This document shows positions 1-64,000 of a stretch of 64,000 nt of DNA, piece by piece. This stretch comes from Natronosalvus rutilus. Lineage in GTDB: Archaea > Halobacteriota > Halobacteria > Halobacteriales > Natrialbaceae. The position numbers and the translations under genes were made by a program. Location of the stretch: contig NZ_CP100355.1 in assembly GCF_024204665.1 (NCBI RefSeq), positions 2,089,451 through 2,153,450 on the forward strand, in the 5' to 3' direction. Numbering within the stretch: the stretch's first letter is position 1; every line of letters starts with the position of its first letter. Under the pieces are notes generated by a model, which worked only from the letters and a program-made list of their open reading frames with translations, did no database searches and was not told the origin of the DNA.

Positions 1-344
1 TGCTCGACGTTGGCCGTCCGAATGCGATCGAGGTCGCTCCCCGTCCCGAGATCCATGACGGTATCGGCGCCGTAGTGCACGGCCGTGTGAAGCTTCTCGA
101 GTTCGGTCTCGACGTCGCTCGTCGTCTCGCTGTTGCCGATGTTGGCGTTGACCTTGGTCGCGAACGAGCGGCCGATGATCATCGGATCGAGCGCATCGTG
201 ACCGACGTTCGCTGGAATAACGGCGCGACCGTCGGCGACCGCCTGCCGAACGGCTTCCGGGGCGCGCTGTTCTCGCTCTGCGACTCGTGCCATCGCGTCG
301 GTGACCGTCCCCGATCGGGCAGCCTGTAGTTGCGTCTCTGCCAT
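1..344 (-). CDS. thiC: Phosphomethylpyrimidine synthase ThiC, N-terminal part (gene runs off the window)
   Basis: The first 114 codons of a gene read leftwards out of the window. ThiC is a radical-SAM enzyme that converts aminoimidazole ribotide to hydroxymethylpyrimidine phosphate for thiamine synthesis in the cytoplasm. The visible part starts [12 protein letters not shown] and contains KVNANIGNS followed by [11 protein letters not shown], which are conserved ThiC segments; the iron-sulfur cysteines would lie beyond the edge. The ATG (bases 344-342) is preferred because a TATA-like TTATAA lies about 25-30 bases upstream, giving a leaderless transcript. A perfect palindrome sits between the two and suggests repressor control. 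Confidence 0.93.
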
Positions 345-348
345 GGAC

Positions 349-370
349 AACCTAGTGGTACCACTAGGTT
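349..370. promoter_or_regulatory. Perfect 22-bp palindrome between TATA box and start codon of thiC
   Basis: The half-sites AACCTAGTGGT and ACCACTAGGTT are exact reverse complements with no spacer. On the minus strand the order is TATA-like box (about 368-375), palindrome, four bases, thiC ATG, so a bound protein would cover the transcription start. This is classic repressor-operator geometry. Archaeal thiamine genes are known to be controlled in some lineages by ThiR (HTH-ThiN) repressors; that this is such a site is inference. The divergent stress-protein gene starts at 439 and has its own TATA-like sequence nearer to it. Confidence 0.65.
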
Positions 371-438
371 ATAATCCTTCACATCCCGATCTACAGCAAC
401 GTACTTATCCGTCGGGCGAGTATGTACCACGATAACAC

Positions 439-921
439 ATGTACGAGTGTATCCTCGTCCCGACCGACGGCTCGGTCGAGGGCGAGCGTGCAGTCGAGTA
501 CGCCATCGACCTCGCCCGACTCCACGACGCGACGGTGCGCGCGATTTACGTGGTCAATGCGGCGAACTATGGCGGGCTGCCGATGGAGACCGCGTGGGAT
601 GGGATCACCGACGCACTCCGGGAGGAAGGGGAAGCGGCCGTCGAGCGTGTCGTCGAACTCGCACCCGACGACGTGACTGTCGAGACACAGGTGCTCGAGG
701 GCTCGCCCAGCCGCGTGATCGTCGCCGAGGCGCAACCGGAGAAGTGCGACCTCGTCGTCATGGGGACCCACGGACGCGGCGGCATCGACCGCCTCCTCCT
801 GGGCAGCGTCACCGAACGCGTCGTCAGACGAGCCGGCGTCCCGGTCCTGACCGTTCGCGTCGACGGCGACCGCGACGACGAACTCGAGGGCGTGCAGAAC
901 GCCCAGGCGACCGTCGAGTAG
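439..921 (+). CDS. Universal stress protein, single UspA domain
   Basis: A 160-residue cytoplasmic UspA-fold protein. It begins MYECILVPTDGS, the usual first strand with the ATP-contacting aspartate, and ends with the nucleotide-binding signature GTHGRGG...LLLGSVTE at about residues 109-125, matching G-2x-G-9x-G(S/T). It is therefore probably an ATP-binding member. The C-terminal tail is acidic. The ATG lies about 30 bases after a TATA-like ACTTATCC. It is divergent from thiC and stands alone. Targets of haloarchaeal Usp proteins are mostly unknown, so only the family is claimed. Confidence 0.93.
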   Translation: MYECILVPTDGSVEGERAVEYAIDLARLHDATVRAIYVVNAANYGGLPMETAWDGITDALREEGEAAVERVVELAPDDVTVETQVLEGSPSRVIVAEAQPEKCDLVVMGTHGRGGIDRLLLGSVTERVVRRAGVPVLTVRVDGDRDDELEGVQNAQATVE

Positions 922-936
922 CGGAATTCGACGCCG

Positions 937-1881
937 TTATTCGATGGGGCGAAGGTGCTCGCAGTCGCCCGTCGTCACCGTCCGCTCGCCCTCGTCGGTC
1001 GCAACCGTGAGCGCGCCGTGCCCGTCGACGTCGACGGCTCGACCGACGAGTTCGGTTCCGGCGACTTCGATCCGAACACGCTGGCCGGGCGTCGCCGCGA
1101 GGTCGCGCCAGGCGGGGATCACCGCGTCCAGGTTCGATCGGTACTCGTCGAAGGTCTCGAGCACCCGCTGGACGAACCGGCGTCGGCCGACGACCCCCGC
1201 CTCGTCGCAGATGCTCGTCGCTCCCTCGGGCAGGTCGGCGGCCTCGAGGTTGGCGTTGACGCCGATGCCGACGACGAGCCACGCGACGCGGTCGGTCTCG
1301 CCCTCCATCTCCGTCAGAATACCGGCTAGCTTGCGGTAGTCGCCCCCGTCACCCGGCACGATCACGTCGTTGGGCCACTTGATCGCCGCGTCGACACCCG
1401 CCTCTCGAGCGGCCCGCGCCGTGGCGACCGCGGCCGCGAGGGTGTAGAGGGGTGCGCGAGCGGGCGGGATCTCGGGTCGACAGAGGATACTGAGCCAGAC
1501 GCCGCCCGCAGGGGCGTCCCAGACGCGCTCGAGGCGGCCTCGTCCCCCGGTTTGCTCGTCGGCGACCACGACGACGTCGGTCTCACCGGACCCCGCTAAC
1601 TCGCGTGCGCGGTCGTTCGTGCTGGCGAGCGTCTCGTGGTACTCGACTGCGAAGGGCGCCTCGAGGCCGTACTCGATCGCCGGCCCTGAGTACGCGTCGA
1701 TCGAATCGCTGGCCAGGACGTAGCCCGATCCGGAGCTCTCGACATTGAAGCCGGCGTCCCGGAGCGCCTCAACGTGTTTCCAGACGGCCGCACGGGAGCA
1801 CTCGAGTTCGGCGGCGAGCTCCGGCCCCGACACGGGGCCATCGGCTAGCGCCTCGAGGACGGCGCGTCGCGTGTCATTCAT
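937..1881 (-). CDS. birA: Biotin-protein ligase with N-terminal HTH (BirA)
   Basis: This 314-residue protein should attach biotin to carboxylase carrier domains through biotinyl-AMP. Residues 1-60 form a winged helix (LECSRAAVWKHVEALRDAGF), as in repressor-type BirA. The catalytic domain has GGRGR at 112-116, KWPND at 168-172 and a small C-terminal SH3-like domain. The start lies about 25 bases downstream of the TATA-like GGTTAAGTATCC, fitting a leaderless mRNA. Its stop is only 15 bases from the convergent stress-protein stop. The HTH means it may also regulate biotin genes, but no candidate operator was identified here. Confidence 0.95.
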   Translation of the reverse strand: MNDTRRAVLEALADGPVSGPELAAELECSRAAVWKHVEALRDAGFNVESSGSGYVLASDSIDAYSGPAIEYGLEAPFAVEYHETLASTNDRARELAGSGETDVVVVADEQTGGRGRLERVWDAPAGGVWLSILCRPEIPPARAPLYTLAAAVATARAAREAGVDAAIKWPNDVIVPGDGGDYRKLAGILTEMEGETDRVAWLVVGIGVNANLEAADLPEGATSICDEAGVVGRRRFVQRVLETFDEYRSNLDAVIPAWRDLAATPGQRVRIEVAGTELVGRAVDVDGHGALTVATDEGERTVTTGDCEHLRPIE

Positions 1882-2174
1882 GGTCGAGAAGGCGGTCGCG
1901 GGATACTTAACCGGGGTGATTGCCGTTGATGGTTGGTGGGGCGATTGCAGTTCGACCAGGATCGCAACTCTGCCCGACTGGCCCGAACCCCTCGCGGCTT
2001 CGACGTCCGCTCAGCAGCGATGCCTCGGCTACGATGTCCCTGTATGACGATTTCGATTCGCCACCGCCCAAACCAGACACCGTCAAGACCAGTCGTCCAT
2101 CGAGACTGATAAACGAACCGTATATTCACCCGTAACTGAATACGGCTGGTATCCCACTCTCGAGTCGGACCACG

Positions 2175-2465
2175 ATGGGAGGCGAGCGCGATGAGAACGA
2201 TGGTGTCGCCGGTAGTCGATTCGGAACCGTGTATCTGGGATCGGACGGCCGATTTTACACCAGCTGGGACGTCCTCGAGAAGTACCGCTCCGGCACGTGG
2301 AAGCCCTGTCTCCGTCACCGGTCTGGCCGACGACTGGTCGCCGATGGTGACGCGCTCCTGTCGTTGACGCCGGTCGCCGCCAGCGACCTGCCCGACTGGC
2401 TCGAGATCAGGGTGACGACGGGTCAGCGACGGGTGAAGACGCGAGCGATCGATACGCGACAGTAA
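2175..2465 (+). CDS. Small hypothetical protein
   Basis: A 96-residue ORF with no recognised domain. It starts with an acidic segment and then reads RFGTVYLGSDGRFYTSWDVLEKYRSG, which looks like a folded beta-rich module. The C-terminal half is basic and arginine-rich, unusual among the acidic neighbours. There is no signal peptide or membrane segment. A TATA-like GTATATTCACC lies about 40 bases before the ATG. The preceding 290 bases show no gene. Coding potential is plausible rather than certain. Confidence 0.5.
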   Translation: MGGERDENDGVAGSRFGTVYLGSDGRFYTSWDVLEKYRSGTWKPCLRHRSGRRLVADGDALLSLTPVAASDLPDWLEIRVTTGQRRVKTRAIDTRQ

Positions 2466-2539
2466 CGCGATCGCGGGCGACTGGGTCCGCGTCGGTGTCA
2501 CACACTTAATAGATGGCGATGTGAATACCAGGTTTCTAG

Positions 2540-3301
2540 ATGGTTTCGTTCGACCCACCGACCGTGAAGCGTCGGTCGTTCCTCGCTGGGGTCGGATCAC
2601 TGGGCACGCTAGGAACGCTCAGGTACGCGACTCGCGAGCCGTCGACCGAGGTCGAGGTGCGGTTCTGGCTGACCGAACAGGCCTCGACGTACGACATCGC
2701 CGACCTGCTCGCGGCCCACCTCGAGGCCGCGCTCGAGTACGAGTTCTGGGACGTCGACGTCTCCTTCGGCGGCGTCGTGCCCGTCGACTCCGAGGACGGT
2801 GCCCGACCCGTCCTGTCGGGACGGTGGCCCATGGCCGTCGGATCAGGAGCGACGGGAATCGGCTCGATCGACGCCGCGAAGGACGTCAACCTGCTGGTTA
2901 CCGACGGACCGATGCACACGTCGCCGACGGGGTACGCGATTCCACACGTCGCTTCGGTCGGCGGGGCGCGCCACATCGCCGAACTCGAGCCGCCGGATCA
3001 GGAGGCGGACGAACTCCCGTACTCGCGACCCAATCTCACTATCCAGGTCGTGATCCACGAGGTCGGCCACACGCTCGGGCTTCGCCACGAACACGGGCGA
3101 ACGTACGTCGTCAACAAAGCGACCGTGTCGACCCCGATGATGAGCGCCTACGCGTGGGATTCGTCGTTCGAGTCCGAGAAGTCTCGGTGTGGTCAGGAGT
3201 ACACCCCCCCGCCGCACCCGGACCGAAAGCTCACCCACCGATTTTCGCTCTGTGCGGAGTCGACGTTACGCGAATACAAGGGCGGCGTCAATCTGCGGTA
3301 G
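2540..3301 (+). CDS. Secreted metzincin-type zinc metalloprotease, Tat-exported
   Basis: A 253-residue protein with an N-terminal KRRSFLAGVGS twin-arginine-like signal, so probably exported folded. The zinc site HEVGHTLGLRH at 173-183 is the full HExxHxxGxxH metzincin consensus with catalytic Glu174. TPMMSAY at 198-204 fits the Met-turn that closes the active site. Two cysteines (SRCGQ and SLCAE) near the C-terminus could form a disulfide outside the cell. The substrate is unknown. The gene stands alone with a TATA-like CACTTAATAG about 30 bases upstream. Its intact motif contrasts with the damaged version in the membrane protein at 44807-46072. Confidence 0.85.
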   Translation: MVSFDPPTVKRRSFLAGVGSLGTLGTLRYATREPSTEVEVRFWLTEQASTYDIADLLAAHLEAALEYEFWDVDVSFGGVVPVDSEDGARPVLSGRWPMAVGSGATGIGSIDAAKDVNLLVTDGPMHTSPTGYAIPHVASVGGARHIAELEPPDQEADELPYSRPNLTIQVVIHEVGHTLGLRHEHGRTYVVNKATVSTPMMSAYAWDSSFESEKSRCGQEYTPPPHPDRKLTHRFSLCAESTLREYKGGVNLR

Positions 3302-3325
3302 TTACCGTGGCGGGAATCTCGGTCC

Positions 3326-4126
3326 TCACTCGAACCGCCCAGCCGTCGCGTCGACGAGCCAGTCCAGGAGGTGTGCCACGGCTCGAGGCGATCGAACCTG
3401 ACACGAGGCGGCCGTCTCCGTCGCTCGTCCGACGGCCACCCCTAGCCCATTTGGACCGAGGCGACGAAAGACCGTCTCGTCGGTCACGTCGTCGCCGACG
3501 TACAGGACGAACGGATCCCGTGCTTGCTTCGACCGAAGCAAAGAGACGGCGTCACCTTTCGTCCAGGGAACGCGCGGGCCGAACTCGAGGATGGCCTTGC
3601 CGTGACTGCACTCGAGGTCGCCGTCCCCGATTCGGTCGACGACCGCTCGCGTCTCCTGTTCGACGACCGGGACCAGCTCCCGTGACACGTGGCGAACGTG
3701 GACTGTCCCCGTGAGGCGTTTGTTCTCGACGCGACAGCCGGAAACGTCCTCGAGGCGCTCTTCGAGGACGGCACAGCACCGCTCGACCAGGCGGGACCGC
3801 TTCTGCGCGACGGGGTGGACGGCGACCGAGTCGTCTCGCGCGAGTTCGAGGCCGTGATTTCCGCCGTAAACCGACGGTCCGTCGACGCGTCGGGAGACGT
3901 CGGCGAGCGCACGCCCGCTGACAATCGCCGTCGTCACGTCCTCGTGGGAGTCGAGACGTTCGAGGGCGCGTTCGGCCGCCGGAAGCGGCCGGGCCCGCTC
4001 GGGGTCGTCGACAATGGGGGCGAGCGTGCCGTCGAAGTCGAAACACGCCAGCAGTTCGTCGTGGCGGTCGAGTCCGGTTGCGAGGCGTTCCTGCAGGTCT
4101 CGGGTCGTTCGTTGCTGGAGGGACAT
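3326..4126 (-). CDS. otsB: Trehalose-6-phosphate phosphatase
   Basis: A 266-residue HAD-superfamily phosphatase that releases trehalose from trehalose 6-phosphate. The nucleophile motif DFDGT is at 30-34, a family GGNHGLEL segment follows, and YVGDDVTDETVF supplies the Mg-binding aspartates. It lies 7 bases downstream of otsA on the same strand, so the two are almost certainly cotranscribed and make trehalose as a compatible solute. The length is normal for the family. Confidence 0.95.
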   Translation of the reverse strand: MSLQQRTTRDLQERLATGLDRHDELLACFDFDGTLAPIVDDPERARPLPAAERALERLDSHEDVTTAIVSGRALADVSRRVDGPSVYGGNHGLELARDDSVAVHPVAQKRSRLVERCCAVLEERLEDVSGCRVENKRLTGTVHVRHVSRELVPVVEQETRAVVDRIGDGDLECSHGKAILEFGPRVPWTKGDAVSLLRSKQARDPFVLYVGDDVTDETVFRRLGPNGLGVAVGRATETAASCQVRSPRAVAHLLDWLVDATAGRFE

Positions 4127-4133
4127 CGAGAAC

Positions 4134-5771
4134 TCAGAGGGATCGTGACACGTCGTTCACTCGTCGGTCGACTGCTGGAAATCGGGCTGCCTCGATGTGG
4201 GCGAATTGCTGGTCCATCCACCACTCGAGGTCGTGGTCGAAGACGTGAGTTCGCAGGGCGGCCATCCGGGTCGTGCGTTCGCTCTTCGGGGCCCCGAGAG
4301 CGTCGGCAACTGTTCGCGCGAACCGATCGGTGTCCGCCGGGTCGATCGTGAACGCCGGATAGCCGAGCGCGTTCGCCGCTCCCGCGTGCTCGCTGAGAAC
4401 GAGCGCGCCGTCGCCGTCGATCGAGGAGGCGACGTACTCCTGGGCGACGAGATTCATGCCGTCGCGGACCGAACTGACGACGAGGAGGTCGGCCTCCCGA
4501 TAGAGCGTGGTCAGGTCGGCCCGGTCGAGGAAGTCCTCCGTGTAGACGATCGGCTGCCAGTCGTCGGTGCCGAAGCGCTCGTTGATGTGGTCGACAGTCG
4601 ATCGAACCTGCCGTCCGAGTCGATCGTAGCTCGGAATCTCCGTCCGACTCGGCGTCGCCTTCTGAAGGAACGTGAACGACTCTCGCCACTCGGGGTAGCC
4701 CTCGAAGAGGCGCTCGAGGGCGGCCAGTCGCTCCGGGATCCCTTTGGTGTAATCGAGGCGGTCGACGCCCAGGCCGACGGCACAACCGTCGGGGATGTCG
4801 TACCGTTCGCGCAGGGAATCCCACCTGTCGTCCCCGATCTCTCGGGCCCGTTCCTCGTAGCTGTTCGCGTCCACGCCCATCGGCGTCGCGACGATTCGCG
4901 TCTCGTGGCCGTCGTACCGGACCGTGCGTTCGCGGTAATCGACCGTCGCCGACGGAAGAGTCTCCTCGACACACTCGAGGAAGGCCGTCCCGTAGCGCTC
5001 GATGTGGAAGCCGAACACGTCGGACCCGAGCAGTCCGACGAGGAGTTCGCGAGCGTTAGGGCAGGCGGCGAACGACGACGGGTCCGGCCACGGAATGTGC
5101 CAGAACTGAGCGACCGTCGCACCTGCTGGCGCTTTCGCCTGGATCATCGACGGCGCGAGCCCGAGGTGGTAATCCTGGAGCCAGATCACGGACTCGTCGG
5201 TGGCCTCTTCGAGGACGGCGTCGGCGAACTGTCGGTTCACGTGACGATACCACTCGAGGTCGGTCGGTCGATACTCGAGCAGTTCGGTCATCCCGTGACA
5301 GAGCGGCCAGAGGACGCGGTTGCTGTAGCCCGTATAGTAGCCGTCGACGGCCTCGTCCGAGAGCCAGACCCGCCGCAGGGTGTACTGGTCGTCGCTTCCG
5401 GGTGGGACGTCGACGCAGTCGTTTTCGTCGGTGACCGCGCGGTCGGCGCTGCCGTCGCCCCAGGCGATCCAGGTGCCGCCGATCGCTCGCATTATGGGGT
5501 CGAGTCCGGCGGTCAGTCCGCCGGTCGGTTCGTCGACGGTGACGTCGCGTTCGCCTGGATCGTTGCTGTTCTCGTTGTCGTCGCCATCGTCCTCGCCGTT
5601 GTCGTCGCCATTGACCCACTCGTGACGATACGGCTGCCGATTCGAGACGACGAGCAGCGATTCCGGGGCGTTGAAATCGACGCCACCGTCGGTCACGAGC
5701 CGTCGACCGTCGTCCCGTAAATCGTTCGCATGATTCGACTCCGCCACCGCTACTCGCTCCGTAGATCGCAT
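4134..5771 (-). CDS. otsA: Alpha,alpha-trehalose-phosphate synthase (UDP- or GDP-forming)
   Basis: A GT20 glycosyltransferase of 545 residues that makes trehalose 6-phosphate from a nucleotide-glucose and glucose 6-phosphate. It has the N-terminal VVSNRQPYRHEW, the loop GGLTAGLDPIM, the HIPWPDPSSF and YHLGLAPSMI segments, and the C-terminal RDGMNLVAQEYVAS and LSEHAGAA nucleotide-sugar site. Compared with bacterial OtsA (about 470 residues), it carries about 40 extra N-terminal residues and an acidic Asp/Glu/Asn insert right after the first strand, a typical haloadaptive loop. The start is the first ATG; a later start inside the extension is possible. otsB follows. Confidence 0.95.
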   Translation of the reverse strand: MRSTERVAVAESNHANDLRDDGRRLVTDGGVDFNAPESLLVVSNRQPYRHEWVNGDDNGEDDGDDNENSNDPGERDVTVDEPTGGLTAGLDPIMRAIGGTWIAWGDGSADRAVTDENDCVDVPPGSDDQYTLRRVWLSDEAVDGYYTGYSNRVLWPLCHGMTELLEYRPTDLEWYRHVNRQFADAVLEEATDESVIWLQDYHLGLAPSMIQAKAPAGATVAQFWHIPWPDPSSFAACPNARELLVGLLGSDVFGFHIERYGTAFLECVEETLPSATVDYRERTVRYDGHETRIVATPMGVDANSYEERAREIGDDRWDSLRERYDIPDGCAVGLGVDRLDYTKGIPERLAALERLFEGYPEWRESFTFLQKATPSRTEIPSYDRLGRQVRSTVDHINERFGTDDWQPIVYTEDFLDRADLTTLYREADLLVVSSVRDGMNLVAQEYVASSIDGDGALVLSEHAGAANALGYPAFTIDPADTDRFARTVADALGAPKSERTTRMAALRTHVFDHDLEWWMDQQFAHIEAARFPAVDRRVNDVSRSL

Positions 5772-5890
5772 CTATGAAATTTCCTCGTTTGCCCTACTGT
5801 TTCGTTCGCGGCCTGCAGTCACAGGCCATTGATATACACCACCTTATCCGGCTCTCTGCATGGACATTCACGGGAGCTCGAGGCTTGCGC

Positions 5891-5934
5891 CGACCGGCGA
5901 CCAGCGACCGGCGACCAGCAACCGACGACCGGCG
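5891..5934 (+). repeat. Short tandem repeat upstream of the M24 peptidase gene
   Basis: The 14-base unit CGACCGGCGACCAG occurs twice head to tail (5891-5904, 5905-5918), followed by a degenerate third copy to 5934. It lies 40 bases before the peptidase start, in the presumed 5' leader. It may be only replication slippage; no function is claimed. Confidence 0.6.
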
Positions 5935-5975
5935 CCTCGAGCAACGTTCAAGGGGCTCCCCCTGCATCGTCAGCC

Positions 5976-7136
5976 ATGAACGAGCCGTTCGCCGAACGAG
6001 TACGGCGGTGCCAGCGAGGACTCGCTGACCGCGGCGCCGCTGCGCTGGTCGCCTCGCCCGGACCGGTGCTCACGTACCTGACGGGCGTCGAGGAGTCGCC
6101 GTCCGAACGCCACTTCCTGGCCGTCGTTCCCCGCGACGGGCCGCCGGTCGTGGTCGCGCCCGCGATGTACGGGGCGGAACTCGAGGCCGCGCCCGTCGAT
6201 CGGGCCGTCCTCTGGGGCGACGGCGACAATCCGGTCGAGGCGCTCGCGAGCGCGTTCGAAACCGCTGGTCTCGAGCCGGAATCCGAGGCCGACGAGACGA
6301 CCCTGCTCGACGACCGCCTCTGGACGACCTTCGCCCAGGACGTTCGCGGCCTGTTTCCCGACACGACGTACGGCCTCGCGAGCGATGTGATCGAGCCTCT
6401 CCGCCTCCGAAAGGACCGACTCGAGCGGACGACCCTCCGTCAAGCGGGGAACGTCGCGGATCGTGTCTCGATGACGCTCCGGAAGCGCGGCGAGGAGGTC
6501 GTCGGGTTGACCGAACGGGAACTCGCCGAGGAAATCGATCGATTGCTCGAGGCCGAAGGCGGCCGCGGCACCGCGTTCGACACCATCGTGGCCGCGGGCG
6601 AGAACGGGGCGCGCCCGCACCACCAGCCTGGCGACCGTCCCATCGAAGCCGGCGATCCGGTCGTCCTCGACTTCGGCGCGTTCGTCGACGCAGACCTGGA
6701 GTCGGGGCAGGCCCGCTATCCTGGCGACCAGACCAGGACGATGGTCTTCGCCGGCGAACCGCCCGAGGGGTATCGGGAGGTACACGAGACCGTCGCCCGC
6801 GCTCAGCAGGCCGCCGTCGAGTACGTCGAACCCGGCGTCACAGCCGAGTCGGTTGACGCCGTCGCTCGCGAGATTATCGCCGACGCAGGCTACGGCGATG
6901 CCTTCGTTCACCGCACCGGCCACGGCGTCGGCCTCGAGGTCCACGAACCGCCCTACATCGTCGAGGGGAACGAGCAGGCCCTCGAGCCGGGCATGGTCTT
7001 CAGCGTCGAGCCGGGAATCTACCTCGAGGGCGAGTTCGGGGTCCGACTCGAGGACCTCGTGGTGGTCACCGAGGACGGTTGCGAGCGGTTGAACGCGACC
7101 CCGCTGGACTGGGCGTGCGAAGGCGCTTGCCAGTAA
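5976..7136 (+). CDS. M24-family metallopeptidase (Xaa-Pro dipeptidase-like)
   Basis: A 386-residue cytoplasmic pita-bread peptidase. The N-terminal half is a creatinase-like domain (LTYLTGVEESPSERHFL). The C-terminal half has the five metal ligands: Asp in VVLDFGAFVD, Asp in GDQTRTM, His in HRTGHGVGLEVHE, Glu in FSVEPGIY and Glu in GVRLEDLVVV. It should cleave peptides with proline in second position. The ORF extends upstream, but the ATG at 5976 (MNEPFAERVRRCQRGL) is the first residue that fits the family; upstream codons cover a tandem repeat. The gene is single. Confidence 0.88.
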   Translation: MNEPFAERVRRCQRGLADRGAAALVASPGPVLTYLTGVEESPSERHFLAVVPRDGPPVVVAPAMYGAELEAAPVDRAVLWGDGDNPVEALASAFETAGLEPESEADETTLLDDRLWTTFAQDVRGLFPDTTYGLASDVIEPLRLRKDRLERTTLRQAGNVADRVSMTLRKRGEEVVGLTERELAEEIDRLLEAEGGRGTAFDTIVAAGENGARPHHQPGDRPIEAGDPVVLDFGAFVDADLESGQARYPGDQTRTMVFAGEPPEGYREVHETVARAQQAAVEYVEPGVTAESVDAVAREIIADAGYGDAFVHRTGHGVGLEVHEPPYIVEGNEQALEPGMVFSVEPGIYLEGEFGVRLEDLVVVTEDGCERLNATPLDWACEGACQ

Positions 7137-7204
7137 CGGGGTTACCCACGTCGAACTGGATGGTGAGGTGTACCTGAGAACCGTCAGCGGAGTGGAATGC
7201 TGGT

Positions 7205-8317
7205 TCAGACTGGCTGGAGAACCGAAGGCCGTGCTGGTGATTGCTCGGTGGTGAGCGCGTCGACTTCCCGTTCGAGCCGGTGGGCGTAGCGAAGTCGAAG
7301 TCGCCGTGCTTGCGCCCGAGACAACCGAGGGCTGTCCTCGAGATCCGTCGAGAGCGGACGATAGGCGGAGGGGTCGAATCCCATCGTCCCGAGGTATCGC
7401 TCAACAGCAGGCGCCTCGAGCCCGTAATCGATGGCGTCGTTCACGTGCTGTTTCACTCGATCGAACTCGGGAATCGTCACGGTCGACCCCGTAATCTCGC
7501 CCCGTCCACCGATCTCCACGCGTCTACGCTCGACGAGGCTCAAGATGTCTCGAACGTCTTCGGCGAGTTGCAGGACCTGTCCAGGGAGTGCCACGTCCGG
7601 GGCCCGCCATTCGATCGTGTCGAATTCGTCGCGCAACCGAACCGGTGCCCAGATCGTATCCTCTGGCGTAAAGTGCTCGTCGAACGTCTCCTGGTCGATG
7701 CCTTCGGCTACCGCCTGTCGGCGAAAGTCGTCAAACGTGGCGTCGATCCGGTCGTTCCACTCGTCTACGTCCGCGGCGTAGGACCACAATCGGCCGAGCC
7801 GGGGATGGTCGCCGTAACACGTCCGCCGGTAGACGTGGGGTCGCGCACAGGCAGCCACGTTCTCTCCCTGGTGGTACGTGGAACTCCCAGCGAGCGCAAA
7901 CGCCGGGTCCAGTGCGGTCAGGAGGTTCAACTGGTCGGCTTCGGCCCCCTCGATCTGATCGACGTGCAGGTGGGTGCCGGCGCAGCAGGTGGCCTTTTCG
8001 AACGCTTCGCCGAGCACCTGACGCTGAATCCGCGTCCGGGGCGTATCGCTCGTGCCGAGAGAACCGGCGTTGAGCGGCGTGGCAAGCGGGACGAGGTGGC
8101 GTCCCTCTTCTCGCCCGACGTCGATCGCTTCTTGGAGTCTGAACGCGACCTCCTCTCGGAGTTCGGGGATGCCATCGCATGGATCGGTGACGACCTCGAG
8201 CATGGGGTCCGCGCTCTCGGCGTGAAGGTCGTCGATCCGGTCGAGCACCGGTGTTGCGGGTGCGAGTGCACCCGTGTCGTCGACGGTCCAGTATTCGAGT
8301 TCGAGACTGAGTTGCAT
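7205..8317 (-). CDS. Glutamate-cysteine ligase family 2 (GCS2/YbdK-like) protein
   Basis: A 370-residue ATP-dependent carboxylate-amine ligase-like enzyme. It opens MQLSLELEYWTVD, carrying the ExE metal-binding pattern of the family, then has CCAGTHLHVDQ, a conserved His-rich strand, and EWRAPD near the middle. Haloarchaea use gamma-glutamylcysteine as a major thiol, so thiol synthesis is a natural role, but YbdK-type paralogues of unknown substrate also exist; the sequence alone does not decide. It converges with the M24 peptidase gene. Confidence 0.8.
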   Translation of the reverse strand: MQLSLELEYWTVDDTGALAPATPVLDRIDDLHAESADPMLEVVTDPCDGIPELREEVAFRLQEAIDVGREEGRHLVPLATPLNAGSLGTSDTPRTRIQRQVLGEAFEKATCCAGTHLHVDQIEGAEADQLNLLTALDPAFALAGSSTYHQGENVAACARPHVYRRTCYGDHPRLGRLWSYAADVDEWNDRIDATFDDFRRQAVAEGIDQETFDEHFTPEDTIWAPVRLRDEFDTIEWRAPDVALPGQVLQLAEDVRDILSLVERRRVEIGGRGEITGSTVTIPEFDRVKQHVNDAIDYGLEAPAVERYLGTMGFDPSAYRPLSTDLEDSPRLSRAQARRLRLRYAHRLEREVDALTTEQSPARPSVLQPV

Positions 8318-8787
8318 AGTGTTGGTGAGTTACTGCACGGTGAGCGGTTTCACATCACAGCGACGACAGCATGGGATCGACCCCGAAAACGGGGATCAGT
8401 CGTCGTTCGACCGTACAAAGGCCAACCGAGTGAGCGGGAAGACCCCTCTCCCAAAGTGATTTGGGCAGCTGTGATACCGTCGTGAATACAGATACTTGGC
8501 GACTCGAACCTCAGGCCGGCTATCGGTCGTACGCGGTGTCACCGACTATAGTGGGGAGTTCGAACAGAGGTGTAAGTTACTGCTTCCCACGAACAGGGGA
8601 ACTGCAACGGCGTTCGAAATCGTTCCGTTGTCCAAATCGACAGCGACGGGGGTACTCTCTCAGCGGTTTCCAGGCGGGAATGCGCAGTCTCGAGCCGGCG
8701 ACCATCCGCTCCACGCTGACGTGCGAGGATACTCAAGCGTGTGGATGCTGTTTACCGCCGACGAGCGATTCGACCGCCAGACCCCAT
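8318..8787. other. Intergenic region of about 470 bases upstream of the GCS2-like gene
   Basis: No convincing gene is visible on either strand. The region holds the promoter of the leftward GCS2-like gene and a small perfect hairpin, CCCCG-AAAA-CGGGG at 8381-8394. The right end runs into the broken thiI copy. The last 50 bases also resemble, loosely, the DNA downstream of the intact thiI, so the duplication may extend into this region. Confidence 0.5.
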
Positions 8788-8895
8788 TCACAACTTGACT
8801 CGCTCGGCACTCGCCGCCACCGCTTGGACCCGTTCGAGCGAGTCGTCGGGTTCGACCTCGAGCAACCGCTCGAGACGGACGAACTCACGAGCCAG
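8788..8895 (-). pseudogene. Fragment of a thiI 3' end (partial duplicate)
   Basis: Read leftwards, this stretch encodes RLERLLEVEPDDSLERV followed by AASAERVKL and a stop. The intact thiI ends RLDRLLEVEPDDLFERA then AASAERIEL and a stop. About 88 bases align without gaps at roughly 80 percent identity, including the stop position. Upstream of the match the reading frame bears no relation to thiI, so this is a remnant and not a gene. The intact thiI tail lies 2 kb to the right, with the beta-propeller gene between the two copies. Confidence 0.8.
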
Positions 8896-8996
8896 GTACT
8901 CGAGCCCCTCCGCCTGCGAAGGGATCGAATCGAGTGGCCGACCCCCGTCGAGCGGGAAAGTTCGTCGAGCACGTCTCGAACCGGGCAAACGGACCG

Positions 8997-10514
8997 TCAG
9001 CAGCCCTCGACGGTCAGGGTCCCTTCGACGCGTTGCTCGCCTGCGACAATCGCCCACTCGACGTCGCCCGTCGGAAGGTCGCTTCCGGCGACGGTGAAGG
9101 TACTCGAGATGCAGTCCTCGCCCGCGATTTCGACCGTTCCGGACCGGGTACGATCCTCGACCTCGAGGGTCACGTCGAGCTCGACCGGCTCCGTGCCGTC
9201 GTTGCGCAGGGTGACGGTGAAGTCGGCCGACTCATCGTGAGCGATCGAATCCGGCCCGGTTACCGAGAGATCGATCGACGTCGGTTCCTCGTCGCCGGGA
9301 TCTTCGTCCGTCTGATCGTCCTCGTCGGGTTCCTCCTCGTCTCCATCTTCTTCGTCTTCGGTTCGAAGGGCCAGTAATTCCCCGTCGCGACTGACGTAGA
9401 CGGTGTTTTCGTCGGCGACGATCGATTCCTGGCTCCCGATCCACTCGCGTTCGTCGAACGCGTACCGCCAGCGTTCCTCGCCGGTCTCGAGGTCGTAGGC
9501 GAGCACCCGATCCTCGTCGTCTTCTTCGTCGGGTATGTCGGCCGAATCGGGTCCATACGCAGTGATGACCGTCTCTCCGACGAGTGCCGGTAAGCTATGG
9601 TAGGAATCGGTGGTCCACCTCCGTTCGCCACTCTCGGAGAGGTCGTACGCCGAGAGGTTCCCGTCTCTCCCGAGCGCGAAGTACGTCTCGTCGACAATGG
9701 AGTTGGTGCGCGTCATGGACGTGCTGGCGACGACCTCCCGGGTGGCCATCTCGTAGAGATAGGTGGCGTCGTAAGCGGGGAAAATAGCGACGTGGCCCGA
9801 GCCAGCGGTAACCTGGCTGACCGACTCGTCGGGGTCGACCGTGACCACTGTCTCGCCCGTCTCGGGGTCGAGCCCGGCGAACATCCCCGCGCGCCCGGGT
9901 GCGTAGGCCGAATCGAACACGTAGACGGCGTCCTCCGAAACGTCGCCGAACTGCAATTCTTCGGCCGTTTCCGTCCCGTCGGCCGTCTCTACTTCGACGC
10001 GCTCGCGCTCCCATTGGATCGAGCCGTCTTCGGTGTCGAGCGCGTAGACGGTGTGCTCGCTCGCGGTGTAGACCATGCCGTGACCGACCGCCAGCTCGAG
10101 ACTATCGATCTCGCTCTCCCAGCGGACGTCGCCGGTCTCGGCGCCGATTGCCCGGATCGGGTCACCGGCTACGTAGAGTACGTCGCCGTCGGTCGAGAGC
10201 GTTCGCTCGGCGTCGATGTCACCCGTCTCCCACTCGCTCGAGCCGTCTTCGGCGTCGAGTGCGGTTACGCCTCCCTGGACCAGGGTGTAAATGCGGTCGT
10301 CGGCGATCACGATCGAACCGAGGTCGTGCGCCCCGTCGTACCGCCAGGCGATTTCGGTCGGGCGTTCGCGATGGGAGCCGTCTCCGTCCTCGCTACTATC
10401 TTCGTCGCCTTCGCCGTAACCGTCAGCGAGGACCGACCCGACTGATGCGAGAACTCCGGTTGTCGAAAGCGCTGCACCTGCTGACAGTACCGTACGGCGG
10501 TTCAAACCTGCCAT
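8997..10514 (-). CDS. Tat-exported PQQ-type beta-propeller protein with C-terminal Ig-like domain
   Basis: The chosen ATG gives 505 residues beginning MAGLNRRTVLSAGAALSTTG, a good twin-arginine signal; 19 upstream codons in frame are probably not used. An acidic linker is followed by repeated blades of the form VYxxxxG-xxxALDAEDGSxxWE (for example VTALDAEDGSSEWET, RAIGAETGDVRWES, YALDTEDGSIQWER), typical of quinoprotein/PQQ-like propellers. An Asp/Glu-rich linker leads to a CARDB-like domain ending in Cys. No dehydrogenase residues were identified, so it may be a binding or scaffold protein. It is a clear paralogue of the protein at 18298-19851 and lies between intact and broken thiI ends. 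Confidence 0.85.
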   Translation of the reverse strand: MAGLNRRTVLSAGAALSTTGVLASVGSVLADGYGEGDEDSSEDGDGSHRERPTEIAWRYDGAHDLGSIVIADDRIYTLVQGGVTALDAEDGSSEWETGDIDAERTLSTDGDVLYVAGDPIRAIGAETGDVRWESEIDSLELAVGHGMVYTASEHTVYALDTEDGSIQWERERVEVETADGTETAEELQFGDVSEDAVYVFDSAYAPGRAGMFAGLDPETGETVVTVDPDESVSQVTAGSGHVAIFPAYDATYLYEMATREVVASTSMTRTNSIVDETYFALGRDGNLSAYDLSESGERRWTTDSYHSLPALVGETVITAYGPDSADIPDEEDDEDRVLAYDLETGEERWRYAFDEREWIGSQESIVADENTVYVSRDGELLALRTEDEEDGDEEEPDEDDQTDEDPGDEEPTSIDLSVTGPDSIAHDESADFTVTLRNDGTEPVELDVTLEVEDRTRSGTVEIAGEDCISSTFTVAGSDLPTGDVEWAIVAGEQRVEGTLTVEGC

Positions 10515-10810
10515 GCCACGGTAATGACCGATTTGTGGTTTTATTATCAAGCGGATATGACCGGATTGCACGCTCGAGAACTATTTCGCTGTGTTGAACT
10601 ATCACACTACAGGACACTATAGTCGAGAAATGTACGAAGGTGGTCGTCACGGCGCCGACACCGTTTCGTTCGGCGGACAGTCAGTCGTTGATCGTCAGGG
10701 ATTCGGTTGGAGTTCCCCGCAAAGGGCATCCCGGAATGCTATATATTGTATAGTATAGGCGATGCCAGCGTTCACTTTCGCCGGCGAACGGCGTCCGAAC
10801 CCCGAGTTCG

Positions 10811-11989
10811 CTACAGTTCGATTCGTTCGGCGCTCGCCGCCGCCGCTTCGGCGCGCTCGAACAGGTCGTCTGGCTCGACCTCGAGCAACCGGTCGAGGCG
10901 GGCGTTCGTCTCGGCTCGGTCCGGTGCGATCCGGTTACAGCCGGCGTTGATCGTCGAGTCACGGTAGGTGCCGATCTCGCGGGCCTGCGCAACGATCTCC
11001 TGTTTGTCTCGAGTCAGCAGCGGCCGGTGGATCGGCAGTCGCGTCGCACGACTCGTGACGGCGACGTTCTGGGCCGTCTGGCTCGACTTCTGGCCGATAG
11101 CTTCGCCGGTGACGATTCCGCTCGCGTCGTGTTCTTCGGCAATCTGCTCGGCGATCCGGTAGATGAATCGCCGCAGGGAGAGCATCCGTCCTTCCTCCAT
11201 GGTCTCCGCGAGCAGAGAGACGGTCTCCCCGCCGGGCACGCGGTAGACGCTCAGGTCGACGTTCGGCGCGTACCGCGAGAGCGAGCGGACGGTCTCGATC
11301 GCGCGCGCCTCGTGGTCCGGGCCGCCGTAGTCACCGAGCGCGACGTAGACCGGGATCACCGGCGAGCCCCGGCGCATCATTTCGTAGGCTGCGACGGGGG
11401 AGTCGATGCCGCCGCTGACGAGCGCCACCATCGGCGCCTGCGATCGAAGGGGCAGGCCGCCCGGCCCCTCGAGACGGTCGAGGTAGACGTAAGCCGCCTC
11501 GTCGCGAACCTCGACGCCGAAGGTCAGATCGGGATCCTCGAGGTCGACCTCGGGATCGAACTCGTCTTCGACGGCCTCCCAGATGGCGGTCCCGCCCTGC
11601 CGGGCGACGTCCTCGCTCGTGAACGGCAGGCGCTTGTCGGCGCGGGTAGCGTCGACGGCGAAACTGCCGCCGTCGTAGCTGGCGTGAGCGGTCTCGGCGA
11701 GCGCGTCGCAGATCGTTTCGAGGTCGGCCTCCACCACGATTGCGGGGCTGGTCGAGACGACGCCGAAGACGTCGGCGGTCGCGGCGGCCGCGGCCTCCAC
11801 GGCGTCCTCGGTGGTGTGAATCAGCGGCCGGTTCCAGTTGCCCTCCACGTTGCCAGCCACCGATCGGTCCGCGAGGACGGCCTCGAGGTTCTCGAGCAGG
11901 AAGTCGAGCATGTACCGCTTGACGGTGTTGCTCTTCGTGTTGAGGTCCCCGTGTCGGACGAGGACGGTGTCGGCGCCGGGCGGGTGCAT
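10811..11989 (-). CDS. thiI: tRNA 4-thiouridine synthase ThiI (no rhodanese domain)
   Basis: A 392-residue enzyme that adenylates U8 of tRNA for sulfur transfer. Residues about 60-165 form a THUMP RNA-binding domain. The PP-loop ATP site is SGGIDSPVA at 192-200. The later CNRIAP motif and the acidic RLLEVEPDD tail complete the archaeal form. There is no C-terminal rhodanese domain, so sulfur must come from elsewhere. The last 30 or so codons are duplicated as a remnant at 8788-8895. The intergenic region to its left (10515-10810) contains an AT-rich TATATATTG stretch and the promoter of the beta-propeller gene. Confidence 0.93.
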   Translation of the reverse strand: MHPPGADTVLVRHGDLNTKSNTVKRYMLDFLLENLEAVLADRSVAGNVEGNWNRPLIHTTEDAVEAAAAATADVFGVVSTSPAIVVEADLETICDALAETAHASYDGGSFAVDATRADKRLPFTSEDVARQGGTAIWEAVEDEFDPEVDLEDPDLTFGVEVRDEAAYVYLDRLEGPGGLPLRSQAPMVALVSGGIDSPVAAYEMMRRGSPVIPVYVALGDYGGPDHEARAIETVRSLSRYAPNVDLSVYRVPGGETVSLLAETMEEGRMLSLRRFIYRIAEQIAEEHDASGIVTGEAIGQKSSQTAQNVAVTSRATRLPIHRPLLTRDKQEIVAQAREIGTYRDSTINAGCNRIAPDRAETNARLDRLLEVEPDDLFERAEAAAASAERIEL

Positions 11990-12128
11990 GGAGAGAGATA
12001 GATGGGCCGACGTATAAGGGGATTACGAGCGACGAAGCCGCGGTGGCGACTGGCGAGACGCTCGAGAACACGGCACACGTCGACCCGGTAACACGGCTTT
12101 TATCCTCACTCGGCCCCTGCTAGAATCG

Positions 12129-14954
12129 ATGACAGACGGGGACGTCGCCGCCTTCACTCACCTCGGCTCGAGCGTCCGGGAGGCCCTCTCCGAACGCGGG
12201 TTCGCAACGCCGACGGCGCCACAGCGACTCGCGATTCCGCCGCTGGCCGCCGGCGAGCACACGCTCGTGATCGCCCCTACGGGGAGTGGAAAGACCGAGA
12301 CGGCGATGCTTCCCGTCTTCGACGACCTCGTGGCCGACTCACCCGAGGGGTTCGGCGCGCTCTACGTCACTCCGCTGCGGGCGCTCAACCGCGACATGCG
12401 CGAGCGCCTCGAGTGGTGGGGCGAGTACCTCGGCCTCGAAGTTGACGTCCGTCACGGTGACACCACCCAGTATCAGCGCGGCAAACAGGCCAAAAATCCG
12501 CCCGACGTGCTCGTGACGACCCCAGAGACGCTGCAGGCGATGCTCACCGGCGAACGCCTCCGGGAGGGGCTCGAGGACGTCTCCCACGTCGTGATCGACG
12601 AGGTTCACGAGCTCGCCGCCTCCAAGCGGGGCGCCCAGCTGGCGGTGGGGCTCGAGCGACTCCGCGAACTGTCGGGCTCGTTCCAGCGAATCGGACTCTC
12701 CGCGACCGTCGGCGATCCCGAGTCGGTCGGACAGTTTCTCACGGGCGGCCGACCGTGTACGATTCGCGAAATCGACGTCGGGAGCCGGATCGACGTGCGG
12801 GTGCGCCAGCCGGAGATCACGGACGAAGATCAGCGACTCTCGGGCGAACTCGCCACCGACGCGACGACGGCCAGCCACGTCCGATTTATCAGGGACCTCG
12901 TCGCCGAAAACGAGTCCACGCTCATCTTCGTCAACACCCGCCAGACGGCCGAGGCCCTCGGCTCGCGGTTCACCCGCCTCGACCTGCCGATTGGGGTCCA
13001 CCACGGGTCGCTCTCGAAAGAGGCCCGCATTGACGTCGAGGACCGGTTCAAAGCCGGCGACCTCGACGCGCTCCTGTGTACCTCCTCGATGGAACTTGGG
13101 ATCGACGTGGGCCGGATCGACCACGTGATCCAGTACCAGAGCCCGCGCCAGGTCTCGCGACTGCTCCAGCGGATCGGCCGCGCAGGCCACCGTCGCGACC
13201 AGGTCTCGCGAGGGACCATCGTGACGACCCGCCCGGACGACACGCTCGAGGCGCTGGCCATCGCCCGGCGGGCGAGCGCGGGCGAGGTCGAACCGGCCGA
13301 GATCCACGACGGGAGCCTCGACGTGGTCGCCAACCAAATTCCGGGGATCGTTCAGTCGACCGGCTCGCGCCACCTGATGGAGATCCGTGATCTGTTCGCC
13401 CGCGCCTATCCGTTCCGCGACCTCGAGGAGTCGGCGCTCCGGAGCGTCCTCTCGGAGCTTCACCGGAATCGCATCGTCTGGTTCGACGAGAGCAGCGAGC
13501 GAGTCGAGACCACCGGCGGCACCTGGCAGTACGTCTACGCCAACCTCTCGATGATCCCCGACGAGGCGACCTACGAGGTCCACGACATCGCCTCGAGCGG
13601 CCAGATCGGCACTCTCGACGAGCGATTCGTCACGACCTTTGGTCAGCCGGGGGCCGTCTTCATCCAACGCGGGGAGATGTGGCGAATCGTCGAAATCGAC
13701 GACGAAGAGGAACGGGTACGGGTCACCCCCATCGAGGACCCCGTCGGCGAGGTCCCCTCCTGGATCGGTCAGGAGATTCCCGTCCCCGAACCGGTCGCCC
13801 AGGAGGTCGGCGAGATTCGCGGTACCGTCGGCTCGCAACTCGAGACCGGCGCCGACGACGGCGCCGTCGCTCGCGACCTCGGCGGGCGCTACCCGGGCGA
13901 CGATACGACGCTCTTGGGGGCCGTCTCCGGACTCCGGAAACAGCTCGAGGGCGAGACGCCGATGCCGACCCACGACCGTATCGTGCTCGAGCGCCAGGGG
14001 CGGACGGTCGTCCTCAATGCTTGTTTCGGCCACCGGACGAACGAGACCCTCGGTCGCGTGCTCTCGGCCCTGCTCGGCCAGCAGTCCGGATCGTCGATCG
14101 GCCTCGACACCGACCCCTACCGGATCGAACTCGAAGTGCCGACCGACGTGGCGACGAGCGACATCGTGACCGTCCTGACCGAGACGGATCCCGACCACGT
14201 CGGCACCATCGTCGAGTTAGGATTGAAGGGGTCGGACGCCCTCGCCTACCGCCTCTCACAGGTCTCGGCGAAGTTCGGCGCGCTCAAGCGCTGGCAGGGC
14301 TCCGGCCGCATGTCGAACGAACGGTTGCTCAAGGCGCTCGAGGACACGCCGATGTACGCCGAGTCGATCCGCGAGGTGTTCCACGAGGACCTCGACGTGG
14401 CGGGCGCGAGCCGCATCCTCTCGCGGCTCCGGTCCGGCGAAATCTCGCTCGAAACGATTCGCGGCCGGACGGCCATCGGGAGCGCAGGCCGCTCCGGTGG
14501 CAAGGAACTGCTGGTGCCCGAGAACGCCGACGCGAGCGTCATCCAGACCGTCAAGGAGCGCCTGCAGGACGACCGGGTGACCCTGCTGTGCACCCACTGT
14601 CGGGAGTGGTACTCGCGGACGAAAGTGAAGCGGGTCGCGGACCAGCCCGAGTGCCCCAACTGCGGATCGACGCGCGTAGCGGCGCTGAGCCCGTGGGCCG
14701 ACGACGTCCTCCAGGCCGTCCAGGCCAACTCGAAGGACGAGGAACAGGAAGAGTTGACCCGTCGCGCGGTCAAGAACGCCAATCTCGTCCAGAGCCACGG
14801 CAAGCGGGCCGTCGTCGCCATGTCCGCGCGCGGCGTCGGCCCGCACAACGCCGCCCAGATCATCAGCCGTCTACGCGAGAACGAGGCCGACTTCTACCGG
14901 GACATCCTCGAGAAGGAGCGTCAGTACGCCCGGACGAAGGCGTTCTGGGATTGA
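12129..14954 (+). CDS. lhr: Large archaeal DEAD/DEAH helicase of the Lhr family
   Basis: A 941-residue superfamily 2 helicase. The Q-motif-like TPTAPQRLAIPPL is followed by Walker A TGSGKT at 51-56, Walker B DEVHE near 157, SAT (LSATVGD), and motif VI QRIGRAGHR. The long C-terminal half is the winged-helix and Lhr core region. A four-cysteine site follows at about 820-845: CTHC...CPNC. Archaeal Lhr proteins remodel DNA or RNA forks and have been linked to repair and RNA processing. The gene is single, and its ATG follows a TATA-like CTTTTATCC. Confidence 0.95.
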   Translation: MTDGDVAAFTHLGSSVREALSERGFATPTAPQRLAIPPLAAGEHTLVIAPTGSGKTETAMLPVFDDLVADSPEGFGALYVTPLRALNRDMRERLEWWGEYLGLEVDVRHGDTTQYQRGKQAKNPPDVLVTTPETLQAMLTGERLREGLEDVSHVVIDEVHELAASKRGAQLAVGLERLRELSGSFQRIGLSATVGDPESVGQFLTGGRPCTIREIDVGSRIDVRVRQPEITDEDQRLSGELATDATTASHVRFIRDLVAENESTLIFVNTRQTAEALGSRFTRLDLPIGVHHGSLSKEARIDVEDRFKAGDLDALLCTSSMELGIDVGRIDHVIQYQSPRQVSRLLQRIGRAGHRRDQVSRGTIVTTRPDDTLEALAIARRASAGEVEPAEIHDGSLDVVANQIPGIVQSTGSRHLMEIRDLFARAYPFRDLEESALRSVLSELHRNRIVWFDESSERVETTGGTWQYVYANLSMIPDEATYEVHDIASSGQIGTLDERFVTTFGQPGAVFIQRGEMWRIVEIDDEEERVRVTPIEDPVGEVPSWIGQEIPVPEPVAQEVGEIRGTVGSQLETGADDGAVARDLGGRYPGDDTTLLGAVSGLRKQLEGETPMPTHDRIVLERQGRTVVLNACFGHRTNETLGRVLSALLGQQSGSSIGLDTDPYRIELEVPTDVATSDIVTVLTETDPDHVGTIVELGLKGSDALAYRLSQVSAKFGALKRWQGSGRMSNERLLKALEDTPMYAESIREVFHEDLDVAGASRILSRLRSGEISLETIRGRTAIGSAGRSGGKELLVPENADASVIQTVKERLQDDRVTLLCTHCREWYSRTKVKRVADQPECPNCGSTRVAALSPWADDVLQAVQANSKDEEQEELTRRAVKNANLVQSHGKRAVVAMSARGVGPHNAAQIISRLRENEADFYRDILEKERQYARTKAFWD

Positions 14955-15048
14955 CTGAGACTGAGCATGGGGCCAGGCTCGGGCGGGAATCGGTCCCACT
15001 CGAGCCGCGGTCGTAACGCCCAAGCGTTCACACCGCGTTCGTCCGACT

Positions 15049-15783
15049 ATGAAGTTCGCGCCGGGCGCGTGGCGCTACGCCATCGTTCCGCTGGTCGTGG
15101 CCCCATTCGCCTACCTCATCAGCGTCGGCGTCGGCATCGCGACCCTCCTGCTCGGCGTCGGGACGCTCGCGTTCTTCCGCGATCCCGAGCGAACGCCGCC
15201 CCTGTCTGGCGTCGTCGCGCCTGCCGACGGCAAGGTGTCCGTCATGCGGACCGAGGGCGACCAGTTTCGGCTGGGGACGTTCATGAACGTCCACAACGTC
15301 CACGTCGTCCGTGCGCCGTTCGACGCTACGGTACGGGACGTGGAGCACTCGCCGGGCGGATTCAAACCCGCGTTCTCGAAGGACTCCGACCGGAACGAGA
15401 AAGTTCACCTGCACCTTGAGCCCGCAGAAGGGGCGTTCTCCGAGGGGGCGTTTCCCGAGGGTGACGCCGAGAACTCCGAACCAGGCCTCGACGAAACCGG
15501 AGATCGAGCCACGGAGGCTGAGGTCACGTTCATCGCCGGCGCGTTCGCCCGTCGCATCCACCCCTACGTCGAGCCTGGCGACTCGCTCGAGCGGGGCCAG
15601 CGAATCGGCCACATCGCGTTCGGCAGTCGGGTCGACGTGGTGTTCCCGCCGACCGTCGCGCCCGAGGATCTGGCGGTCGAACCGGGCCAGAAGATGACTG
15701 CCGGAGAGACGGTGATCCTCGAGACCGGCGGGAATCCACTGTCGGGCAACGACGGACTCGACGCCGATCGCTCGAGCCGCTGA
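15049..15783 (+). CDS. Archaeal phosphatidylserine decarboxylase, pyruvoyl enzyme
   Basis: A 244-residue membrane-associated enzyme that decarboxylates archaetidylserine to archaetidylethanolamine. Two hydrophobic segments occupy residues 8-42. The conserved body includes VVAPADGKVSV and FMNVHNVHVVRAP. The self-cleavage site that forms the pyruvoyl group is Gly192-Ser193 in AFGSRVDVVFP. An insert at about 125-152, rich in Glu and Gly with a repeated EGAF unit, is longer than in most relatives and looks like a haloadaptive loop. No synthase gene is adjacent; lhr ends 94 bases upstream. Confidence 0.9.
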   Translation: MKFAPGAWRYAIVPLVVAPFAYLISVGVGIATLLLGVGTLAFFRDPERTPPLSGVVAPADGKVSVMRTEGDQFRLGTFMNVHNVHVVRAPFDATVRDVEHSPGGFKPAFSKDSDRNEKVHLHLEPAEGAFSEGAFPEGDAENSEPGLDETGDRATEAEVTFIAGAFARRIHPYVEPGDSLERGQRIGHIAFGSRVDVVFPPTVAPEDLAVEPGQKMTAGETVILETGGNPLSGNDGLDADRSSR

Positions 15784-15824
15784 TTAGTCCTGGCCGATGT
15801 GCGACCGCCAGCCAGCACCAGCCG

Positions 15825-18017
15825 TTAGCGTTTCGCGTCCACTACGTCCCGAGCCGCCTCGAAGTGGCGCTGCTCGACGACCACGTCGTCCGCGTGTTCG
15901 TTCGCCTCCTCGGGGCCGTACTTCGTGGCGACCTCGCGGATCGCCCGCATCGAGGCGTCCCGGACGAGCGCCTCGAGGTCGGCGCCGGTGTAGCCCTCAA
16001 GGTCGTCGACGAGGGCATCGAGGTCGACGTCCTCTCCGAACGGTTTTCCTCGGCCGTGGACCTCGAGGATCTTGCGTCGGGCCTCGAGGTCGGGTTCTGG
16101 CACGAGGACGTGCGTGTCGAGGCGGCCCGGTCGGAGCAAGGCCGGGTCGAGGTGGTCCTTGCGGTTGGTCGCTGCCAGCACCACGAGATTCGGGTTCTCG
16201 CGCATGCCGTCGAGTTCGGTCAGCAGCTGAGAGACGACGCGGTCGGTCACCTCGTGGCCGTCATCACGATTGGCGGCGATGGCGTCGATTTCGTCGAAAA
16301 AGACGATCGAAGGGGCCGACTGGCGGGCTCGCTCGAACACCTTCCGGATCGCTTTCTCGCTCTCGCCGACGTAGCGGTCGACGATTTCCGGCCCGTCGAC
16401 GCGAACGAAGTTGACGTCCGTCTCGCCAGCGAGCGCTCGAGCCAGAAGCGTCTTTCCGGTTCCGGGTGGCCCGTAGAGCAGGACGCCCGACGGCGGGTCG
16501 GTGTTCGTCCGATCGAAGAGTCGCTCGTAGGTCAGCGGCCACTCGACGGACTCCCGGAGCACCTGTTTGGCGTCCTCGAGGCCGCCGACGTCCGCAAAGT
16601 CGGTGTTGGGCGACTCGGCGACGTACTCACGCATCGCGGAGGGTTCGACGGCCGCGAGCGCGGTGTCGAAGTCCGCCCGGGTAACCGTGGGATTCGCGCT
16701 CCAGGCCGCGCGCTCGTCGGCGTCGGTGGGACGGCGGCGGATGGCGGCCATCGCAGCCTCGGTGACGACGGAATCGAGGTCCGCGCCGACGAAGCCGTGG
16801 GTTCGACTCGCGATTTTGTCGACGTTGACGTCCTCGGCCAGGGGCATCCCACGGGTGTGGACCTCGAGGATCTCGCGTCGACCGACCATGTCGGGAACGC
16901 CGATCTGGATCTCGCGGTCGAAGCGGCCGCCACGCCGGAGTGCGGGGTCGATGGTGTCCACCCGATTCGTCGCCCCGATCACGATCACCTCGCCGCGGGC
17001 GTCGAGCCCGTCCATCAGGGTCAGCAACTGGCCGACGATCCGGTTCTCGGCGTCGCCGTCGTCGTCGCGCGTCCCCGCGATTGAGTCGATTTCGTCGAAG
17101 AAGATGATCGTCGGGGCGTTCTCGCGGGCCTCCTGGAAGGTCTGTCGAAGTTGCTCCTCGGATTCGCCTTTGTACTTCGACATGATCTCCGGCCCAGAGA
17201 TCGTCACGAAGTTGGCCTCGACCTCGTTGGCCACCGCACGGGCGATCAGCGTCTTCCCCGTGCCGGGTGGTCCGTACAGCAGGACGCCCGACGGCGGCTC
17301 GACCCCGAGACGTTTGAACAGCTCGGGTTCGGAGATCGGTAACTCGATCATCTCCCGGACCTGCTCGAGTTCCTCGTCGAGGCCGCCGATGTCCTCGTAG
17401 GTGACGCCGGAGGGACGGTCCGACGGGGCCGCCGACCCCGACGACGCTCGCCCGTCGGCGTCTCGAGACGGCGTCGAACTCGGCGCGTCCGCACCGTCGG
17501 AATCGGTGTCGTCGAAGACCAGCACGGTCGTGGAGCCGGTGATCTGGACGTCGCCCGCGGGTTCGGTCTCGACGACGGTGAAGGGGTCGGCCGCGACGCC
17601 CTCGATCCGAATCTGTTCGCCAGCACGGATCGGTCGGTTGCGCAGTTTCTGGTTGGCGACGCGCTCGGCCAGTCGCGACTCGGCGTCGCTCAGCGACGGC
17701 GGCGGCGAGAGCGTGACGGTTTCGGCCTCTCGGATGGACGAACCGTCTGTCGCTCGAACCTCGACGGTATCGCCCACGTTCACGCCAGCGTTCGCGCGGG
17801 TGTCGGCGTCGATCTGGACGACCTGCTCCGGGATCGCCGGATCCGCCGGCCACATCTTCGCGACGGTTCGTCCCTCGCCCTCGATGACGACGGTGTCGCC
17901 GCTCAACACGCCGAGTTTTCGCCGCGCCGTCTCGGGGATCCGTGCGACGCCACGGCCGGCGTCGCGCTTCTCCGCCGCGCGCACGGTCAGCGTGACGCCG
18001 TCGTCAGTCTCGGTCAT
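15825..18017 (-). CDS. cdcH: CdcH/VAT-type AAA+ ATPase (Cdc48 homologue)
   Basis: A 730-residue two-ring AAA+ unfoldase. The N domain (about 1-180) has the double-psi barrel pattern ARIPETARRKLGVLSGDTVVIEG. A linker follows, then two ATPase modules, each with GPPGTGKT Walker A (near 250 and 517), FFDEIDSIA or FFDEIDAIA Walker B, and arginine-finger region RRGGRFDREI or LRPGRLDTHV. It lacks the longer acidic tail of eukaryotic Cdc48. An ORF extends 36 codons upstream, but MTETDDGVTL matches the expected N-terminus. Probably essential for protein quality control and complex disassembly. Confidence 0.95.
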   Translation of the reverse strand: MTETDDGVTLTVRAAEKRDAGRGVARIPETARRKLGVLSGDTVVIEGEGRTVAKMWPADPAIPEQVVQIDADTRANAGVNVGDTVEVRATDGSSIREAETVTLSPPPSLSDAESRLAERVANQKLRNRPIRAGEQIRIEGVAADPFTVVETEPAGDVQITGSTTVLVFDDTDSDGADAPSSTPSRDADGRASSGSAAPSDRPSGVTYEDIGGLDEELEQVREMIELPISEPELFKRLGVEPPSGVLLYGPPGTGKTLIARAVANEVEANFVTISGPEIMSKYKGESEEQLRQTFQEARENAPTIIFFDEIDSIAGTRDDDGDAENRIVGQLLTLMDGLDARGEVIVIGATNRVDTIDPALRRGGRFDREIQIGVPDMVGRREILEVHTRGMPLAEDVNVDKIASRTHGFVGADLDSVVTEAAMAAIRRRPTDADERAAWSANPTVTRADFDTALAAVEPSAMREYVAESPNTDFADVGGLEDAKQVLRESVEWPLTYERLFDRTNTDPPSGVLLYGPPGTGKTLLARALAGETDVNFVRVDGPEIVDRYVGESEKAIRKVFERARQSAPSIVFFDEIDAIAANRDDGHEVTDRVVSQLLTELDGMRENPNLVVLAATNRKDHLDPALLRPGRLDTHVLVPEPDLEARRKILEVHGRGKPFGEDVDLDALVDDLEGYTGADLEALVRDASMRAIREVATKYGPEEANEHADDVVVEQRHFEAARDVVDAKR

Positions 18018-18297
18018 GACAGATCGTTGTGGGGGAGTCGCCTTGAGAATTTCCCACCAGCGGCGATGCGTCCGATGATCGACGTCGGCAGTAGAATCTC
18101 TCGAGACGCGGGCCGAGTCATCCAATTGCTCGAGAGGAAGCCCGCTTCACGGAGTCGATCGGTCACAGTCGTGTCCCCTAGCCGTTCAAGCAATCCCGTG
18201 CCAGCGCCATAATTACAGCGCGAGCAACAGTTTCTCTGCGTGAAACGTTTGGGTAAACAACTGCATAGGAATAGGAGGAAGTTCGTTTTTCGCACCC

Positions 18298-19851
18298 ATG
18301 TCGTCCTGGAAACGACGGTCCGTTTTGGCAACAGGTGCAGCACTCGCGACTGGTAGCGTCCTCGTCTCCGCCGGAGCGAGTCAGGAGGTGGAGGACTTAC
18401 AACGCTCGTTCGAGGAGCCACGTGGCTGGTCCTCTCACCATGGAAACACCGGAAATTCGGCGACTGTTCCTCTCGATGGCTGGCTTCCCGCGCCAACGTC
18501 GGTCGCCTGGGAGTACGACCACACAGGAGACGTCGCCGTCGTCGATCAGGTCGTCTACCTTCGAACCGACGGGGAAGTGCACTCGCTCGAGGCCGAGGAC
18601 GGCACGGTCCGGTGGGAGAGCGACGACATCGGTGCCGCGGGGACGCCGGCAGTGGTCGACGATGCCGTCTACGTCGGCGGCGACGCCGTGACGGCGCTCG
18701 AGGCTCCGACGGGTGAGGTTCGCTGGCGAACGGGGTTCGAGTCCGAAAGTCAGGTTCCGGATCCCACCGTCGCGTTTGAGACGGTGTACGTGGTCGTCGA
18801 CGGGACACTGTATGCGCTCGACCGGAGCGACGGCTCGATCCGGTGGGAGCGAGAGTCGGTCACGCTCGAGAACCGCGACGGTGAGAAGGAGGAGGTTCGA
18901 TTCGCATCGACGCCGGTCGCCGGCGACGAGGAATCGATCTACGCGGGCGTCGGCGATGCAGGCTTTGTCGCGCTCGACCCGGTTACGGGCGACGAGCAGT
19001 GGTCCCACCAGAAACTGTATCATGCTACGCATGTGAACTATCACGACTACCTCGTCGTCGGGGCGGGGCGGCTCTTTACGGGGCAGATCAGCGAAGCCGA
19101 GCGTTTTCCCGTCCTCGACGCGATGACCGGTGAACGCCTCGAGAGTACGACGTACCGATTCCCACTGGCTGTGACCGAAACGGCGAACGTCACCGCGGGC
19201 AGGAACGGATTCCGTGCCTACCATTATGACACGGAGTACAGCTGGTCGGTTGGCGGGAGCCTGGACGCGTGGGGACGTCCGATCGTCGTCGGTCGAACCG
19301 TCGTCGTCGCTCATCACCCCTACACGGACGAAATGCCGGAGCTGTACGGATTCGACCTCGAGAACGGGGACGAACTCTGGTCGTTTTCGCTCGGAAAACT
19401 CGGCATAGCGGAGGACAATACGCCGATGTGGCCCCACATATCGTACGTCTCCGACGGGGACACCCTCTACGTCTCGACACGGGACAGGATCGCAGCCCTT
19501 CGATCGTCCGAAGACGGGGGAGAGGACTCGAACGGCAATCCCCCACGTCTCTCGGTTCAGGCCCCGGAATCGATCGAATACCGGGAAGAAGCGGATCCTG
19601 CCGAAGACGGCGCGGACTTCGACGTCACCGTGACGAACCGACGAAACGAGACGACAGCTATCGAGGTCCGACTCGAGGTCGACTCGATCGACGAACCGGT
19701 CTTCCTCGAGCTAGGCAGTGGCGAGACCGACACCGCGCACTACACCGTCACGAGCAGAGATCTCGGAGCCGGTGAACACGACTGGACCGTCTCCGCGAAC
19801 GACGAGACCGAGACGGGGACGCTCGTCGTCACCGAGCAGAAGGAGTGCTAA
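18298..19851 (+). CDS. Second Tat-exported PQQ-type beta-propeller protein with Ig-like C-terminus
   Basis: A 517-residue paralogue of the protein at 8997-10514. It has an RRSVLATGAALATG Tat signal, blades such as HSLEAEDGTVRWES, TALEAPTGEVRWRT and YALDRSDGSIRWER, and a C-terminal domain ending EWT-type strands and a final Cys. It shares the charged insertion after the third blade (SVTLENRDGEKEEVRF versus RVEVETADGTETAEEL). An ASQ cleavage-like site follows the signal. It lies between cdcH and the citG-like gene, both unrelated. The 280 bases upstream contain only promoter-like DNA. Confidence 0.83.
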   Translation: MSSWKRRSVLATGAALATGSVLVSAGASQEVEDLQRSFEEPRGWSSHHGNTGNSATVPLDGWLPAPTSVAWEYDHTGDVAVVDQVVYLRTDGEVHSLEAEDGTVRWESDDIGAAGTPAVVDDAVYVGGDAVTALEAPTGEVRWRTGFESESQVPDPTVAFETVYVVVDGTLYALDRSDGSIRWERESVTLENRDGEKEEVRFASTPVAGDEESIYAGVGDAGFVALDPVTGDEQWSHQKLYHATHVNYHDYLVVGAGRLFTGQISEAERFPVLDAMTGERLESTTYRFPLAVTETANVTAGRNGFRAYHYDTEYSWSVGGSLDAWGRPIVVGRTVVVAHHPYTDEMPELYGFDLENGDELWSFSLGKLGIAEDNTPMWPHISYVSDGDTLYVSTRDRIAALRSSEDGGEDSNGNPPRLSVQAPESIEYREEADPAEDGADFDVTVTNRRNETTAIEVRLEVDSIDEPVFLELGSGETDTAHYTVTSRDLGAGEHDWTVSANDETETGTLVVTEQKEC

Positions 19852-19932
19852 ACGTCAGGAGCGCGGTACGCCAGACGACTCGACGGCCACGAGACACGTA
19901 CGCCTAAGCCTCGCCAGCGTGGAGGTGTAGGC

Positions 19933-20787
19933 ATGCGACCGGATCGAAACGCCGAACTCGCGCTCTTGCTCGAGGTCGCCGGCACGCCGAAGCCCGGGAA
20001 CGTCGACCGACACCGCGACCTCGAAGACCTGCGATTCGAGCACTTCCTTGCGGGGGCCGTGGGCGCTCGCGACGGCCTCGAGATGGCGGCCGATAGCGCG
20101 GAGGTCGGTCCAGCGTTCGAACGTGCGGTCGAAGGGATGGCCGAGCAGGACGGCGGCAACACGCAGTTCGGGGCGCTACTCTTGCTCGTTCCGCTCGTTC
20201 GGGCCGCTCGAGGCGGTGCCGGCCTCACTCGATCCGACGCCGAGGCCGTCGTCGAGGGAACAACCGTCGCCGACGCCGCAGAGTTCTACCGCGCGTTCGA
20301 TCACGTCGACGTCTTCGTCGGCGACCCACCGGCTGATATGGAACCCCTCGACGTCCGTCGCGGGAGCGACGCGATTCCGGCCCTGGAGGAGCGCGGGCTG
20401 ACGCTGTACGACGTGATGGACCGGAGCGTCCCCGGCGACGACGTCGCTCGCGAGTGGGTCCGCGGGTTCGAGCGATCGTTCGCCGCGGCCGACCGGCTCG
20501 CTGACGCCGACGGGCCGATCCTCGAGCGCGCCGCTGCGGTCTTCCTCTCGTTGCTGGCCGAACGCCCCGACACGCTCGTCGCCGCCCGCCACGGCGAGGA
20601 CGTCGCGGTCGAGGTGACCGACCGCGCTGCAACGCTCCACGAGCGGGGCGCCCTCGAGACCGATCGACCGGCGGTCGAGGCGTTCGCCGACGACTTGGTC
20701 GACCGCGGGATCAACCCGGGGACGACGGCTGATCTCACCGCGGCCGGGCTATTCATCGCCCTCGAGCGCGAATCGGTCGAGATATGA
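19933..20787 (+). CDS. CitG/MdcB-family (triphosphoribosyl-dephospho-CoA synthase-like) protein
   Basis: A 284-residue all-helical protein. The family signature TPKPGNVDRHRDLEDL lies near the N-terminus (residues 17-32), and GGNTQFGALLLLVPLVRAA follows near 75. Bacterial members make the prosthetic group precursor of citrate lyase or malonate decarboxylase, but neither enzyme is visible here, so a different nucleotide-transfer substrate is likely. Its stop overlaps the start of the DUF447 gene by four bases (ATGA), so translation is coupled. My recollection is that a CitG-like/DUF447 pair also occurs among methanopterin-biosynthesis genes of methylotrophs; this should be checked. Confidence 0.8.
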   Translation: MRPDRNAELALLLEVAGTPKPGNVDRHRDLEDLRFEHFLAGAVGARDGLEMAADSAEVGPAFERAVEGMAEQDGGNTQFGALLLLVPLVRAARGGAGLTRSDAEAVVEGTTVADAAEFYRAFDHVDVFVGDPPADMEPLDVRRGSDAIPALEERGLTLYDVMDRSVPGDDVAREWVRGFERSFAAADRLADADGPILERAAAVFLSLLAERPDTLVAARHGEDVAVEVTDRAATLHERGALETDRPAVEAFADDLVDRGINPGTTADLTAAGLFIALERESVEI

Positions 20788-21458
20788 GCGGCCACGATTC
20801 CGACCTCGAGGCAGACGGCGGCGGTTCCGACCAGGACGCCAGCGACGATTCGAGTACCGCGGGGTGGCCACTCGAACTCAGTGGGGTCAGCGAAACCGTC
20901 GTCACCACGCTCGGGCCCAACGGATTGTGGAACGTCGCCGCCCTCGGCGTCTTCGCCGGCGACCCCGCCACCGCCAGAACCTGGGGGAACACGCGAACGC
21001 GCCGGAACTTCGAACGGCAGGGAGAGGGCTACGTCCAGTTTACCCGCGACCCGGTCGAGTTCGTCGACGCCGCGCTCTCGATCACCGAACGCGAAGACCC
21101 AATCCTCGAGTCCGCCGACGCCTGGGCTCGCGTAGCGGTCGAGCGAGTCGAAACCGGCACGGCCGACGGCGCCGACTGGGCGGCCTGGACGCTCGATCCC
21201 CGCGAGTCGGCCGTCGAACGCGAGTCGGTGACGCCGATCAATCGCGGCTTCGGCGCCGTGATTGAAGCGACCGTCGCGGCTTCCCGCCTCGGAATCGAGG
21301 GCTACGACCGCGCGCGACTCGAGGGGCTGCTGGAGCACTGCCTCGAGGTGGTCGACCGGGCTGGCGGCGCCAGAGAGCAGGCGGCGTTCGCGAATCTCGT
21401 GGCGTACAGCGAGTGGAACCCATCGGCGCGAGCGCGAGACGAGAACGAATGGCTTTAG
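20784..21458 (+). CDS. DUF447 family protein, possible flavin-binding partner of the CitG-like protein
   Basis: A 224-residue soluble protein. After an acidic 30-residue N-terminus it has [31 protein letters not shown] and [16 protein letters not shown], resembling split-barrel FMN-binding folds. The C-terminal helical part reads [18 protein letters not shown]. The function is not established. The ATGA overlap with the CitG-like gene argues that the two proteins act in the same step or complex. Its last codons overlap the likely TATA region of rps17e. Confidence 0.75.
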
Positions 21459-21481
21459 AAGGCGCTCACGGAATAACGGGT

Positions 21482-21673
21482 ATGGCAATCAAGCCGGCCT
21501 ACATCAAAAAGACGGGGAACATCCTCCTGGAGCAGTATCCGGAGGCGTTCACGACCGACTTCGAACAGAACAAAGACAGCGTCACGAAGCTGACGAACAT
21601 CGAATCGAAGGGCGTTCGAAACCGAATCGCGGGCTACGTCACGCGAAAGAAGGGCGCCGCCGTTTCGGCCTGA
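21482..21673 (+). CDS. rps17e: Small-subunit ribosomal protein S17e
   Basis: A 63-residue basic protein starting [20 protein letters not shown] and containing [24 protein letters not shown], the archaeal/eukaryotic S17e sequence. The full length is normal for archaea. A TATA-like GGCTTTAGAA lies about 25 bases upstream inside the end of the DUF447 gene, so it can be transcribed independently as a leaderless mRNA. Confidence 0.97.
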
Positions 21674-21726
21674 AACGAGGATTTTCTCGACTGTCACTGA
21701 CTCGGTGAGTGGCTATGCTCTACCGA

Positions 21727-22281
21727 TTACCGATCCCCCTCGAGCGCCTCGTCCTCGAGCACGACGGGACATTCGACGACGCGATACGTCTCCATCGAGG
21801 GCATCTCGAGGATCTCCGTGCCCTCGTGGTTGCAGGCGACCGCGGGTGGATCCGAAAAGTACTCACACTGGTGACAGTAGCTTCGCTTCGGTACGGTCCG
21901 ATACTCTCGTTCGGTGGATGGTTCCGGCGACACCTCCGAGGACTCGTCCTCGAGTTCCGCCCAGAGGCGCTCGCGATCGATTTCGGCGACGTCCTCCCGA
22001 TCGAACAGGTCGTCGACGGCCGGGTCCCGCTTCGGCGGGGACGTCGCCTGGTCGGAGACTCGCGCCGCGAGGTCGCCGAGGGGGTCCGTACGGTCGTCGG
22101 GTTCCTGGGAGGCTGACTCGAGCGCTGGCGGTTCCTCGTCAGTGGTGTCGGATTCGAGGGCCCGTTCGTCGAATGCTACGGCTCTCGAGTCCTCGTCCGG
22201 TTCTGAGTTTTGATCCGGTCTCGAGTCCGAGTTCTCGGACTCCGGACTCGTCTCATCGCCGTCGTTCCCGTCGTCGGTCAT
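21727..22281 (-). CDS. Acidic protein with C-terminal zinc-finger motif
   Basis: A 184-residue protein. The first 120 residues are strongly acidic and low in complexity, probably disordered. The C-terminal 50 residues hold YCHQCEYFSDPPAVACNHEG, a CxxC...CxH arrangement that could bind zinc, followed by VVECPVVLEDE. It begins within the last four bases (ATGA) of the upstream ribbon-helix-helix gene, so the two are made together. No known family was recognised beyond this pattern. It could be a nucleic-acid- or partner-binding adaptor. Confidence 0.75.
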   Translation of the reverse strand: MTDDGNDGDETSPESENSDSRPDQNSEPDEDSRAVAFDERALESDTTDEEPPALESASQEPDDRTDPLGDLAARVSDQATSPPKRDPAVDDLFDREDVAEIDRERLWAELEDESSEVSPEPSTEREYRTVPKRSYCHQCEYFSDPPAVACNHEGTEILEMPSMETYRVVECPVVLEDEALEGDR

Positions 22282-23234
22282 TCGCTCTCACCTCGATCCA
22301 CAGATCGTCGGTCGTCGTCCGACGGTTCCGCGTCGGCCTCGACCGTCTCGAAGACCGACGCCGTCTCGTCGGTGTCGACCGCCGCGTGCGCTGCCGGCTC
22401 GAGGGCCGGCGGGTCGCCCGTCTCGAGCGTGTGCGATCCCAGGAACGAACGCTTCTTCGAGACGTCTGCGAACTGGGTGTCACAGTGCGGGCAGGTCGGT
22501 TCGGTCAGGAGCCCCATCGAAACGGCCGTCGAACACGCCGCACAGGTGGCCGTCTGAATCCCGAGCCGACTCGCCGCTCGCTGCAGTCGTTCGGCCTCCA
22601 AACGGCGACGCTCTTGAGCTGCGAGGAAGTCTCGCCGTTCGCGAAGGTCGAGCACCGCCGTCGCCAGCGTCGTCGACCGTCGCTCGAGTTCGTCGGTGGT
22701 CTCCAGGACGTGCTCGAGGACGTCCTCGAAGTTCTCGAAGCCCGAGTCGACCGTCTTCGAGAGGTCCTCGAGGTCGGCTTCGAGGCTCGAGAGCGCGTCG
22801 GTCCGGTCCTCGAACGCTGACAGTCGCTCTGCCACGGTCTCGAGGTCCTCGTCGAGTGCTTCGACCGCCGATCGGTCGGCGTACTCGTCGTGGTCGTGCT
22901 CCTCGGGGGCCTTCCCATCGGCCTCCCGCTTGACCTGGACGACGCGCTCGCGAACGTCCTCCACATGGTCGACGAACTCGGTTCGCTGCTCCTCGAGTTC
23001 GGATTGGAGCGTCTCAGAGTCGACGGAATCGCCGGGCTCGATCCGGTCTTCGTCGAGGCCTTCACCGTCGGATCCCGCATCGTCGGTGGTGACCGCGTGC
23101 GTCGCCGACAGGAGCTGTCGACAGAACGCCGCTCGAGTCTCGCCCCGCCGGTCGGCCTCCTCGTCGATCCAATCGTTCACATCGGCCGGTAACGCGAACG
23201 AGACCGCCCCGTCCTCGTGGTTCTCGCTCGCCAT
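22278..23234 (-). CDS. Ribbon-helix-helix, coiled-coil and zinc-ribbon protein
   Basis: A 318-residue protein of three parts. Residues about 8-45 (VSFALPADVNDWIDEEADRRGETRAA) resemble a CopG/Arc ribbon-helix-helix DNA-binding domain. Residues about 65-230 are a long charged heptad region, probably coiled coil. A zinc ribbon CAACSTAV...CPHCDTQF lies near 240-270, then an acidic tail. This suggests a dimeric DNA-binding protein with an extended rod, for regulation or chromosome architecture. The start MASENHEDG is chosen over a GTG-type extension. It is translationally coupled to the zinc-motif gene downstream. Confidence 0.78.
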   Translation of the reverse strand: MASENHEDGAVSFALPADVNDWIDEEADRRGETRAAFCRQLLSATHAVTTDDAGSDGEGLDEDRIEPGDSVDSETLQSELEEQRTEFVDHVEDVRERVVQVKREADGKAPEEHDHDEYADRSAVEALDEDLETVAERLSAFEDRTDALSSLEADLEDLSKTVDSGFENFEDVLEHVLETTDELERRSTTLATAVLDLRERRDFLAAQERRRLEAERLQRAASRLGIQTATCAACSTAVSMGLLTEPTCPHCDTQFADVSKKRSFLGSHTLETGDPPALEPAAHAAVDTDETASVFETVEADAEPSDDDRRSVDRGESE

Positions 23235-23330
23235 GCGTACTCGATTCGACGGGCGCACTCTTAGGGGTTGTGTCGGTTTCAGCGCTCGATACGTGCAGGA
23301 GATCGGCTCTCGACGTGGTGTTCGGTTGAT

Positions 23331-23403
23331 GGGTGTGGATGGGCGGAGGGCGAGGAATGGAGGTAGGGGATGGGGATATGGGGTTGGTGGGGGGAGGGGT
23401 GGG
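23331..23403 (+). repeat. G-rich tract with multiple G-quadruplex motifs
   Basis: The plus strand has at least nine runs of three or more G. The core is four close runs: G4 at 23366-23369, G4 at 23372-23375, G4 at 23380-23383 and G6 at 23389-23394, then G4 and G3. This meets the usual G-quadruplex rule several times over. It fills the gap between the end of the KaiC-like gene and the start of the ribbon-helix-helix gene. Both are transcribed leftwards, so the transcript is C-rich and the G-rich strand is the template. Confidence 0.7.
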
Positions 23404-23409
23404 AGGAGT

Positions 23410-24252
23410 CTACCGAATCTTTCGCACGTTACTGATGTCGAATCCGCTGTCGCGAATCTCGGTTTCGAACTGGACGATGTTCTCGTCCTCGAGCCGCGAG
23501 AGCACCCCTCGAAACTCCTCCACGACCAGCGTCCGATCCCGTTCGGAGCCCCCGCTCTCCCACTCGAAGTGCAGTGTTCCGTCGACGGCTTCCTTGAGCT
23601 GACCGAACGCCTGCCCGGTGAGCGTTTCGACGTCGACGAGCAACAGGACGATGCCGCCCCATCGGTATGCCGCTCGTTTGAGCCCCTTGAGTAGTATCGT
23701 CAGATCGCTCTGGGAGAACTGGTCGCTGGTGGCCGCGGCTGCGAGCAGGTCCGTCGCGGAGTCGATGACGACCAGGTTCCCGGGGGCGTGTTCGGTAAGG
23801 TACTCGCCGAGCGCCTCGAGCACGTTCCGTCGGTTCGTTCCGTCGCCCAGGTTCGTGATGTCGGTTCGCGTGTCGCTGTACCAGTCGGTCGGCACCGGCG
23901 TCAACTGGAAGAACTCCTGCGAGAGGTCGACGAACGAGACGGCCGACGTCCCCGCCTCGACGAGGTTGTCATCGAGGACGAATGTCATCTCATCGACAAT
24001 TGCGCCTCGCTCGCTCGAAAAGGAGACGTAGTGGACGTTGTCGGGGAGAGCGACGCCAGGCTCGAGGTCGCCGTAGTAGAACTCGAACTGGTCGCCGTCT
24101 GCCCTGGCGAGGCCGTTCATGGCCGTCGCCGTGTAACAGAACTCCCGGCCGCCCGCACCCGCCTCGGTCGCCAGCAAGACGACGCTTCCGCTCGGTGCGC
24201 CGCCGCCGATCATCGCGTCGAACCGCGAGATACCGAGTGGCATCCGCTGCAT
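23410..24252 (-). CDS. KaiC/RAD55-like RecA-fold protein lacking a normal Walker A
   Basis: A 280-residue soluble protein with the RecA/KaiC layout MPLGISRFDAMIGGGAPSGSVVLLATEAGAG. A P-loop should follow, but the sequence is GAGGREF, without the Lys and Ser/Thr that bind phosphate. The Walker B-like NLVVIDSATDLL is present near 150. The C-terminus turns to a helix-strand region (FRGVLSRLEDENIVQFE) that may be a wing. Such proteins occur in haloarchaea near signal-transduction genes, and the family often lacks ATPase activity. The role is unknown. Starts at residue 1 or 4 are both possible. Confidence 0.8.
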   Translation of the reverse strand: MQRMPLGISRFDAMIGGGAPSGSVVLLATEAGAGGREFCYTATAMNGLARADGDQFEFYYGDLEPGVALPDNVHYVSFSSERGAIVDEMTFVLDDNLVEAGTSAVSFVDLSQEFFQLTPVPTDWYSDTRTDITNLGDGTNRRNVLEALGEYLTEHAPGNLVVIDSATDLLAAAATSDQFSQSDLTILLKGLKRAAYRWGGIVLLLVDVETLTGQAFGQLKEAVDGTLHFEWESGGSERDRTLVVEEFRGVLSRLEDENIVQFETEIRDSGFDISNVRKIR

Positions 24253-24414
24253 ACGGTCAGCGTCGCAGGGGACTCGCTTACGTGTTGTGGCAGGCTCGAG
24301 TCCGTTCGACGGACGGCTGAGAGTCGCGCGGTGAACGAACGCGTCCTCGTCTCGAGTCGCCTTGAAGCCGAAAAACGAAACAACGAAATATCGAAAATCC
24401 GACCGACTCGCGCT

Positions 24415-25284
24415 CTAGAGGAAGCTCTCGATGTGATCGGCGACTTCCTCGGGCGTGTCGCCGACGGGGACGCCCGCGTCGTTGAGCGCGTCGATCTTGC
24501 TCTCTGCGGTGCCGGTACCCGACCCGGAGACGATGGCGCCCGCGTGGCCCATCCGCTTTCCTGGCGGGGCCGTTCGACCGGCGATGAAGCCCGCGACTGG
24601 CGTCTCGACGTGCTCGTCGATGTACGCCGCGGCCTCCTCTTCGTCCTCGCCACCGATCTCGCCGCACATGACGATCGCCTTCGTGTCGGGGTCGTTCTCG
24701 AACAGCTCGAGGGCGTCGACGAAGTCGGTGCCGATGATCGGGTCGCCGCCGATACCGACGGCGGTGGTCTGGCCGATCCCGCGCTGGGTGAGGCTGTCGA
24801 CGACCTGGTAGGTCAGCGTTCCGGAGCGGGAAACGAGCCCAACGTCACCCTCGGCGAAGATGTTGCCGGGAAGGATGCCGAGTTTGGCCTCGCCGGGCGT
24901 GATCAGGCCGGGACAGTTCGGCCCGATGAGCCGCGTGTCGGTCTCGGTCAGGCGCTTGTTGACCTTCGCCATGTCCTGGGACGGGACGCCCTCGGTGATC
25001 GCGACCGCGAGGTCGAGGTCCGTGTCCAGAGCCTCGAAGATGGCGTCCGCCGCGAACGCAGGCGGGACGAAGATGACCGAGGCGTCGGCGTCTTCTTCCT
25101 CGACGGCTTGGTCGACCGTGTCGTAAACCGGGACGCCGTGGACCTCCTGGCCGCCCTTGCCGGGGACGGCGCCGGCGACCACGTTGGTCCCGTACTCGAG
25201 CATCTGTCCGGCGTGGAACTTCCCTTCGCCGCCGGTGATTCCCTGTACAACCACGCGAGTGTCGTCGTCGACTAAAACGCTCAT
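24415..25284 (-). CDS. sucD: Succinyl-CoA ligase, alpha subunit
   Basis: A 289-residue subunit of the TCA-cycle enzyme that interconverts succinyl-CoA and succinate with nucleotide formation. It has the CoA-binding N-terminal domain ([22 protein letters not shown]), [11 protein letters not shown], and the phosphohistidine loop [12 protein letters not shown] near residue 245. It follows sucC with a 4-base overlap (ATGA), so the subunits are coupled. No other TCA genes are adjacent. Confidence 0.97.
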
Positions 25285-26435
25285 TGGTCTCCCTCCTCGT
25301 CCTCAGCGTAGGCAACGGCACGCTGGACTGCATCCTCGAGGGTCTGTTCGACCGTCACGAGGTCCTCGTTCAGAATCTCCATGCCTTCCTCCCAGTTCGT
25401 TCCGGCCAGTCGCACGACGACCGGCTTCGGAATCTCGTCGAACTGTCCGAGGGCCTCGTTGATCCCTTTGGCGACTTCGTCGCCGCGGGTGATGCCCCCG
25501 AAGATGTTGAACACGACCGAGTCGACGTTCTCGTCGGAGAACACCATGTCCAGCGCGTTGGCGATTCGCTCGGCCTTCGCGCCACCGCCGACGTCGAGGA
25601 AGTTCGCGGGCTTCCCGCCGTAGTGGTCCACGAGGTCCAGCGTCGTCATCACGAGACCGGCACCGTTGCCGATGATCCCGACGTTGCCCTCGAGTCGGAC
25701 GTAGTCGAAATCGTACTCGTCTGCCTTCTGCTCGAGTTCGTCGCCGCTCGCGGCTTCGTCTTCCATCTCCGCGAGCTCGGGCTGGCGGAAGAGGGCGTCT
25801 TCGTCGATGTTCATCACGGCGTCGGCCGCGATGACTTCGCCGTCGCTGGTGACCATCAGCGGGTTGATCTCGGCGTCCGACCCGTCGCGGTCCTCCCAGA
25901 GGTCGTAGAGCGTCGTCAGGACGCCCGCGACGTCGAGGGCGAGGTCCGCGTCGACATCCGCGTCGTAGACGGCCTTGCGAGCCTGGTAGGGGTGCATGCC
26001 GAACGCGGGATCGACGTGTTCACGAGCGATCGCTTCGGGCGTCTCCTCGGCGACCTGCTCGATGTCGACGCCGCCTTTCGTCGAGACCATGGCGACGGGC
26101 TTGCCCTCCCCGCGGTCCATCGTCACGCCGACGTACAGTTCGTTGACGAAGTCGACGGCTTCCTCGACCAGCACGCGGTCGACGTGGTAGCCCTTGAGGT
26201 CCATCCCGAGGATTGATTCGGCCGCGTCGCGGGCCTCGTCGGCGTCCTCGGCGAGTTTGATCCCGCCGGCCTTGCCGCGGCCCCCGACCTGAACCTGTGC
26301 CTTGATCGCGACCGGATAGCCGATCTCGTCGGCGGCCGCCAGGACGCCGTCGACGTCCGACGCGAGCGTCGACTCTGGCGTCGGAACCCCGGCGTCAGCG
26401 AACACCTGCTTCGCCTGGTACTCGTGGAGTTTCAT
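25281..26435 (-). CDS. sucC: Succinyl-CoA ligase (ADP-forming), beta subunit
   Basis: A 384-residue ATP-grasp subunit. It starts [20 protein letters not shown], contains [18 protein letters not shown] for nucleotide binding, EINPLMV for metal binding, and the CoA-ligase-type C-terminal domain [12 protein letters not shown]...[18 protein letters not shown]-like ATTTAAGC lies about 30 bases upstream of the ATG. It is the first gene of the sucCD operon. Confidence 0.97.
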
Positions 26436-26618
26436 TGCGCACTCGATACGCAGTTGCGCCGTTGCTTAAATCATGGGAGTTTGCGTCGAGTCTCGAGTCT
26501 GGAGTTCGACGCTCGCCCCCCTCGATCGAAGGATCGTTCGCACTGGCCCGGCTCGAGTCGCCTGCCCGCGTTCCAATTCGATGCCGTCCTTCCAAATCGA
26601 GAATCGGAGGCCGCTAGC

Positions 26619-26981
26619 TCACTTGGCGTACCGCGATTTGCCGGTCGAAGCCCGATACACGTCGTGGGATTTGAAATACAGCGCTACGAGTAGCAGAATT
26701 ACCGGGACGAGTAGTACGAAGAGTACTGATCCGTAGGAGAAAACCAGCAACCCGAATATCCCACCGGCCAACAGGTACCAGCGTCGAAGGAAGATTCCCG
26801 CGACGCTCAGGAGTGCGGCTCCCGTGATCGATCCAAACAGGATCGCTCGTGCTCGAGTGTATCCTGCAGGCTGTAACACGCTTCCTGTGTGAAACAAATC
26901 GATGTAGAGCGCAGCGAGGGTAACGAAGACGACCCCGGTCGCCACTGCCCGGAGGAGGGGCAGTTGGTTCTGGTACTTCAT
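26619..26981 (-). CDS. Small four-helix membrane protein
   Basis: A 120-residue protein with about four hydrophobic segments: LLRAVATGVVFVTLAALYI, AILFGSITGAALLSVAGIF, WYLLAGGIFGLLVFS and VLFVLLVPVILLLVAL. The C-terminal tail is basic (KSHDVYRASTGKSRYAK), so probably cytoplasmic. The ORF is open further upstream into the tRNA remnant, but MKYQNQLPLL is the first credible start. It belongs to no family I recognise. It lies just outside the tRNA-bounded segment. Confidence 0.7.
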   Translation of the reverse strand: MKYQNQLPLLRAVATGVVFVTLAALYIDLFHTGSVLQPAGYTRARAILFGSITGAALLSVAGIFLRRWYLLAGGIFGLLVFSYGSVLFVLLVPVILLLVALYFKSHDVYRASTGKSRYAK

Positions 26982-27158
26982 CGTGGTTAATATTGGCCGT
27001 CTTGCGACATAATTATTCGGTACACTACACGTTGGACGAGTTCTCCGTTGGTTTCCCGTTCCCTTCGGTTGCGGCCGTGTTTTCCTTGAGAGACTCGTCG
27101 TTCCCGTTCGGGACGACCTCCGGTCGATAGCACAGCGCTTTTCGAAACTGTGCGTGGA

Positions 27159-27202
27159 ACAGGATTCGAACCTGCGGACTCCTACGAGACTGCGTCCTAA
27201 GC
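27159..27202 (-). repeat. Partial copy of tRNA-Leu 3' half (attachment-site remnant)
   Basis: These 44 bases match 43 of 44 bases of 28796-28839 in the intact tRNA-Leu, from the anticodon loop through the variable arm and T arm. The next nine bases (27150-27158) also match at seven positions but carry two changes in the acceptor strand. On the other side the match stops at the edge of the anticodon loop. No 5' half is present, so it cannot be a tRNA. This is the signature of recombinase-mediated insertion at a tRNA gene. Confidence 0.85.
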
Positions 27203-27204
27203 CC

Positions 27205-27225
27205 AAACGCGCCACAAGCGCGTTT
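27205..27225. other. 7-bp hairpin next to the tRNA fragment
   Basis: AAACGCG (27205-27211) and CGCGTTT (27219-27225) are perfect inverted copies around a 7-base loop, two bases from the end of the tRNA-Leu match. In the plus direction it is followed by another T and could act as a terminator; it may equally belong to the element's recombination site. Confidence 0.4.
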
Positions 27226-27387
27226 TAGCGGCCATTTCTGCCCCGTTCAGTCCTTCTTGGAGCGTCTGTTTTTATAGTAAGGTTCTGATAGTATATTACA
27301 TTTCACGGGACAGCGTTAGCGACTGTACCCCCTCAGAACGCCATTTAGTTCATTGTGTTGCCATTATCTGCCTGTGTTCCATCTGCG

Positions 27388-27418
27388 GCCGATCTCCCTT
27401 GACAAGGGAGCGGTCGGC
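27388..27418. other. Strong imperfect hairpin inside the tRNA-bounded segment
   Basis: CTCCCTTG-A-CAAGGGAG (27394-27410) is a perfect 8-bp inverted repeat around a single base. Outer arms GCCGA (27388-27392) and TCGGC (27414-27418) also pair, leaving a small asymmetric bulge. It lies in a 283-base stretch (27203-27485) that contains no credible gene. It could be a terminator for a rightward transcript, a protein site or an element end. Confidence 0.5.
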
Positions 27419-27485
27419 TCTCCCCTGCATAACAAGTCAATACCTGGTCGTCCTCGAGAATACCGTGCCGCGAGGCTTCGGACAG

Positions 27486-27956
27486 TCAGTTATCAGGTGA
27501 CTGTTCATCATCGCAACTGGACGACCACCACAAATCGACTTCCCCGGCCTGACCAGGGGCAAGACTTCCAATTTGAATCAGAACCCAAGCACAAGTGGTG
27601 TCATACTCACTGAAATCGAACCGTTGCCAGTCCGATCGCGGTTGATCGTCTCGCCATGCATAGAGTTCGTAGGAGCCGGACTCGGTTGGATAATTCTCAA
27701 ACCACCCACCCCCAGTCTGTTCTGTATCGGGATCGGCGGCCTCTACTTCCATCGCCCTCCAATACACTGGCTCATCGTCTTCGACTATCAACACGTAAAC
27801 TGTGTGTGCCTCGAGATCGTGATTTACAACTTCGAGTTTCGATAAGCGAGGTTCCTCTGATGAGCCAATTCCAAGTGTAGTACAACCACCTATCCCGACA
27901 ACAAGAGGAACACCAGCCCAGTGGAGGAGTTTTCGTCTCGATACCAAAGCATACAA
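27486..27956 (-). CDS. Putative lipoprotein with TTG start
   Basis: A 156-residue ORF beginning SRRKLLHWAGVPLVVGIGGC after a few residues: a twin-arginine-like signal and a lipobox ending in Cys, so a membrane-anchored extracellular protein. The mature part has two later cysteines (TTCAW and SSSCDDE) and ends in an acidic tail; it looks beta-rich, with no known domain. Only TTG codons (27956 or 27947) are available in frame, rare for haloarchaea; 27947 lies about 27 bases after the TATA-like CATATTATCC. Base composition is lower in G+C than the chromosome. It may be a recent arrival or slightly decayed. Confidence 0.6.
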   Translation of the reverse strand: MYALVSRRKLLHWAGVPLVVGIGGCTTLGIGSSEEPRLSKLEVVNHDLEAHTVYVLIVEDDEPVYWRAMEVEAADPDTEQTGGGWFENYPTESGSYELYAWRDDQPRSDWQRFDFSEYDTTCAWVLIQIGSLAPGQAGEVDLWWSSSCDDEQSPDN

Positions 27957-27957
27957 A

Positions 27958-27979
27958 CATATTATTGTGGGATAATATG
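27958..27979. promoter_or_regulatory. 8-bp inverted repeat overlapping the lipoprotein promoter
   Basis: CATATTAT (27958-27965) and ATAATATG (27972-27979) are perfect inverted copies around TGTGGG. The right arm coincides with the likely TATA box for the leftward lipoprotein gene, so a protein bound here would block it. The two arms may instead simply be two AT-rich promoter boxes. Confidence 0.4.
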
Positions 27980-28116
27980 AACGTTCTGTTCGACGGATAA
28001 GACGACCGTTGATTGAGGTACTATGCTCGTTATTTACTCTGCCCGTGCTGATCAGTATAGAACCCAGTCGGTTGTCGTTGGAAGTTCAGCAATGGCGGTG
28101 TTCCATCAACGATGAA

Positions 28117-28383
28117 CTACCGCTGGCTCTGCTCCTCGTCAGCCTCCTTGAGCGCCTTCCACTCCTCTATGTCCTCGTTCGTGATAGGATGAGACAGCGG
28201 GCCACCTGGCGGCGCGAGGGCGACGTAGAGCAGGTACCCGAGTAGACTGAATAGAAGCACGATGAGGAACCACGTAAACGGATCGCGGTCGGGGTGCTCG
28301 GAGTTGGCCTGTTTCAGGTAGACGGCTGTCGCAACGGCTACGTTGACGACCACTAACAGCAGGACTAATTGAATCAGGTTCAT
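28117..28383 (-). CDS. Small two-helix membrane protein
   Basis: An 88-residue protein starting MNLIQLVLLLVVVNVAVATAV, with a second hydrophobic segment FTWFLIVLLFSLLGYLLYVAL near residue 45. A soluble C-terminal helix rich in Glu and Lys (NEDIEEWKALKEAD) follows. The start is five bases after the stop of the 42-residue CxxC gene, and an upstream in-frame extension overlapping that gene is rejected. This is the last gene of the three-gene mini-operon inside the tRNA-bounded segment. The function is unknown. Confidence 0.65.
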   Translation of the reverse strand: MNLIQLVLLLVVVNVAVATAVYLKQANSEHPDRDPFTWFLIVLLFSLLGYLLYVALAPPGGPLSHPITNEDIEEWKALKEADEEQSQR

Positions 28384-28388
28384 AGCCG

Positions 28389-28517
28389 TCAGTCCTCTCG
28401 GTTCGCTTGTGCGACCTGATAGCAGGGCCAGCAGGGAAGGTCGGACAGGGCCGCACACTCCGGGCACTCCTCGAGATCGTCGACCTTGTCATCGTCGAGA
28501 ACACCGCCGTCCGCCAC
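28389..28517 (-). CDS. 42-residue protein with two CxxC pairs
   Basis: A GTG-started ORF reading VADGGVLDDDKVDDLEECPE and then CAALSDLPCWPCYQVAQANRED. The cysteines form CPEC and CWPC, suitable for one zinc ion. It ends five bases before the ATG of the 88-residue membrane protein and begins 33 bases after the stop of the 43-residue gene. The close spacing and clean acidic composition support a real gene despite its size. No ATG is available in frame. Confidence 0.5.
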   Translation of the reverse strand: MADGGVLDDDKVDDLEECPECAALSDLPCWPCYQVAQANRED

Positions 28518-28550
28518 TACGTCCGCCCGTTGGTTCGAGATTCTCGAGCG

Positions 28551-28682
28551 TCACTCGAGGATACGGGCGCGGGGTTCTCGTAGGTAATCGCCGCGTTGAG
28601 GTTGCTTCTCACTCAGCGGATCCTCGTTTGGAGTGGGAACGATCCGGATGGTCCGATTAGGCTCGAGTTCGGTCGTTTCCAT
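28551..28682 (-). CDS. 43-residue hypothetical protein, first of a three-gene run
   Basis: Reads METTELEPNRTIRIVPTPNE and continues to LREPRARILE before the stop. A strong TATA-like TAATATATACG lies at 28720-28730, about 40 bases before the ATG, so a short leader is expected. The ORF is open upstream through the TATA box, but that part is unlikely to be translated. It heads the compact leftward group 43 aa, 42 aa (CxxC), 88 aa (membrane). No homologue is recognised. Confidence 0.45.
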   Translation of the reverse strand: METTELEPNRTIRIVPTPNEDPLSEKQPQRGDYLREPRARILE

Positions 28683-28787
28683 TACGGGACAGCGTTCTAG
28701 TGTTTTCGGTCTGGTTTCGTATATATTAGGGGCTTTTGTACTCACAGACACTCCAAGAAAAATGCACGACTCAACGGATTTGAGGAG

Positions 28788-28869
28788 TGCGCGGGACAGG
28801 ATTCGAACCTGCGGACTCCTACGAGACAGCGTCCTAAGCGCTGCGCCGTTACCACTTGGCTACCCGCGC
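28788..28869 (-). tRNA. tRNA-Leu (anticodon UAG)
   Basis: An 82-nt class II tRNA. The acceptor stem GCGCGGG pairs fully with CCCGCGC, with A as discriminator and no encoded CCA. The D arm is GCC...GGC, the anticodon stem CAGCG/CGCTG encloses CTTAGGA (anticodon TAG), the long variable arm CTC-GTAG-GAG is typical of leucine tRNAs, and the T arm is GCAGG/CCTGT around TTCGAAT. No intron is present. Its 3' half is duplicated 1.6 kb downstream, showing that it served as an integration target. Confidence 0.97.
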
Positions 28870-28916
28870 TCGAGTTCGAATACACGTCGAATCGGCTAAG
28901 AAAGTATCGGTCCGTC

Positions 28917-29087
28917 CTAGTGCGTCACCGGTTCCTCTGGCGACCAGTCCGGCGGCACGATGAACGTGATGTGCTCGGCGTCTCGCAACTGGTGGAGTTC
29001 GGCTGCCTGCTCGGCCAGCGATCGGTCTCGATACGGCATCTCGAGCCCGCAGCCAGTACAGACAAGTTTGCAAGTTGGTTCGTTCAT
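28917..29087 (-). CDS. 56-residue zinc-finger-like protein
   Basis: An ATG-started ORF reading MNEPTCKLVCTGCGLEMPYR, then a helix (SLAEQAAELHQLRDAEH) and ending in a proline-rich VPPDWSPEEPVTH. Cysteines at 6, 10 and 13 with a His further on could bind zinc. It resembles the many small CPxCG-type proteins of haloarchaea, several of which affect growth and motility in Haloferax. It stands alone, 47 bases upstream of the tRNA gene on the same strand. Confidence 0.7.
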   Translation of the reverse strand: MNEPTCKLVCTGCGLEMPYRDRSLAEQAAELHQLRDAEHITFIVPPDWSPEEPVTH

Positions 29088-29345
29088 TGTGGTGACGCGT
29101 ACCCCCCGCCGGGTGCGTGGTCCTTGCTTCGAATCCGAACCGCTTTAGTAAGAGTGACCTAGTGAAATCCCGGGCGAACGGCCAGTTAGCCTAGGGTTTC
29201 GTAGCTGGACGTTGTCTGGCGTAGCACGTTATTGCGATGAGAATCACGGCCGCCGCCACAGTCCTCGACAGGTGAACGACGGTGGGACGCGACGGGAGCG
29301 ATTGCCAACCGTGTGTTTATGGTGCAACCATCCGTTGTAACGAGC

Positions 29346-29654
29346 ATGTACAGCGCCAATACGCGCGTCGAACACCAACCGTGGCTCGAGGAACTCGAGC
29401 AGGCCGCGGATCGACTCGAGCTGACGGGCGAGGCTCGCTCGACGGCCGCCGATCTCTTTCTCGCGAATGTCCCCGAGGCCGACCGATCGAAGCCGGCGGT
29501 GTTGGCGGCGAGCATCTACGCCGGGTCGCTCGTCGCGGGCGACGGTCGCACTCAGTGTGCCGTCGCCGACGCGGCAGACGTCTCCCGCCTCTCGATCCAA
29601 CAGCGCTGGAAGGACCTGCTGGCCGGCGCCGGACTCGAGCCGCCGAAGTGGTAG
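29346..29654 (+). CDS. Single-repeat TFIIB-like cyclin-fold protein
   Basis: A 102-residue protein. Residues 10-90 match one cyclin repeat of archaeal TFB: LEELEQAADRLELTGEARSTAADLFLANVPEADRSK, then PAVLAASIYAGSL and a helix-turn-helix-like SRLSIQQRWKDLL. TFB normally has a zinc ribbon and two repeats (about 300 residues), so this lacks the polymerase-recruiting part. It may be a TFB-related regulator or antagonist, or a relic. A TATA-like GTTTATGG lies upstream. The ATG at 29346 is preferred to an in-frame GTG/ATG further upstream. Confidence 0.7.
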   Translation: MYSANTRVEHQPWLEELEQAADRLELTGEARSTAADLFLANVPEADRSKPAVLAASIYAGSLVAGDGRTQCAVADAADVSRLSIQQRWKDLLAGAGLEPPKW

Positions 29655-30078
29655 GCCGCTCGGTGATCGAGCGCAACGCGAGTGACTCACCTGGACCTGG
29701 GAGAACGCGCAGACGCGTCGAACCACAATTGTCAGTGCAAATCGCCGCCGATTCGAGCGAGTCAGCCGAGCGCCTTTCTCTTGCGAATGCCTCCTCCTCT
29801 CCTCGCGATCCATCATCGCCGGATCGTGAGCGCTTCGTTCGACGCACCGAGTAATGGTCGATAATCCCGATTCACGGGATCGTTCCAGCGGGAAAACACC
29901 GATGTCGTTCCGGTAGGCGGCCGCTACACGGGCGAAAGTGTTCCGTTTCCTGATGGTTTTCGAGACGCCGAGACGTGTTTTCGCCCGATGCGCTCACCGA
30001 GTGTCGTCGACGATTCGCGCTCGAGACGACCACGCTCACCGGCCTCGAACGTCGACGGCAAACGCGAGTAGTGGAGCG
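29655..30078. other. Intergenic region of 424 bases with no gene seen
   Basis: Between the TFIIB-like gene and the convergent end of the amylase gene. ORFs here are arginine- and serine-rich with no start signals or domain patterns and look like chance. A short inverted repeat, CCCGATTCACGGG, lies near 29867-29879. No tRNA or structured RNA was recognised. Confidence 0.5.
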
Positions 30079-33000
30079 TTATTCGTCGTCCTCGCGAGCG
30101 AGTCGCTTCGCTGCCAGTGCGGTTCCCCCGGCGACGCCTGCGGTGCCGACGACGGCGCCGAATCCGGGGAGTCCATCGTCTTTTGATCCGTCGTTCCCGC
30201 TGTCGTCGCTGTCGTCGCTGCCATCGCTGCCACCGCTGTCGTCGCTATCGTCCCCAGCGGAGCCGTCGCCCTCCGTATCACCGTTTCCGTCACTCTCACT
30301 GCCGTCGCCGTCACTGTCATCGCCCTCGTCTCCGTTTCCAGCGCCACCGGCACCGTCGCCATCATCGCTCCCGTCGCTCGAGGACCCGTCCCCGGCCTCG
30401 GGCAGGTCGACGTCACCGAGCGTGACGAACGGAAGTTGCGGCACCGAACCGTCGGATTCCGAGAGAACCTCGACGCGGTCCATGCCCTCGGGCGTGACCA
30501 TGTCCATCACGGCCGGATCGTTCTCGCCGGTGCCGCCGCCGATGACGTACTCGCCGGCCTCGGGTGCAATGCCGCGAATCGCGCCGTCCCCGTAGCCGTC
30601 GAACGGGGCGACGAGTGCTGCGATACCGATTCTGCCCTCGGCCTCGACGTCCCAGCCGATCGCGTCGGCAGGAACGCGGACAGCGACGGTTCGTCCCTCC
30701 ACGTTCGTCTCGACGTTCGACGTCACGGAATCGCCGGCCGCCGACTCGACGCTCTTGACCGACTCGCCGTTTACGACGACGCGGTAGTGGTAGGGGGTGG
30801 CCGTGTCGGCGTTCAGTCCGGTCCGGCCCTCCGTGGTTCCGTCCAGATCGGCGTCGGGATCGGAGACGTACACCTGGAAGAACTGGTGGGAGAAGCCGCG
30901 GGGCAGCCCCCACGGGTTCTGGATCTCACTGGCCATCGTGAACGCGAACTCGACGTAATCGCGCGAGGCCGAGACGGTCAGTTCGTCGATGTCCCAGGCG
31001 CCCTCGTAGAAGTCGTCGCTCGTCGGGTACTCGTAGGTCCCCGGTCCGTAGGGCTCGCCGGTGGGTTCGTCGAACGTAACGACTGGCTCGAGCGTGGTTA
31101 CGAGCGGAATGTACTGCACCGTCGCTCGCGTCCCGTCGCTGTAAGCCAGTCCCCGATACCAGTCGACGTCTGCCGGCGTCACCACGTCGATTGCGTTGGG
31201 CGCGGAGTCGTTCTGCGCGCCGCCGAAGGTCGTCTCGGTGGCCTCCGCCTCAGCCTGCATGACGTTCCCCGGCGCGTTTGGATCGTAGCCCAGCATCACC
31301 ACTGCGACGTCCAGGTCCTCGAGGGGCGTCTCCAGCGCGGCCTTCGGCACGTCGACGAGAATCTCGTCGGCGGCCGGGTTCGCGGCGACGTCACCCTCAG
31401 CGAGTCGCGTCCCGTCGGCGGCCTCGAGTCGCGTCCCGTGTTCGCCGTCGACGACGACCCGGTACTGGTGGGGGCGCTCGAGGGTCGCGTTGACGCCCTC
31501 GCGCATCTCCCCCGTCCCGTCGTCGGAGCCGTCGCTGAGGTACAACTGGAGGTGCTGGGCGGAGAAGCCGCCGTCGTAGCCGTCGTAATTCTCGAGGTCG
31601 CCGCCGACCGCCGCGCGGAACTGGTAGGTGTCGCCGCCGTCGTGGACCGAGAACGCCGTCAGGTCGAAGATGCCGTCGGTGAACCGGTCGTCGGTCGGGT
31701 ACTGGTAGCGACCGTTGCCGCCCTTGTCGGTTCCCGGGGTGACGGAGAGGTTCGCGATGCGATCGCCCGCGGCGAAGAACGTCGGCGTCTCGAGGATCGC
31801 GACCTGGTCGACCTCGACGGTGCGTCGTTCGTCGTCGGCCTCGCCTTCGACCTCCAGATCCGCGCCGGAGACGATGTCGGTCGCGTGCACGTCCGAACGT
31901 AAATCGACGGTCGCCGCCCCCTCGGGGTCGAAGTTGACGATCACGACGACGCGGTCGGGCCCGGTAACGTCCTCCAGGTGGCTAGCGTCGCGGCCGAAGA
32001 CGAGCACGCGGTCGTCGGACTCGTGCCACTCGCCGACGAGGTCGGCGTCGTTCTTCAGCACGTCGAGGTCGTGGTACGTACTGATGAGTGTCCGGTAGAA
32101 CTCGAGGTGGTCCTCGTCGTACGCATCCCAGTTCATGAACGCTCGTTGACGGCCACCGGGGCGGACGTCGGCCCCGCTGTTGACCGAGCCGTCGTCGTTG
32201 TAGCCTCGAGGGTCGTCCTCGCCCATGTGTCGACCCTCGCCGAAGCGGCTGATCTGGCGCTCCTGGCCGTAGTAGACGAAGGGGACGCCGGGGAGGGTGA
32301 CGCCGGCGGACCAGCAGGCGCGCTGGAGGGCGGCCCCGCGCTCCCACTCCTCGTCGGAGGTTTCGTCGTGGTTCGGGTTCGCCTGGTCGATCACAGTCTG
32401 GTTGAGCAGGCGCAACTCATCGTGGTTCTCGGTGGCGTTGAGGACGAGCGAGTGGTCCGGAATCCCTTCCGCTGCTCGCGCCCTGACGTCGTCGTAGAGG
32501 TCGGCGAGCGAGGCCAACCCGCCGGCGACGTCGTGGGTCGTCGTCGTGAACCCCTCGGTGTCGAAGTGCATGTCGAACTCGTTTTCCGAGAACGCGGGGT
32601 CCTTCGGGATCGTCTCGTCGAGCATGAGGAACTCGCTATCGTTCGCCCGGACGACTTCGCGGACCTCCTTCCAGAAGCTGTGGGGGACTCCCCAGGCGAT
32701 GTCACAGCGGAAGCCGTCGACGCCGACCTCGCCCGACCAGAACTCGGCGACGGCGAGCATGTGCTCGCGGACCGCCACGTTGTCGTAGTTCCAGTTGGGC
32801 ATGACCCGGAGCCCCCAGAAGCCGGTCGGACTGGGGGCCGGCTCCACTGTCTCGCCGTCGTGGGTGATCGGCGCCTCGAGGCGGTCCCACCAGTCGAAGT
32901 GTTTCGAGTCCTCGTTCCAGGCCTCGACGGGTGGGTACTCCCAGCTCGGTGCTGGCGGTTCGGATCCCTGCTCGGCGATCGTATCCTGGAAGTACGCGTG

Positions 33001-34221
33001 GCCGCGCCCGGCGTGGTTGATCACGAGGTCGAAAACGACCTTGATGTTCTGCTCGTGACACGCGTCGACGAACGCTGCGTAGGCCTCGATGGGATCCATT
33101 CCGTCCGGGACGAGGTCTTCGGCGATCCCGAAGTAGTCGTTCGTGTCGTAGCCGTGTGGTCCGCCGCCGGGCGGCCCCTCCTGGAAGCCGGAGTCGTTGT
33201 TGTTGCCGTACAGTTTGTCGACGCTCTCGGCGGGGACGACGGGCGTCAGCCAGACCGCGTCGACGCCCAGGTCGGCGAGATAGTCGACGCCGTCGATCAG
33301 ATCCTCGAACGTCGTCTCGCCGCGTTCGCCTGCCCACGAGTGCGGGAAGATCTGGTACATGACGCCCTCGGCCATCCACTCGGGCGGGCGATTGGGCAGG
33401 GCGGTCGCGCCGTCGGGTCCGAGTTCGATCGTATCGAGGGTGCTCAAGCTGTTGCCGTCGTAGGCGACCGCGTGAACGCGAGCGGACTCGCCTTCGAGGG
33501 CCGACTCGGGAATTCGCCCGATCAGTCCTTCGACCTCGATGGCCTCGGTTGCGAGCGCGTCGCGGTCGTCCGCGAGGAAGACGACCTCGAGGTCAGCCCG
33601 CGTCGCCCGACTGTTCGGCGCGAGTCGAGCGTTCGTCTCCAGGACGTACTCGCCGTCCTCGTGGCGTCCCTCGAGTTCTATCCGGGGCTGGCCGCCCGCT
33701 CCGCCCTCTGATTCGGGGAACGCGTGGATGGTCAACTCGTGGGTGCCGTCGGGCGCCTCGAGTTCGAGAACGTACGTTCCGGGGACGTCGGCCTCGAATT
33801 CGGCGACGTTGTCACGCCCTTCGTCGTACCGGGGCCGGTCCGGATCGAGCGACGACTGGTAGGTGAGCTCGACCTCGCTCCCCTCCGGACGCTGGGCGAC
33901 CGACCAGGTGAAGTCCTCGGCTGTGTAGCCCCCCGGATTTGGGCTGGCATTGGGAATCCGCGGGGCGAGGTTGTCTCGCCCACCGATCAGTTCCGGGCCG
34001 ACGAACGCCGAGTTCCACAATTTCTCGCCGACCTGGACGAAGCGCGGGTGGCCGGGGTGAAAGGAGTCGATGCCGCTCGCCGTCACGCCCTCCAGGGCGC
34101 TCGCCGCGACCGAGTCGCTCAACCCGGCCGTCAGTCCGTAGGCACCGAGTCCCGCAACGCCGCCGAGGACGGTTCGTCTGTACAGCGATCTCGAGTCGTC
34201 GTCTCGTGAATTGTCGCTCAT
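30079..34221 (-). CDS. Large cell-surface alpha-amylase-type GH13 glycosidase with PGF-CTERM anchor
   Basis: A 1380-residue exported enzyme. It has a Tat signal (RRTVLGGVAGLGAYG), an N-terminal beta region, and a GH13 catalytic barrel with all four motifs: DLVINHAG (near 399), GFRCDIAWG with the nucleophile Asp (near 507), MLDETIP with the acid Glu (near 537) and NATENHDEL (near 597). Two copies of a glucodextranase-C-terminal-like beta domain follow (both near YQY/YEYPTDD segments). A Ser/Asp/Gly-rich linker leads to PGFGAVVGTAGVAGGTALAA and an RLAREDDE tail, an archaeosortase-type PGF-CTERM anchor. It should degrade starch-like polymers outside the cell and stay attached to the surface. The gene is single. 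Confidence 0.9.
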   Translation of the reverse strand: MSDNSRDDDSRSLYRRTVLGGVAGLGAYGLTAGLSDSVAASALEGVTASGIDSFHPGHPRFVQVGEKLWNSAFVGPELIGGRDNLAPRIPNASPNPGGYTAEDFTWSVAQRPEGSEVELTYQSSLDPDRPRYDEGRDNVAEFEADVPGTYVLELEAPDGTHELTIHAFPESEGGAGGQPRIELEGRHEDGEYVLETNARLAPNSRATRADLEVVFLADDRDALATEAIEVEGLIGRIPESALEGESARVHAVAYDGNSLSTLDTIELGPDGATALPNRPPEWMAEGVMYQIFPHSWAGERGETTFEDLIDGVDYLADLGVDAVWLTPVVPAESVDKLYGNNNDSGFQEGPPGGGPHGYDTNDYFGIAEDLVPDGMDPIEAYAAFVDACHEQNIKVVFDLVINHAGRGHAYFQDTIAEQGSEPPAPSWEYPPVEAWNEDSKHFDWWDRLEAPITHDGETVEPAPSPTGFWGLRVMPNWNYDNVAVREHMLAVAEFWSGEVGVDGFRCDIAWGVPHSFWKEVREVVRANDSEFLMLDETIPKDPAFSENEFDMHFDTEGFTTTTHDVAGGLASLADLYDDVRARAAEGIPDHSLVLNATENHDELRLLNQTVIDQANPNHDETSDEEWERGAALQRACWSAGVTLPGVPFVYYGQERQISRFGEGRHMGEDDPRGYNDDGSVNSGADVRPGGRQRAFMNWDAYDEDHLEFYRTLISTYHDLDVLKNDADLVGEWHESDDRVLVFGRDASHLEDVTGPDRVVVIVNFDPEGAATVDLRSDVHATDIVSGADLEVEGEADDERRTVEVDQVAILETPTFFAAGDRIANLSVTPGTDKGGNGRYQYPTDDRFTDGIFDLTAFSVHDGGDTYQFRAAVGGDLENYDGYDGGFSAQHLQLYLSDGSDDGTGEMREGVNATLERPHQYRVVVDGEHGTRLEAADGTRLAEGDVAANPAADEILVDVPKAALETPLEDLDVAVVMLGYDPNAPGNVMQAEAEATETTFGGAQNDSAPNAIDVVTPADVDWYRGLAYSDGTRATVQYIPLVTTLEPVVTFDEPTGEPYGPGTYEYPTSDDFYEGAWDIDELTVSASRDYVEFAFTMASEIQNPWGLPRGFSHQFFQVYVSDPDADLDGTTEGRTGLNADTATPYHYRVVVNGESVKSVESAAGDSVTSNVETNVEGRTVAVRVPADAIGWDVEAEGRIGIAALVAPFDGYGDGAIRGIAPEAGEYVIGGGTGENDPAVMDMVTPEGMDRVEVLSESDGSVPQLPFVTLGDVDLPEAGDGSSSDGSDDGDGAGGAGNGDEGDDSDGDGSESDGNGDTEGDGSAGDDSDDSGGSDGSDDSDDSGNDGSKDDGLPGFGAVVGTAGVAGGTALAAKRLAREDDE

Positions 34222-34584
34222 GGTTGGTGGATCGTCCGGTGGTGTCCGCGAGCGCGAGTTCGGACCGTCGCTCGAGCGTGCGACTCGAGGCCGTGTGCCG
34301 TGTCATCGCGCCTGATGGCTGTTGCAAGTGGGGCGTAATTATTCATCACACTTAGAGACATCTATTGGCGCGTCGACGAGATGGGGAAACCCGTACGTCG
34401 CGAGATAGCGGCGGTCGATCCGCTCGAGGGATCGGTCGAGTTACGGTTCTCGATCGATACTGACGGTGATAGCCAGACGCGCCGCTCGAAGACCTCGTTC
34501 GCATCCCGCCGAAAATCTGAACGGCGCTCAAGGTCGCGTCTCGGCGCCGAACGAAAACTGGTCGAATCCGCTCGGTACGTCGCG
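34222..34584. other. Intergenic region of 363 bases: amylase promoter side
   Basis: Upstream of the leftward amylase and downstream of coaD. An AT-rich GTAATTATTCATC near 34336-34348 may be the amylase promoter, roughly 120 bases before its start, implying a leader. The ORFs seen here are basic and low in complexity and are not credible. Confidence 0.45.
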
Positions 34585-35079
34585 TTACTCTGGCCGAGAG
34601 GACTCCCGCCCCTCGCGTTCGGGCGTCAAATTCCCGTGTTCGTCGATCTCGCCGTTGACGATGCGGGTACTCGAGATGATGTCGTCGTCCTCGGCCCTGA
34701 CGTGGGGGACGACCACGAGTTCCAGCGGATCGTGGCCGCGCTCGCGGCGTAGGTCGTTAATCTTCTTGCCACCCTCGACGGTCTCTGGAGAGACGATCAG
34801 GTAGTCGAACTGGGCCTCTGTCGCGATTCCCGTCGGCTCGGTGAGCGTCCGGACCTCGAACTCGCGGTCGTGTTTCTCGGCGAGCGTCTCGAGTTCGGCC
34901 TCGAGGTCGCGCTTTCGCTCGTCGTAGGGGCGGACGTACCGGTCGACGTGTCGGGTCTTCGGTGCAAGTTCGTTGCTGGTCAGCCCGACGGTCACGTCCC
35001 CGAGTTCGAACGCCCGTTCGAAGAGCCGTCGATGGCCATCGTGAACGGGGTCGAAGGTCCCACCAAGCGCGACGTCCAT
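34585..35079 (-). CDS. coaD: Archaeal phosphopantetheine adenylyltransferase
   Basis: A 164-residue cytidylyltransferase-fold enzyme that makes dephospho-CoA from 4'-phosphopantetheine and [27 protein letters not shown] carries the TxxxH-type [10 protein letters not shown] nucleotide motif, and [17 protein letters not shown] and [16 protein letters not shown] fit the archaeal family. The ORF is open upstream, but the ATG at 35079 places the motif at the N-terminus as expected. It is divergent from the malic enzyme gene. Confidence 0.93.
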
Positions 35080-35206
35080 ACCCGTTGTCACTGGCGGGGC
35101 GCGTATAAAAGGGTCGAATCGTCGATTCCCGCTCGGGAGTGGTATACGACGATCGTCGAACATCCGCTTCGCATCGTTTTTTGTACTGCACGTTCCTCTC
35201 CCCGAT

Positions 35207-37462
<2,256 letters not shown>

Positions 37463-37484
37463 CGGGCGTACTGGTGTTCGGTAG

Positions 37485-37497
37485 TTTCAATTTTTGA
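37485..37497 (+). terminator. Oligo-T terminator after maeB
   Basis: A TTTCAATTTTTGA sequence begins 23 bases after the maeB stop. Haloarchaeal terminators are mainly T runs without a hairpin, so this is the likely stop for the malic enzyme transcript. The G-quadruplex hairpin lies about 100 bases further on. Confidence 0.5.
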
Positions 37498-37594
37498 CTT
37501 CCAACTCTGGATTGCCAACCGCCAGGGTGCGACTCTCGGACGACTAGCCACTCGAAGCCGGTGCCAGGTTCCAAGTGCCAGTGAGGAGTGAGAG

Positions 37595-37632
37595 TGGCCA
37601 CCTCGGGAGGGGGAGGGTGGGAGAGGTGGCCA
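37595..37632. other. 10-bp inverted repeat with a G-quadruplex motif as its loop
   Basis: The left arm TGGCCACCTC (37595-37604) and right arm GAGGTGGCCA (37623-37632) are perfect inverted copies. The 18-base loop between them is GGGAGGGGGAGGGTGGGA, four G runs separated by single bases, a textbook parallel G-quadruplex. The whole lies in the 419-base gap between maeB and a convergent glycosyltransferase gene, where no firm gene is present. The combined cruciform/quadruplex design is unlikely to be chance and may act in termination, protein binding or genome stability. Confidence 0.75.
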
Positions 37633-37642
37633 GATTCGATCG

Positions 37643-37864
37643 TCAACGGGTGAATTCCAAGCGGTCTGTGTCCTCTCGCGCTCGAGGTTTCAGACCAATT
37701 TGAAAGTCACCGACAGACACAAAGAACGTTGACCTGTCATATTCAAGCACCCGTTTATACGGCGCTACGTCCTGGATTTCAGCCCGTAGATCCGATTGTC
37801 CGAGTTCGATGCTCGATTCGGCAGTTCGCCGTCTCCTGACCGGGGGCCACACGTCGAGTAGCAC
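37643..37864 (-). CDS. Doubtful small hypothetical ORF
   Basis: A 73-codon GTG-started reading frame with a fairly natural composition (RAEIQDVAPYKRVLEYDRST, then FFVSVGDFQIGLKPR). It has no family match and no clear promoter; its start is only 17 bases after the glycosyltransferase stop. It could be a small gene or the end of a decayed one. The local G+C content is slightly below that of its neighbours. Confidence 0.28.
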   Translation of the reverse strand: MLLDVWPPVRRRRTAESSIELGQSDLRAEIQDVAPYKRVLEYDRSTFFVSVGDFQIGLKPRAREDTDRLEFTR

Positions 37865-37881
37865 CGTTCACTCTACGCAGG

Positions 37882-38622
37882 TCATCCAAACACGCGGCCG
37901 ACGTCGAGTCTCACGTAGTGCCAGAGCGTGCCCGTCAGACCGGTCGCCGCGATCCGTCGACCCGACGTCTCGACCAGCACTCGTGGACAGTACCCCGTCG
38001 GAAACGAGCGCGCGAGCGCCCGACTGAACGCCGTGTCCTCGTTGGCGACCGGCGGAAAGCCGCCGACCGCCTCGAACGCGTTGCGGTGGACGAACGTGTT
38101 GAACCCCGGCAGGACCGGCCGCTCGAGCCGCGGGAACGCATAGTTGATCGTCGCTTCCATGCACTTCGCCCGGAGGGGGCCGGTCACCCGACAGCGCGAG
38201 GAGGCCGCAGCGAGCCCCTCGGCCTCGACGAACCCGAGCATCCGGGTCAGGTACGAGGCACGAACCTCGGTGTCGGCGTCGACGAAGGCGAGCCACTCGC
38301 CCTCGGCCTGGCGTGCGCCGCGGTTTCGCCCCGCCGCGATTCCGTCGGCCGGGGCGGAGACGACCGTCACGTCGTACTCGCGGGCGACGTCTCGAGTGGT
38401 GTCACTCGAGTCGCCGTCCACGACGATCACCTCGTAGTCGTAGGCGGTGTCCAGAGCCTCGATGCTCGAGAGGGCCCCCCGGATGTACTCGGCCTCGTTT
38501 CGCGCGGGGACGACGAAGCTCACCAGGGGTCGACTCGAGCGGTCGGCGTGTCTGGCGCGTTGGCCGTCAGTACGGTCGTCCGCGTCGGTACGTTCGGGCT
38601 CGTCACCGCCGTCTGCACGCAT
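37882..38622 (-). CDS. Family 2 glycosyltransferase
   Basis: A 246-residue enzyme with a GT-A fold. After a 30-residue charged N-terminus come the sugar-nucleotide site FVVPARNEAEYIRGALSSIE, VIVVDGDSSDTT, and the metal-binding FVDADTEVR. There is no clear membrane helix, so it probably works on the inner face of the membrane on lipid-linked or protein acceptors. The start MRADGGDEPERT is preferred to a basic upstream extension. Donor and acceptor cannot be read from the sequence. No other glycosylation genes are adjacent. Confidence 0.83.
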   Translation of the reverse strand: MRADGGDEPERTDADDRTDGQRARHADRSSRPLVSFVVPARNEAEYIRGALSSIEALDTAYDYEVIVVDGDSSDTTRDVAREYDVTVVSAPADGIAAGRNRGARQAEGEWLAFVDADTEVRASYLTRMLGFVEAEGLAAASSRCRVTGPLRAKCMEATINYAFPRLERPVLPGFNTFVHRNAFEAVGGFPPVANEDTAFSRALARSFPTGYCPRVLVETSGRRIAATGLTGTLWHYVRLDVGRVFG

Positions 38623-38987
38623 CTCGCGTCTCCGGTCGTCTATAGTGTGCAACCCCGTCGACCGCCGCCTCGAACGTCGCATCTACGACCCAGGTCTCGA
38701 GGCACTGACTTATACTGTCGGCTCTTCGTTCGACCGTCGGTTCAGGTCGTCGGCCCAGATCGACGTTCGGGTCATCTATCCAGGTCGACGTTCGGATCGA
38801 GAGACGGTGTCACGGTGTTCTCCGGTTGTGATCGGAGAGTGGTCAAGTAGTGATCGGGTAGTAATCGGATAGTGTATTGATAAGTTGCGCACAATATTTG
38901 CCGCGAGCCACTCTCGAGGGTCCCGAGAGCGCCGATTTGCGCCTCTCGTGCGAAACGTTAAAACGTCAGTCTTGCGAGTTCACGGGT
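38623..38987. other. Divergent intergenic region of 365 bases
   Basis: Between the glycosyltransferase and the ABC importer operon. It holds a repeat cluster near the importer side (38826-38874) and a TATA-like ACGTTAAAAC about 27 bases before the importer ATG, so a leaderless start. A TTATACTG near 38711 may serve the leftward gene. No gene is visible. Confidence 0.5.
38826..38874 (+). repeat. Degenerate direct repeats upstream of the amino-acid importer
   Basis: Three imperfect copies of a (T)AGT(G/A)ATCGG(G/A)TAGT unit occur in 49 bases: GTGATCGGAGAGTGG, TAGTGATCGGGTAG and TAGTAATCGGATAGTG. They are 80 bases upstream of the promoter and could be activator sites, or a slippage product. Confidence 0.45.
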
Positions 38988-39776
38988 ATGACTCGCAGAT
39001 TCGACATGGATCGCCGTGCGTACCTGAAGACTGTCGGCGCGGCCGGGGCGACCGCCGGCGTCGCCGGCTGCCTCGGCGACGTTCTCGGTGGTGGGGACGA
39101 GGACGTGATCGTCCCTGGCACCGCATCTGGATTCGCACCGTTCGAGTTCATCAACGAGGACGACGAACTCGTCGGATTCGACATCGACCTCGCCGAGGAA
39201 ACCATCGACCGGGCCGGCTACGAGGTCGGCGACTGGACCGACACCGAGTTCGACTCGCTGATTCCGTCGCTCACGGAGGGGAACATCGACTTCATCGCCG
39301 CCGGGATGACGATCAACGAGGAGCGCCAGGAAGCGATCGCGTTCTCGGACCCCTACTACGAGTCCGACCAGGCCGTGCTCGTCGCCGCCGGCAGTGACGT
39401 CGACGCGAGCGCGGTCGAAGACCTCGAGGGCCTCATCGTGGGCGCACAGGGCGGAACGACCGGTCTGGACGAAGCCGAGGCACTCGTCGAAGAGGGCATC
39501 CTCGAGGAAGACGACCTCCGCCAGTACGACAACTACCCGCTGGCAGTCGAGGACCTCGAGAACGGGAACGTCGACGCAATCATCATCGACATCCCCGTCG
39601 CACAGAACTTCGCGTCCGGGCGGGACGTCGAAGTCGCGTTCGAGATCGAAACCGGCGAGGTGTTCGGGTTCGGTATGCGCCAGGACGACGACCGCCTCGG
39701 CGACATCAACGACGCGCTCGGGGAGATTCGAGACGACGGCACCTACGAGGATCTCATCGAAACCTGGTTCGAGTAA
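38988..39776 (+). CDS. Amino-acid ABC transporter substrate-binding lipoprotein
   Basis: A 262-residue family 3 extracellular solute-binding protein. The Tat signal DRRAYLKTVGAAGATAGVAGC ends in a lipobox Cys, so it is lipid-anchored outside the membrane. The mature part shows the ligand-binding pattern GFAPFEFINEDDELVGFDIDLAEE and the late GMRQDDDRLGDINDAL. The ORF extends 37 codons upstream, but the ATG at 38988 gives the signal and lies 27 bases after the TATA-like box. It is first in a four-gene operon; the ligand is probably a polar amino acid. Confidence 0.92.
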   Translation: MTRRFDMDRRAYLKTVGAAGATAGVAGCLGDVLGGGDEDVIVPGTASGFAPFEFINEDDELVGFDIDLAEETIDRAGYEVGDWTDTEFDSLIPSLTEGNIDFIAAGMTINEERQEAIAFSDPYYESDQAVLVAAGSDVDASAVEDLEGLIVGAQGGTTGLDEAEALVEEGILEEDDLRQYDNYPLAVEDLENGNVDAIIIDIPVAQNFASGRDVEVAFEIETGEVFGFGMRQDDDRLGDINDALGEIRDDGTYEDLIETWFE

Positions 39777-39782
39777 CGACAA

Positions 39783-40499
39783 ATGGACCCCGTCGTCTTG
39801 CAGGCGAGCGACTGGCAGTTCGTCGCCTCGAGCTGGGATTTTCTCCTCCTGGGCACGATCGTTACGATCTTGCTCACGGTCACGAGCCTCACGCTCGGCT
39901 TCCTGTCGGGATTCCCGGCGGGCGCCGTAGAGGTATACGGCTCGGGCTGGCTCCGGGAGACGGTGAGCACCGTCGGCGTCGTCCTCCGGGGGACCCCCAT
40001 CGTCGTTTTGATCGTCCTCTTTTACTTCGGGTTGCCGATCCCTCGACTCGGGACGATTCCGGGGCTCGACGTAGGCCTGGAGGCGTTTATCGCCGCGACG
40101 CTCGCGCTCGGCCTTCGAAGCGGCGCCTACCAGGCGCAGGTGTTCAGAGGCGCGATCCAGTCGATCAGCGAGGGCCAGATGGAAGCCGCACGGTCGGTCG
40201 GGATGACGAAAATAGGGGCGATTCGTCACGTGATCTTCCCGCAGGCGGTCCGCCGATCGATTCCCGGCTTCCAGAACGAGTTTACGATCGTCCTCAAGGA
40301 CACGAGCGTCGCCTTCGCCATCGGGCTCGCGGAGTTGCTCACCCGCGCGGAGCAACTCTACCTCCGGCCCGGACGCGACACGGCCGTCATGGAGGTCATC
40401 ATCGCCATCAGCCTGATCTACTTCGTGTTGACGTTCGTGACGAACCGCTCGCTCGACCGCTTGCACGACCGCTACGCGATTCCCGGAGGAAACGACTGA
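39783..40499 (+). CDS. Amino-acid ABC transporter permease
   Basis: A 238-residue HisM/GlnP-type permease with about five membrane helices. The conserved cytoplasmic EAA-like loop is EGQMEAARSVGMTKIGAIRHVIFPQA. The N-terminal TVTSLTLGFLSGFPAGAVEVYG and RGTPIVVLIVLFYFGLP are family-typical. It begins six bases after the binding protein and ends four bases before the ATPase. It probably pairs with the second permease at 41232-42179 to form a heterodimeric channel. Confidence 0.93.
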   Translation: MDPVVLQASDWQFVASSWDFLLLGTIVTILLTVTSLTLGFLSGFPAGAVEVYGSGWLRETVSTVGVVLRGTPIVVLIVLFYFGLPIPRLGTIPGLDVGLEAFIAATLALGLRSGAYQAQVFRGAIQSISEGQMEAARSVGMTKIGAIRHVIFPQAVRRSIPGFQNEFTIVLKDTSVAFAIGLAELLTRAEQLYLRPGRDTAVMEVIIAISLIYFVLTFVTNRSLDRLHDRYAIPGGND

Positions 40500-40503
40500 G
40501 CCT

Positions 40504-41235
40504 ATGAGTCTGTTACGCGTCGACCACGTCGACAAATCCTACGGCGACGAGGAGGTACTGCACGACGTCAGCTTCGAGATGGAGTCCCAGGACGTCGAAG
40601 TGATCGTCGGCCCCAGCGGGTCGGGGAAGTCGACCCTGCTCCGGTGTGTAAACCGACTCACCGAGATCGACGACGGCGCCATCTACCTCGACGACGTCGA
40701 AATCCACGACATCGACGAGAACGACCTCCGGCGGCGCGTCGGCATGGTCTTCCAGGACTTCAGCCTCTTCGCCCACCGGACGGCGCGAGGCAACATCACC
40801 CTCGGGCTCGAGGAGGTCCTCGGGCTCTCGAGCGAGGAAGCCGACGCCAGAGCCATGGACTACCTCGAGCGCGTCGGACTCGAGCCCCAGGCCGACTCCT
40901 ACCCCGCCGAGCTGTCGGGCGGCCAGCAACAGCGCGTCGGCATCGCTCGTGCGCTCGCGATGGACCCCGAACTCATCCTCTTCGACGAGCCGACCAGTGC
41001 ACTTGACCCCGAACTCATCGGCGAGGTGCTCGCGGTCATGAAAGACCTCGCCGACGAGGGGATGACCATGCTCTGTGTCACCCACGAGATGGGTTTCGCC
41101 CGCTCGGCCGCCACGACGCTGACGTTCCTGGACGAAGGACGGATCGTCGAGCGCGGCCCGCCCGAGGCGCTGTTCGACGACCCGGAACACGATCGCACCG
41201 CCGCCTTCCTCGGCGACCTCACCGTCCACCGATGA
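40504..41235 (+). CDS. Amino-acid ABC transporter ATP-binding protein
   Basis: A 243-residue GlnQ-type ATPase. It shows Walker A GPSGSGKST (near 38), the Q loop FQDFSLFAHRTA, the signature LSGGQQQRVGIARAL, Walker B LILFDEPTSALDP and the switch His in CVTHEMGFA. It powers the importer from the cytoplasmic side. Its stop overlaps the start of the second permease by four bases (ATGA), showing translational coupling. Confidence 0.96.
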   Translation: MSLLRVDHVDKSYGDEEVLHDVSFEMESQDVEVIVGPSGSGKSTLLRCVNRLTEIDDGAIYLDDVEIHDIDENDLRRRVGMVFQDFSLFAHRTARGNITLGLEEVLGLSSEEADARAMDYLERVGLEPQADSYPAELSGGQQQRVGIARALAMDPELILFDEPTSALDPELIGEVLAVMKDLADEGMTMLCVTHEMGFARSAATTLTFLDEGRIVERGPPEALFDDPEHDRTAAFLGDLTVHR

Positions 41236-42179
41236 GCACGCTCGAGGAGGCTCGCGGCTCGGCGGTCGACACCCTCCCCGGTCGGCGACGGCTCGTCGTC
41301 GGCGCCATCGGGATCGTCTTCTGGACGTGGTTGCTCGCCCGCTGGGCCTACCACAACGCGTGGCTCGACAGCCTGTTCACCGCCGTCGGGTTCCCGGACC
41401 TGATCCGTTCGGAGCAGGGAGTCAGCCAGCGCGAGCCCTGGCTCCCCCTCGAGCCGTTCGAATCGTTCGACCTCGTGAGCCTGGCGATCGAGTCGGCGCC
41501 GTCGCTGGCGGCAGGTGCGTTCATCACCGTCTACCTGACGGTCCTCTCGATGCTCTTCGGCCTGGTGATCGCCGTCCCCCTCGCCGTCGCGCGAACGTAC
41601 GGCGGCCCGATCCTCAGCCGGGTCTCGCTGGCCTACACCGAACTCATCCGCGGGACGCCCCTGCTCGCCCAGCTCTTCTTCCTCTACTTCGGCTTGCCGC
41701 TGGCGAGCGCATTCGACTCGATCGGCTTCGTCGGCCAGGGTGGGATTCCGCGGGCCGCCATCTTCGTCGCCATCGTCGGCTTCACGATCAACTCCTCGGC
41801 CTACCAGGCCGAGTACATCCGGGCGGCCCTGCAGTCGGTCGACCCCGGACAGCTCACGGCGGCCAGAGCCGTCGGCCTCTCGAGGACGGAGGGCATCCGT
41901 CACGTCGTCCTCCCACAGGGACTCCGGTTCGCGATTCCGGGCTGGACCAACGAGTTCATCTACCTCATCAAGTACTCTTCCCTGGCGGCGTTCATCACCG
42001 TCCCTGAACTGTTTCGCCAGGCCAGGAACATCGGCTCGGATACGTTCCAGTTCACCAACATCTACATCGTCGTCGCGCTGTTTTACCTCGCGCTGGTGCT
42101 CACGACGTCGCTCGCGATGGCCCGCCTCGAGCGAACGGTTGCGATTCCGGGACTGGGGACGGCATCGGGACGGGACTAG
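41232..42179 (+). CDS. Second amino-acid ABC transporter permease, N-terminally extended
   Basis: A 315-residue permease, longer than the first by an N-terminal helix and an external segment (IGIVFWTWLLARWAYHNAWL, residues about 20-80). It has the EAA-like loop TAARAVGLSRTEGIRHVVLPQGLRFAIPGW and RGTPLLAQLFFLYFGLPLAS. This is the last gene of the operon and is followed by a T-run terminator. The two unequal permeases imply an asymmetric channel, as in histidine and lysine importers. Confidence 0.93.
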   Translation: MSTLEEARGSAVDTLPGRRRLVVGAIGIVFWTWLLARWAYHNAWLDSLFTAVGFPDLIRSEQGVSQREPWLPLEPFESFDLVSLAIESAPSLAAGAFITVYLTVLSMLFGLVIAVPLAVARTYGGPILSRVSLAYTELIRGTPLLAQLFFLYFGLPLASAFDSIGFVGQGGIPRAAIFVAIVGFTINSSAYQAEYIRAALQSVDPGQLTAARAVGLSRTEGIRHVVLPQGLRFAIPGWTNEFIYLIKYSSLAAFITVPELFRQARNIGSDTFQFTNIYIVVALFYLALVLTTSLAMARLERTVAIPGLGTASGRD

Positions 42180-42195
42180 AGCGAACGAGAACTGA

Positions 42196-42200
42196 TTTTT
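42196..42200 (+). terminator. T-run terminator of the amino-acid importer operon
   Basis: Five consecutive T in CTGATTTTTGG, starting 17 bases after the second permease stop, the usual haloarchaeal terminator type. The remaining 220 bases to the next (convergent) gene contain no gene. Confidence 0.5.
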
Positions 42201-42427
42201 GGACGGAGGGCGTAGGCTCGAGCGGCCGATGACGACGTACTCGCTCCGAACCGGACTCGGCACCCGGTGGTGACGAGCCCTATGAGTGCCGAGGCCACCG
42301 ATTTCCTCGAGGTTTTTGGCTACGCGGGCCCAACGTGAATAGAGACGAGTCGTCCGCATCGAAGGCAGATCGACTCCCTGGAATTTCGAAAGCAGTCCGC
42401 TCCGCTCCGTTCGGACAGTCGATCGAC

Positions 42428-44503
42428 TCAGAGCTTCTGGGCCTCGCGCGCCTGAGCGGACCGACGTTTGGCCTGCTCAAGGCGGCGTTCGGTCGCGCGG
42501 ACCCGTGTCGGCGGAAGCGAATCGCTGGCCTCCACCAGCCGCGCTTCGACGGTTTCCAGGCGGGTCGCCACCGCGTCGAGACTCCGGTTCGCACCGCCCC
42601 GATCGCCCGACTCGGCGCGCGTTGCGGCTCGGCGGGCGGCGTCCACGACGGCCTCGAGCGCTTGCGAAAGTCCCTGAATCGCATTTTCCCGGCCCTGGTC
42701 GTCGGATGCGTCCGAGTCGTCGGTCGCCACACCGACACGGGTCTCCTCGGCGAGGTCCGCGAGGTAGGTTGCAAGGGGGGTCTTGCCCGTCCGCGGCTCG
42801 TCGATGTGCACTCGTTCCTCATCGCCGGGGTTGACGCGGAACGCGCCGACCTCGCCGTCGCTGTCGCGAATTTCGGTCGTGAATGCTCCGCCGCGGTGGA
42901 CGTACACCGCGTCGGGGCCGGACAGCGGGGCGTCGTACAGCCGTCCGGCGAAGTCGTCCTCGACCGCGAGGGTGGTGAGGTTGCTGTCGGCGTCGTCGGG
43001 ATCGATCTCGAGTTTCGTGGCGTTCTCGCGGGCCACGGTGGGGATTTCGCCGTTGACGCCGGCGATCGTTGTGTCGCCGTCGTCGGAGACTGTGATCGTC
43101 TCGCTGTGGGGAGCGACGCCAGCGCCGTTTATCGTCAGGGTGTGCTCGCCCTCGGGGACGTCCTGGAGGACGGCGATTCCCTGGAACGTCGGTACCGCTT
43201 CGGGGTCGCTCTGGAGCAGTGCGAGCATCTCGATCGTCGAGGATTCGGTGGTCAGCCCTTCGTCTTCTGGGGCGTCGTCGGAAGCCACCACGTTCGTGAT
43301 GCCGGCGACGATCTGGTTGACTGGCGAGGGGTCACTGATAGCGTCGTATCGATCTGAAAGCGCCTGACGGTGTCTAATTTCGGTGATGTCGCTTGCTGGT
43401 TCGTCGTACCGGGCCCCTTTCCAGGGGACGCCGGTCGTCGTGAGGTGGCCGGCCATGGCGTCCTCCGCGAACTCCGGAATGGCGAACTCGAAGCTCAGTT
43501 GCGGCCCCGTGAATTCCTCGATGTGTTCGAGTTCGGCCGTCGGGACCAGTTCGTACGCTACGTCGGGGTCTGCCCCCTCACGTCCCCGGTACTCGAAACG
43601 GTAGCCTGACTCTCGGCCCGGAAGGTCTGTCGGCGGCGACTGGAGCGTGTCGAACGAGCGGACGGTCAACTCGTCGGGAACGAGATCCGAGGCGTCGACT
43701 GACGGAAGCCGCTCGTGTTCGTAGATCGGTTCGCCCTCGAGTTCGGGGACCGCAAACGGGAGCGCCAACCCCTCGTCGCGCGGGAGGCCGTAAGCCAGCG
43801 GAATTGCCGCGACGTCCTCGAGGCTCTCGACGACGCTATTGGTGATGTCGGCTACGTCGTCGTCTATGGGAAACCGCTGGAAGTGTTCGGCGTCGGCGTT
43901 GATCGAGAGGGCACTAGAGTGCGAACCGAGTTCCGAGAGGATCCGCGGTCGCTGTTCGGGGTCGGGGTCGAGGAACTCGTTGTTCGGCACCGATCGGGAG
44001 TGGGAACTGGCGACGTACAGTTGCGGTTCGTCGGTGTCGGTGTCGACGAACACCTGCAGGACCTCCCAGTCGTGCCAATGGAAGTTCGTAGTGAACTGAT
44101 CGAAGACGGAGTAACACCAGAACTGAACGACTACCAGCGGCGAATCGTCGTACTCGACGGCGTGGTAGAACACTGTTGGGTCAGGCGGTTTTCGTCCGTC
44201 ACCATCGTTCCGACGCTTCACATACCCGTCGAAGGCGTCGAATCCATCCACGGCGAATTCGCCATCCCGCTCGCTCTCGTATCGTCGGGGGTCTGTCGGG
44301 AACCACTGCTCGTGGCGGTCGAAGTACACCGTCGGTGCGAACCGTTCGGCGAGTGAGCGCGCCCGTTCGTCGTCGAGGTTCGAGGTTGCGTTATCAGCGC
44401 TCCGTTCGAACAGTGAACAGCCCGCCAGTGACGCGGCCGCCCCGCTCGCAACTGTCCCGAGTACTGTCCGTCGGTCGATCGACAGATCGGTGTCTTTGCT
44501 CAT
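42428..44503 (-). CDS. Tat lipoprotein with a VPS62-like domain and helical C-terminus
   Basis: A 691-residue exported protein. The signal DRRTVLGTVASGAAASLAGC ends in a lipobox Cys. The segment LAERFAPTVYFDRHEQWFPT, followed by VVVQFWCYSVFDQFTTNFHWHDWEVLQVFVD, resembles VPS62-like domains of fungal and bacterial secreted proteins (YAP...HxGDWE pattern). The middle has a beta-rich carboxypeptidase-regulatory-like part. The last 90 residues are an Arg/Ala/Glu-rich helix pair that may be coiled coil. The function is unknown; the family name rests on motif resemblance only. A metzincin-like membrane protein gene lies 303 bases upstream on the same strand. Confidence 0.7.
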   Translation of the reverse strand: MSKDTDLSIDRRTVLGTVASGAAASLAGCSLFERSADNATSNLDDERARSLAERFAPTVYFDRHEQWFPTDPRRYESERDGEFAVDGFDAFDGYVKRRNDGDGRKPPDPTVFYHAVEYDDSPLVVVQFWCYSVFDQFTTNFHWHDWEVLQVFVDTDTDEPQLYVASSHSRSVPNNEFLDPDPEQRPRILSELGSHSSALSINADAEHFQRFPIDDDVADITNSVVESLEDVAAIPLAYGLPRDEGLALPFAVPELEGEPIYEHERLPSVDASDLVPDELTVRSFDTLQSPPTDLPGRESGYRFEYRGREGADPDVAYELVPTAELEHIEEFTGPQLSFEFAIPEFAEDAMAGHLTTTGVPWKGARYDEPASDITEIRHRQALSDRYDAISDPSPVNQIVAGITNVVASDDAPEDEGLTTESSTIEMLALLQSDPEAVPTFQGIAVLQDVPEGEHTLTINGAGVAPHSETITVSDDGDTTIAGVNGEIPTVARENATKLEIDPDDADSNLTTLAVEDDFAGRLYDAPLSGPDAVYVHRGGAFTTEIRDSDGEVGAFRVNPGDEERVHIDEPRTGKTPLATYLADLAEETRVGVATDDSDASDDQGRENAIQGLSQALEAVVDAARRAATRAESGDRGGANRSLDAVATRLETVEARLVEASDSLPPTRVRATERRLEQAKRRSAQAREAQKL

Positions 44504-44806
44504 TCGTCATCAACTGCAGGTCCTGATGACGGCAGTCCATCCACACGTATCGTCCGGCACGGCCGTACGGTTCCACATCGTCTAGGAACCACCGTGGCGG
44601 GAGTACGGATAGGCTTTCTGGAGTTACACAAAGCCGGACGTGACCCAATCTCGCATTGGTAGGACTACTGTACGAGCGAACACTACAGAAACTGAACACA
44701 GCGGCTGTGAATAGTAGACCAGTCGTGAGTGCCGGCGCCATCGAATTACTAGTCCTACTTCTCGTCCTCCCAGGGAAATCGGCGCATTCGAATTCGGATG
44801 AGGAGG
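44504..44806. other. Intergenic region of 303 bases
   Basis: Upstream of the VPS62-like lipoprotein gene. It is somewhat richer in A+T than its flanks. ORFs of about 60 codons on both strands end in or overlap the neighbours and lack promoters. One short leftward frame reads MRRFPWEDEK and stops. No feature can be supported with confidence. Confidence 0.4.
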
Positions 44807-46072
44807 CTACGGACGATCGGGAAACAGTGCGAGGTGGCTGATGATGAGCCGACTCTCCAGCCCGCCCGCCAACGCGCCCGAAAGTACCCCGATGGTGCTG
44901 ATGAACGCACCGGTCCGGACGAGATCGACGAAGCCCACGGCCGGCTCCTCGAGACTCGGCCAGTTGGACATCAGATTCGGCGGAAAGACGACCAGTTCGA
45001 TGACGAGGATGATCGCCCACACGAGCCCGAATAAGCCGACCATCGCCAGAAGGAGGACGAAGAAGACAGTGACGTTGACTAGGGCCGTGTGTTCGGTGAC
45101 GATCCGATGTCGCTTCCGCGGGAAGGAGAGGTTCTGGACGAACAGGAGGTAGAGCGTTGCCGTGAAGATACTGACGACTGCGAACAGTGCTGCCGTCACG
45201 TTGGTCATGTGGAAACCGACGTCCCAGGATTCGGCGCTGAAGACGATGACGAGCGTCGGTGCCAGCGCGGCCGTCGACAGCTTTGGTAACGAGAGCGGCA
45301 ACAACGGTGCCCGACTGTTACCGAGCGCCTGCAGGACTCGTTTGGGGTTTCGGACGGCACTGGCCGCGTGGAAGACGAGACGCGCTACCAGGCCGCGCGG
45401 GCGGGCCTCGGCTGCGGGAAGCTCCGCGGCGATCCGATGGAGATATCGCTCGACGTCCGCGTCGAACGGCGGCACGGCCCGTCGGTCCGGATCGAACTGG
45501 AACGGCTCCATGACGCCCCCGTCGGCGTCGCGGTGACGAGCACCCAGCATGTGCCCGACGAGGTGGACCACGAGCGTCGCCGTATTCCAGCGGACGGCGT
45601 CGTCCTCGAGCGAGCGTCGAGGTTCGTTGCGGGGCGCATTGCGGAGGTTGTTCGTCGAGACGACCGCGACGCGAGAGAGCGGCGACGCCAGTCCGGGGAC
45701 GAACCGCTCCTTGCTCGAGACGAGCGGAACGTCCGTCACGACGAGGATCAAGTCGTACGGCCCCTCGACCATCTGGTGCGTGGCGCGGTCGAGGAACTCC
45801 GAAGGCCGTCGCTTGTCGTGATCTGCGAGCGGTACCGCGTCCTCGAGGTAGAACCGCCAGGTGACGTCCGTGACCGACGCGAATTCGTCGACCGTATCTT
45901 CGGAGGTTTGCGTCGCAAACGACTGGAGTTGGTCCGGGTCGGTTCCCGGCGCGTGTGCGACCAGCACCCCCACGTCGACTTGCAACCCGGTCGAACCCTC
46001 GCACTCGGCCGCCACGAGCGTCGGCCCGTCGCGGTCGCCCGATAGAGAACGACACATCGTCCGACGGTTCAT
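44807..46072 (-). CDS. Membrane protein with a metzincin-like domain lacking the catalytic Glu
   Basis: A 421-residue protein. Residues about 15-240 are a soluble domain with HLVGHMLGARH at 170-180 and a following GGVMEPFQF that could be the Met-turn. The three zinc-binding histidines of HExxHxxGxxH are kept, but the catalytic Glu is replaced by Leu171, so peptidase activity is unlikely. Four or five membrane segments follow (LAPTLVIVFSA, AALFAVVSIFTATLYLLFV, TVFFVLLLAMVGLFGLVWAIIL, AFISTIGVLSGALAGGL). It may be a zinc-binding sensor or a dead protease. A starting point other than the first ATG is possible. Confidence 0.68.
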   Translation of the reverse strand: MNRRTMCRSLSGDRDGPTLVAAECEGSTGLQVDVGVLVAHAPGTDPDQLQSFATQTSEDTVDEFASVTDVTWRFYLEDAVPLADHDKRRPSEFLDRATHQMVEGPYDLILVVTDVPLVSSKERFVPGLASPLSRVAVVSTNNLRNAPRNEPRRSLEDDAVRWNTATLVVHLVGHMLGARHRDADGGVMEPFQFDPDRRAVPPFDADVERYLHRIAAELPAAEARPRGLVARLVFHAASAVRNPKRVLQALGNSRAPLLPLSLPKLSTAALAPTLVIVFSAESWDVGFHMTNVTAALFAVVSIFTATLYLLFVQNLSFPRKRHRIVTEHTALVNVTVFFVLLLAMVGLFGLVWAIILVIELVVFPPNLMSNWPSLEEPAVGFVDLVRTGAFISTIGVLSGALAGGLESRLIISHLALFPDRP

Positions 46073-46351
46073 CGTGGGGGGCCTTAACGGCTGGTGGCGA
46101 CGTCCCCGTGTGAGTTCGTGGATAGGCCGACCAACCCTGCCAATTCGAAGCGTACTGATAGCGCGCTACGATCGCGTTCGACTTCATCCCTCTCACGGTC
46201 ACACCACCCGTTCACTCGAGCGACCGCCCCCTCACTCGAAAACCGGTCGTCGGCGTTCCGGGATCGAACTCCTGACGCGCTAGCGCTGAACACATACTTA
46301 TTTGCCCACTCCCTTCCATCGGAACCGATAGAGCCGAACGGCTCAGATATC

Positions 46352-47017
46352 ATGAACGTCAACGAATTTGTCGATGCGAACGAACCCAGAGAAGGCGGCG
46401 AGACCTTTCAACTCGAGAGCGACAAACTCCTGGACATCGACCTCGACGGGTCGGTGATCGCGAAGGCCGGATCGATGATCGCCTACAGCGGCGAGGTCTC
46501 GTTCAAAGGAAAGTCCTCCGCCGAGGGCGGCATCAAGGGATTCCTCAAGGAAAAGGCGACGAGCGAGGGAACCCCGGTGATGGAGGCGACCGGCACCGGC
46601 CATCTCTACCTCGCAGATCAGGAGAAGAAGATCCAGCTACTCGAACTCGAGGACGGCGAGGAGATTTCGGTCAACGGAGACGACGTGCTCGCGTTCGAAT
46701 CGAGCGTGAACTACGAGATCCGGACCATCAAGAGCATCGCGGGCTTCTCGGCGGGCGGACTGACGAACGTTTCACTCGTCGGACCGGGTTGCGTCGCGAT
46801 CACGACCCACGGGTCGCCGCTGGTACTGCGGCCGCCGGTCCGGACCGACCCGAGCGCGACCGTCGCGTGGAGCAGCACGACGCCCGGGAGTCACGTCGAC
46901 CGGACGCTCTCGAACATGATCGGCCAGTCTTCAGACGAGACCTACCAGCTCGAGTTCACGGGATCGGAGGGATTCGTCGTCGTGCAGCCGTACGAGGAAC
47001 ACGGTCCACAGCAGTAG
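46352..47017 (+). CDS. AIM24 family protein
   Basis: A 221-residue beta-rich protein of the AIM24/TIGR00266 group. Typical segments are VIAKAGSMIAYSGEVSFKGKSS, VMEATGTGHLYLADQEKKIQLLEL, DVLAFESSVNYEIRTIKSIAGFSAGGLTNVSLVGPG and VAITTHGSPLVL. There is no signal or membrane helix. The role in archaea is unknown; in yeast mitochondria AIM24 helps shape the inner membrane. The ORF is open 86 codons upstream, but the ATG at 46352 matches the family start. A TATA-like ACTTATTTGC lies about 55 bases before it. Confidence 0.88.
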   Translation: MNVNEFVDANEPREGGETFQLESDKLLDIDLDGSVIAKAGSMIAYSGEVSFKGKSSAEGGIKGFLKEKATSEGTPVMEATGTGHLYLADQEKKIQLLELEDGEEISVNGDDVLAFESSVNYEIRTIKSIAGFSAGGLTNVSLVGPGCVAITTHGSPLVLRPPVRTDPSATVAWSSTTPGSHVDRTLSNMIGQSSDETYQLEFTGSEGFVVVQPYEEHGPQQ

Positions 47018-47093
47018 CAGGCCACGGTATCATCGCGGCGGGTCTCGTAGAGTGGTCGGTACGCGTTACCGTCCGTCTCTCGAGATCCGTTCT

Positions 47094-48479
47094 ATGAACC
47101 GACGAATCCTCCTCGCCCTGTCGGCCGCGTTCGCACTGACGCTCCCCTGGGTCGTCGTGGGCGGAGCAACGACCATCCTTCCATGGCTCGCGCCCCGGCT
47201 GGGACTCGGGTACCAGGCGCCGACCGTTCTCGCCACGCTCTCGACCCTCGAGACCGTGTTCGTGACGGGACTCGCCGTCCTCGGCTCGGCGTTCCTCCTC
47301 GCGTGGGCCGCCGAGACCGCCGAGAAGGACGTCCCACAGGCGTTTGCAATCGCGGTCCTCGCCGTCCTGGCGGTGGCCCCCGAGTACGCCGTCGACGCGC
47401 TCTACGCGTGGAACGCAGGTGCATTCGCGGGAACCCCGCGGGGCGCCGAAGCCGGGAACCTCGCCGTCGCAAACATGACCGGTGCGAACCGCATCCTCAT
47501 CGGCCTCGGCTGGGCCGGCATCGCGCTCTTTACGATCTATCGGACTGGGGCGTCCGACGATCCAGCGGTGCGAAACAGACGCGGCATCCTCTCCGACTCG
47601 GTCGTTCTCGACCGCGAAATCGGGCTCGAGGTCGTCTTCCTCCTACTGGCGACCCTGTGGGCGTTCCTCGTGCCGCTCAACGGCGGCATCGACATCCTCG
47701 ACATGCTGGTCCTGGTCGGACTCTACGTCTGTTACATCGCGGTAATCATCCGGGGCGACGTCGAACCCGACACGGACCACGTCGGCGTTCCCGCGTACCT
47801 CCAGCACTTCCCGAAGCGACTCCGGATAGCTACCGTGTTTGGGCTGTTCGCGTACTCTGGGACGATGATCTTCACGGCCGTCGAACCCTTCGCTCACGGC
47901 CTCGAGTTCCTGGGCGAGGGGATCGGCATCCCCGCGTTTTTCATGATCCAGTGGATCGCCCCGCTGGCTTCGGAGGCGCCGGAACTCATCGTCGTTGTCT
48001 ACCTGGTGAACAAGGCGCGCTCGACGGCGGGGTTCAACGCCCTCATCTCCTCGAAGCTCAACCAGTGGACGCTGCTCATCGGGACACTCGTGGTCGTCTA
48101 CTCGATCGCGCTGGGGCGCTACGGCGTGCTCGCGTTCGACTTCAAGCAGGAGGCCGAAATCTGGCTCACCGCCGCCCAGTCGTTCTTCGCCGTCTCGCTG
48201 CTAATCCGGTTCGAAATCTCCGTGACGGAGGCGCTGACGCTGCTCGTGTTGTTCCTCTCGCAGGTTCTGCTCGAGTTCATTATCATCCGAGACTTCGTGA
48301 CGCTCCCCGTCTCGAGTATCGAACTTTTGCTAGCGTACTCCATCGTCTACATCGTTCTCGGGGTGACGTTGTTCGTCCAGCGTCGTCGAGAATTTTTGAT
48401 CCTCCTCCGTCGGACTGCGGGGACGATCGGCGAGGCGATGTCCTCCGGTGACGACCGCGCTCACGGCGCCGACGACTGA
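47094..48479 (+). CDS. Sodium/calcium exchanger family membrane protein
   Basis: A 461-residue protein with about eleven hydrophobic helices in two halves. The alpha-repeat motifs of the CaCA superfamily are visible as EYAVDALYAWNAGAFAG...GNLAVANMTGANRILIG in the first half and SEAPELIVVVYLVNKARST...NALISSKLNQWTLLIG in the second; their acidic residues would coordinate the cation. It probably exports calcium using sodium or protons. The ATG at 47094 (MNRRILLALSAAF) is chosen over an upstream GTG/ATG. Its start is 76 bases after the AIM24 gene. Confidence 0.87.
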   Translation: MNRRILLALSAAFALTLPWVVVGGATTILPWLAPRLGLGYQAPTVLATLSTLETVFVTGLAVLGSAFLLAWAAETAEKDVPQAFAIAVLAVLAVAPEYAVDALYAWNAGAFAGTPRGAEAGNLAVANMTGANRILIGLGWAGIALFTIYRTGASDDPAVRNRRGILSDSVVLDREIGLEVVFLLLATLWAFLVPLNGGIDILDMLVLVGLYVCYIAVIIRGDVEPDTDHVGVPAYLQHFPKRLRIATVFGLFAYSGTMIFTAVEPFAHGLEFLGEGIGIPAFFMIQWIAPLASEAPELIVVVYLVNKARSTAGFNALISSKLNQWTLLIGTLVVVYSIALGRYGVLAFDFKQEAEIWLTAAQSFFAVSLLIRFEISVTEALTLLVLFLSQVLLEFIIIRDFVTLPVSSIELLLAYSIVYIVLGVTLFVQRRREFLILLRRTAGTIGEAMSSGDDRAHGADD

Positions 48480-48735
48480 TTCTGTCCCCTTCGTTCAAAG
48501 CGTTACACTTCATCCGCTTGTTTTCGACGAGCCGGGAGGCGTCACGTGTCTGGAGGTTCTTCTGTGCACTGGCTTTCAGCATTTCAGTAGCCTGTGCCTC
48601 GAGTCTCGAGTGCGAACTTTTCGAAAGTCCCGGGGTCGCTTCGAACCCGGAAAAGGGTCGATATCGCGGTTCCAATCGCCAGCTACCTGTCCGAGAATCG
48701 CGTCGTCCGGGCCCGTCCAGGGGAGCGCACTGCGA

Positions 48736-49203
48736 TCAGTCAGCGGCGGAGCCGACGGCGGTCGGCTGGTCCGGCGCCCCCTCGAGCAGGTAGAGGTAGT
48801 CGTCCAGGTCGAGCGCGAACGAGTGTGGCTCTCGGAGGTCGATCCAGGAGTACTCGAACTCGAGGCCGACTTCATCACCCTCGCCGGTGACGACGTGGGT
48901 GAACTCGTCGGGCGCGTCGTGGACCGTCGCGTGGAAGAAGTGTCTGACGTAGTACTTCGGCGGGGACTCGTACCGGTTCCAGACGTCGCTGGCAACGTGG
49001 CTGGTCGGGCCAACCGCGCTGAGGCCGCTCTCCTCGACGATTTCCCGAAAGACGGCCGCTCGAGGTGACTCGCCTGGTTCGATCGTTCCCTTCGGAATCT
49101 GCAGTCCGTCGTGCTCGGGGCTCTCGAACGCCAGTAGCTCCGCTTCGTCTCGAGTGATGTACGCGCACGATTTGTGCACGTACGTCGGTGATCGAGTGCC
49201 CAT
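48736..49203 (-). CDS. Nudix hydrolase
   Basis: A 155-residue protein with the Nudix box GTIEPGESPRAAVFREIVEESGL at about residues 39-61, matching GxxxxxExxxxxxxREUxEExGU, so a Mg-dependent hydrolase of nucleoside diphosphate-linked substrates. The substrate is not predictable. The ATG at 49203 lies about 27 bases after a TATA-like CTTTTTATG, so leaderless. An upstream in-frame extension into the promoter is rejected. The 256 bases downstream, towards the exchanger gene, contain no clear gene. Confidence 0.92.
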   Translation of the reverse strand: MGTRSPTYVHKSCAYITRDEAELLAFESPEHDGLQIPKGTIEPGESPRAAVFREIVEESGLSAVGPTSHVASDVWNRYESPPKYYVRHFFHATVHDAPDEFTHVVTGEGDEVGLEFEYSWIDLREPHSFALDLDDYLYLLEGAPDQPTAVGSAAD

Positions 49204-49362
49204 TCTATACCACTCAATCACGGTAATACATAAAAAGGTATCACCCAAGGAGTACTAGGGTCATTAAAGGTCTCTTCCGACCGACGAGAGAGACGAGACC
49301 GTCGTCCTCGAACGCACCTCGAGTCGTCGGGGCGGGGATCCGATTCGCTTGGCTCGTTCGGC

Positions 49363-49653
49363 TTACACGACTCGCGGCGCAGTTTCGTCGGTCCGCCCCG
49401 GAAGCTCGAGTTCAATCTCGAGTTCGGGGTCGCCCACCCCGTCGAAGTCGATCTCCAGTTCGATTGGTTCGCCGAACGCGAAGGGGAGTTCCCACTCGTC
49501 GTCGCTGATCGTGAGTTCGTCGCCCGCCTGGAGTTGTTCGCCCAGGGAGATCAGGAAGGCGCCGACCTCGTCCGCGTCGAGGCGGTACGCCTGTTCGAAC
49601 TTCCGGCCGCTTCGGATCACCGTTCGTTCGGCGTCGGTTTCGTCTGACGACAT
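49363..49653 (-). CDS. Amphi-Trp domain protein
   Basis: A 96-residue acidic protein resembling the haloarchaeal amphi-Trp family: ERTVIRSGRKFEQAYRLDADEVGAFLISLGEQL, DDEWELPFAFGEPIELEIDFDG and alternating charged/hydrophobic strands at the C-terminus (DPELEIELELP). It is soluble with no signal. The molecular function is unknown. The gene is single. Confidence 0.8.
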   Translation of the reverse strand: MSSDETDAERTVIRSGRKFEQAYRLDADEVGAFLISLGEQLQAGDELTISDDEWELPFAFGEPIELEIDFDGVGDPELEIELELPGRTDETAPRVV

Positions 49654-49748
49654 GGTGATATCGATTCGGGTCGGATGCGGATAGGGGCGTCGCTCGAGTC
49701 AGTGTGACCGTCCAGTAGATTCATCCGGTTGCTCCGACACGAGTACGT

Positions 49749-50198
49749 ATGGGCGTCGATCGAGCGGAACTCCGGAAGGGGCTAGCCGAGACTCAGCGGT
49801 TCCTGCTCGCCCACCACCTGCCCTCGGAACGGCACCGGTGTTACTCGCCGGTCGTCTTCGGCCGTCGGGTGGACGTCTGCGCCCGGTGTCTGGGCATCTA
49901 TCCGGGCATCGTCGCCGGCTTTCTCGCGTATCTGTTCGCTCCGTTGCCAGCGAATCCGACGCTTCTCGTGGCAATCCTCCCCGCACCCGCACTCCTCGAC
50001 TGGTCCGTGACGACCTTTCGAGAGACCCGCGGGACGAACGCCGGGCGAACGCTGACCGGCGCGCTGCTCGGTTTCGGCTACGGCCTGGGTCTCTCACTCC
50101 TGTTCCTCGAGTCGGTGCTGGCGGTGCTCGTCGTCGGTCTCGCTTACGGGCTCCTCGCCGGCCTCTTGCTCTCGTACTCGCTTCGTCGATTCGAGTGA
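49749..50198 (+). CDS. DUF2085-family membrane protein
   Basis: A 149-residue protein with three to four hydrophobic segments. The N-terminal part carries HHLPSERHRCYSPVVFGRRVDVCARCLGIYPG, the conserved Cys/His cluster of DUF2085 proteins that may bind metal on one membrane face. FLAYLFAPLPANPTLLVAILPAPALLDW and LAVLVVGLAYGLLAGLLL follow. The function is unknown. It stands 50 bases upstream of the TM2 gene, same strand. Confidence 0.85.
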   Translation: MGVDRAELRKGLAETQRFLLAHHLPSERHRCYSPVVFGRRVDVCARCLGIYPGIVAGFLAYLFAPLPANPTLLVAILPAPALLDWSVTTFRETRGTNAGRTLTGALLGFGYGLGLSLLFLESVLAVLVVGLAYGLLAGLLLSYSLRRFE

Positions 50199-50247
50199 AC
50201 ACCTAGTTATTTATCTCGTGTGTGAGAAGTTTCGCTGACACCTGTCC

Positions 50248-50685
50248 ATGAAACACTGCATCAACTGCGGCGACGAAATCCAGGATCAGGCATCGGTTTG
50301 CCCGAGTTGCGGAGTCAATCAATCGATTTCCCTCGAGGGAAGCCACGGGGAACGCGGCGCGAACGAGAAGTACTGCGTCGAGTGCGGGTCACTCATCACC
50401 AGACAGGCGGAGATGTGCCCGGAGTGTGGTGCTCGACAGCCCGCGTCGGGTGGCGGGTCGTCCAATTCGGATAAGATCGCTGCCGGCGTCCTCGCGCTGT
50501 TGCTCGGCGGAATCGGCGCCCACAAGTTCTACCAGGGGAACATGAAACTCGGCGTGCTGTACCTGTGTTTCTTCTGGACTGGGATTCCGGCAGTCCTCGG
50601 ACTGATCGAAGGAATCCTCATGCTGATAGCCGACGACGCCGAGTACGAGGAGAAGTGGGCCGACGGAAGTCTGCTGGGTCGATAA
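50248..50685 (+). CDS. Double zinc-ribbon plus TM2-domain membrane protein
   Basis: A 145-residue protein. Two zinc ribbons open it: CINCGDEI...CPSCGVN and CVECGSLI...CPECGAR. A TM2 domain follows from about residue 75 (KIAAGVLALLLGGIGAHKFYQGNMKLGVLYLCF and IEGILMLI), two helices with a short turn. The acidic tail ends the protein. Such proteins are widespread, and their role is unknown. It may be cotranscribed with the DUF2085 gene. Confidence 0.9.
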   Translation: MKHCINCGDEIQDQASVCPSCGVNQSISLEGSHGERGANEKYCVECGSLITRQAEMCPECGARQPASGGGSSNSDKIAAGVLALLLGGIGAHKFYQGNMKLGVLYLCFFWTGIPAVLGLIEGILMLIADDAEYEEKWADGSLLGR

Positions 50686-50781
50686 CGGGTCCAATCGCCG
50701 TTCTTCTTGCGAGTACGTCCGCGCCTCGAGACCACCGGCACCCCCACCTTCGTTCATCATCTTCGCCCGCGTAACACCCAT

Positions 50782-51511
50782 ATGCCACCCTCGAGCGACG
50801 ACTCGACCGACACCGGCGATACACGAGCACGAGACGGCGACGCAGCGATCGGAAGCGACCTCGAGCGAGATCGAACGACCATCAGTTCGGTGTTAGGGGA
50901 CACCTATCGCGGGGAAGTCTCCCGGGAAACGACCTGGCGCTCGCGCCTCGATCAGACGACGACCTGGAGCGTCACCATCATGGCAGCCATCCTGACCTGG
51001 GCGTTCTCGAGCGGGGACAATCCACACTACATCATTCTAATCGCAGGGCTAGTAGTTACGATGTTTCTGCTCATCGAAGCCAGACGCTACCGGGATTACG
51101 ACGTGTATCGCGCTCGCGTCCGCCTCATGCAACAGAATCTGCTGGCGGCGGCGCTCGATCCCGACGCGCCCGTCGACAATCCCGAGTGGCGCGTCGAGTT
51201 GAGCGACGATTATCGGCGGCCGACGGTGAAAGTGTCTCTGCTCGAGGCGCTCGCGAACCGACTCCGCCGAATCTATCTGGCGCTGTTCACCGTGCTGGTG
51301 CTAGCGTGGGCCTTTCGGATCACGGCGTTCGTCCCGAGCGACACCCGGCTCGAGTCGGCGTCGATCGCTCTCGTCCCTGGAGAAGTGGTCGTCGCCGTTT
51401 GCGCCCTTGTGGTACCTGGCCGCCGTCGCCATCGGCCTCTGGCCACGCGGGCGGCAGGCGAAAGGGGAGTTTCGTGAGGGCGATCACGGCGAGTGGAAGT
51501 CCGGACGGTAG
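50782..51511 (+). pseudogene. DUF2270-family membrane protein gene with a +1 frameshift near its end
   Basis: The frame from ATG 50782 runs to 51477 and gives 231 residues with helices TIMAAILTWAFSSGDNPHYIILIAGLVVTMFLLIEARRYR and IYLALFTVLVLAWAFRITAF, as in DUF2270 proteins. After AVCAL the frame turns arginine-rich (VVPGRRRHRP). One base less in GCCCTTGTGG (51404-51412) restores ALWYLAAVAIGLWPRGRQAKG to a stop at 51511, plainly the true C-terminus. So one T at 51407/51408 is extra: a real mutation or a sequence error. Truncation would lose the last membrane helix. Confidence 0.8.
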
Positions 51512-51551
51512 ACGGCTTCTCGATCCCATTGCCACCAAACCCGGGCGACGG

Positions 51552-52007
51552 TCACTCAGCCGTCTCGACTTCTCTCCGACCCGTGACGCGGTCCGGCACG
51601 AGCCGAAAGTCGCGAAACGTCACGTCCTCGGGCGGTCGCTCGAAGACGTCGACGGCCGGAATTTGAACTGCCCACATCCCCTGGACCGCCGCCGATTCGT
51701 ACGGCGCGTCCGAGATCTCCTCGAGCGACCCGGTCGCCACGACGCTGTGCCACCCGTCGTCGGTCTCCGCGTAGACGACGAACGAGACCGGTCGGTCGAG
51801 AACCGCAGCCTTGCCACCGCTGTGTCCCTCCGGGAACGATAGCCGGAAGTAGAAGTGGCCCTCGTCCGCATAGTAGCCGTAGGAAACCGGGATCGAGAAC
51901 GGCGGTTCCTCGACGGTCGAACCGAACGAGAGAACGCCAGTCCCGCCCCGGTCGAGAAACGAATCGAGGTCCTCGCCACCGAGTTGTACCCAGCGGAGCC
52001 CTTGCAT
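51552..52007 (-). CDS. Pyridoxamine 5'-phosphate oxidase-family flavin-binding protein
   Basis: A 151-residue split-barrel protein, similar to haloarchaeal PPOX-like proteins: GVLSFGSTVEEPPFSIPVSYGYYADEGHFYFRLSFPEGHSGGKAAVLDRPVSFVVYAE. These probably bind FMN or F420. The C-terminal part ends DRVTGRREVETAE. It converges with the DUF2270 gene. It is a member of a large family; the substrate is unknown. Confidence 0.85.
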   Translation of the reverse strand: MQGLRWVQLGGEDLDSFLDRGGTGVLSFGSTVEEPPFSIPVSYGYYADEGHFYFRLSFPEGHSGGKAAVLDRPVSFVVYAETDDGWHSVVATGSLEEISDAPYESAAVQGMWAVQIPAVDVFERPPEDVTFRDFRLVPDRVTGRREVETAE

Positions 52008-52132
52008 GGCGACCGGTACGAGCGTCGGACAAAAATAGGTCGTTCACGAGTGCAGAGACTGTCTCGAGAAACGGATCATTTCCGCTCGAGCGTCCCCGGC
52101 GCTTTTTGCTCGTCGTCGTGGTACGCCGTCCG

Positions 52133-52795
52133 ATGGATGTTCGTGGATCGGATTCCGAACGGACGGAGTGCACGCACGACAGACGCGAAGTGCTTCGCTC
52201 GCTCGCACTCGGACTGACGGCTCTGGCGGTGCCGTGGCCAGTCAGCGCGCAGGAGGACGGTGGTGCGGACAACGAAACCGAGGACGGCGACGCAAACGAG
52301 ACGCAAGGAGCGGACAACGGGGAGGGCGATCAGAACGGCGACGGCGGGACGGCTGGCGAATCCGTGACCGTCGAACTCGTCGACTACGCGTACGAACCCG
52401 GGACCGAAAGTCCGCTCGAGATTCCGCCCGGGACGCTCGTGGAGTTCGTCTGGATCACCGACAATCACAACGTCGCCGTCGACAGCCAACCCGACGACGC
52501 CAGTTGGGACGGATACGAGCCGATCGAGAACGCCGGTTTCGAGTACGAATTCACGTTCGAGACGGAAGGCGAGTACGAGTTCCACTGCGACCCGCACCTC
52601 AGTCTCGGTATGGTCGGCACGATCGCCGTCAATCCGGAGGCGTCCATAGGCGGCGATGACGGTGGGGGTGAGGGTATCCCATCCCTCGTCCCCGACCCGG
52701 CCGTGACGCTCCTGGTCGCGACCCTCACCTCGCTCGTCGTCGTTATGACGCTGGTCTACGCGTTTCTGAAATACGGGAGCGACCCGAACGAATGA
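52133..52795 (+). CDS. Halocyanin-type blue copper protein with C-terminal membrane anchor
   Basis: A 220-residue exported protein. A Tat-like signal (DRREVLRSLALGLTALAVPWPVSAQ) is followed by an acidic 45-residue linker and a cupredoxin domain. The type 1 copper ligands are visible: His in TDNHNVAV, then Cys, His and Met in EFHCDPHLSLGM. A C-terminal helix (TLLVATLTSLVVVMTLVYAFL) anchors it. It should carry electrons on the outer face of the membrane. The ATG at 52133 is one of two adjacent candidates. Confidence 0.92.
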   Translation: MDVRGSDSERTECTHDRREVLRSLALGLTALAVPWPVSAQEDGGADNETEDGDANETQGADNGEGDQNGDGGTAGESVTVELVDYAYEPGTESPLEIPPGTLVEFVWITDNHNVAVDSQPDDASWDGYEPIENAGFEYEFTFETEGEYEFHCDPHLSLGMVGTIAVNPEASIGGDDGGGEGIPSLVPDPAVTLLVATLTSLVVVMTLVYAFLKYGSDPNE

Positions 52796-53023
52796 TGCCG
52801 ACGTTCGCTCCTAGCAGATAGACGGGAACCGCTGTCTCTGCGCAAGCACAAGTCGATGACCGACTCGCACCGTCTCGAGCACGTTCGACCGCTCGCCGAC
52901 AGCCTCGACGAGGCTCGAGTCCTCCACGTCAATGACGGTTTTTGCTTCCCCGATACCTCGAGGCTTACTCGTCTTCTTCGATGCACTGATTCACTCGGAC
53001 CGCCAAGGGGAACTCGAGCCACG

Positions 53024-53674
53024 ATGCCCGAGACATCCTCGCGCGCCGGCGTCATCATCGCGGGCGGATTTTCGACTCGCTTCCAGGACGGCGACAAGGC
53101 GGTCGCCGACCTCGACGGCACCCCGTTGATCGGCCACGTCGCCGACCGACTCGAGGGCGTGACGGACGAACTCGTCGTCAACTGCCGCGCCGAGCAGGTC
53201 GACGTCCTCCGGGACGCGCTCGAATCCGAGTCGCGGACGATCCAGGTGGCCGTCGACCAGACGCCCGACCGTGGCCCCCTCGCCGGGATCGCGACGGGTC
53301 TCGAGGCGGCGAGCGCTCCCGTTGCAGCGGTCGTGGCGTGTGACATGCCGTTCGTCGAACCGGCGTTGCTCGAGGCGTTGTTCGAGCGACTCGAGAGCGG
53401 TGACGCTCGCGAAACAGACGAACAGACGGCGGCCGTCGTCCCGAAGCACCCGGACGGCTGGTTCCAGACGACCCAGGCCGTCTACCGGGCGGAGCCGATG
53501 GCCGACGCCTGTCGCGCGGCGCTCGAGGCCGACGAGGGCAAGATCCTGGCCGCACTCGACAGGCTCGAGTGGACCGTCTTCGAGCCAACCGACTGGAAAC
53601 GATACGCGACGCTCGACTCGTTCGACAGCATCGATACGCGAGCGGACCTCGAGGCGGCACGGGCGCGGTTCTGA
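53024..53674 (+). CDS. mobA: Molybdenum cofactor guanylyltransferase
   Basis: A 216-residue nucleotidyltransferase that converts Mo-molybdopterin to the guanine dinucleotide form. It has VIIAGGFSTRFQDGDKAVADLDGTPLI (G-G-S-R-F-G-K pattern), DQTPDRGPLAGIATGL and VVACDMPFVEP, all conserved in MobA. The ORF is open 56 codons upstream, but MPETSSRAGVIIAGG places the nucleotide motif at the N-terminus as expected. The gene is single, no molybdoenzyme adjacent. Confidence 0.92.
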   Translation: MPETSSRAGVIIAGGFSTRFQDGDKAVADLDGTPLIGHVADRLEGVTDELVVNCRAEQVDVLRDALESESRTIQVAVDQTPDRGPLAGIATGLEAASAPVAAVVACDMPFVEPALLEALFERLESGDARETDEQTAAVVPKHPDGWFQTTQAVYRAEPMADACRAALEADEGKILAALDRLEWTVFEPTDWKRYATLDSFDSIDTRADLEAARARF

Positions 53675-53700
53675 CCGGCAGAAATTCCGCTCTCGAGCAA

Positions 53701-54543
53701 TCAGGCCACGCGCGGCGGCACGAGCAACACGTTCCCCTTCGCGCGGGCGACGATGTCCTCGGAGACGCTCCCGAGCAGGAGCCGTCGGAGGCGGCTGTGT
53801 CCGCGTGAGCCAACGAGGGTCGTCGTCGGCTCGTACTCGGCCTCGACGTCGAGGATTTCGTCAGCCGGGTCGCCCTGCCTGAGTTCGATCCGGGTATCGA
53901 TTCCCCACTCCTCGAGCTGGTCGGTGAGTTCCTCGAGTCGCTGGCGGGGGTCCTCTCCCTCGGGTAGCCCGGGGTCTTTCGGCGTCTCGACGTGAACGAG
54001 GGTCGCCTCCTCAGTCGCGTGCCGGAGATACGAGAACGCGTCGAACGCGCGGTCGGCGTTCTCGGAGAAGTCCGTCGCGTAGAGCATCCGCTGGAACAGG
54101 TGTTTGCGGACGATTTCGGGTTCATCGACGCCGCGCTCGATCCGGTTGACGAGCAACGGCGTCTCGCTCGTTCGCGCGAGGTTACGCGCGGTCGACCCGA
54201 TCACCCGGTTCTCGAGCGGGCTCTTCCCGCGGGAACCGACGATGGTCATGCTCGCACCGATCGTCTCCGCGATACCCCTGATTCGCCGGTGGGGGGTTCC
54301 CCGGACGACGTGGCTCTCGACGTCGAAGCCGGCGCCCTCGATGACGTTGCGGTACCGCTCGAGTGCGCGTTCACGCCGCCCCTCGAAGTCCATGCCGGGC
54401 ATGCCCGCGTGCACGTTCGAGGGGATGACCGTCACCAGGTGAATCTCCTCGATGCCGATCCGGCCGAGGCACTCGAGGCAGGTCTCGGTCTCGATCGTCG
54501 CCTCACTGGCGGCTGAAAGGTCGGTTGCCAGGACAGCTTTCAT
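53701..54543 (-). CDS. Tandem universal stress protein
   Basis: A 280-residue protein with two UspA domains. The first starts MKAVLATDLSAASE and has GSRGKSPLENRVIGSTARN; the second starts RMLYATDFSENADRAFD and has GSRGHSRLRRLLLGSVSED. Both carry G-2x-G-9x-G(S/T), so both may bind ATP. The TATA-like ATTATATC at 54566-54573 lies about 25 bases before the ATG (leaderless), with a palindrome between them. The 150-base in-frame extension upstream is rejected. Possible membrane or osmotic stress role is not shown. Confidence 0.92.
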   Translation of the reverse strand: MKAVLATDLSAASEATIETETCLECLGRIGIEEIHLVTVIPSNVHAGMPGMDFEGRRERALERYRNVIEGAGFDVESHVVRGTPHRRIRGIAETIGASMTIVGSRGKSPLENRVIGSTARNLARTSETPLLVNRIERGVDEPEIVRKHLFQRMLYATDFSENADRAFDAFSYLRHATEEATLVHVETPKDPGLPEGEDPRQRLEELTDQLEEWGIDTRIELRQGDPADEILDVEAEYEPTTTLVGSRGHSRLRRLLLGSVSEDIVARAKGNVLLVPPRVA

Positions 54544-54550
54544 ACCGACA

Positions 54551-54564
54551 CTAGGGATCCCCAG
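54551..54564. promoter_or_regulatory. Near-palindrome at the tandem Usp transcription start
   Basis: On the minus strand CTGGGGATCCCTAG is a 14-bp palindrome with one mismatched pair. It sits between the TATA-like ATTATATC and the start codon, covering the expected transcription start, the same layout as at thiC. A second inverted repeat, TTGG-TTTAT-CCAA (54577-54589), lies just upstream of the TATA box. Operator function is inferred from position only. Confidence 0.4.
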
Positions 54565-55010
54565 ATATAATATTGTTTGGTTTATCCAATACCGGCTGGA
54601 GGACGTTTCGGGCGTTAATCGCTCGATTCGGCGAGTACAACCGTTCGGTCGACACTGAACAGTACGTTCGATAAGATATTCGTTTACGCGCATGGAGCAG
54701 CTACTCTTCGTCGTTCACGATCCCTACCGACGCCTCGAGTCCCTGGCACGGGGGAGGAGAGGGGGATGGCGGTCGTGAGTAGCCAGCGGGCGGTTCCAGC
54801 GAACGCGGCGTTTGCGCGGCGACTGTCGAACGAACCCAGGGACACCGGACCAACTATCCTCGTGACGAGGGGTACGTGTCCTCGTCACTGAAGCGCTGAT
54901 CCGCGCGGGAGACGGTTGGGTCCGCGCTCAACCCTCCCAGCGAAGGCCCTCGTATTCCTGTAACGTATCCGAATATCTCTGTTGGTTAGGCGTGGGATAG
55001 GTGGCAGTAA

Positions 55011-55025
55011 TATTGTGCACCAATC
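55011..55025. promoter_or_regulatory. TATTGTGCA motif upstream of the TauE operon
   Basis: TATTGTGCACCAATC forms an imperfect inverted repeat (ATTG...GTGCAC...CAAT). The first nine bases are identical to those in the thioredoxin promoter at 57924-57932. The site is about 100 bases before the 49-residue gene. The shared word suggests one regulator for sulfur export and thiol redox genes; this is inference from two sites. Confidence 0.4.
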
Positions 55026-55122
55026 CCAAAAGCGTTATAGGCACTTCTGCAGTAGAAGGTGATGAGCAGAAAACCATGATCCGTACACAACCGGAACGCA
55101 CGAAGAACGGAGGTCGAGACGA

Positions 55123-55272
55123 ATGATCGAGCTCGCCTCCCTATCGGAACCAGTACAGGCAGGCGTCCTCGTGGGAGCCGTCCTCGTCGAGGCGATCGTC
55201 CTCTACGGAGGATACGGCTTGCTCGAGCGAGTCGCCGCACCGCCCCTGATCGACGCGATCCAGAACGTCTAA
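55123..55272 (+). CDS. 49-residue single-span membrane protein before TauE
   Basis: An ATG-started ORF MIELASLSEPVQAGVLVGAV, then LVEAIVLYGGYGLLERVAAP, ending DAIQNV. One hydrophobic helix with short acidic and amphipathic ends. It ends one base before the TauE start, so the two are coupled. Small proteins of this kind seem to accompany TauE/SafE genes in haloarchaea, and it may be a subunit or assembly factor. Confidence 0.72.
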   Translation: MIELASLSEPVQAGVLVGAVLVEAIVLYGGYGLLERVAAPPLIDAIQNV

Positions 55273-55273
55273 C

Positions 55274-56311
55274 ATGGAGGTATTCGGCATCGCGCTCACG
55301 ATGCTCGTCCTGTTCGTGAGCTTCGGCTTCATGGTCGGCGTCCTGTTCGGCTTCTTCGGGATGGGCGGATCCTTCCTCGTAACGCCGGCGCTCCTGGTCA
55401 TGGGCTACCCGGCCCGCGTCGCGGTCGGGAGCGGCATGGCGTTCGTCTTCGGGACCGCCGTCATCGCGACGATGAAACATCACGACCTCGGACAGGTCGA
55501 CTACAAACTCGGTGGGTTGATGATTGTCGGGACGACCGCCGGCATCGAAGTCGGGCGAATCGGGGTCTTCTACCTCGAGGAACTCGGCCTCGCCAGTGGC
55601 GTCATCGGCATCACGTACGTCGTGTTGCTGGGCGCCATCGGCCTGTTCGTCACCCGGAACGCGCTGAAGAGTGACGGTAACGATAGCTCGAGCGGCCACC
55701 ACGACGCCGCCAACGAGGAGATCGACCCGGACGCCATCCCGGACCTCGCGAAGAAGATCCAGTCCTACCACGTGCCCCCGATGATGACCATCGCCGGCGG
55801 AATCAAAGTCTCGCTGTGGATGGTTCTCGGCGTCGCGTTCGCCACGGGGCTGTTATCGGGCTTCCTCGGCGTCGGCGGCGGGTTCATCCGCATGCCCGCG
55901 ATGTTCTATCTGATCGGGGTCCCCGTCCCCGTGGCCGTCGGGACCGACCTGTTCGAGATCGTCTTCTCGGGCGGGATCGGGTCGTTCCTCTACGGCCTCG
56001 AGGGCGGCGTCGACCTCTCGATCGTCGCGCCGCTGCTGGCTGGGAGCGCACTCGGCGCCCGCATCGGTTCGGCGGCGACCAGCATCGTCGACGAGGGCGA
56101 CATCAAGATCTATTTCGGGCTGATGCTCCTGGGTGGATCGGTCGCCGTCGCGTTCCGCCAGGCCGGAGATTACCTCGGCATCGAGGTCTTGAGCACGATC
56201 AGTTTCGCGCTAATCTTGCTCTCGGCGTTCATGGTCAGCGGGGCCGTCATCTACAGCACCGTCGCCACGATGCGCCAGAACGCCCGGATCGCTCGTTCGA
56301 CGGCCGATTAG
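55274..56311 (+). CDS. TauE/SafE-family anion (sulfite/organosulfonate) exporter
   Basis: A 345-residue membrane protein with about eight helices in two repeated halves. The glycine-rich repeat motifs GVLFGFFGMGGSFLVTPALLVMGYPARVAVGSGMAF and GLLSGFLGVGGGFIRMPAMFYLIGVPVPVAVGTDLFE are family hallmarks. Between the halves is a charged cytoplasmic loop (about residues 130-165). It likely exports sulfite, sulfoacetate or a related anion. It is cotranscribed with the 49-residue gene. Confidence 0.9.
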   Translation: MEVFGIALTMLVLFVSFGFMVGVLFGFFGMGGSFLVTPALLVMGYPARVAVGSGMAFVFGTAVIATMKHHDLGQVDYKLGGLMIVGTTAGIEVGRIGVFYLEELGLASGVIGITYVVLLGAIGLFVTRNALKSDGNDSSSGHHDAANEEIDPDAIPDLAKKIQSYHVPPMMTIAGGIKVSLWMVLGVAFATGLLSGFLGVGGGFIRMPAMFYLIGVPVPVAVGTDLFEIVFSGGIGSFLYGLEGGVDLSIVAPLLAGSALGARIGSAATSIVDEGDIKIYFGLMLLGGSVAVAFRQAGDYLGIEVLSTISFALILLSAFMVSGAVIYSTVATMRQNARIARSTAD

Positions 56312-56461
56312 TCGGGCCTCGAACGCGTTCGATAGGCCCATTTTCGACGTGAGACGGTACTCGAGACCGTCAGCCAGTGGTCTCGAGCGACGCGAAAAAC
56401 GGTGATCGGATGTCAATCACCAGTACGGACGGAGCGACTCGAGTTAGAGCCTGCGGGGACA

Positions 56462-56749
56462 CTATATTGGATCGTCGGGATCGTGCTCGGTGGCCATTCG
56501 GGACGCCTCGGTCGCGTAGCGTTCCCGCTGGTCGGGGTCGTCGACCGACCCGAGGTTGTCGGCGTCGACCTCGAGTGCGGCGGTCGTCTCTCGAGCGTCG
56601 GTGAAACTCGTGAGCGCCCGTTCCTTCCGGAAGTATCGTTCGCCGTCCGGCGTCGCGTAGACGAGGATGATGAGGTTCTGTTCGTCGTCGGAGTACGTTC
56701 GCTCGACCAGCCAGACTCGAACGCCTTCCTGGTCCACTTCGGACGCCAT
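56462..56749 (-). CDS. Small conserved-looking hypothetical protein
   Basis: A 95-residue acidic protein starting MASEVDQEGVRVWLVERTYS and continuing LIILVYATPDGERYFRKERALTSF, with a helical C-terminus ending EHDPDDPI. It looks like a compact alpha/beta fold, without membrane helices or motifs I recognise. The long upstream ORF is rejected in favour of the ATG at 56749. It is divergent from the copper-storage-like gene. Confidence 0.65.
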   Translation of the reverse strand: MASEVDQEGVRVWLVERTYSDDEQNLIILVYATPDGERYFRKERALTSFTDARETTAALEVDADNLGSVDDPDQRERYATEASRMATEHDPDDPI

Positions 56750-56888
56750 AACTGGATCCAGGACGCGGATTCCCAAAGCCGTTTGGCAGTCACGTGCCCC
56801 TTCGGAAGGGACCACTCCCGTGTGCGCCAGGCGACGCTTGCATGACCATGTGTGGCGTTGATCCGGTTTGGTGTTGTTCGTTCTTGTG

Positions 56889-57230
56889 ATGGCGCTACAA
56901 CAGCTCCCGCGAGACGACGAGATGAAAGACTGCATCGACAACTGCCTCGAGGCCGCCCAGGTCTGTGAGTGGTGTGCGGACGAGTGTGCCGACCACGGCG
57001 AGGAGATGGCCGAGTGCATCCGCCTCTGCCGCGACGTCGCCGACCTGGCAACGTTGCACGCACGATTCATGGCCCGCGATTCGGATTACCACGGCGAACT
57101 CGCGTCCATCTGTGCGGACGCTTGCGAGGCCTGTGCCGAGGAGTGCGAACAGCACGACCACGACCACTGTCAGGCCTGTGCGGAGGTCCTTCCGAAGTGT
57201 GCGGAATCGTGTCGCGAGATGGCCAGCTAG
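56889..57230 (+). CDS. Cys-rich four-helix-bundle copper-storage-like protein (DUF326)
   Basis: A 113-residue soluble protein with 15 cysteines, many in CxxxC or CxxC spacing on predicted helices: DCIDNCLEAAQVCEWCADEC, AECIRLCRDV, ICADACEACAEECEQ, HCQACAEVLPKCAESCRE. This is the pattern of Csp-type proteins, whose helix bundle interior binds many Cu(I) ions. No signal peptide is present, so it would act in the cytoplasm, like Csp3. It is followed after one base by a DUF2243 membrane protein. The ATG at 56889 is preferred to the GTG/ATG seven codons earlier. Confidence 0.85.
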   Translation: MALQQLPRDDEMKDCIDNCLEAAQVCEWCADECADHGEEMAECIRLCRDVADLATLHARFMARDSDYHGELASICADACEACAEECEQHDHDHCQACAEVLPKCAESCREMAS

Positions 57231-57231
57231 C

Positions 57232-57762
57232 ATGGCGACACCCCCGCGATCCGAGACGTGGCTCGGGCTCTCCGCACGGTCGAAACCGCTCGTCCAGGCC
57301 GGAGCCGCCCTCGGCGTCGGGCTAGGCGGTTTTTTCGACGGCATCGTCCTGCACCAGCTCCTGCAGTGGCACCACATGCTCTCGGCCCGGACCGACACGA
57401 CCGACCTCGCCGCATTGCGGCTCAACGTCCTCGCCGACGGGCTCTTTCACGTTGCCACCTACGCGTTCACGATCATCGGCATCGTGTTGATCGTCCGCGC
57501 GTGGCGACATCCGTACGTCCCGCCCTCGGGTCGAACGCTACTCGGCTCGGTTCTGATGGGCTGGGGGATCTTCAACCTGGCCGAGGGACTCGTCAATCAC
57601 CACATCCTCCAGATCCACCACGTGTGGCCCGACGGGCCAGCGAGCGTGCTGGTCTTCGACGTCGCGTTCTTGCTCCTGGGCGTGCTCCTGCTCGCGCTCG
57701 GGTACGGTATCGCTCGCTCGCACTCGGATGCGGCCGGCGGTACCCGAAGTGAAGCCGCCTGA
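57232..57762 (+). CDS. DUF2243-family His-rich membrane protein
   Basis: A 176-residue protein with about four membrane helices. Paired histidines lie in or beside helices: VLHQLLQWHHML (about residues 40-52) and LVNHHILQIHHVW (about 118-131), with a further His in LFHVATYAF. These could bind heme or copper. It starts one base after the copper-storage-like stop (TAG C ATG), so it is translationally coupled. The pairing suggests a metal handling unit; function not established. Confidence 0.8.
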   Translation: MATPPRSETWLGLSARSKPLVQAGAALGVGLGGFFDGIVLHQLLQWHHMLSARTDTTDLAALRLNVLADGLFHVATYAFTIIGIVLIVRAWRHPYVPPSGRTLLGSVLMGWGIFNLAEGLVNHHILQIHHVWPDGPASVLVFDVAFLLLGVLLLALGYGIARSHSDAAGGTRSEAA

Positions 57763-57922
57763 TCGCGGACGCACCGCCGTTTTGACCCCGAACAGAATTT
57801 CGGAAAGTGTGCAATCAAAAATACTCGAGATTCGTCCCTTTCGGTCGAGACGCCGCCAATGGTCGTCGACTTAGGGGCGGATCGGCATTTACCTCTATTC
57901 CCCTACTCGAGCCCGTGAGCCT

Positions 57923-57936
57923 GTATTGTGCAATAC
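57923..57936. promoter_or_regulatory. Inverted repeat upstream of the thioredoxin operon
   Basis: GTATTG (57923-57928) and CAATAC (57931-57936) are perfect inverted copies around TG. It lies about ten bases before the TATA-like CCTTTAAAC (57945-57953), which is about 27 bases before the trxA ATG, a leaderless start. A regulator bound here would touch the BRE/TFB region. It shares TATTGTGCA with the TauE promoter. Confidence 0.5.
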
Positions 57937-57977
57937 ACACAAAACCTTTAAACACTCTCGACCCATACGATGAGGTG

Positions 57978-58337
57978 ATGTCATCTGATGCATACAGCGG
58001 AACCGACCAGACCGCCGACGAACCAGTCTATATTCAGGGCCAGTCCCACTTCGAAGAGGTCGTGAGCGAGAACGACGTCGTTCTCGTCGACTTCTTCGCG
58101 ACGTGGTGTGGCCCGTGCCAGATGCTCGAGCCGGTGATGGAGCAACTCGCCACGGAGACCGACGCCACTGTCGCGAAGGTCGACGTCGACGATAACCAGC
58201 CGCTCGCGGGCAGCTTCGGCGTTCGCGGCGTCCCGACGATCATGGTGTTCGCCGACGGCGAGCAGGTCGAACAGCAGGTCGGCGCACTGCCTGCCGACCG
58301 ACTCCGCAGCCTGGTCGAGGGATACACGAACGAATGA
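57978..58337 (+). CDS. trxA: Thioredoxin
   Basis: A 119-residue thioredoxin with active site WCGPC at 43-47 in VLVDFFATWCGPCQMLEPVM, the cis-proline turn GVPTIMVF and an acidic 20-residue N-terminal extension. It reduces disulfides in the cytoplasm. The ORF is open upstream, but the ATG at 57978 lies 27 bases after the TATA-like box and fits the family. It overlaps trxB by four bases (ATGA). Confidence 0.93.
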   Translation: MSSDAYSGTDQTADEPVYIQGQSHFEEVVSENDVVLVDFFATWCGPCQMLEPVMEQLATETDATVAKVDVDDNQPLAGSFGVRGVPTIMVFADGEQVEQQVGALPADRLRSLVEGYTNE

Positions 58338-59365
58338 GCGAGGCGACACGCGATCACGACATCGTCGTCGTCGGCTCCGGCGTCGCTGGCCTCTCGGCGG
58401 CCGTCTACGCCGCACGGGCGGACCTCGAGCCGCTCGTTCTCGAGGGCCCCGAACCCGGCGGTCAGCTGACGCTCACGACCGAGGTCGAAAACTTCCTCGG
58501 CTTCCCGGAGGGCGTCGGCGGCATGGAACTCATCCAGCGCGGGAAGGAACAGGCCGAGCGATTCGGCGCCGAGTTCACCCACGGCACCGTCGAGGCGGCC
58601 CGCCTCGAGGACCGGCCGTTCGAACTCGACCTCTCGAACGGCGAGACGATCCGGACGCGCGCGCTGATCGTCGCCACCGGCGCGAGCGCGCGCTGGGTCG
58701 GCGCCGAGAACGAGGACGAGTTGATGGGGTACGGGCTCTCGACATGTGCGACCTGCGACGGTGCCTTCCACCGCGGCGACGACGTGCTCGTCGTCGGGGG
58801 CGGTGACAGCGCGATGGAGGAGGCGCTCTTCCTCGCGAAGTTCGCCGAGAGCGTCACGGTCGTCCACCGGCGCGACGAGCTTCGCGCCTCCGACATCATG
58901 GCTCGACGCGCTCGCGATCACGAGAAGATTTCGTTCCGCTGGAACGCCGAACTGCTCGCGATCCACGGCGACCGGGACTCGGGCGTCACCGGCGCGACGC
59001 TCGTGAGCCACCCCGAGGGTCACCCGATCGAGAAGGTCGCGGCCGGCAAGGACGTCACCGAGGAAACCGTCGACGTCGGCGGCATCTTCTACGGCGTCGG
59101 CCACGTCCCGAACACCGACTTCCTCGCGGATACGCCCGTCTCGCTGGACGCAGCGGGCTACCTCGAGACCCACGGCTCGACGACCGAGACCGACGTGCCC
59201 GGCGTCTTCGGCGCCGGCGACGTCATGGACCCGCAGTACCGACAGGCGATCACCGCAGCCGGGACCGGAAGCATGGCCGCCCTCGACGCCGAGGCCTGGC
59301 TCGAGGAGACGAACGCCGAACTGACAGCGGAACCGGAAGCCCTCACGATCGAGGCCAACGATTAG
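58334..59365 (+). CDS. trxB: Thioredoxin reductase
   Basis: A 343-residue flavoprotein. FAD binding is shown by VVVGSGVAGLSAAVYAARA near the N-terminus, the NAD(P)H site by VLVVGGGDSAMEEALFLA, and the redox site by CATC at 138-141. The C-terminal VFGAGDVMDPQYRQAITAAGTG is the second FAD motif. It receives electrons from NAD(P)H (archaeal enzymes sometimes use F420H2) and reduces the TrxA made from the overlapping upstream gene. Confidence 0.94.
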   Translation: MSEATRDHDIVVVGSGVAGLSAAVYAARADLEPLVLEGPEPGGQLTLTTEVENFLGFPEGVGGMELIQRGKEQAERFGAEFTHGTVEAARLEDRPFELDLSNGETIRTRALIVATGASARWVGAENEDELMGYGLSTCATCDGAFHRGDDVLVVGGGDSAMEEALFLAKFAESVTVVHRRDELRASDIMARRARDHEKISFRWNAELLAIHGDRDSGVTGATLVSHPEGHPIEKVAAGKDVTEETVDVGGIFYGVGHVPNTDFLADTPVSLDAAGYLETHGSTTETDVPGVFGAGDVMDPQYRQAITAAGTGSMAALDAEAWLEETNAELTAEPEALTIEAND

Positions 59366-59395
59366 GGCCTCCGGCGAGTAGACGTACCTACCTTC

Positions 59396-60508
59396 ATGGA
59401 CTACGAGACCCTTCGCGCGGACATTCCGGCACTCGAGCACGGTATCTACCTGAACACCGGCGCCGGCGGGCCCAGCCCTCGGCCCGTCGTCGAGACGATC
59501 GAGTCGTCCCTCGAGTCCCACGAGTACGATGCGCCAACCGGCGAGGGCATGTACGCCGCCGCCGGCTCGAGCCTCGACCGGGCGAAGGCGGCGGTCGCCG
59601 ACCTGATCGGCGCTCGCGAGACCGAAATCGCGCTCACCCAGAGCACGACCGACGGCATCAACCGCGTTGCCGGCGCGTTCGACTGGGACGAGAGCGACGT
59701 CGTCGTCCGCACCGACCTCGAGCACCCGGCGGGTATCCTGCCGTGGCGACGGCTCGAGCGCACGCGCGGCACGGAGGTTCGCGTCCTCAACACTGAAGAC
59801 GGCCGACTGGATCTCGAGGCCGCGACGGACGCACTCGAGGGCGCGACGCTCCTGGTCGTGAGTTCAATCACCTGGACACACGGAACGCGACTGCCGATCG
59901 AGGAACTCGTCGAACTGGCACACGACGCCGGCGCACGGGTGCTCGTCGACGCCGTGCAGTCGCCTGGCCAGACAGCTGTCGACGTCACCGACTGGGGAGC
60001 CGATTTCGTCGTCGGCGCCGGTCACAAGTGGCTGCTCGGCCCCTTCGGCGCCGGCTTCCTCTACGTCCGCGAGGGGGCCGAACGCGAGTGCGTCCCAAGT
60101 GCGATCGGCTATCGGAGCGTGACTGACGCCGCCGCGCACGACTACGAGTACGCGGCCGGCGCCGGTCGGTTCGAGGTCGGCACGACCAGCCCCGCCCTCT
60201 ACGATGGCCTGGCGGCAGCGATCGACTATCACCAGGAACTCGGGACGGACGCGGTCGAGTCCCGTATCGCCGACCTCACCGGGTACCTCAAGGACGGCCT
60301 CCCGGACTCCGCGTTGCTCAGCCCTCGCGAGTTCGAGTCCGGACTCGTCACGATCGACGTGCCCGATCCGGAGGCGACGGTCGATAGCCTCGCCGAGCAG
60401 GACGTCGCCGTTCGGTCGCTCTCGTACCCGGATGGCATCAGAGCGTCAGTTCACGCGTTCAATACGCGGGACGACCTGGACGCGTTGCTCGAGGCGTTGA
60501 AACGATAG
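59396..60508 (+). CDS. Class V PLP-dependent aminotransferase (cysteine desulfurase/epimerase-like)
   Basis: A 370-residue fold type I enzyme. YLNTGAGGPSPRPVVETIE, TQSTTDGINRVAGAFDW, VSSITWTHGTRLPIEELVE and the PLP-lysine segment VGAGHKWLLGPFGAGFLYV (Lys near 210) identify the class V group. Members include cysteine desulfurase, isopenicillin epimerase and others; the active-site cysteine loop of a true desulfurase is not evident. It starts 30 bases after trxB, so it may join that operon, suggesting a sulfur or redox link. Confidence 0.85.
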   Translation: MDYETLRADIPALEHGIYLNTGAGGPSPRPVVETIESSLESHEYDAPTGEGMYAAAGSSLDRAKAAVADLIGARETEIALTQSTTDGINRVAGAFDWDESDVVVRTDLEHPAGILPWRRLERTRGTEVRVLNTEDGRLDLEAATDALEGATLLVVSSITWTHGTRLPIEELVELAHDAGARVLVDAVQSPGQTAVDVTDWGADFVVGAGHKWLLGPFGAGFLYVREGAERECVPSAIGYRSVTDAAAHDYEYAAGAGRFEVGTTSPALYDGLAAAIDYHQELGTDAVESRIADLTGYLKDGLPDSALLSPREFESGLVTIDVPDPEATVDSLAEQDVAVRSLSYPDGIRASVHAFNTRDDLDALLEALKR

Positions 60509-60540
60509 TTTCAGGAGTGAAAGAGAAGAATCGGAGCCGA

Positions 60541-60921
60541 TCAGGCGCTGGGGTGAGAAAGCAACAGTTCGATCCCGCTGTCGGCTTCGACCGAGATCTG
60601 GACGTCGTCGACGCGGTGGCCGTACTCGCTCGTATGCTTGCCCGAGCGGCGGATGCGAAGTTTCTCGTCGAGCATCCCCGCGTCGGTCAGCTTCTCGATT
60701 TTACGGTAGGTCGTCGAGAGGGGGACGTCACAGCGCTCGGAGAGTTCGGATGCGGTGAGATACGCGGCGTCCTCATTGAGGGCCTCGAGGATGGTCCGGC
60801 AGTCGGCGTCGGTGAGCGCATCGAGAATGGTCTGGACGTCGTCGCCGGTCGTGATCGTCGTCTCGTCGTTTGGGGTGTCGTATCCGAAGGGGCTCGTCGT
60901 CGCGGTCAGTGACTGGCTCAT
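60541..60921 (-). CDS. Winged-helix transcription regulator (ArsR-like HTH)
   Basis: A 126-residue protein. After an unstructured 25-residue N-terminus it has TILDALTDADCRTILEALNEDAAYLTASELSERCDVPLSTTYRKIEKLTDAGMLDEKLRI, a winged helix with recognition helix PLSTTYRKIEKL. The C-terminal strand region (YGHRVDDVQISVEADSGIEL) resembles a wing. It converges with the class V aminotransferase gene. The ATG at 60921 is chosen over a longer upstream frame. Target genes are unknown. Confidence 0.85.
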   Translation of the reverse strand: MSQSLTATTSPFGYDTPNDETTITTGDDVQTILDALTDADCRTILEALNEDAAYLTASELSERCDVPLSTTYRKIEKLTDAGMLDEKLRIRRSGKHTSEYGHRVDDVQISVEADSGIELLLSHPSA

Positions 60922-61254
60922 ACTACTGTAGAGGAACCGATGGCCCTCGAGTGTACACCACCGATATCGTGGGTCATTTATATAGGGTGGCGAAAATAGG
61001 CGTTTCGGAGCCTGTGAACGCACCACACGGCCTCGAGTGGCTGTTAGAATGAGGTCGTCTCGCACACGAATCGTCAGTCGTCTTCCGGTGGTCGTTGCCA
61101 TCGCGGAACTCGAGTCCTGGACTCTGCTCCATCGATGTCGTCAGGAGGCGACGTAGTGGGCGTTCGTCGAGAAAATACGTTCGTCGAGAAATCCGTCGGT
61201 CGCGAAAAGAGAAGAGAATAGCGGGCGATCGATGCGTCGACGACGTGCGGTTAT
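60922..61254. other. Intergenic region of 333 bases upstream of the winged-helix gene
   Basis: A TATA-like CTATATAAATG (read leftwards, 60975-60985) lies about 55-60 bases before the regulator start, suggesting a short leader. ORFs to the right of it, towards the zinc ribbon stop at 61255, have arginine-rich shadow compositions. Nothing else is seen. Confidence 0.5.
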
Positions 61255-61416
61255 TCAGGCGTCGCTTTCGGCCATCTCTTCGAAGTCCGCTCGAGAGACG
61301 GTGCTCCCACAGACCACACAGCCGTTCTCGACGAGGGCGTCCCGCATCGACGCGTTGACCGTGATGGTCTGGGCGCACTCGGGACAGACGAAGCGATAGT
61401 CCTCACTTGCACTCAT
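61255..61416 (-). CDS. 53-residue zinc-ribbon protein
   Basis: An ATG-started ORF MSASEDYRFVCPECAQTITV, then NASMRDALVENGCVVCGSTV and an acidic end. Four cysteines in CPEC and CVVC form a standard zinc ribbon. Such small zinc-ribbon proteins are frequent in haloarchaea (DUF7560-like group, by recollection). It stands alone. Confidence 0.75.
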   Translation of the reverse strand: MSASEDYRFVCPECAQTITVNASMRDALVENGCVVCGSTVSRADFEEMAESDA

Positions 61417-61633
61417 TGCTACTAGGTGAGACACCCTCCAGTAATAAGTTGTCCACTCTCGTTCTGAGGTGATGAGAATACCCCGTGACGTCGAGTCTCG
61501 ACGGTCAGGAATGGTGGTCGCTCTTTATTCTGTTCCCGGTCTTTCTTCAGGTAGCGACGATGATGTCCGACAGATCAAGTGGACTCGAGCGACCGGCGAC
61601 GACGAGTGAGTGCAACGACGCGGGGAGCGAATC

Positions 61634-62497
61634 GTGAGCGCTTCCGATGTCTCGATACCGAGACCGTACGTCCTCGCGTCCCTCGCGATACTCGTGCTCG
61701 CTGGCGTCGCGACGGCCGTCGGGTTATTCCTCCCGGGATTCTACCGCGACGCGCCGGTCCTCCTGCCCCAACTGTACGGGCAGGACCTGTTGACCCTCGT
61801 CGTGGCGCTGCCGGTCTTCGCGGTCGCGCTATACGCGGCCCACCACGGGTCGCTTCGGGGGTACGTCGTCTGGCTCGGTGTGGACGGTTACCTGCTGTAT
61901 ACCTACGCGACGTACGCGTTCATGACGGCGTTCAACGAACTGTATCTCGTGTACACGACGCTCCTCTGGCTCACGATGGTCACCTTCGTCGGCGGGATGG
62001 CCCGACTCGACGCGACCAGCGTAAAACGATCCGTCGAAGAGTTGTCCGTCCGGCCATACGTCGCGTTCCAGGTGCTTCTGGCGGTTCTGGTCGCGTTCCT
62101 GTGGCTGGCGGAGGTGCTGCCTGCGATCGGGGCCGGGACGACCCCCGCGAGCGTGGCCGACGCGTCGCTCCCGACGTCCGTGATTCACTCTCTCGACCTG
62201 GGAATCGTCCTGCCGGCGTTCGTCCTGTCGGCCTACTGGCTCCACGGGCGACGGGCGTGGGGCTACGCGTTCACGGCCGTGCTCCTCGTGAAAGCCGCGA
62301 CCCTCGGCCTGGCCGTGCTGACCATGGCCGCGTTCATGCTCCGTGACGGGCAGGTCGTTCCGGTGCCCGTCCTCGTCGTCTTTGGGTTCCTGTCCCTCTC
62401 GAGTCTCGTCCTCCTGGGGCGATTCCTCGCTTCGATGGGACCGAACGACGAGTCGACGGGGTCGAGGACATCGCTCGAGGCTCGAGAATCGCCGTAG
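61634..62497 (+). CDS. Multi-spanning membrane protein, hypothetical
   Basis: A 287-residue protein (GTG start at 61634) with about eight hydrophobic helices, for example VLASLAILVLAGVATAVGLFLPG, DLLTLVVALPVFAVALYAA and FQVLLAVLVAFLWLAEVLPA. It has a soluble, acidic C-terminus. The family is not recognised. A GTG at 61610 would add eight residues. A 25-codon frame (61560-61637, starting MMSDRSSGLERP) ends in a TGA that overlaps the GTG start, so it may be a coupled leader peptide. No homologous function suggested. Confidence 0.72.
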   Translation: MSASDVSIPRPYVLASLAILVLAGVATAVGLFLPGFYRDAPVLLPQLYGQDLLTLVVALPVFAVALYAAHHGSLRGYVVWLGVDGYLLYTYATYAFMTAFNELYLVYTTLLWLTMVTFVGGMARLDATSVKRSVEELSVRPYVAFQVLLAVLVAFLWLAEVLPAIGAGTTPASVADASLPTSVIHSLDLGIVLPAFVLSAYWLHGRRAWGYAFTAVLLVKAATLGLAVLTMAAFMLRDGQVVPVPVLVVFGFLSLSSLVLLGRFLASMGPNDESTGSRTSLEARESP

Positions 62498-62584
62498 ATG
62501 GATCGAGCGCGAGTAGGCGAATCACGCTCGAGTGTCCGATTGGACTGGACGCGTCCGCGCGTCCGCATCTGACCGCTGCAGCCC

Positions 62585-64000
62585 TCACTCGGTGCGCACA
62601 CCGACCGAAGGGAGGGTAAACGAGACTGTGGTTCCGTCACCGGGTTCGGATTCCGCCCAGATCTCGCCGCCGTGGCGTTCGACGATCCGCTCGCAGACGG
62701 CGAGTCCGATCCCGCTCCCTTCGTACTCCGTTCGACTGTGCAGTCGGGTGAAGACCTCGAAGATGTGCTCCGTCTCGTCGGGATCGATGCCGATCCCGTC
62801 GTCCTGAACCGAAACGACCCATCGGGAGCCGTTTCGTTCCGCCGAGACGTGGATCGACGGCGGCTCGTCGCCGCTGTACTGAATCGCGTTGCTCACCAGG
62901 TTCTGGAAGACCTGCCGCAACTGATCGTGGTCTCCCTCAACGGTCGGGAGCGATTCGGCCGTGATCGTCGCGTCGCTCCGGGAAATCTGTACCTGGTGGT
63001 CCTCGCGAGCGTTCTCGAGTACGGCCTCGAGGTCGATCGGCTCGAGCGGTTCGCCGCTCGTTTCCACCCGCGAGTAGGCGAGCAATCCTTCGATCATCCC
63101 CCGCATCCGCTCGGCCCCGCCGATCGCAAATTCGAGGTACTCTTCCCCGTCTTCGTCGAAGGCGTCGCCGTATCGGCGCTCGATGAGCTGGAGGTAACTC
63201 GAGACCATCCGGAGCGGTTCCTGGAGGTCGTGGGAGGCGGCGTAGGCGAACTGCTCGAGGCGCTTGTTGGATTCTCGCAGGCTGGCGACGGACTGCTCGA
63301 GTTCGTGCTGGTACTGGTGGCGTTCGATGGCCTCCGCGATGACGTTGGCGACGCTCTGGACGAACGTGACGTCCTCGTCGCTGAAGACCTGTGGATCGGT
63401 GTCGTGAGCCCCTAGGATCCCCCACGGATTGTCATTCGGGCCGATGATGGTGCTAATTCCGCTGCGAACGTCGTGGTTTCGGAGCAAATCCGGACCGGTA
63501 AATCGCGTTTCCGCCTCCAGGTCTTCGACGATGATGGGGCGATCGTTCGCCAGCGTGTACGCCGCCTGCGAGTCGGCTTCGACGGCGGAAACCGTCGCTG
63601 CTCCGACGAGCCCGGGTTTCCAGCCGACCCCCTGGCGAAGGAGCAGTTCGTCGGTCCGGGCATCGAGATCGAGCACTTTGCAGTATTCGATGTCGAGCGC
63701 GGCCGTCACCCGCTGGGTCGCTTCGTGCATGAGTTCGTCCAGATCGTCCGTTTCGAGTGCGAGCTGGCCGAGGTCGGCGACGACCTGTTGCTGGCGAATC
63801 CGATCCGTGAGTTCCCGTTCGCGGTCTTTCCGCCCGGTGATGTCCTGGGACATGACCAGCACGGCGTACACGCGTCCGCCCTCGTCGGTCAACGGATGGG
63901 TGCGGAACTCGAACACCTGTTCCGGCGTCTCCAGCTCGAAGACGGTCGATTCGCCCTCGAGTGTCGCGCGGTAGTGCGGTTCGACGACGTCCACGACCTC
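62585..64000 (-). CDS. PAS/GAF sensor histidine kinase, C-terminal part (gene continues beyond the window)
   Basis: About 470 residues are visible. A PAS domain end (VFEFRTHPLTDEGGRVYAVLVMSQDITGRKDRER) is followed by a GAF domain (HEATQRVTAALDIEYCKVLDLDARTDELLLRQGVGWKPGL, residues about 85-235). Then come the dimerisation/phosphoacceptor segment YAASHDLQEPLRMVSSYLQ with His, and the ATPase domain NLVSNAIQYSGDEP (N box), DDGIGIDPDET (G1) and GSGIGLAVCERI (G2). It is a soluble type kinase. No response regulator is adjacent in the window. The reading frame is open to base 64000, so more sensory domains probably precede. Confidence 0.92.
   Translation of the reverse strand, partial: EVVDVVEPHYRATLEGESTVFELETPEQVFEFRTHPLTDEGGRVYAVLVMSQDITGRKDRERELTDRIRQQQVVADLGQLALETDDLDELMHEATQRVTAALDIEYCKVLDLDARTDELLLRQGVGWKPGLVGAATVSAVEADSQAAYTLANDRPIIVEDLEAETRFTGPDLLRNHDVRSGISTIIGPNDNPWGILGAHDTDPQVFSDEDVTFVQSVANVIAEAIERHQYQHELEQSVASLRESNKRLEQFAYAASHDLQEPLRMVSSYLQLIERRYGDAFDEDGEEYLEFAIGGAERMRGMIEGLLAYSRVETSGEPLEPIDLEAVLENAREDHQVQISRSDATITAESLPTVEGDHDQLRQVFQNLVSNAIQYSGDEPPSIHVSAERNGSRWVVSVQDDGIGIDPDETEHIFEVFTRLHSRTEYEGSGIGLAVCERIVERHGGEIWAESEPGDGTTVSFTLPSVGVRTE

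Follow-up and report, generated by a model that had tools for sequence, protein, structure and literature searches.

The segment considered here adjoins the tRNA-Leu(UAG) gene of Natronosalvus rutilus (genome G000), and lies within a window that comprises the whole 64,000-nucleotide stretch of DNA that was analysed. The features at the locus, from the tRNA leftward, are the following:

28787..28869, minus: intact tRNA-Leu(UAG), anticodon TAG (ARAGORN; Rfam RF00005, 59.5 bits)
28787..28839, minus: tRNA-side attachment repeat, the tRNA 3' half (53-nt repeat, starting at tRNA position 31)
28551..28751, minus: HSTV2-type tyrosine recombinase, reduced to an N-terminal stump that is followed by a stop (profile and tblastn)
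28389..28517, minus: probable C-terminal stump of a SWIM zinc protein, 42 aa, CPEC..LPCWPCY (Halobellus rarus match)
28117..28383, minus: small membrane-protein ORF, 88 aa, with no convincing relative
27486..27938, minus: lipoprotein-like ORF, 150 aa, probable cargo (plasmid-borne relative)
27150..27202, minus: distal attachment repeat, with no tRNA gene (repeat search, ARAGORN, Rfam)
26562..27149, no strand: further species-specific stretch, beyond the left repeat and absent from two congeners (G006, G007)
26619..26981, minus: 120-aa membrane-protein ORF within 26562..27149

Attachment repeats, extent of the insertion and the empty site

The tRNA-Leu(UAG), whose sequence is the same over 82 nt in five other genomes (G003, G006, G007, G008 and G027), is the attachment gene, and the element starts at its 3' end. 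A direct repeat of the 3' part of this gene, already recognized in the preliminary description, is present at both ends of the element, with copies at 27150-27202 and 28787-28839 that lie 1637 bp apart (start-to-start) and are identical at 50 of 53 nt (94%). The repeat had been described as 44 bp with one mismatch; it is in fact 53 nt with three differences, and the single mismatch holds for a 43-nt core (27160-27202 and 28797-28839) in which one base differs between the copies. Searched as a pattern, this core has 2 matches in the window and 0 in 100 dinucleotide shuffles, and is therefore not a chance repeat. The match is bounded by the anticodon loop, as had been stated, beginning at position 31 of the tRNA, where the loop starts on its 5' side, and the two further substitutions noted earlier in the left copy are seen close to its end (GTGCGTGGAACAGG vs GTGCGCGGGACAGG). 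The left copy is without the tRNA 5' half, and as neither ARAGORN nor Rfam calls a tRNA there, the possibility that it belongs to a second real tRNA was rejected. It would rather be the displaced, original 3' half of tRNA-Leu, as had been suggested, a reading which fits the geometry of the intact elements described below, while the tRNA-side repeat would be the copy donated by the element.

The interior between the repeats (27203-28786) is indeed lower in G+C, at 53.2% vs 64.7% for the whole window, a value matched in only 2 of 313 sliding windows of equal size. Two congeners (G006 and G007), which are ~91% identical to the window over the surrounding DNA, carry the empty tRNA-Leu site expected of an integrated element: they are without the segment, ~257 bp separate the 3' end of the tRNA from the start of sucC, and the flanking genes on the other side of the site are the same as in the window. 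The identities among the three species are 90.9, 91.2 and 91.8%, figures that do not by themselves give the branching order. On the left, homology to these congeners is regained at ~26562, and on the right it starts again at the tRNA; the species-specific DNA therefore amounts to 2.2 kb (26562-28786) and exceeds the 1.6 kb bounded by the repeats. The repeats thus do flank 1.6 kb, as originally proposed, but on the left the species-specific DNA continues past the repeat. Vertical inheritance of the segment, with the same DNA in all relatives, was rejected, as equivalent DNA is lacking in the 7 other members of the genus. Other members of the genus and family have hairpin units or other short DNA directly after tRNA-Leu, and none has a 53-nt copy within ~10 kb of this gene, from which it follows that the inserted state is the derived one. 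Within the genus, no Pfam integrase was found near tRNA-Leu(UAG).

Integrase stump, neighbouring ORFs and intact counterparts

A family-wide search with the ORF at 28551-28751 returned weak matches overall; matches 1, 2 and 7 outside the window, however weak, adjoin tRNA-Leu(UAG) in other genera, and in G114 the corresponding stretch forms the N-terminal end of a tyrosine recombinase of 340 aa (PF00589, E=3.5e-15). When a profile of full-length relatives was run against the six-frame translation of the window, this ORF was the sole match (E=1e-8), covering model positions 5-50 of 364, or the first ~45 residues, and by tblastn it matches the integrase of G254 (E=3e-10). On the basis of these two results the small ORF by the tRNA is an integrase stump (its integrase-like part being about 28566-28712), which sits in the expected place, beside tRNA-Leu, and in the expected orientation, reading away from it. 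The same six-frame profile search revealed no other integrase fragment in the insert, and neither a full-length recombinase nor the PF00589 catalytic domain is present in the window. The earlier statement that there is no integrase is consequently correct for the catalytic part and incorrect for the N-terminus, and the ORF next to the tRNA no longer counts among the small, unfamiliar genes of that description. The segment is derived from the HSTV2-type family and is not a functional member of it.

The remaining ORFs of the interior yielded nothing useful in PHROGs or Pfam, and no replication/primase or virion gene family is found among the ORFs of the segment. The 88-aa ORF had no match in viral, plasmid and phage searches. 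The closest relative of the lipoprotein-like ORF (62%) resides on a 230-kb plasmid of Natronosalvus caseinilyticus (NZ_CP100395.1); a second, split (frameshifted) copy of this gene exists in the same genome as the window (G000:C1:1581751-1582196, L099). For the 42-aa ORF, the match is to the C-terminal end of a SWIM protein in the tRNA-Leu element of Halobellus rarus (54% over 28 aa, E=4e-5), and its LPCWPCY motif also occurs in the elements of G410, G417 and G167. In these elements the SWIM gene is close to the distal end, far from the integrase; in the window the integrase and SWIM stumps are adjacent and share one reading frame with a stop between them. The presence of a SWIM C-terminus beside the integrase stump suggests an internal deletion, and a single such event joining the two stumps would be the simplest account.

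Full-length relatives of the integrase begin just 3' of tRNA-Leu(UAG), or sometimes of tRNA-Leu(GAG), at ~20 distinct haloarchaeal loci. Fifteen elements were examined over 30-40 kb each for a distal copy of the tRNA half, and in 12 of these a copy of 44-58 nt was found 2.4-34 kb away (G254, 2.4 kb; G410, 6.4; G167, 6.6; G417, 7.0; G342, 13.7; G281, 14; G382, 17.4; G059, 20; G114, 25.6; G390, 29; G159, 29; G309, 34), even the 2.4-kb element of G254 having a full-length integrase. The larger, integrase-bearing elements that the preliminary description anticipated at this tRNA are thus found in many other haloarchaea, bounded by a tRNA-half copy, and together with the empty sites they support its central proposal of a segment left by a tRNA-integrating element. 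In these integrase relatives the attachment site, which is the 3' half of the tRNA and starts at the anticodon loop, at the same point as the repeat in the window, lies upstream of the integrase start codon. On a 418-kb replicon of Halomicrobium urmianum (NZ_CP084091.1, ~146488; L249:485-541, L253), a tRNA-Leu half without the 5' half stands between the integrase, which starts ~44 bp further on, and a SWIM protein gene, and is the attP of this plasmid. Likewise, HSTV-2 and HRTV-7 (L254, L255) contain, directly before the integrase, a 54-nt match (2873-2926) to the 3' half of a tRNA-Leu whose anticodon is GAG, and this match is likely to be attP. The HSTV-2 and HRTV-7 integrases are 46% identical, and the integrase accordingly falls into the HSTV2 family as named in PMC8371274, under the threshold of 30% identity over 60% cited in that paper.

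Stumps of this kind were also encountered elsewhere. In G254 a second N-terminal integrase stump (L218:2957-3091) is located behind hairpin units, after the intact element, and in G010 one (L048:4075-4182) lies directly behind hairpin units at tRNA-Leu, suggesting that such elements have decayed repeatedly, with the end closest to the tRNA being spared.

Hairpin units 3' of haloarchaeal tRNAs

The hairpin units themselves occur 3' of many haloarchaeal tRNAs, among them tRNA-Leu(UAG) in many relatives (L008-L035) and tRNAs of the source genome (L120, L127, L130, L133, L135, L136, L137, L141, L147). Each consists of two hairpins within ~100-200 bp, with up to four units in tandem at tRNA-Leu. 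The last 20-29 nt of each duplicate the 3' end of the tRNA that it follows, and the 5' arm is complementary to the T loop of the same tRNA, tracking the local variant of this loop (TTCGAATC/GATTCGAA, TTCAAATC/GATTTGAA, TTCAATTC/AATTGAA). Across 116 distinct tRNA loci, tail copies were found downstream at 39 and upstream at 1; for the source genome, of whose 44 tRNA loci 30 were taken in, the corresponding figures are 9 of ~30 and 0. The folding of four units lies 2.2 to 4.4 sd below that of shuffles. A clean before/after pair is provided by G055 (L236) as compared to G264 (L232) and G410 (L226), where only G055 has a 106-bp unit between tRNA-Leu and the integrase leader, inserted exactly at the tRNA 3' end.

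Rfam returned for these units the tRNA itself and one chance-level microRNA match, and we found nothing relevant on tRNA-tail repeats of haloarchaea in the literature. In E. coli, RtT repeats follow tyrT, and these are to our knowledge the sole parallel. The haloarchaeal units look like tiny, RtT-like insertions with duplication of the tRNA tail. We suggest, tentatively and with rather less than even confidence, that they are an archaeal counterpart of RtT; they may also form a class of mini-elements, templated by tRNAs or targeting them, that has not been described before. They look more novel than the element itself, and they pose the question of the route by which copies of a tRNA's 3' end are added behind the same tRNA. 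As a separate observation on the window, Rfam matches an sR-tMet C/D box RNA at 42224-42296, near tRNA-Val(GAC) (43023-43114).

Origin of the segment and comparison with known systems

We are highly confident that the segment represents an integrative element at tRNA-Leu(UAG) that has decayed and undergone internal deletion, and with this the meaning of the repeat, as the attachment site of such an element, is settled. In the proposed sequence of events, an HSTV2-type tyrosine recombinase would have recombined the chromosomal tRNA gene with an attP consisting of the 3' half of tRNA-Leu, starting at the anticodon loop, such that the element supplied the present 3' half of the tRNA and the original half was displaced to 27150-27202. 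In a later deletion, ~46 codons from the start of the integrase gene would have become joined to the 3'-terminal part of the SWIM zinc-protein gene, with loss of the catalytic domain and the replication genes. The resulting stump of 1.6 kb, which has one lipoprotein-like gene and one gene for a small membrane protein, would no longer be capable of self-excision. A few observations count against this account: the 88-aa and lipoprotein-like ORFs were not found in intact elements by tblastn, and could be later additions; the SWIM match comprises 28 residues; and no hairpin units follow the left repeat. Such units, with further 21-28 nt copies, usually come after the displaced copy in intact elements; in their place the window has 0.59 kb of unrelated DNA with the 120-aa ORF.

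This last stretch raises the possibility of two successive integrations, in which 26562-27149 would be an older tandem remnant and 27150-28786 a younger one. Such an accretion array would extend the main explanation, and we rate it at only a little under an even chance. The 2.2 kb of 26562-28786 are wholly missing in G006 and G007 and yet are split by the left repeat, and tandem use of tRNA-Leu is known from G254. The 120-aa ORF has no relative in the same genus, and among 124 other genomes of the family 4 contain weak ones. On the other hand, the stretch contains no trace of an integrase, and a candidate tRNA copy at its outer end was rejected as not significant, its alignment score being equalled or exceeded in 843 of 1000 shuffles on one strand and in 166 on the other.

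It is considerably less probable, and in our estimation quite unlikely, that the segment is a non-autonomous mini-element that can still be mobilized in trans by an integrase encoded elsewhere. Both attachment repeats are nearly intact (50/53), tiny elements occur at tRNA-Leu (that of G254, with its own full-length integrase), and the source genome does encode other tyrosine recombinases; none of these is of the same subfamily, however, the best match to the G114 integrase being confined to the catalytic half, and the left copy has drifted, with no further copy of the segment among 125 family genomes. Least probable is that the left copy is a duplicated tRNA tail of the hairpin-unit type and that the interior genes came another way, since, common as copies of 20-29 nt are 3' of haloarchaeal tRNAs, those of hairpin units end in the T arm, whereas the copy in the window is 53 nt and extends to the anticodon loop like those of integrase-bearing elements, and the integrase stump, in the right place and orientation, largely refutes this reading.

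The decayed element, virus- or plasmid-like in nature, is an unambiguous genomic fossil of a rather ordinary sort. Its broader value is that HSTV2-type integrases, including those of HSTV-2 and HRTV-7, become tied to a concrete tRNA-Leu attachment site, which renders their integration directly testable. There is precedent for integrase-less, tRNA-bounded remnants in haloarchaea, as a 6.7-kb segment at tRNA-Thr1 of Haloquadratum walsbyi, with a partial tRNA copy and no integrase nearby, has been interpreted as the leftover of a prophage or integrative element (PMC3119063). It resembles the segment described here in its displaced partial tRNA copy and decayed interior, and differs in that it uses another tRNA, is larger, has 5 mismatches in 57 nt and has no reported integrase stump. 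Loss of the integrase gene after integration has also been noted (PMC8371274). SNJ2-type haloarchaeal viruses similarly employ a classical tyrosine recombinase at a tRNA 3' end (PMC8371274), but with an attachment site of only ~13-14 nt as opposed to the 44-58 nt from the anticodon loop in the tRNA-Leu elements. The suicidal integration of SSV-type viruses is likewise tRNA-targeted, with an overlap region at the anticodon loop (PMC8371274), but there the attachment site lies inside the integrase gene, which integration splits; in elements of the present type it lies outside this gene, which argues that the stump is a deletion product and not an SSV-type split. In comparison to intact HSTV2-type tRNA-Leu elements, the segment is reduced to 1.6 kb, is without the catalytic integrase domain or a replication gene, and carries other cargo; it shares with them the tRNA, the start of the repeat at the anticodon loop, the SWIM-type zinc C-terminus, and an integrase N-terminus just 3' of the tRNA that reads away from it.
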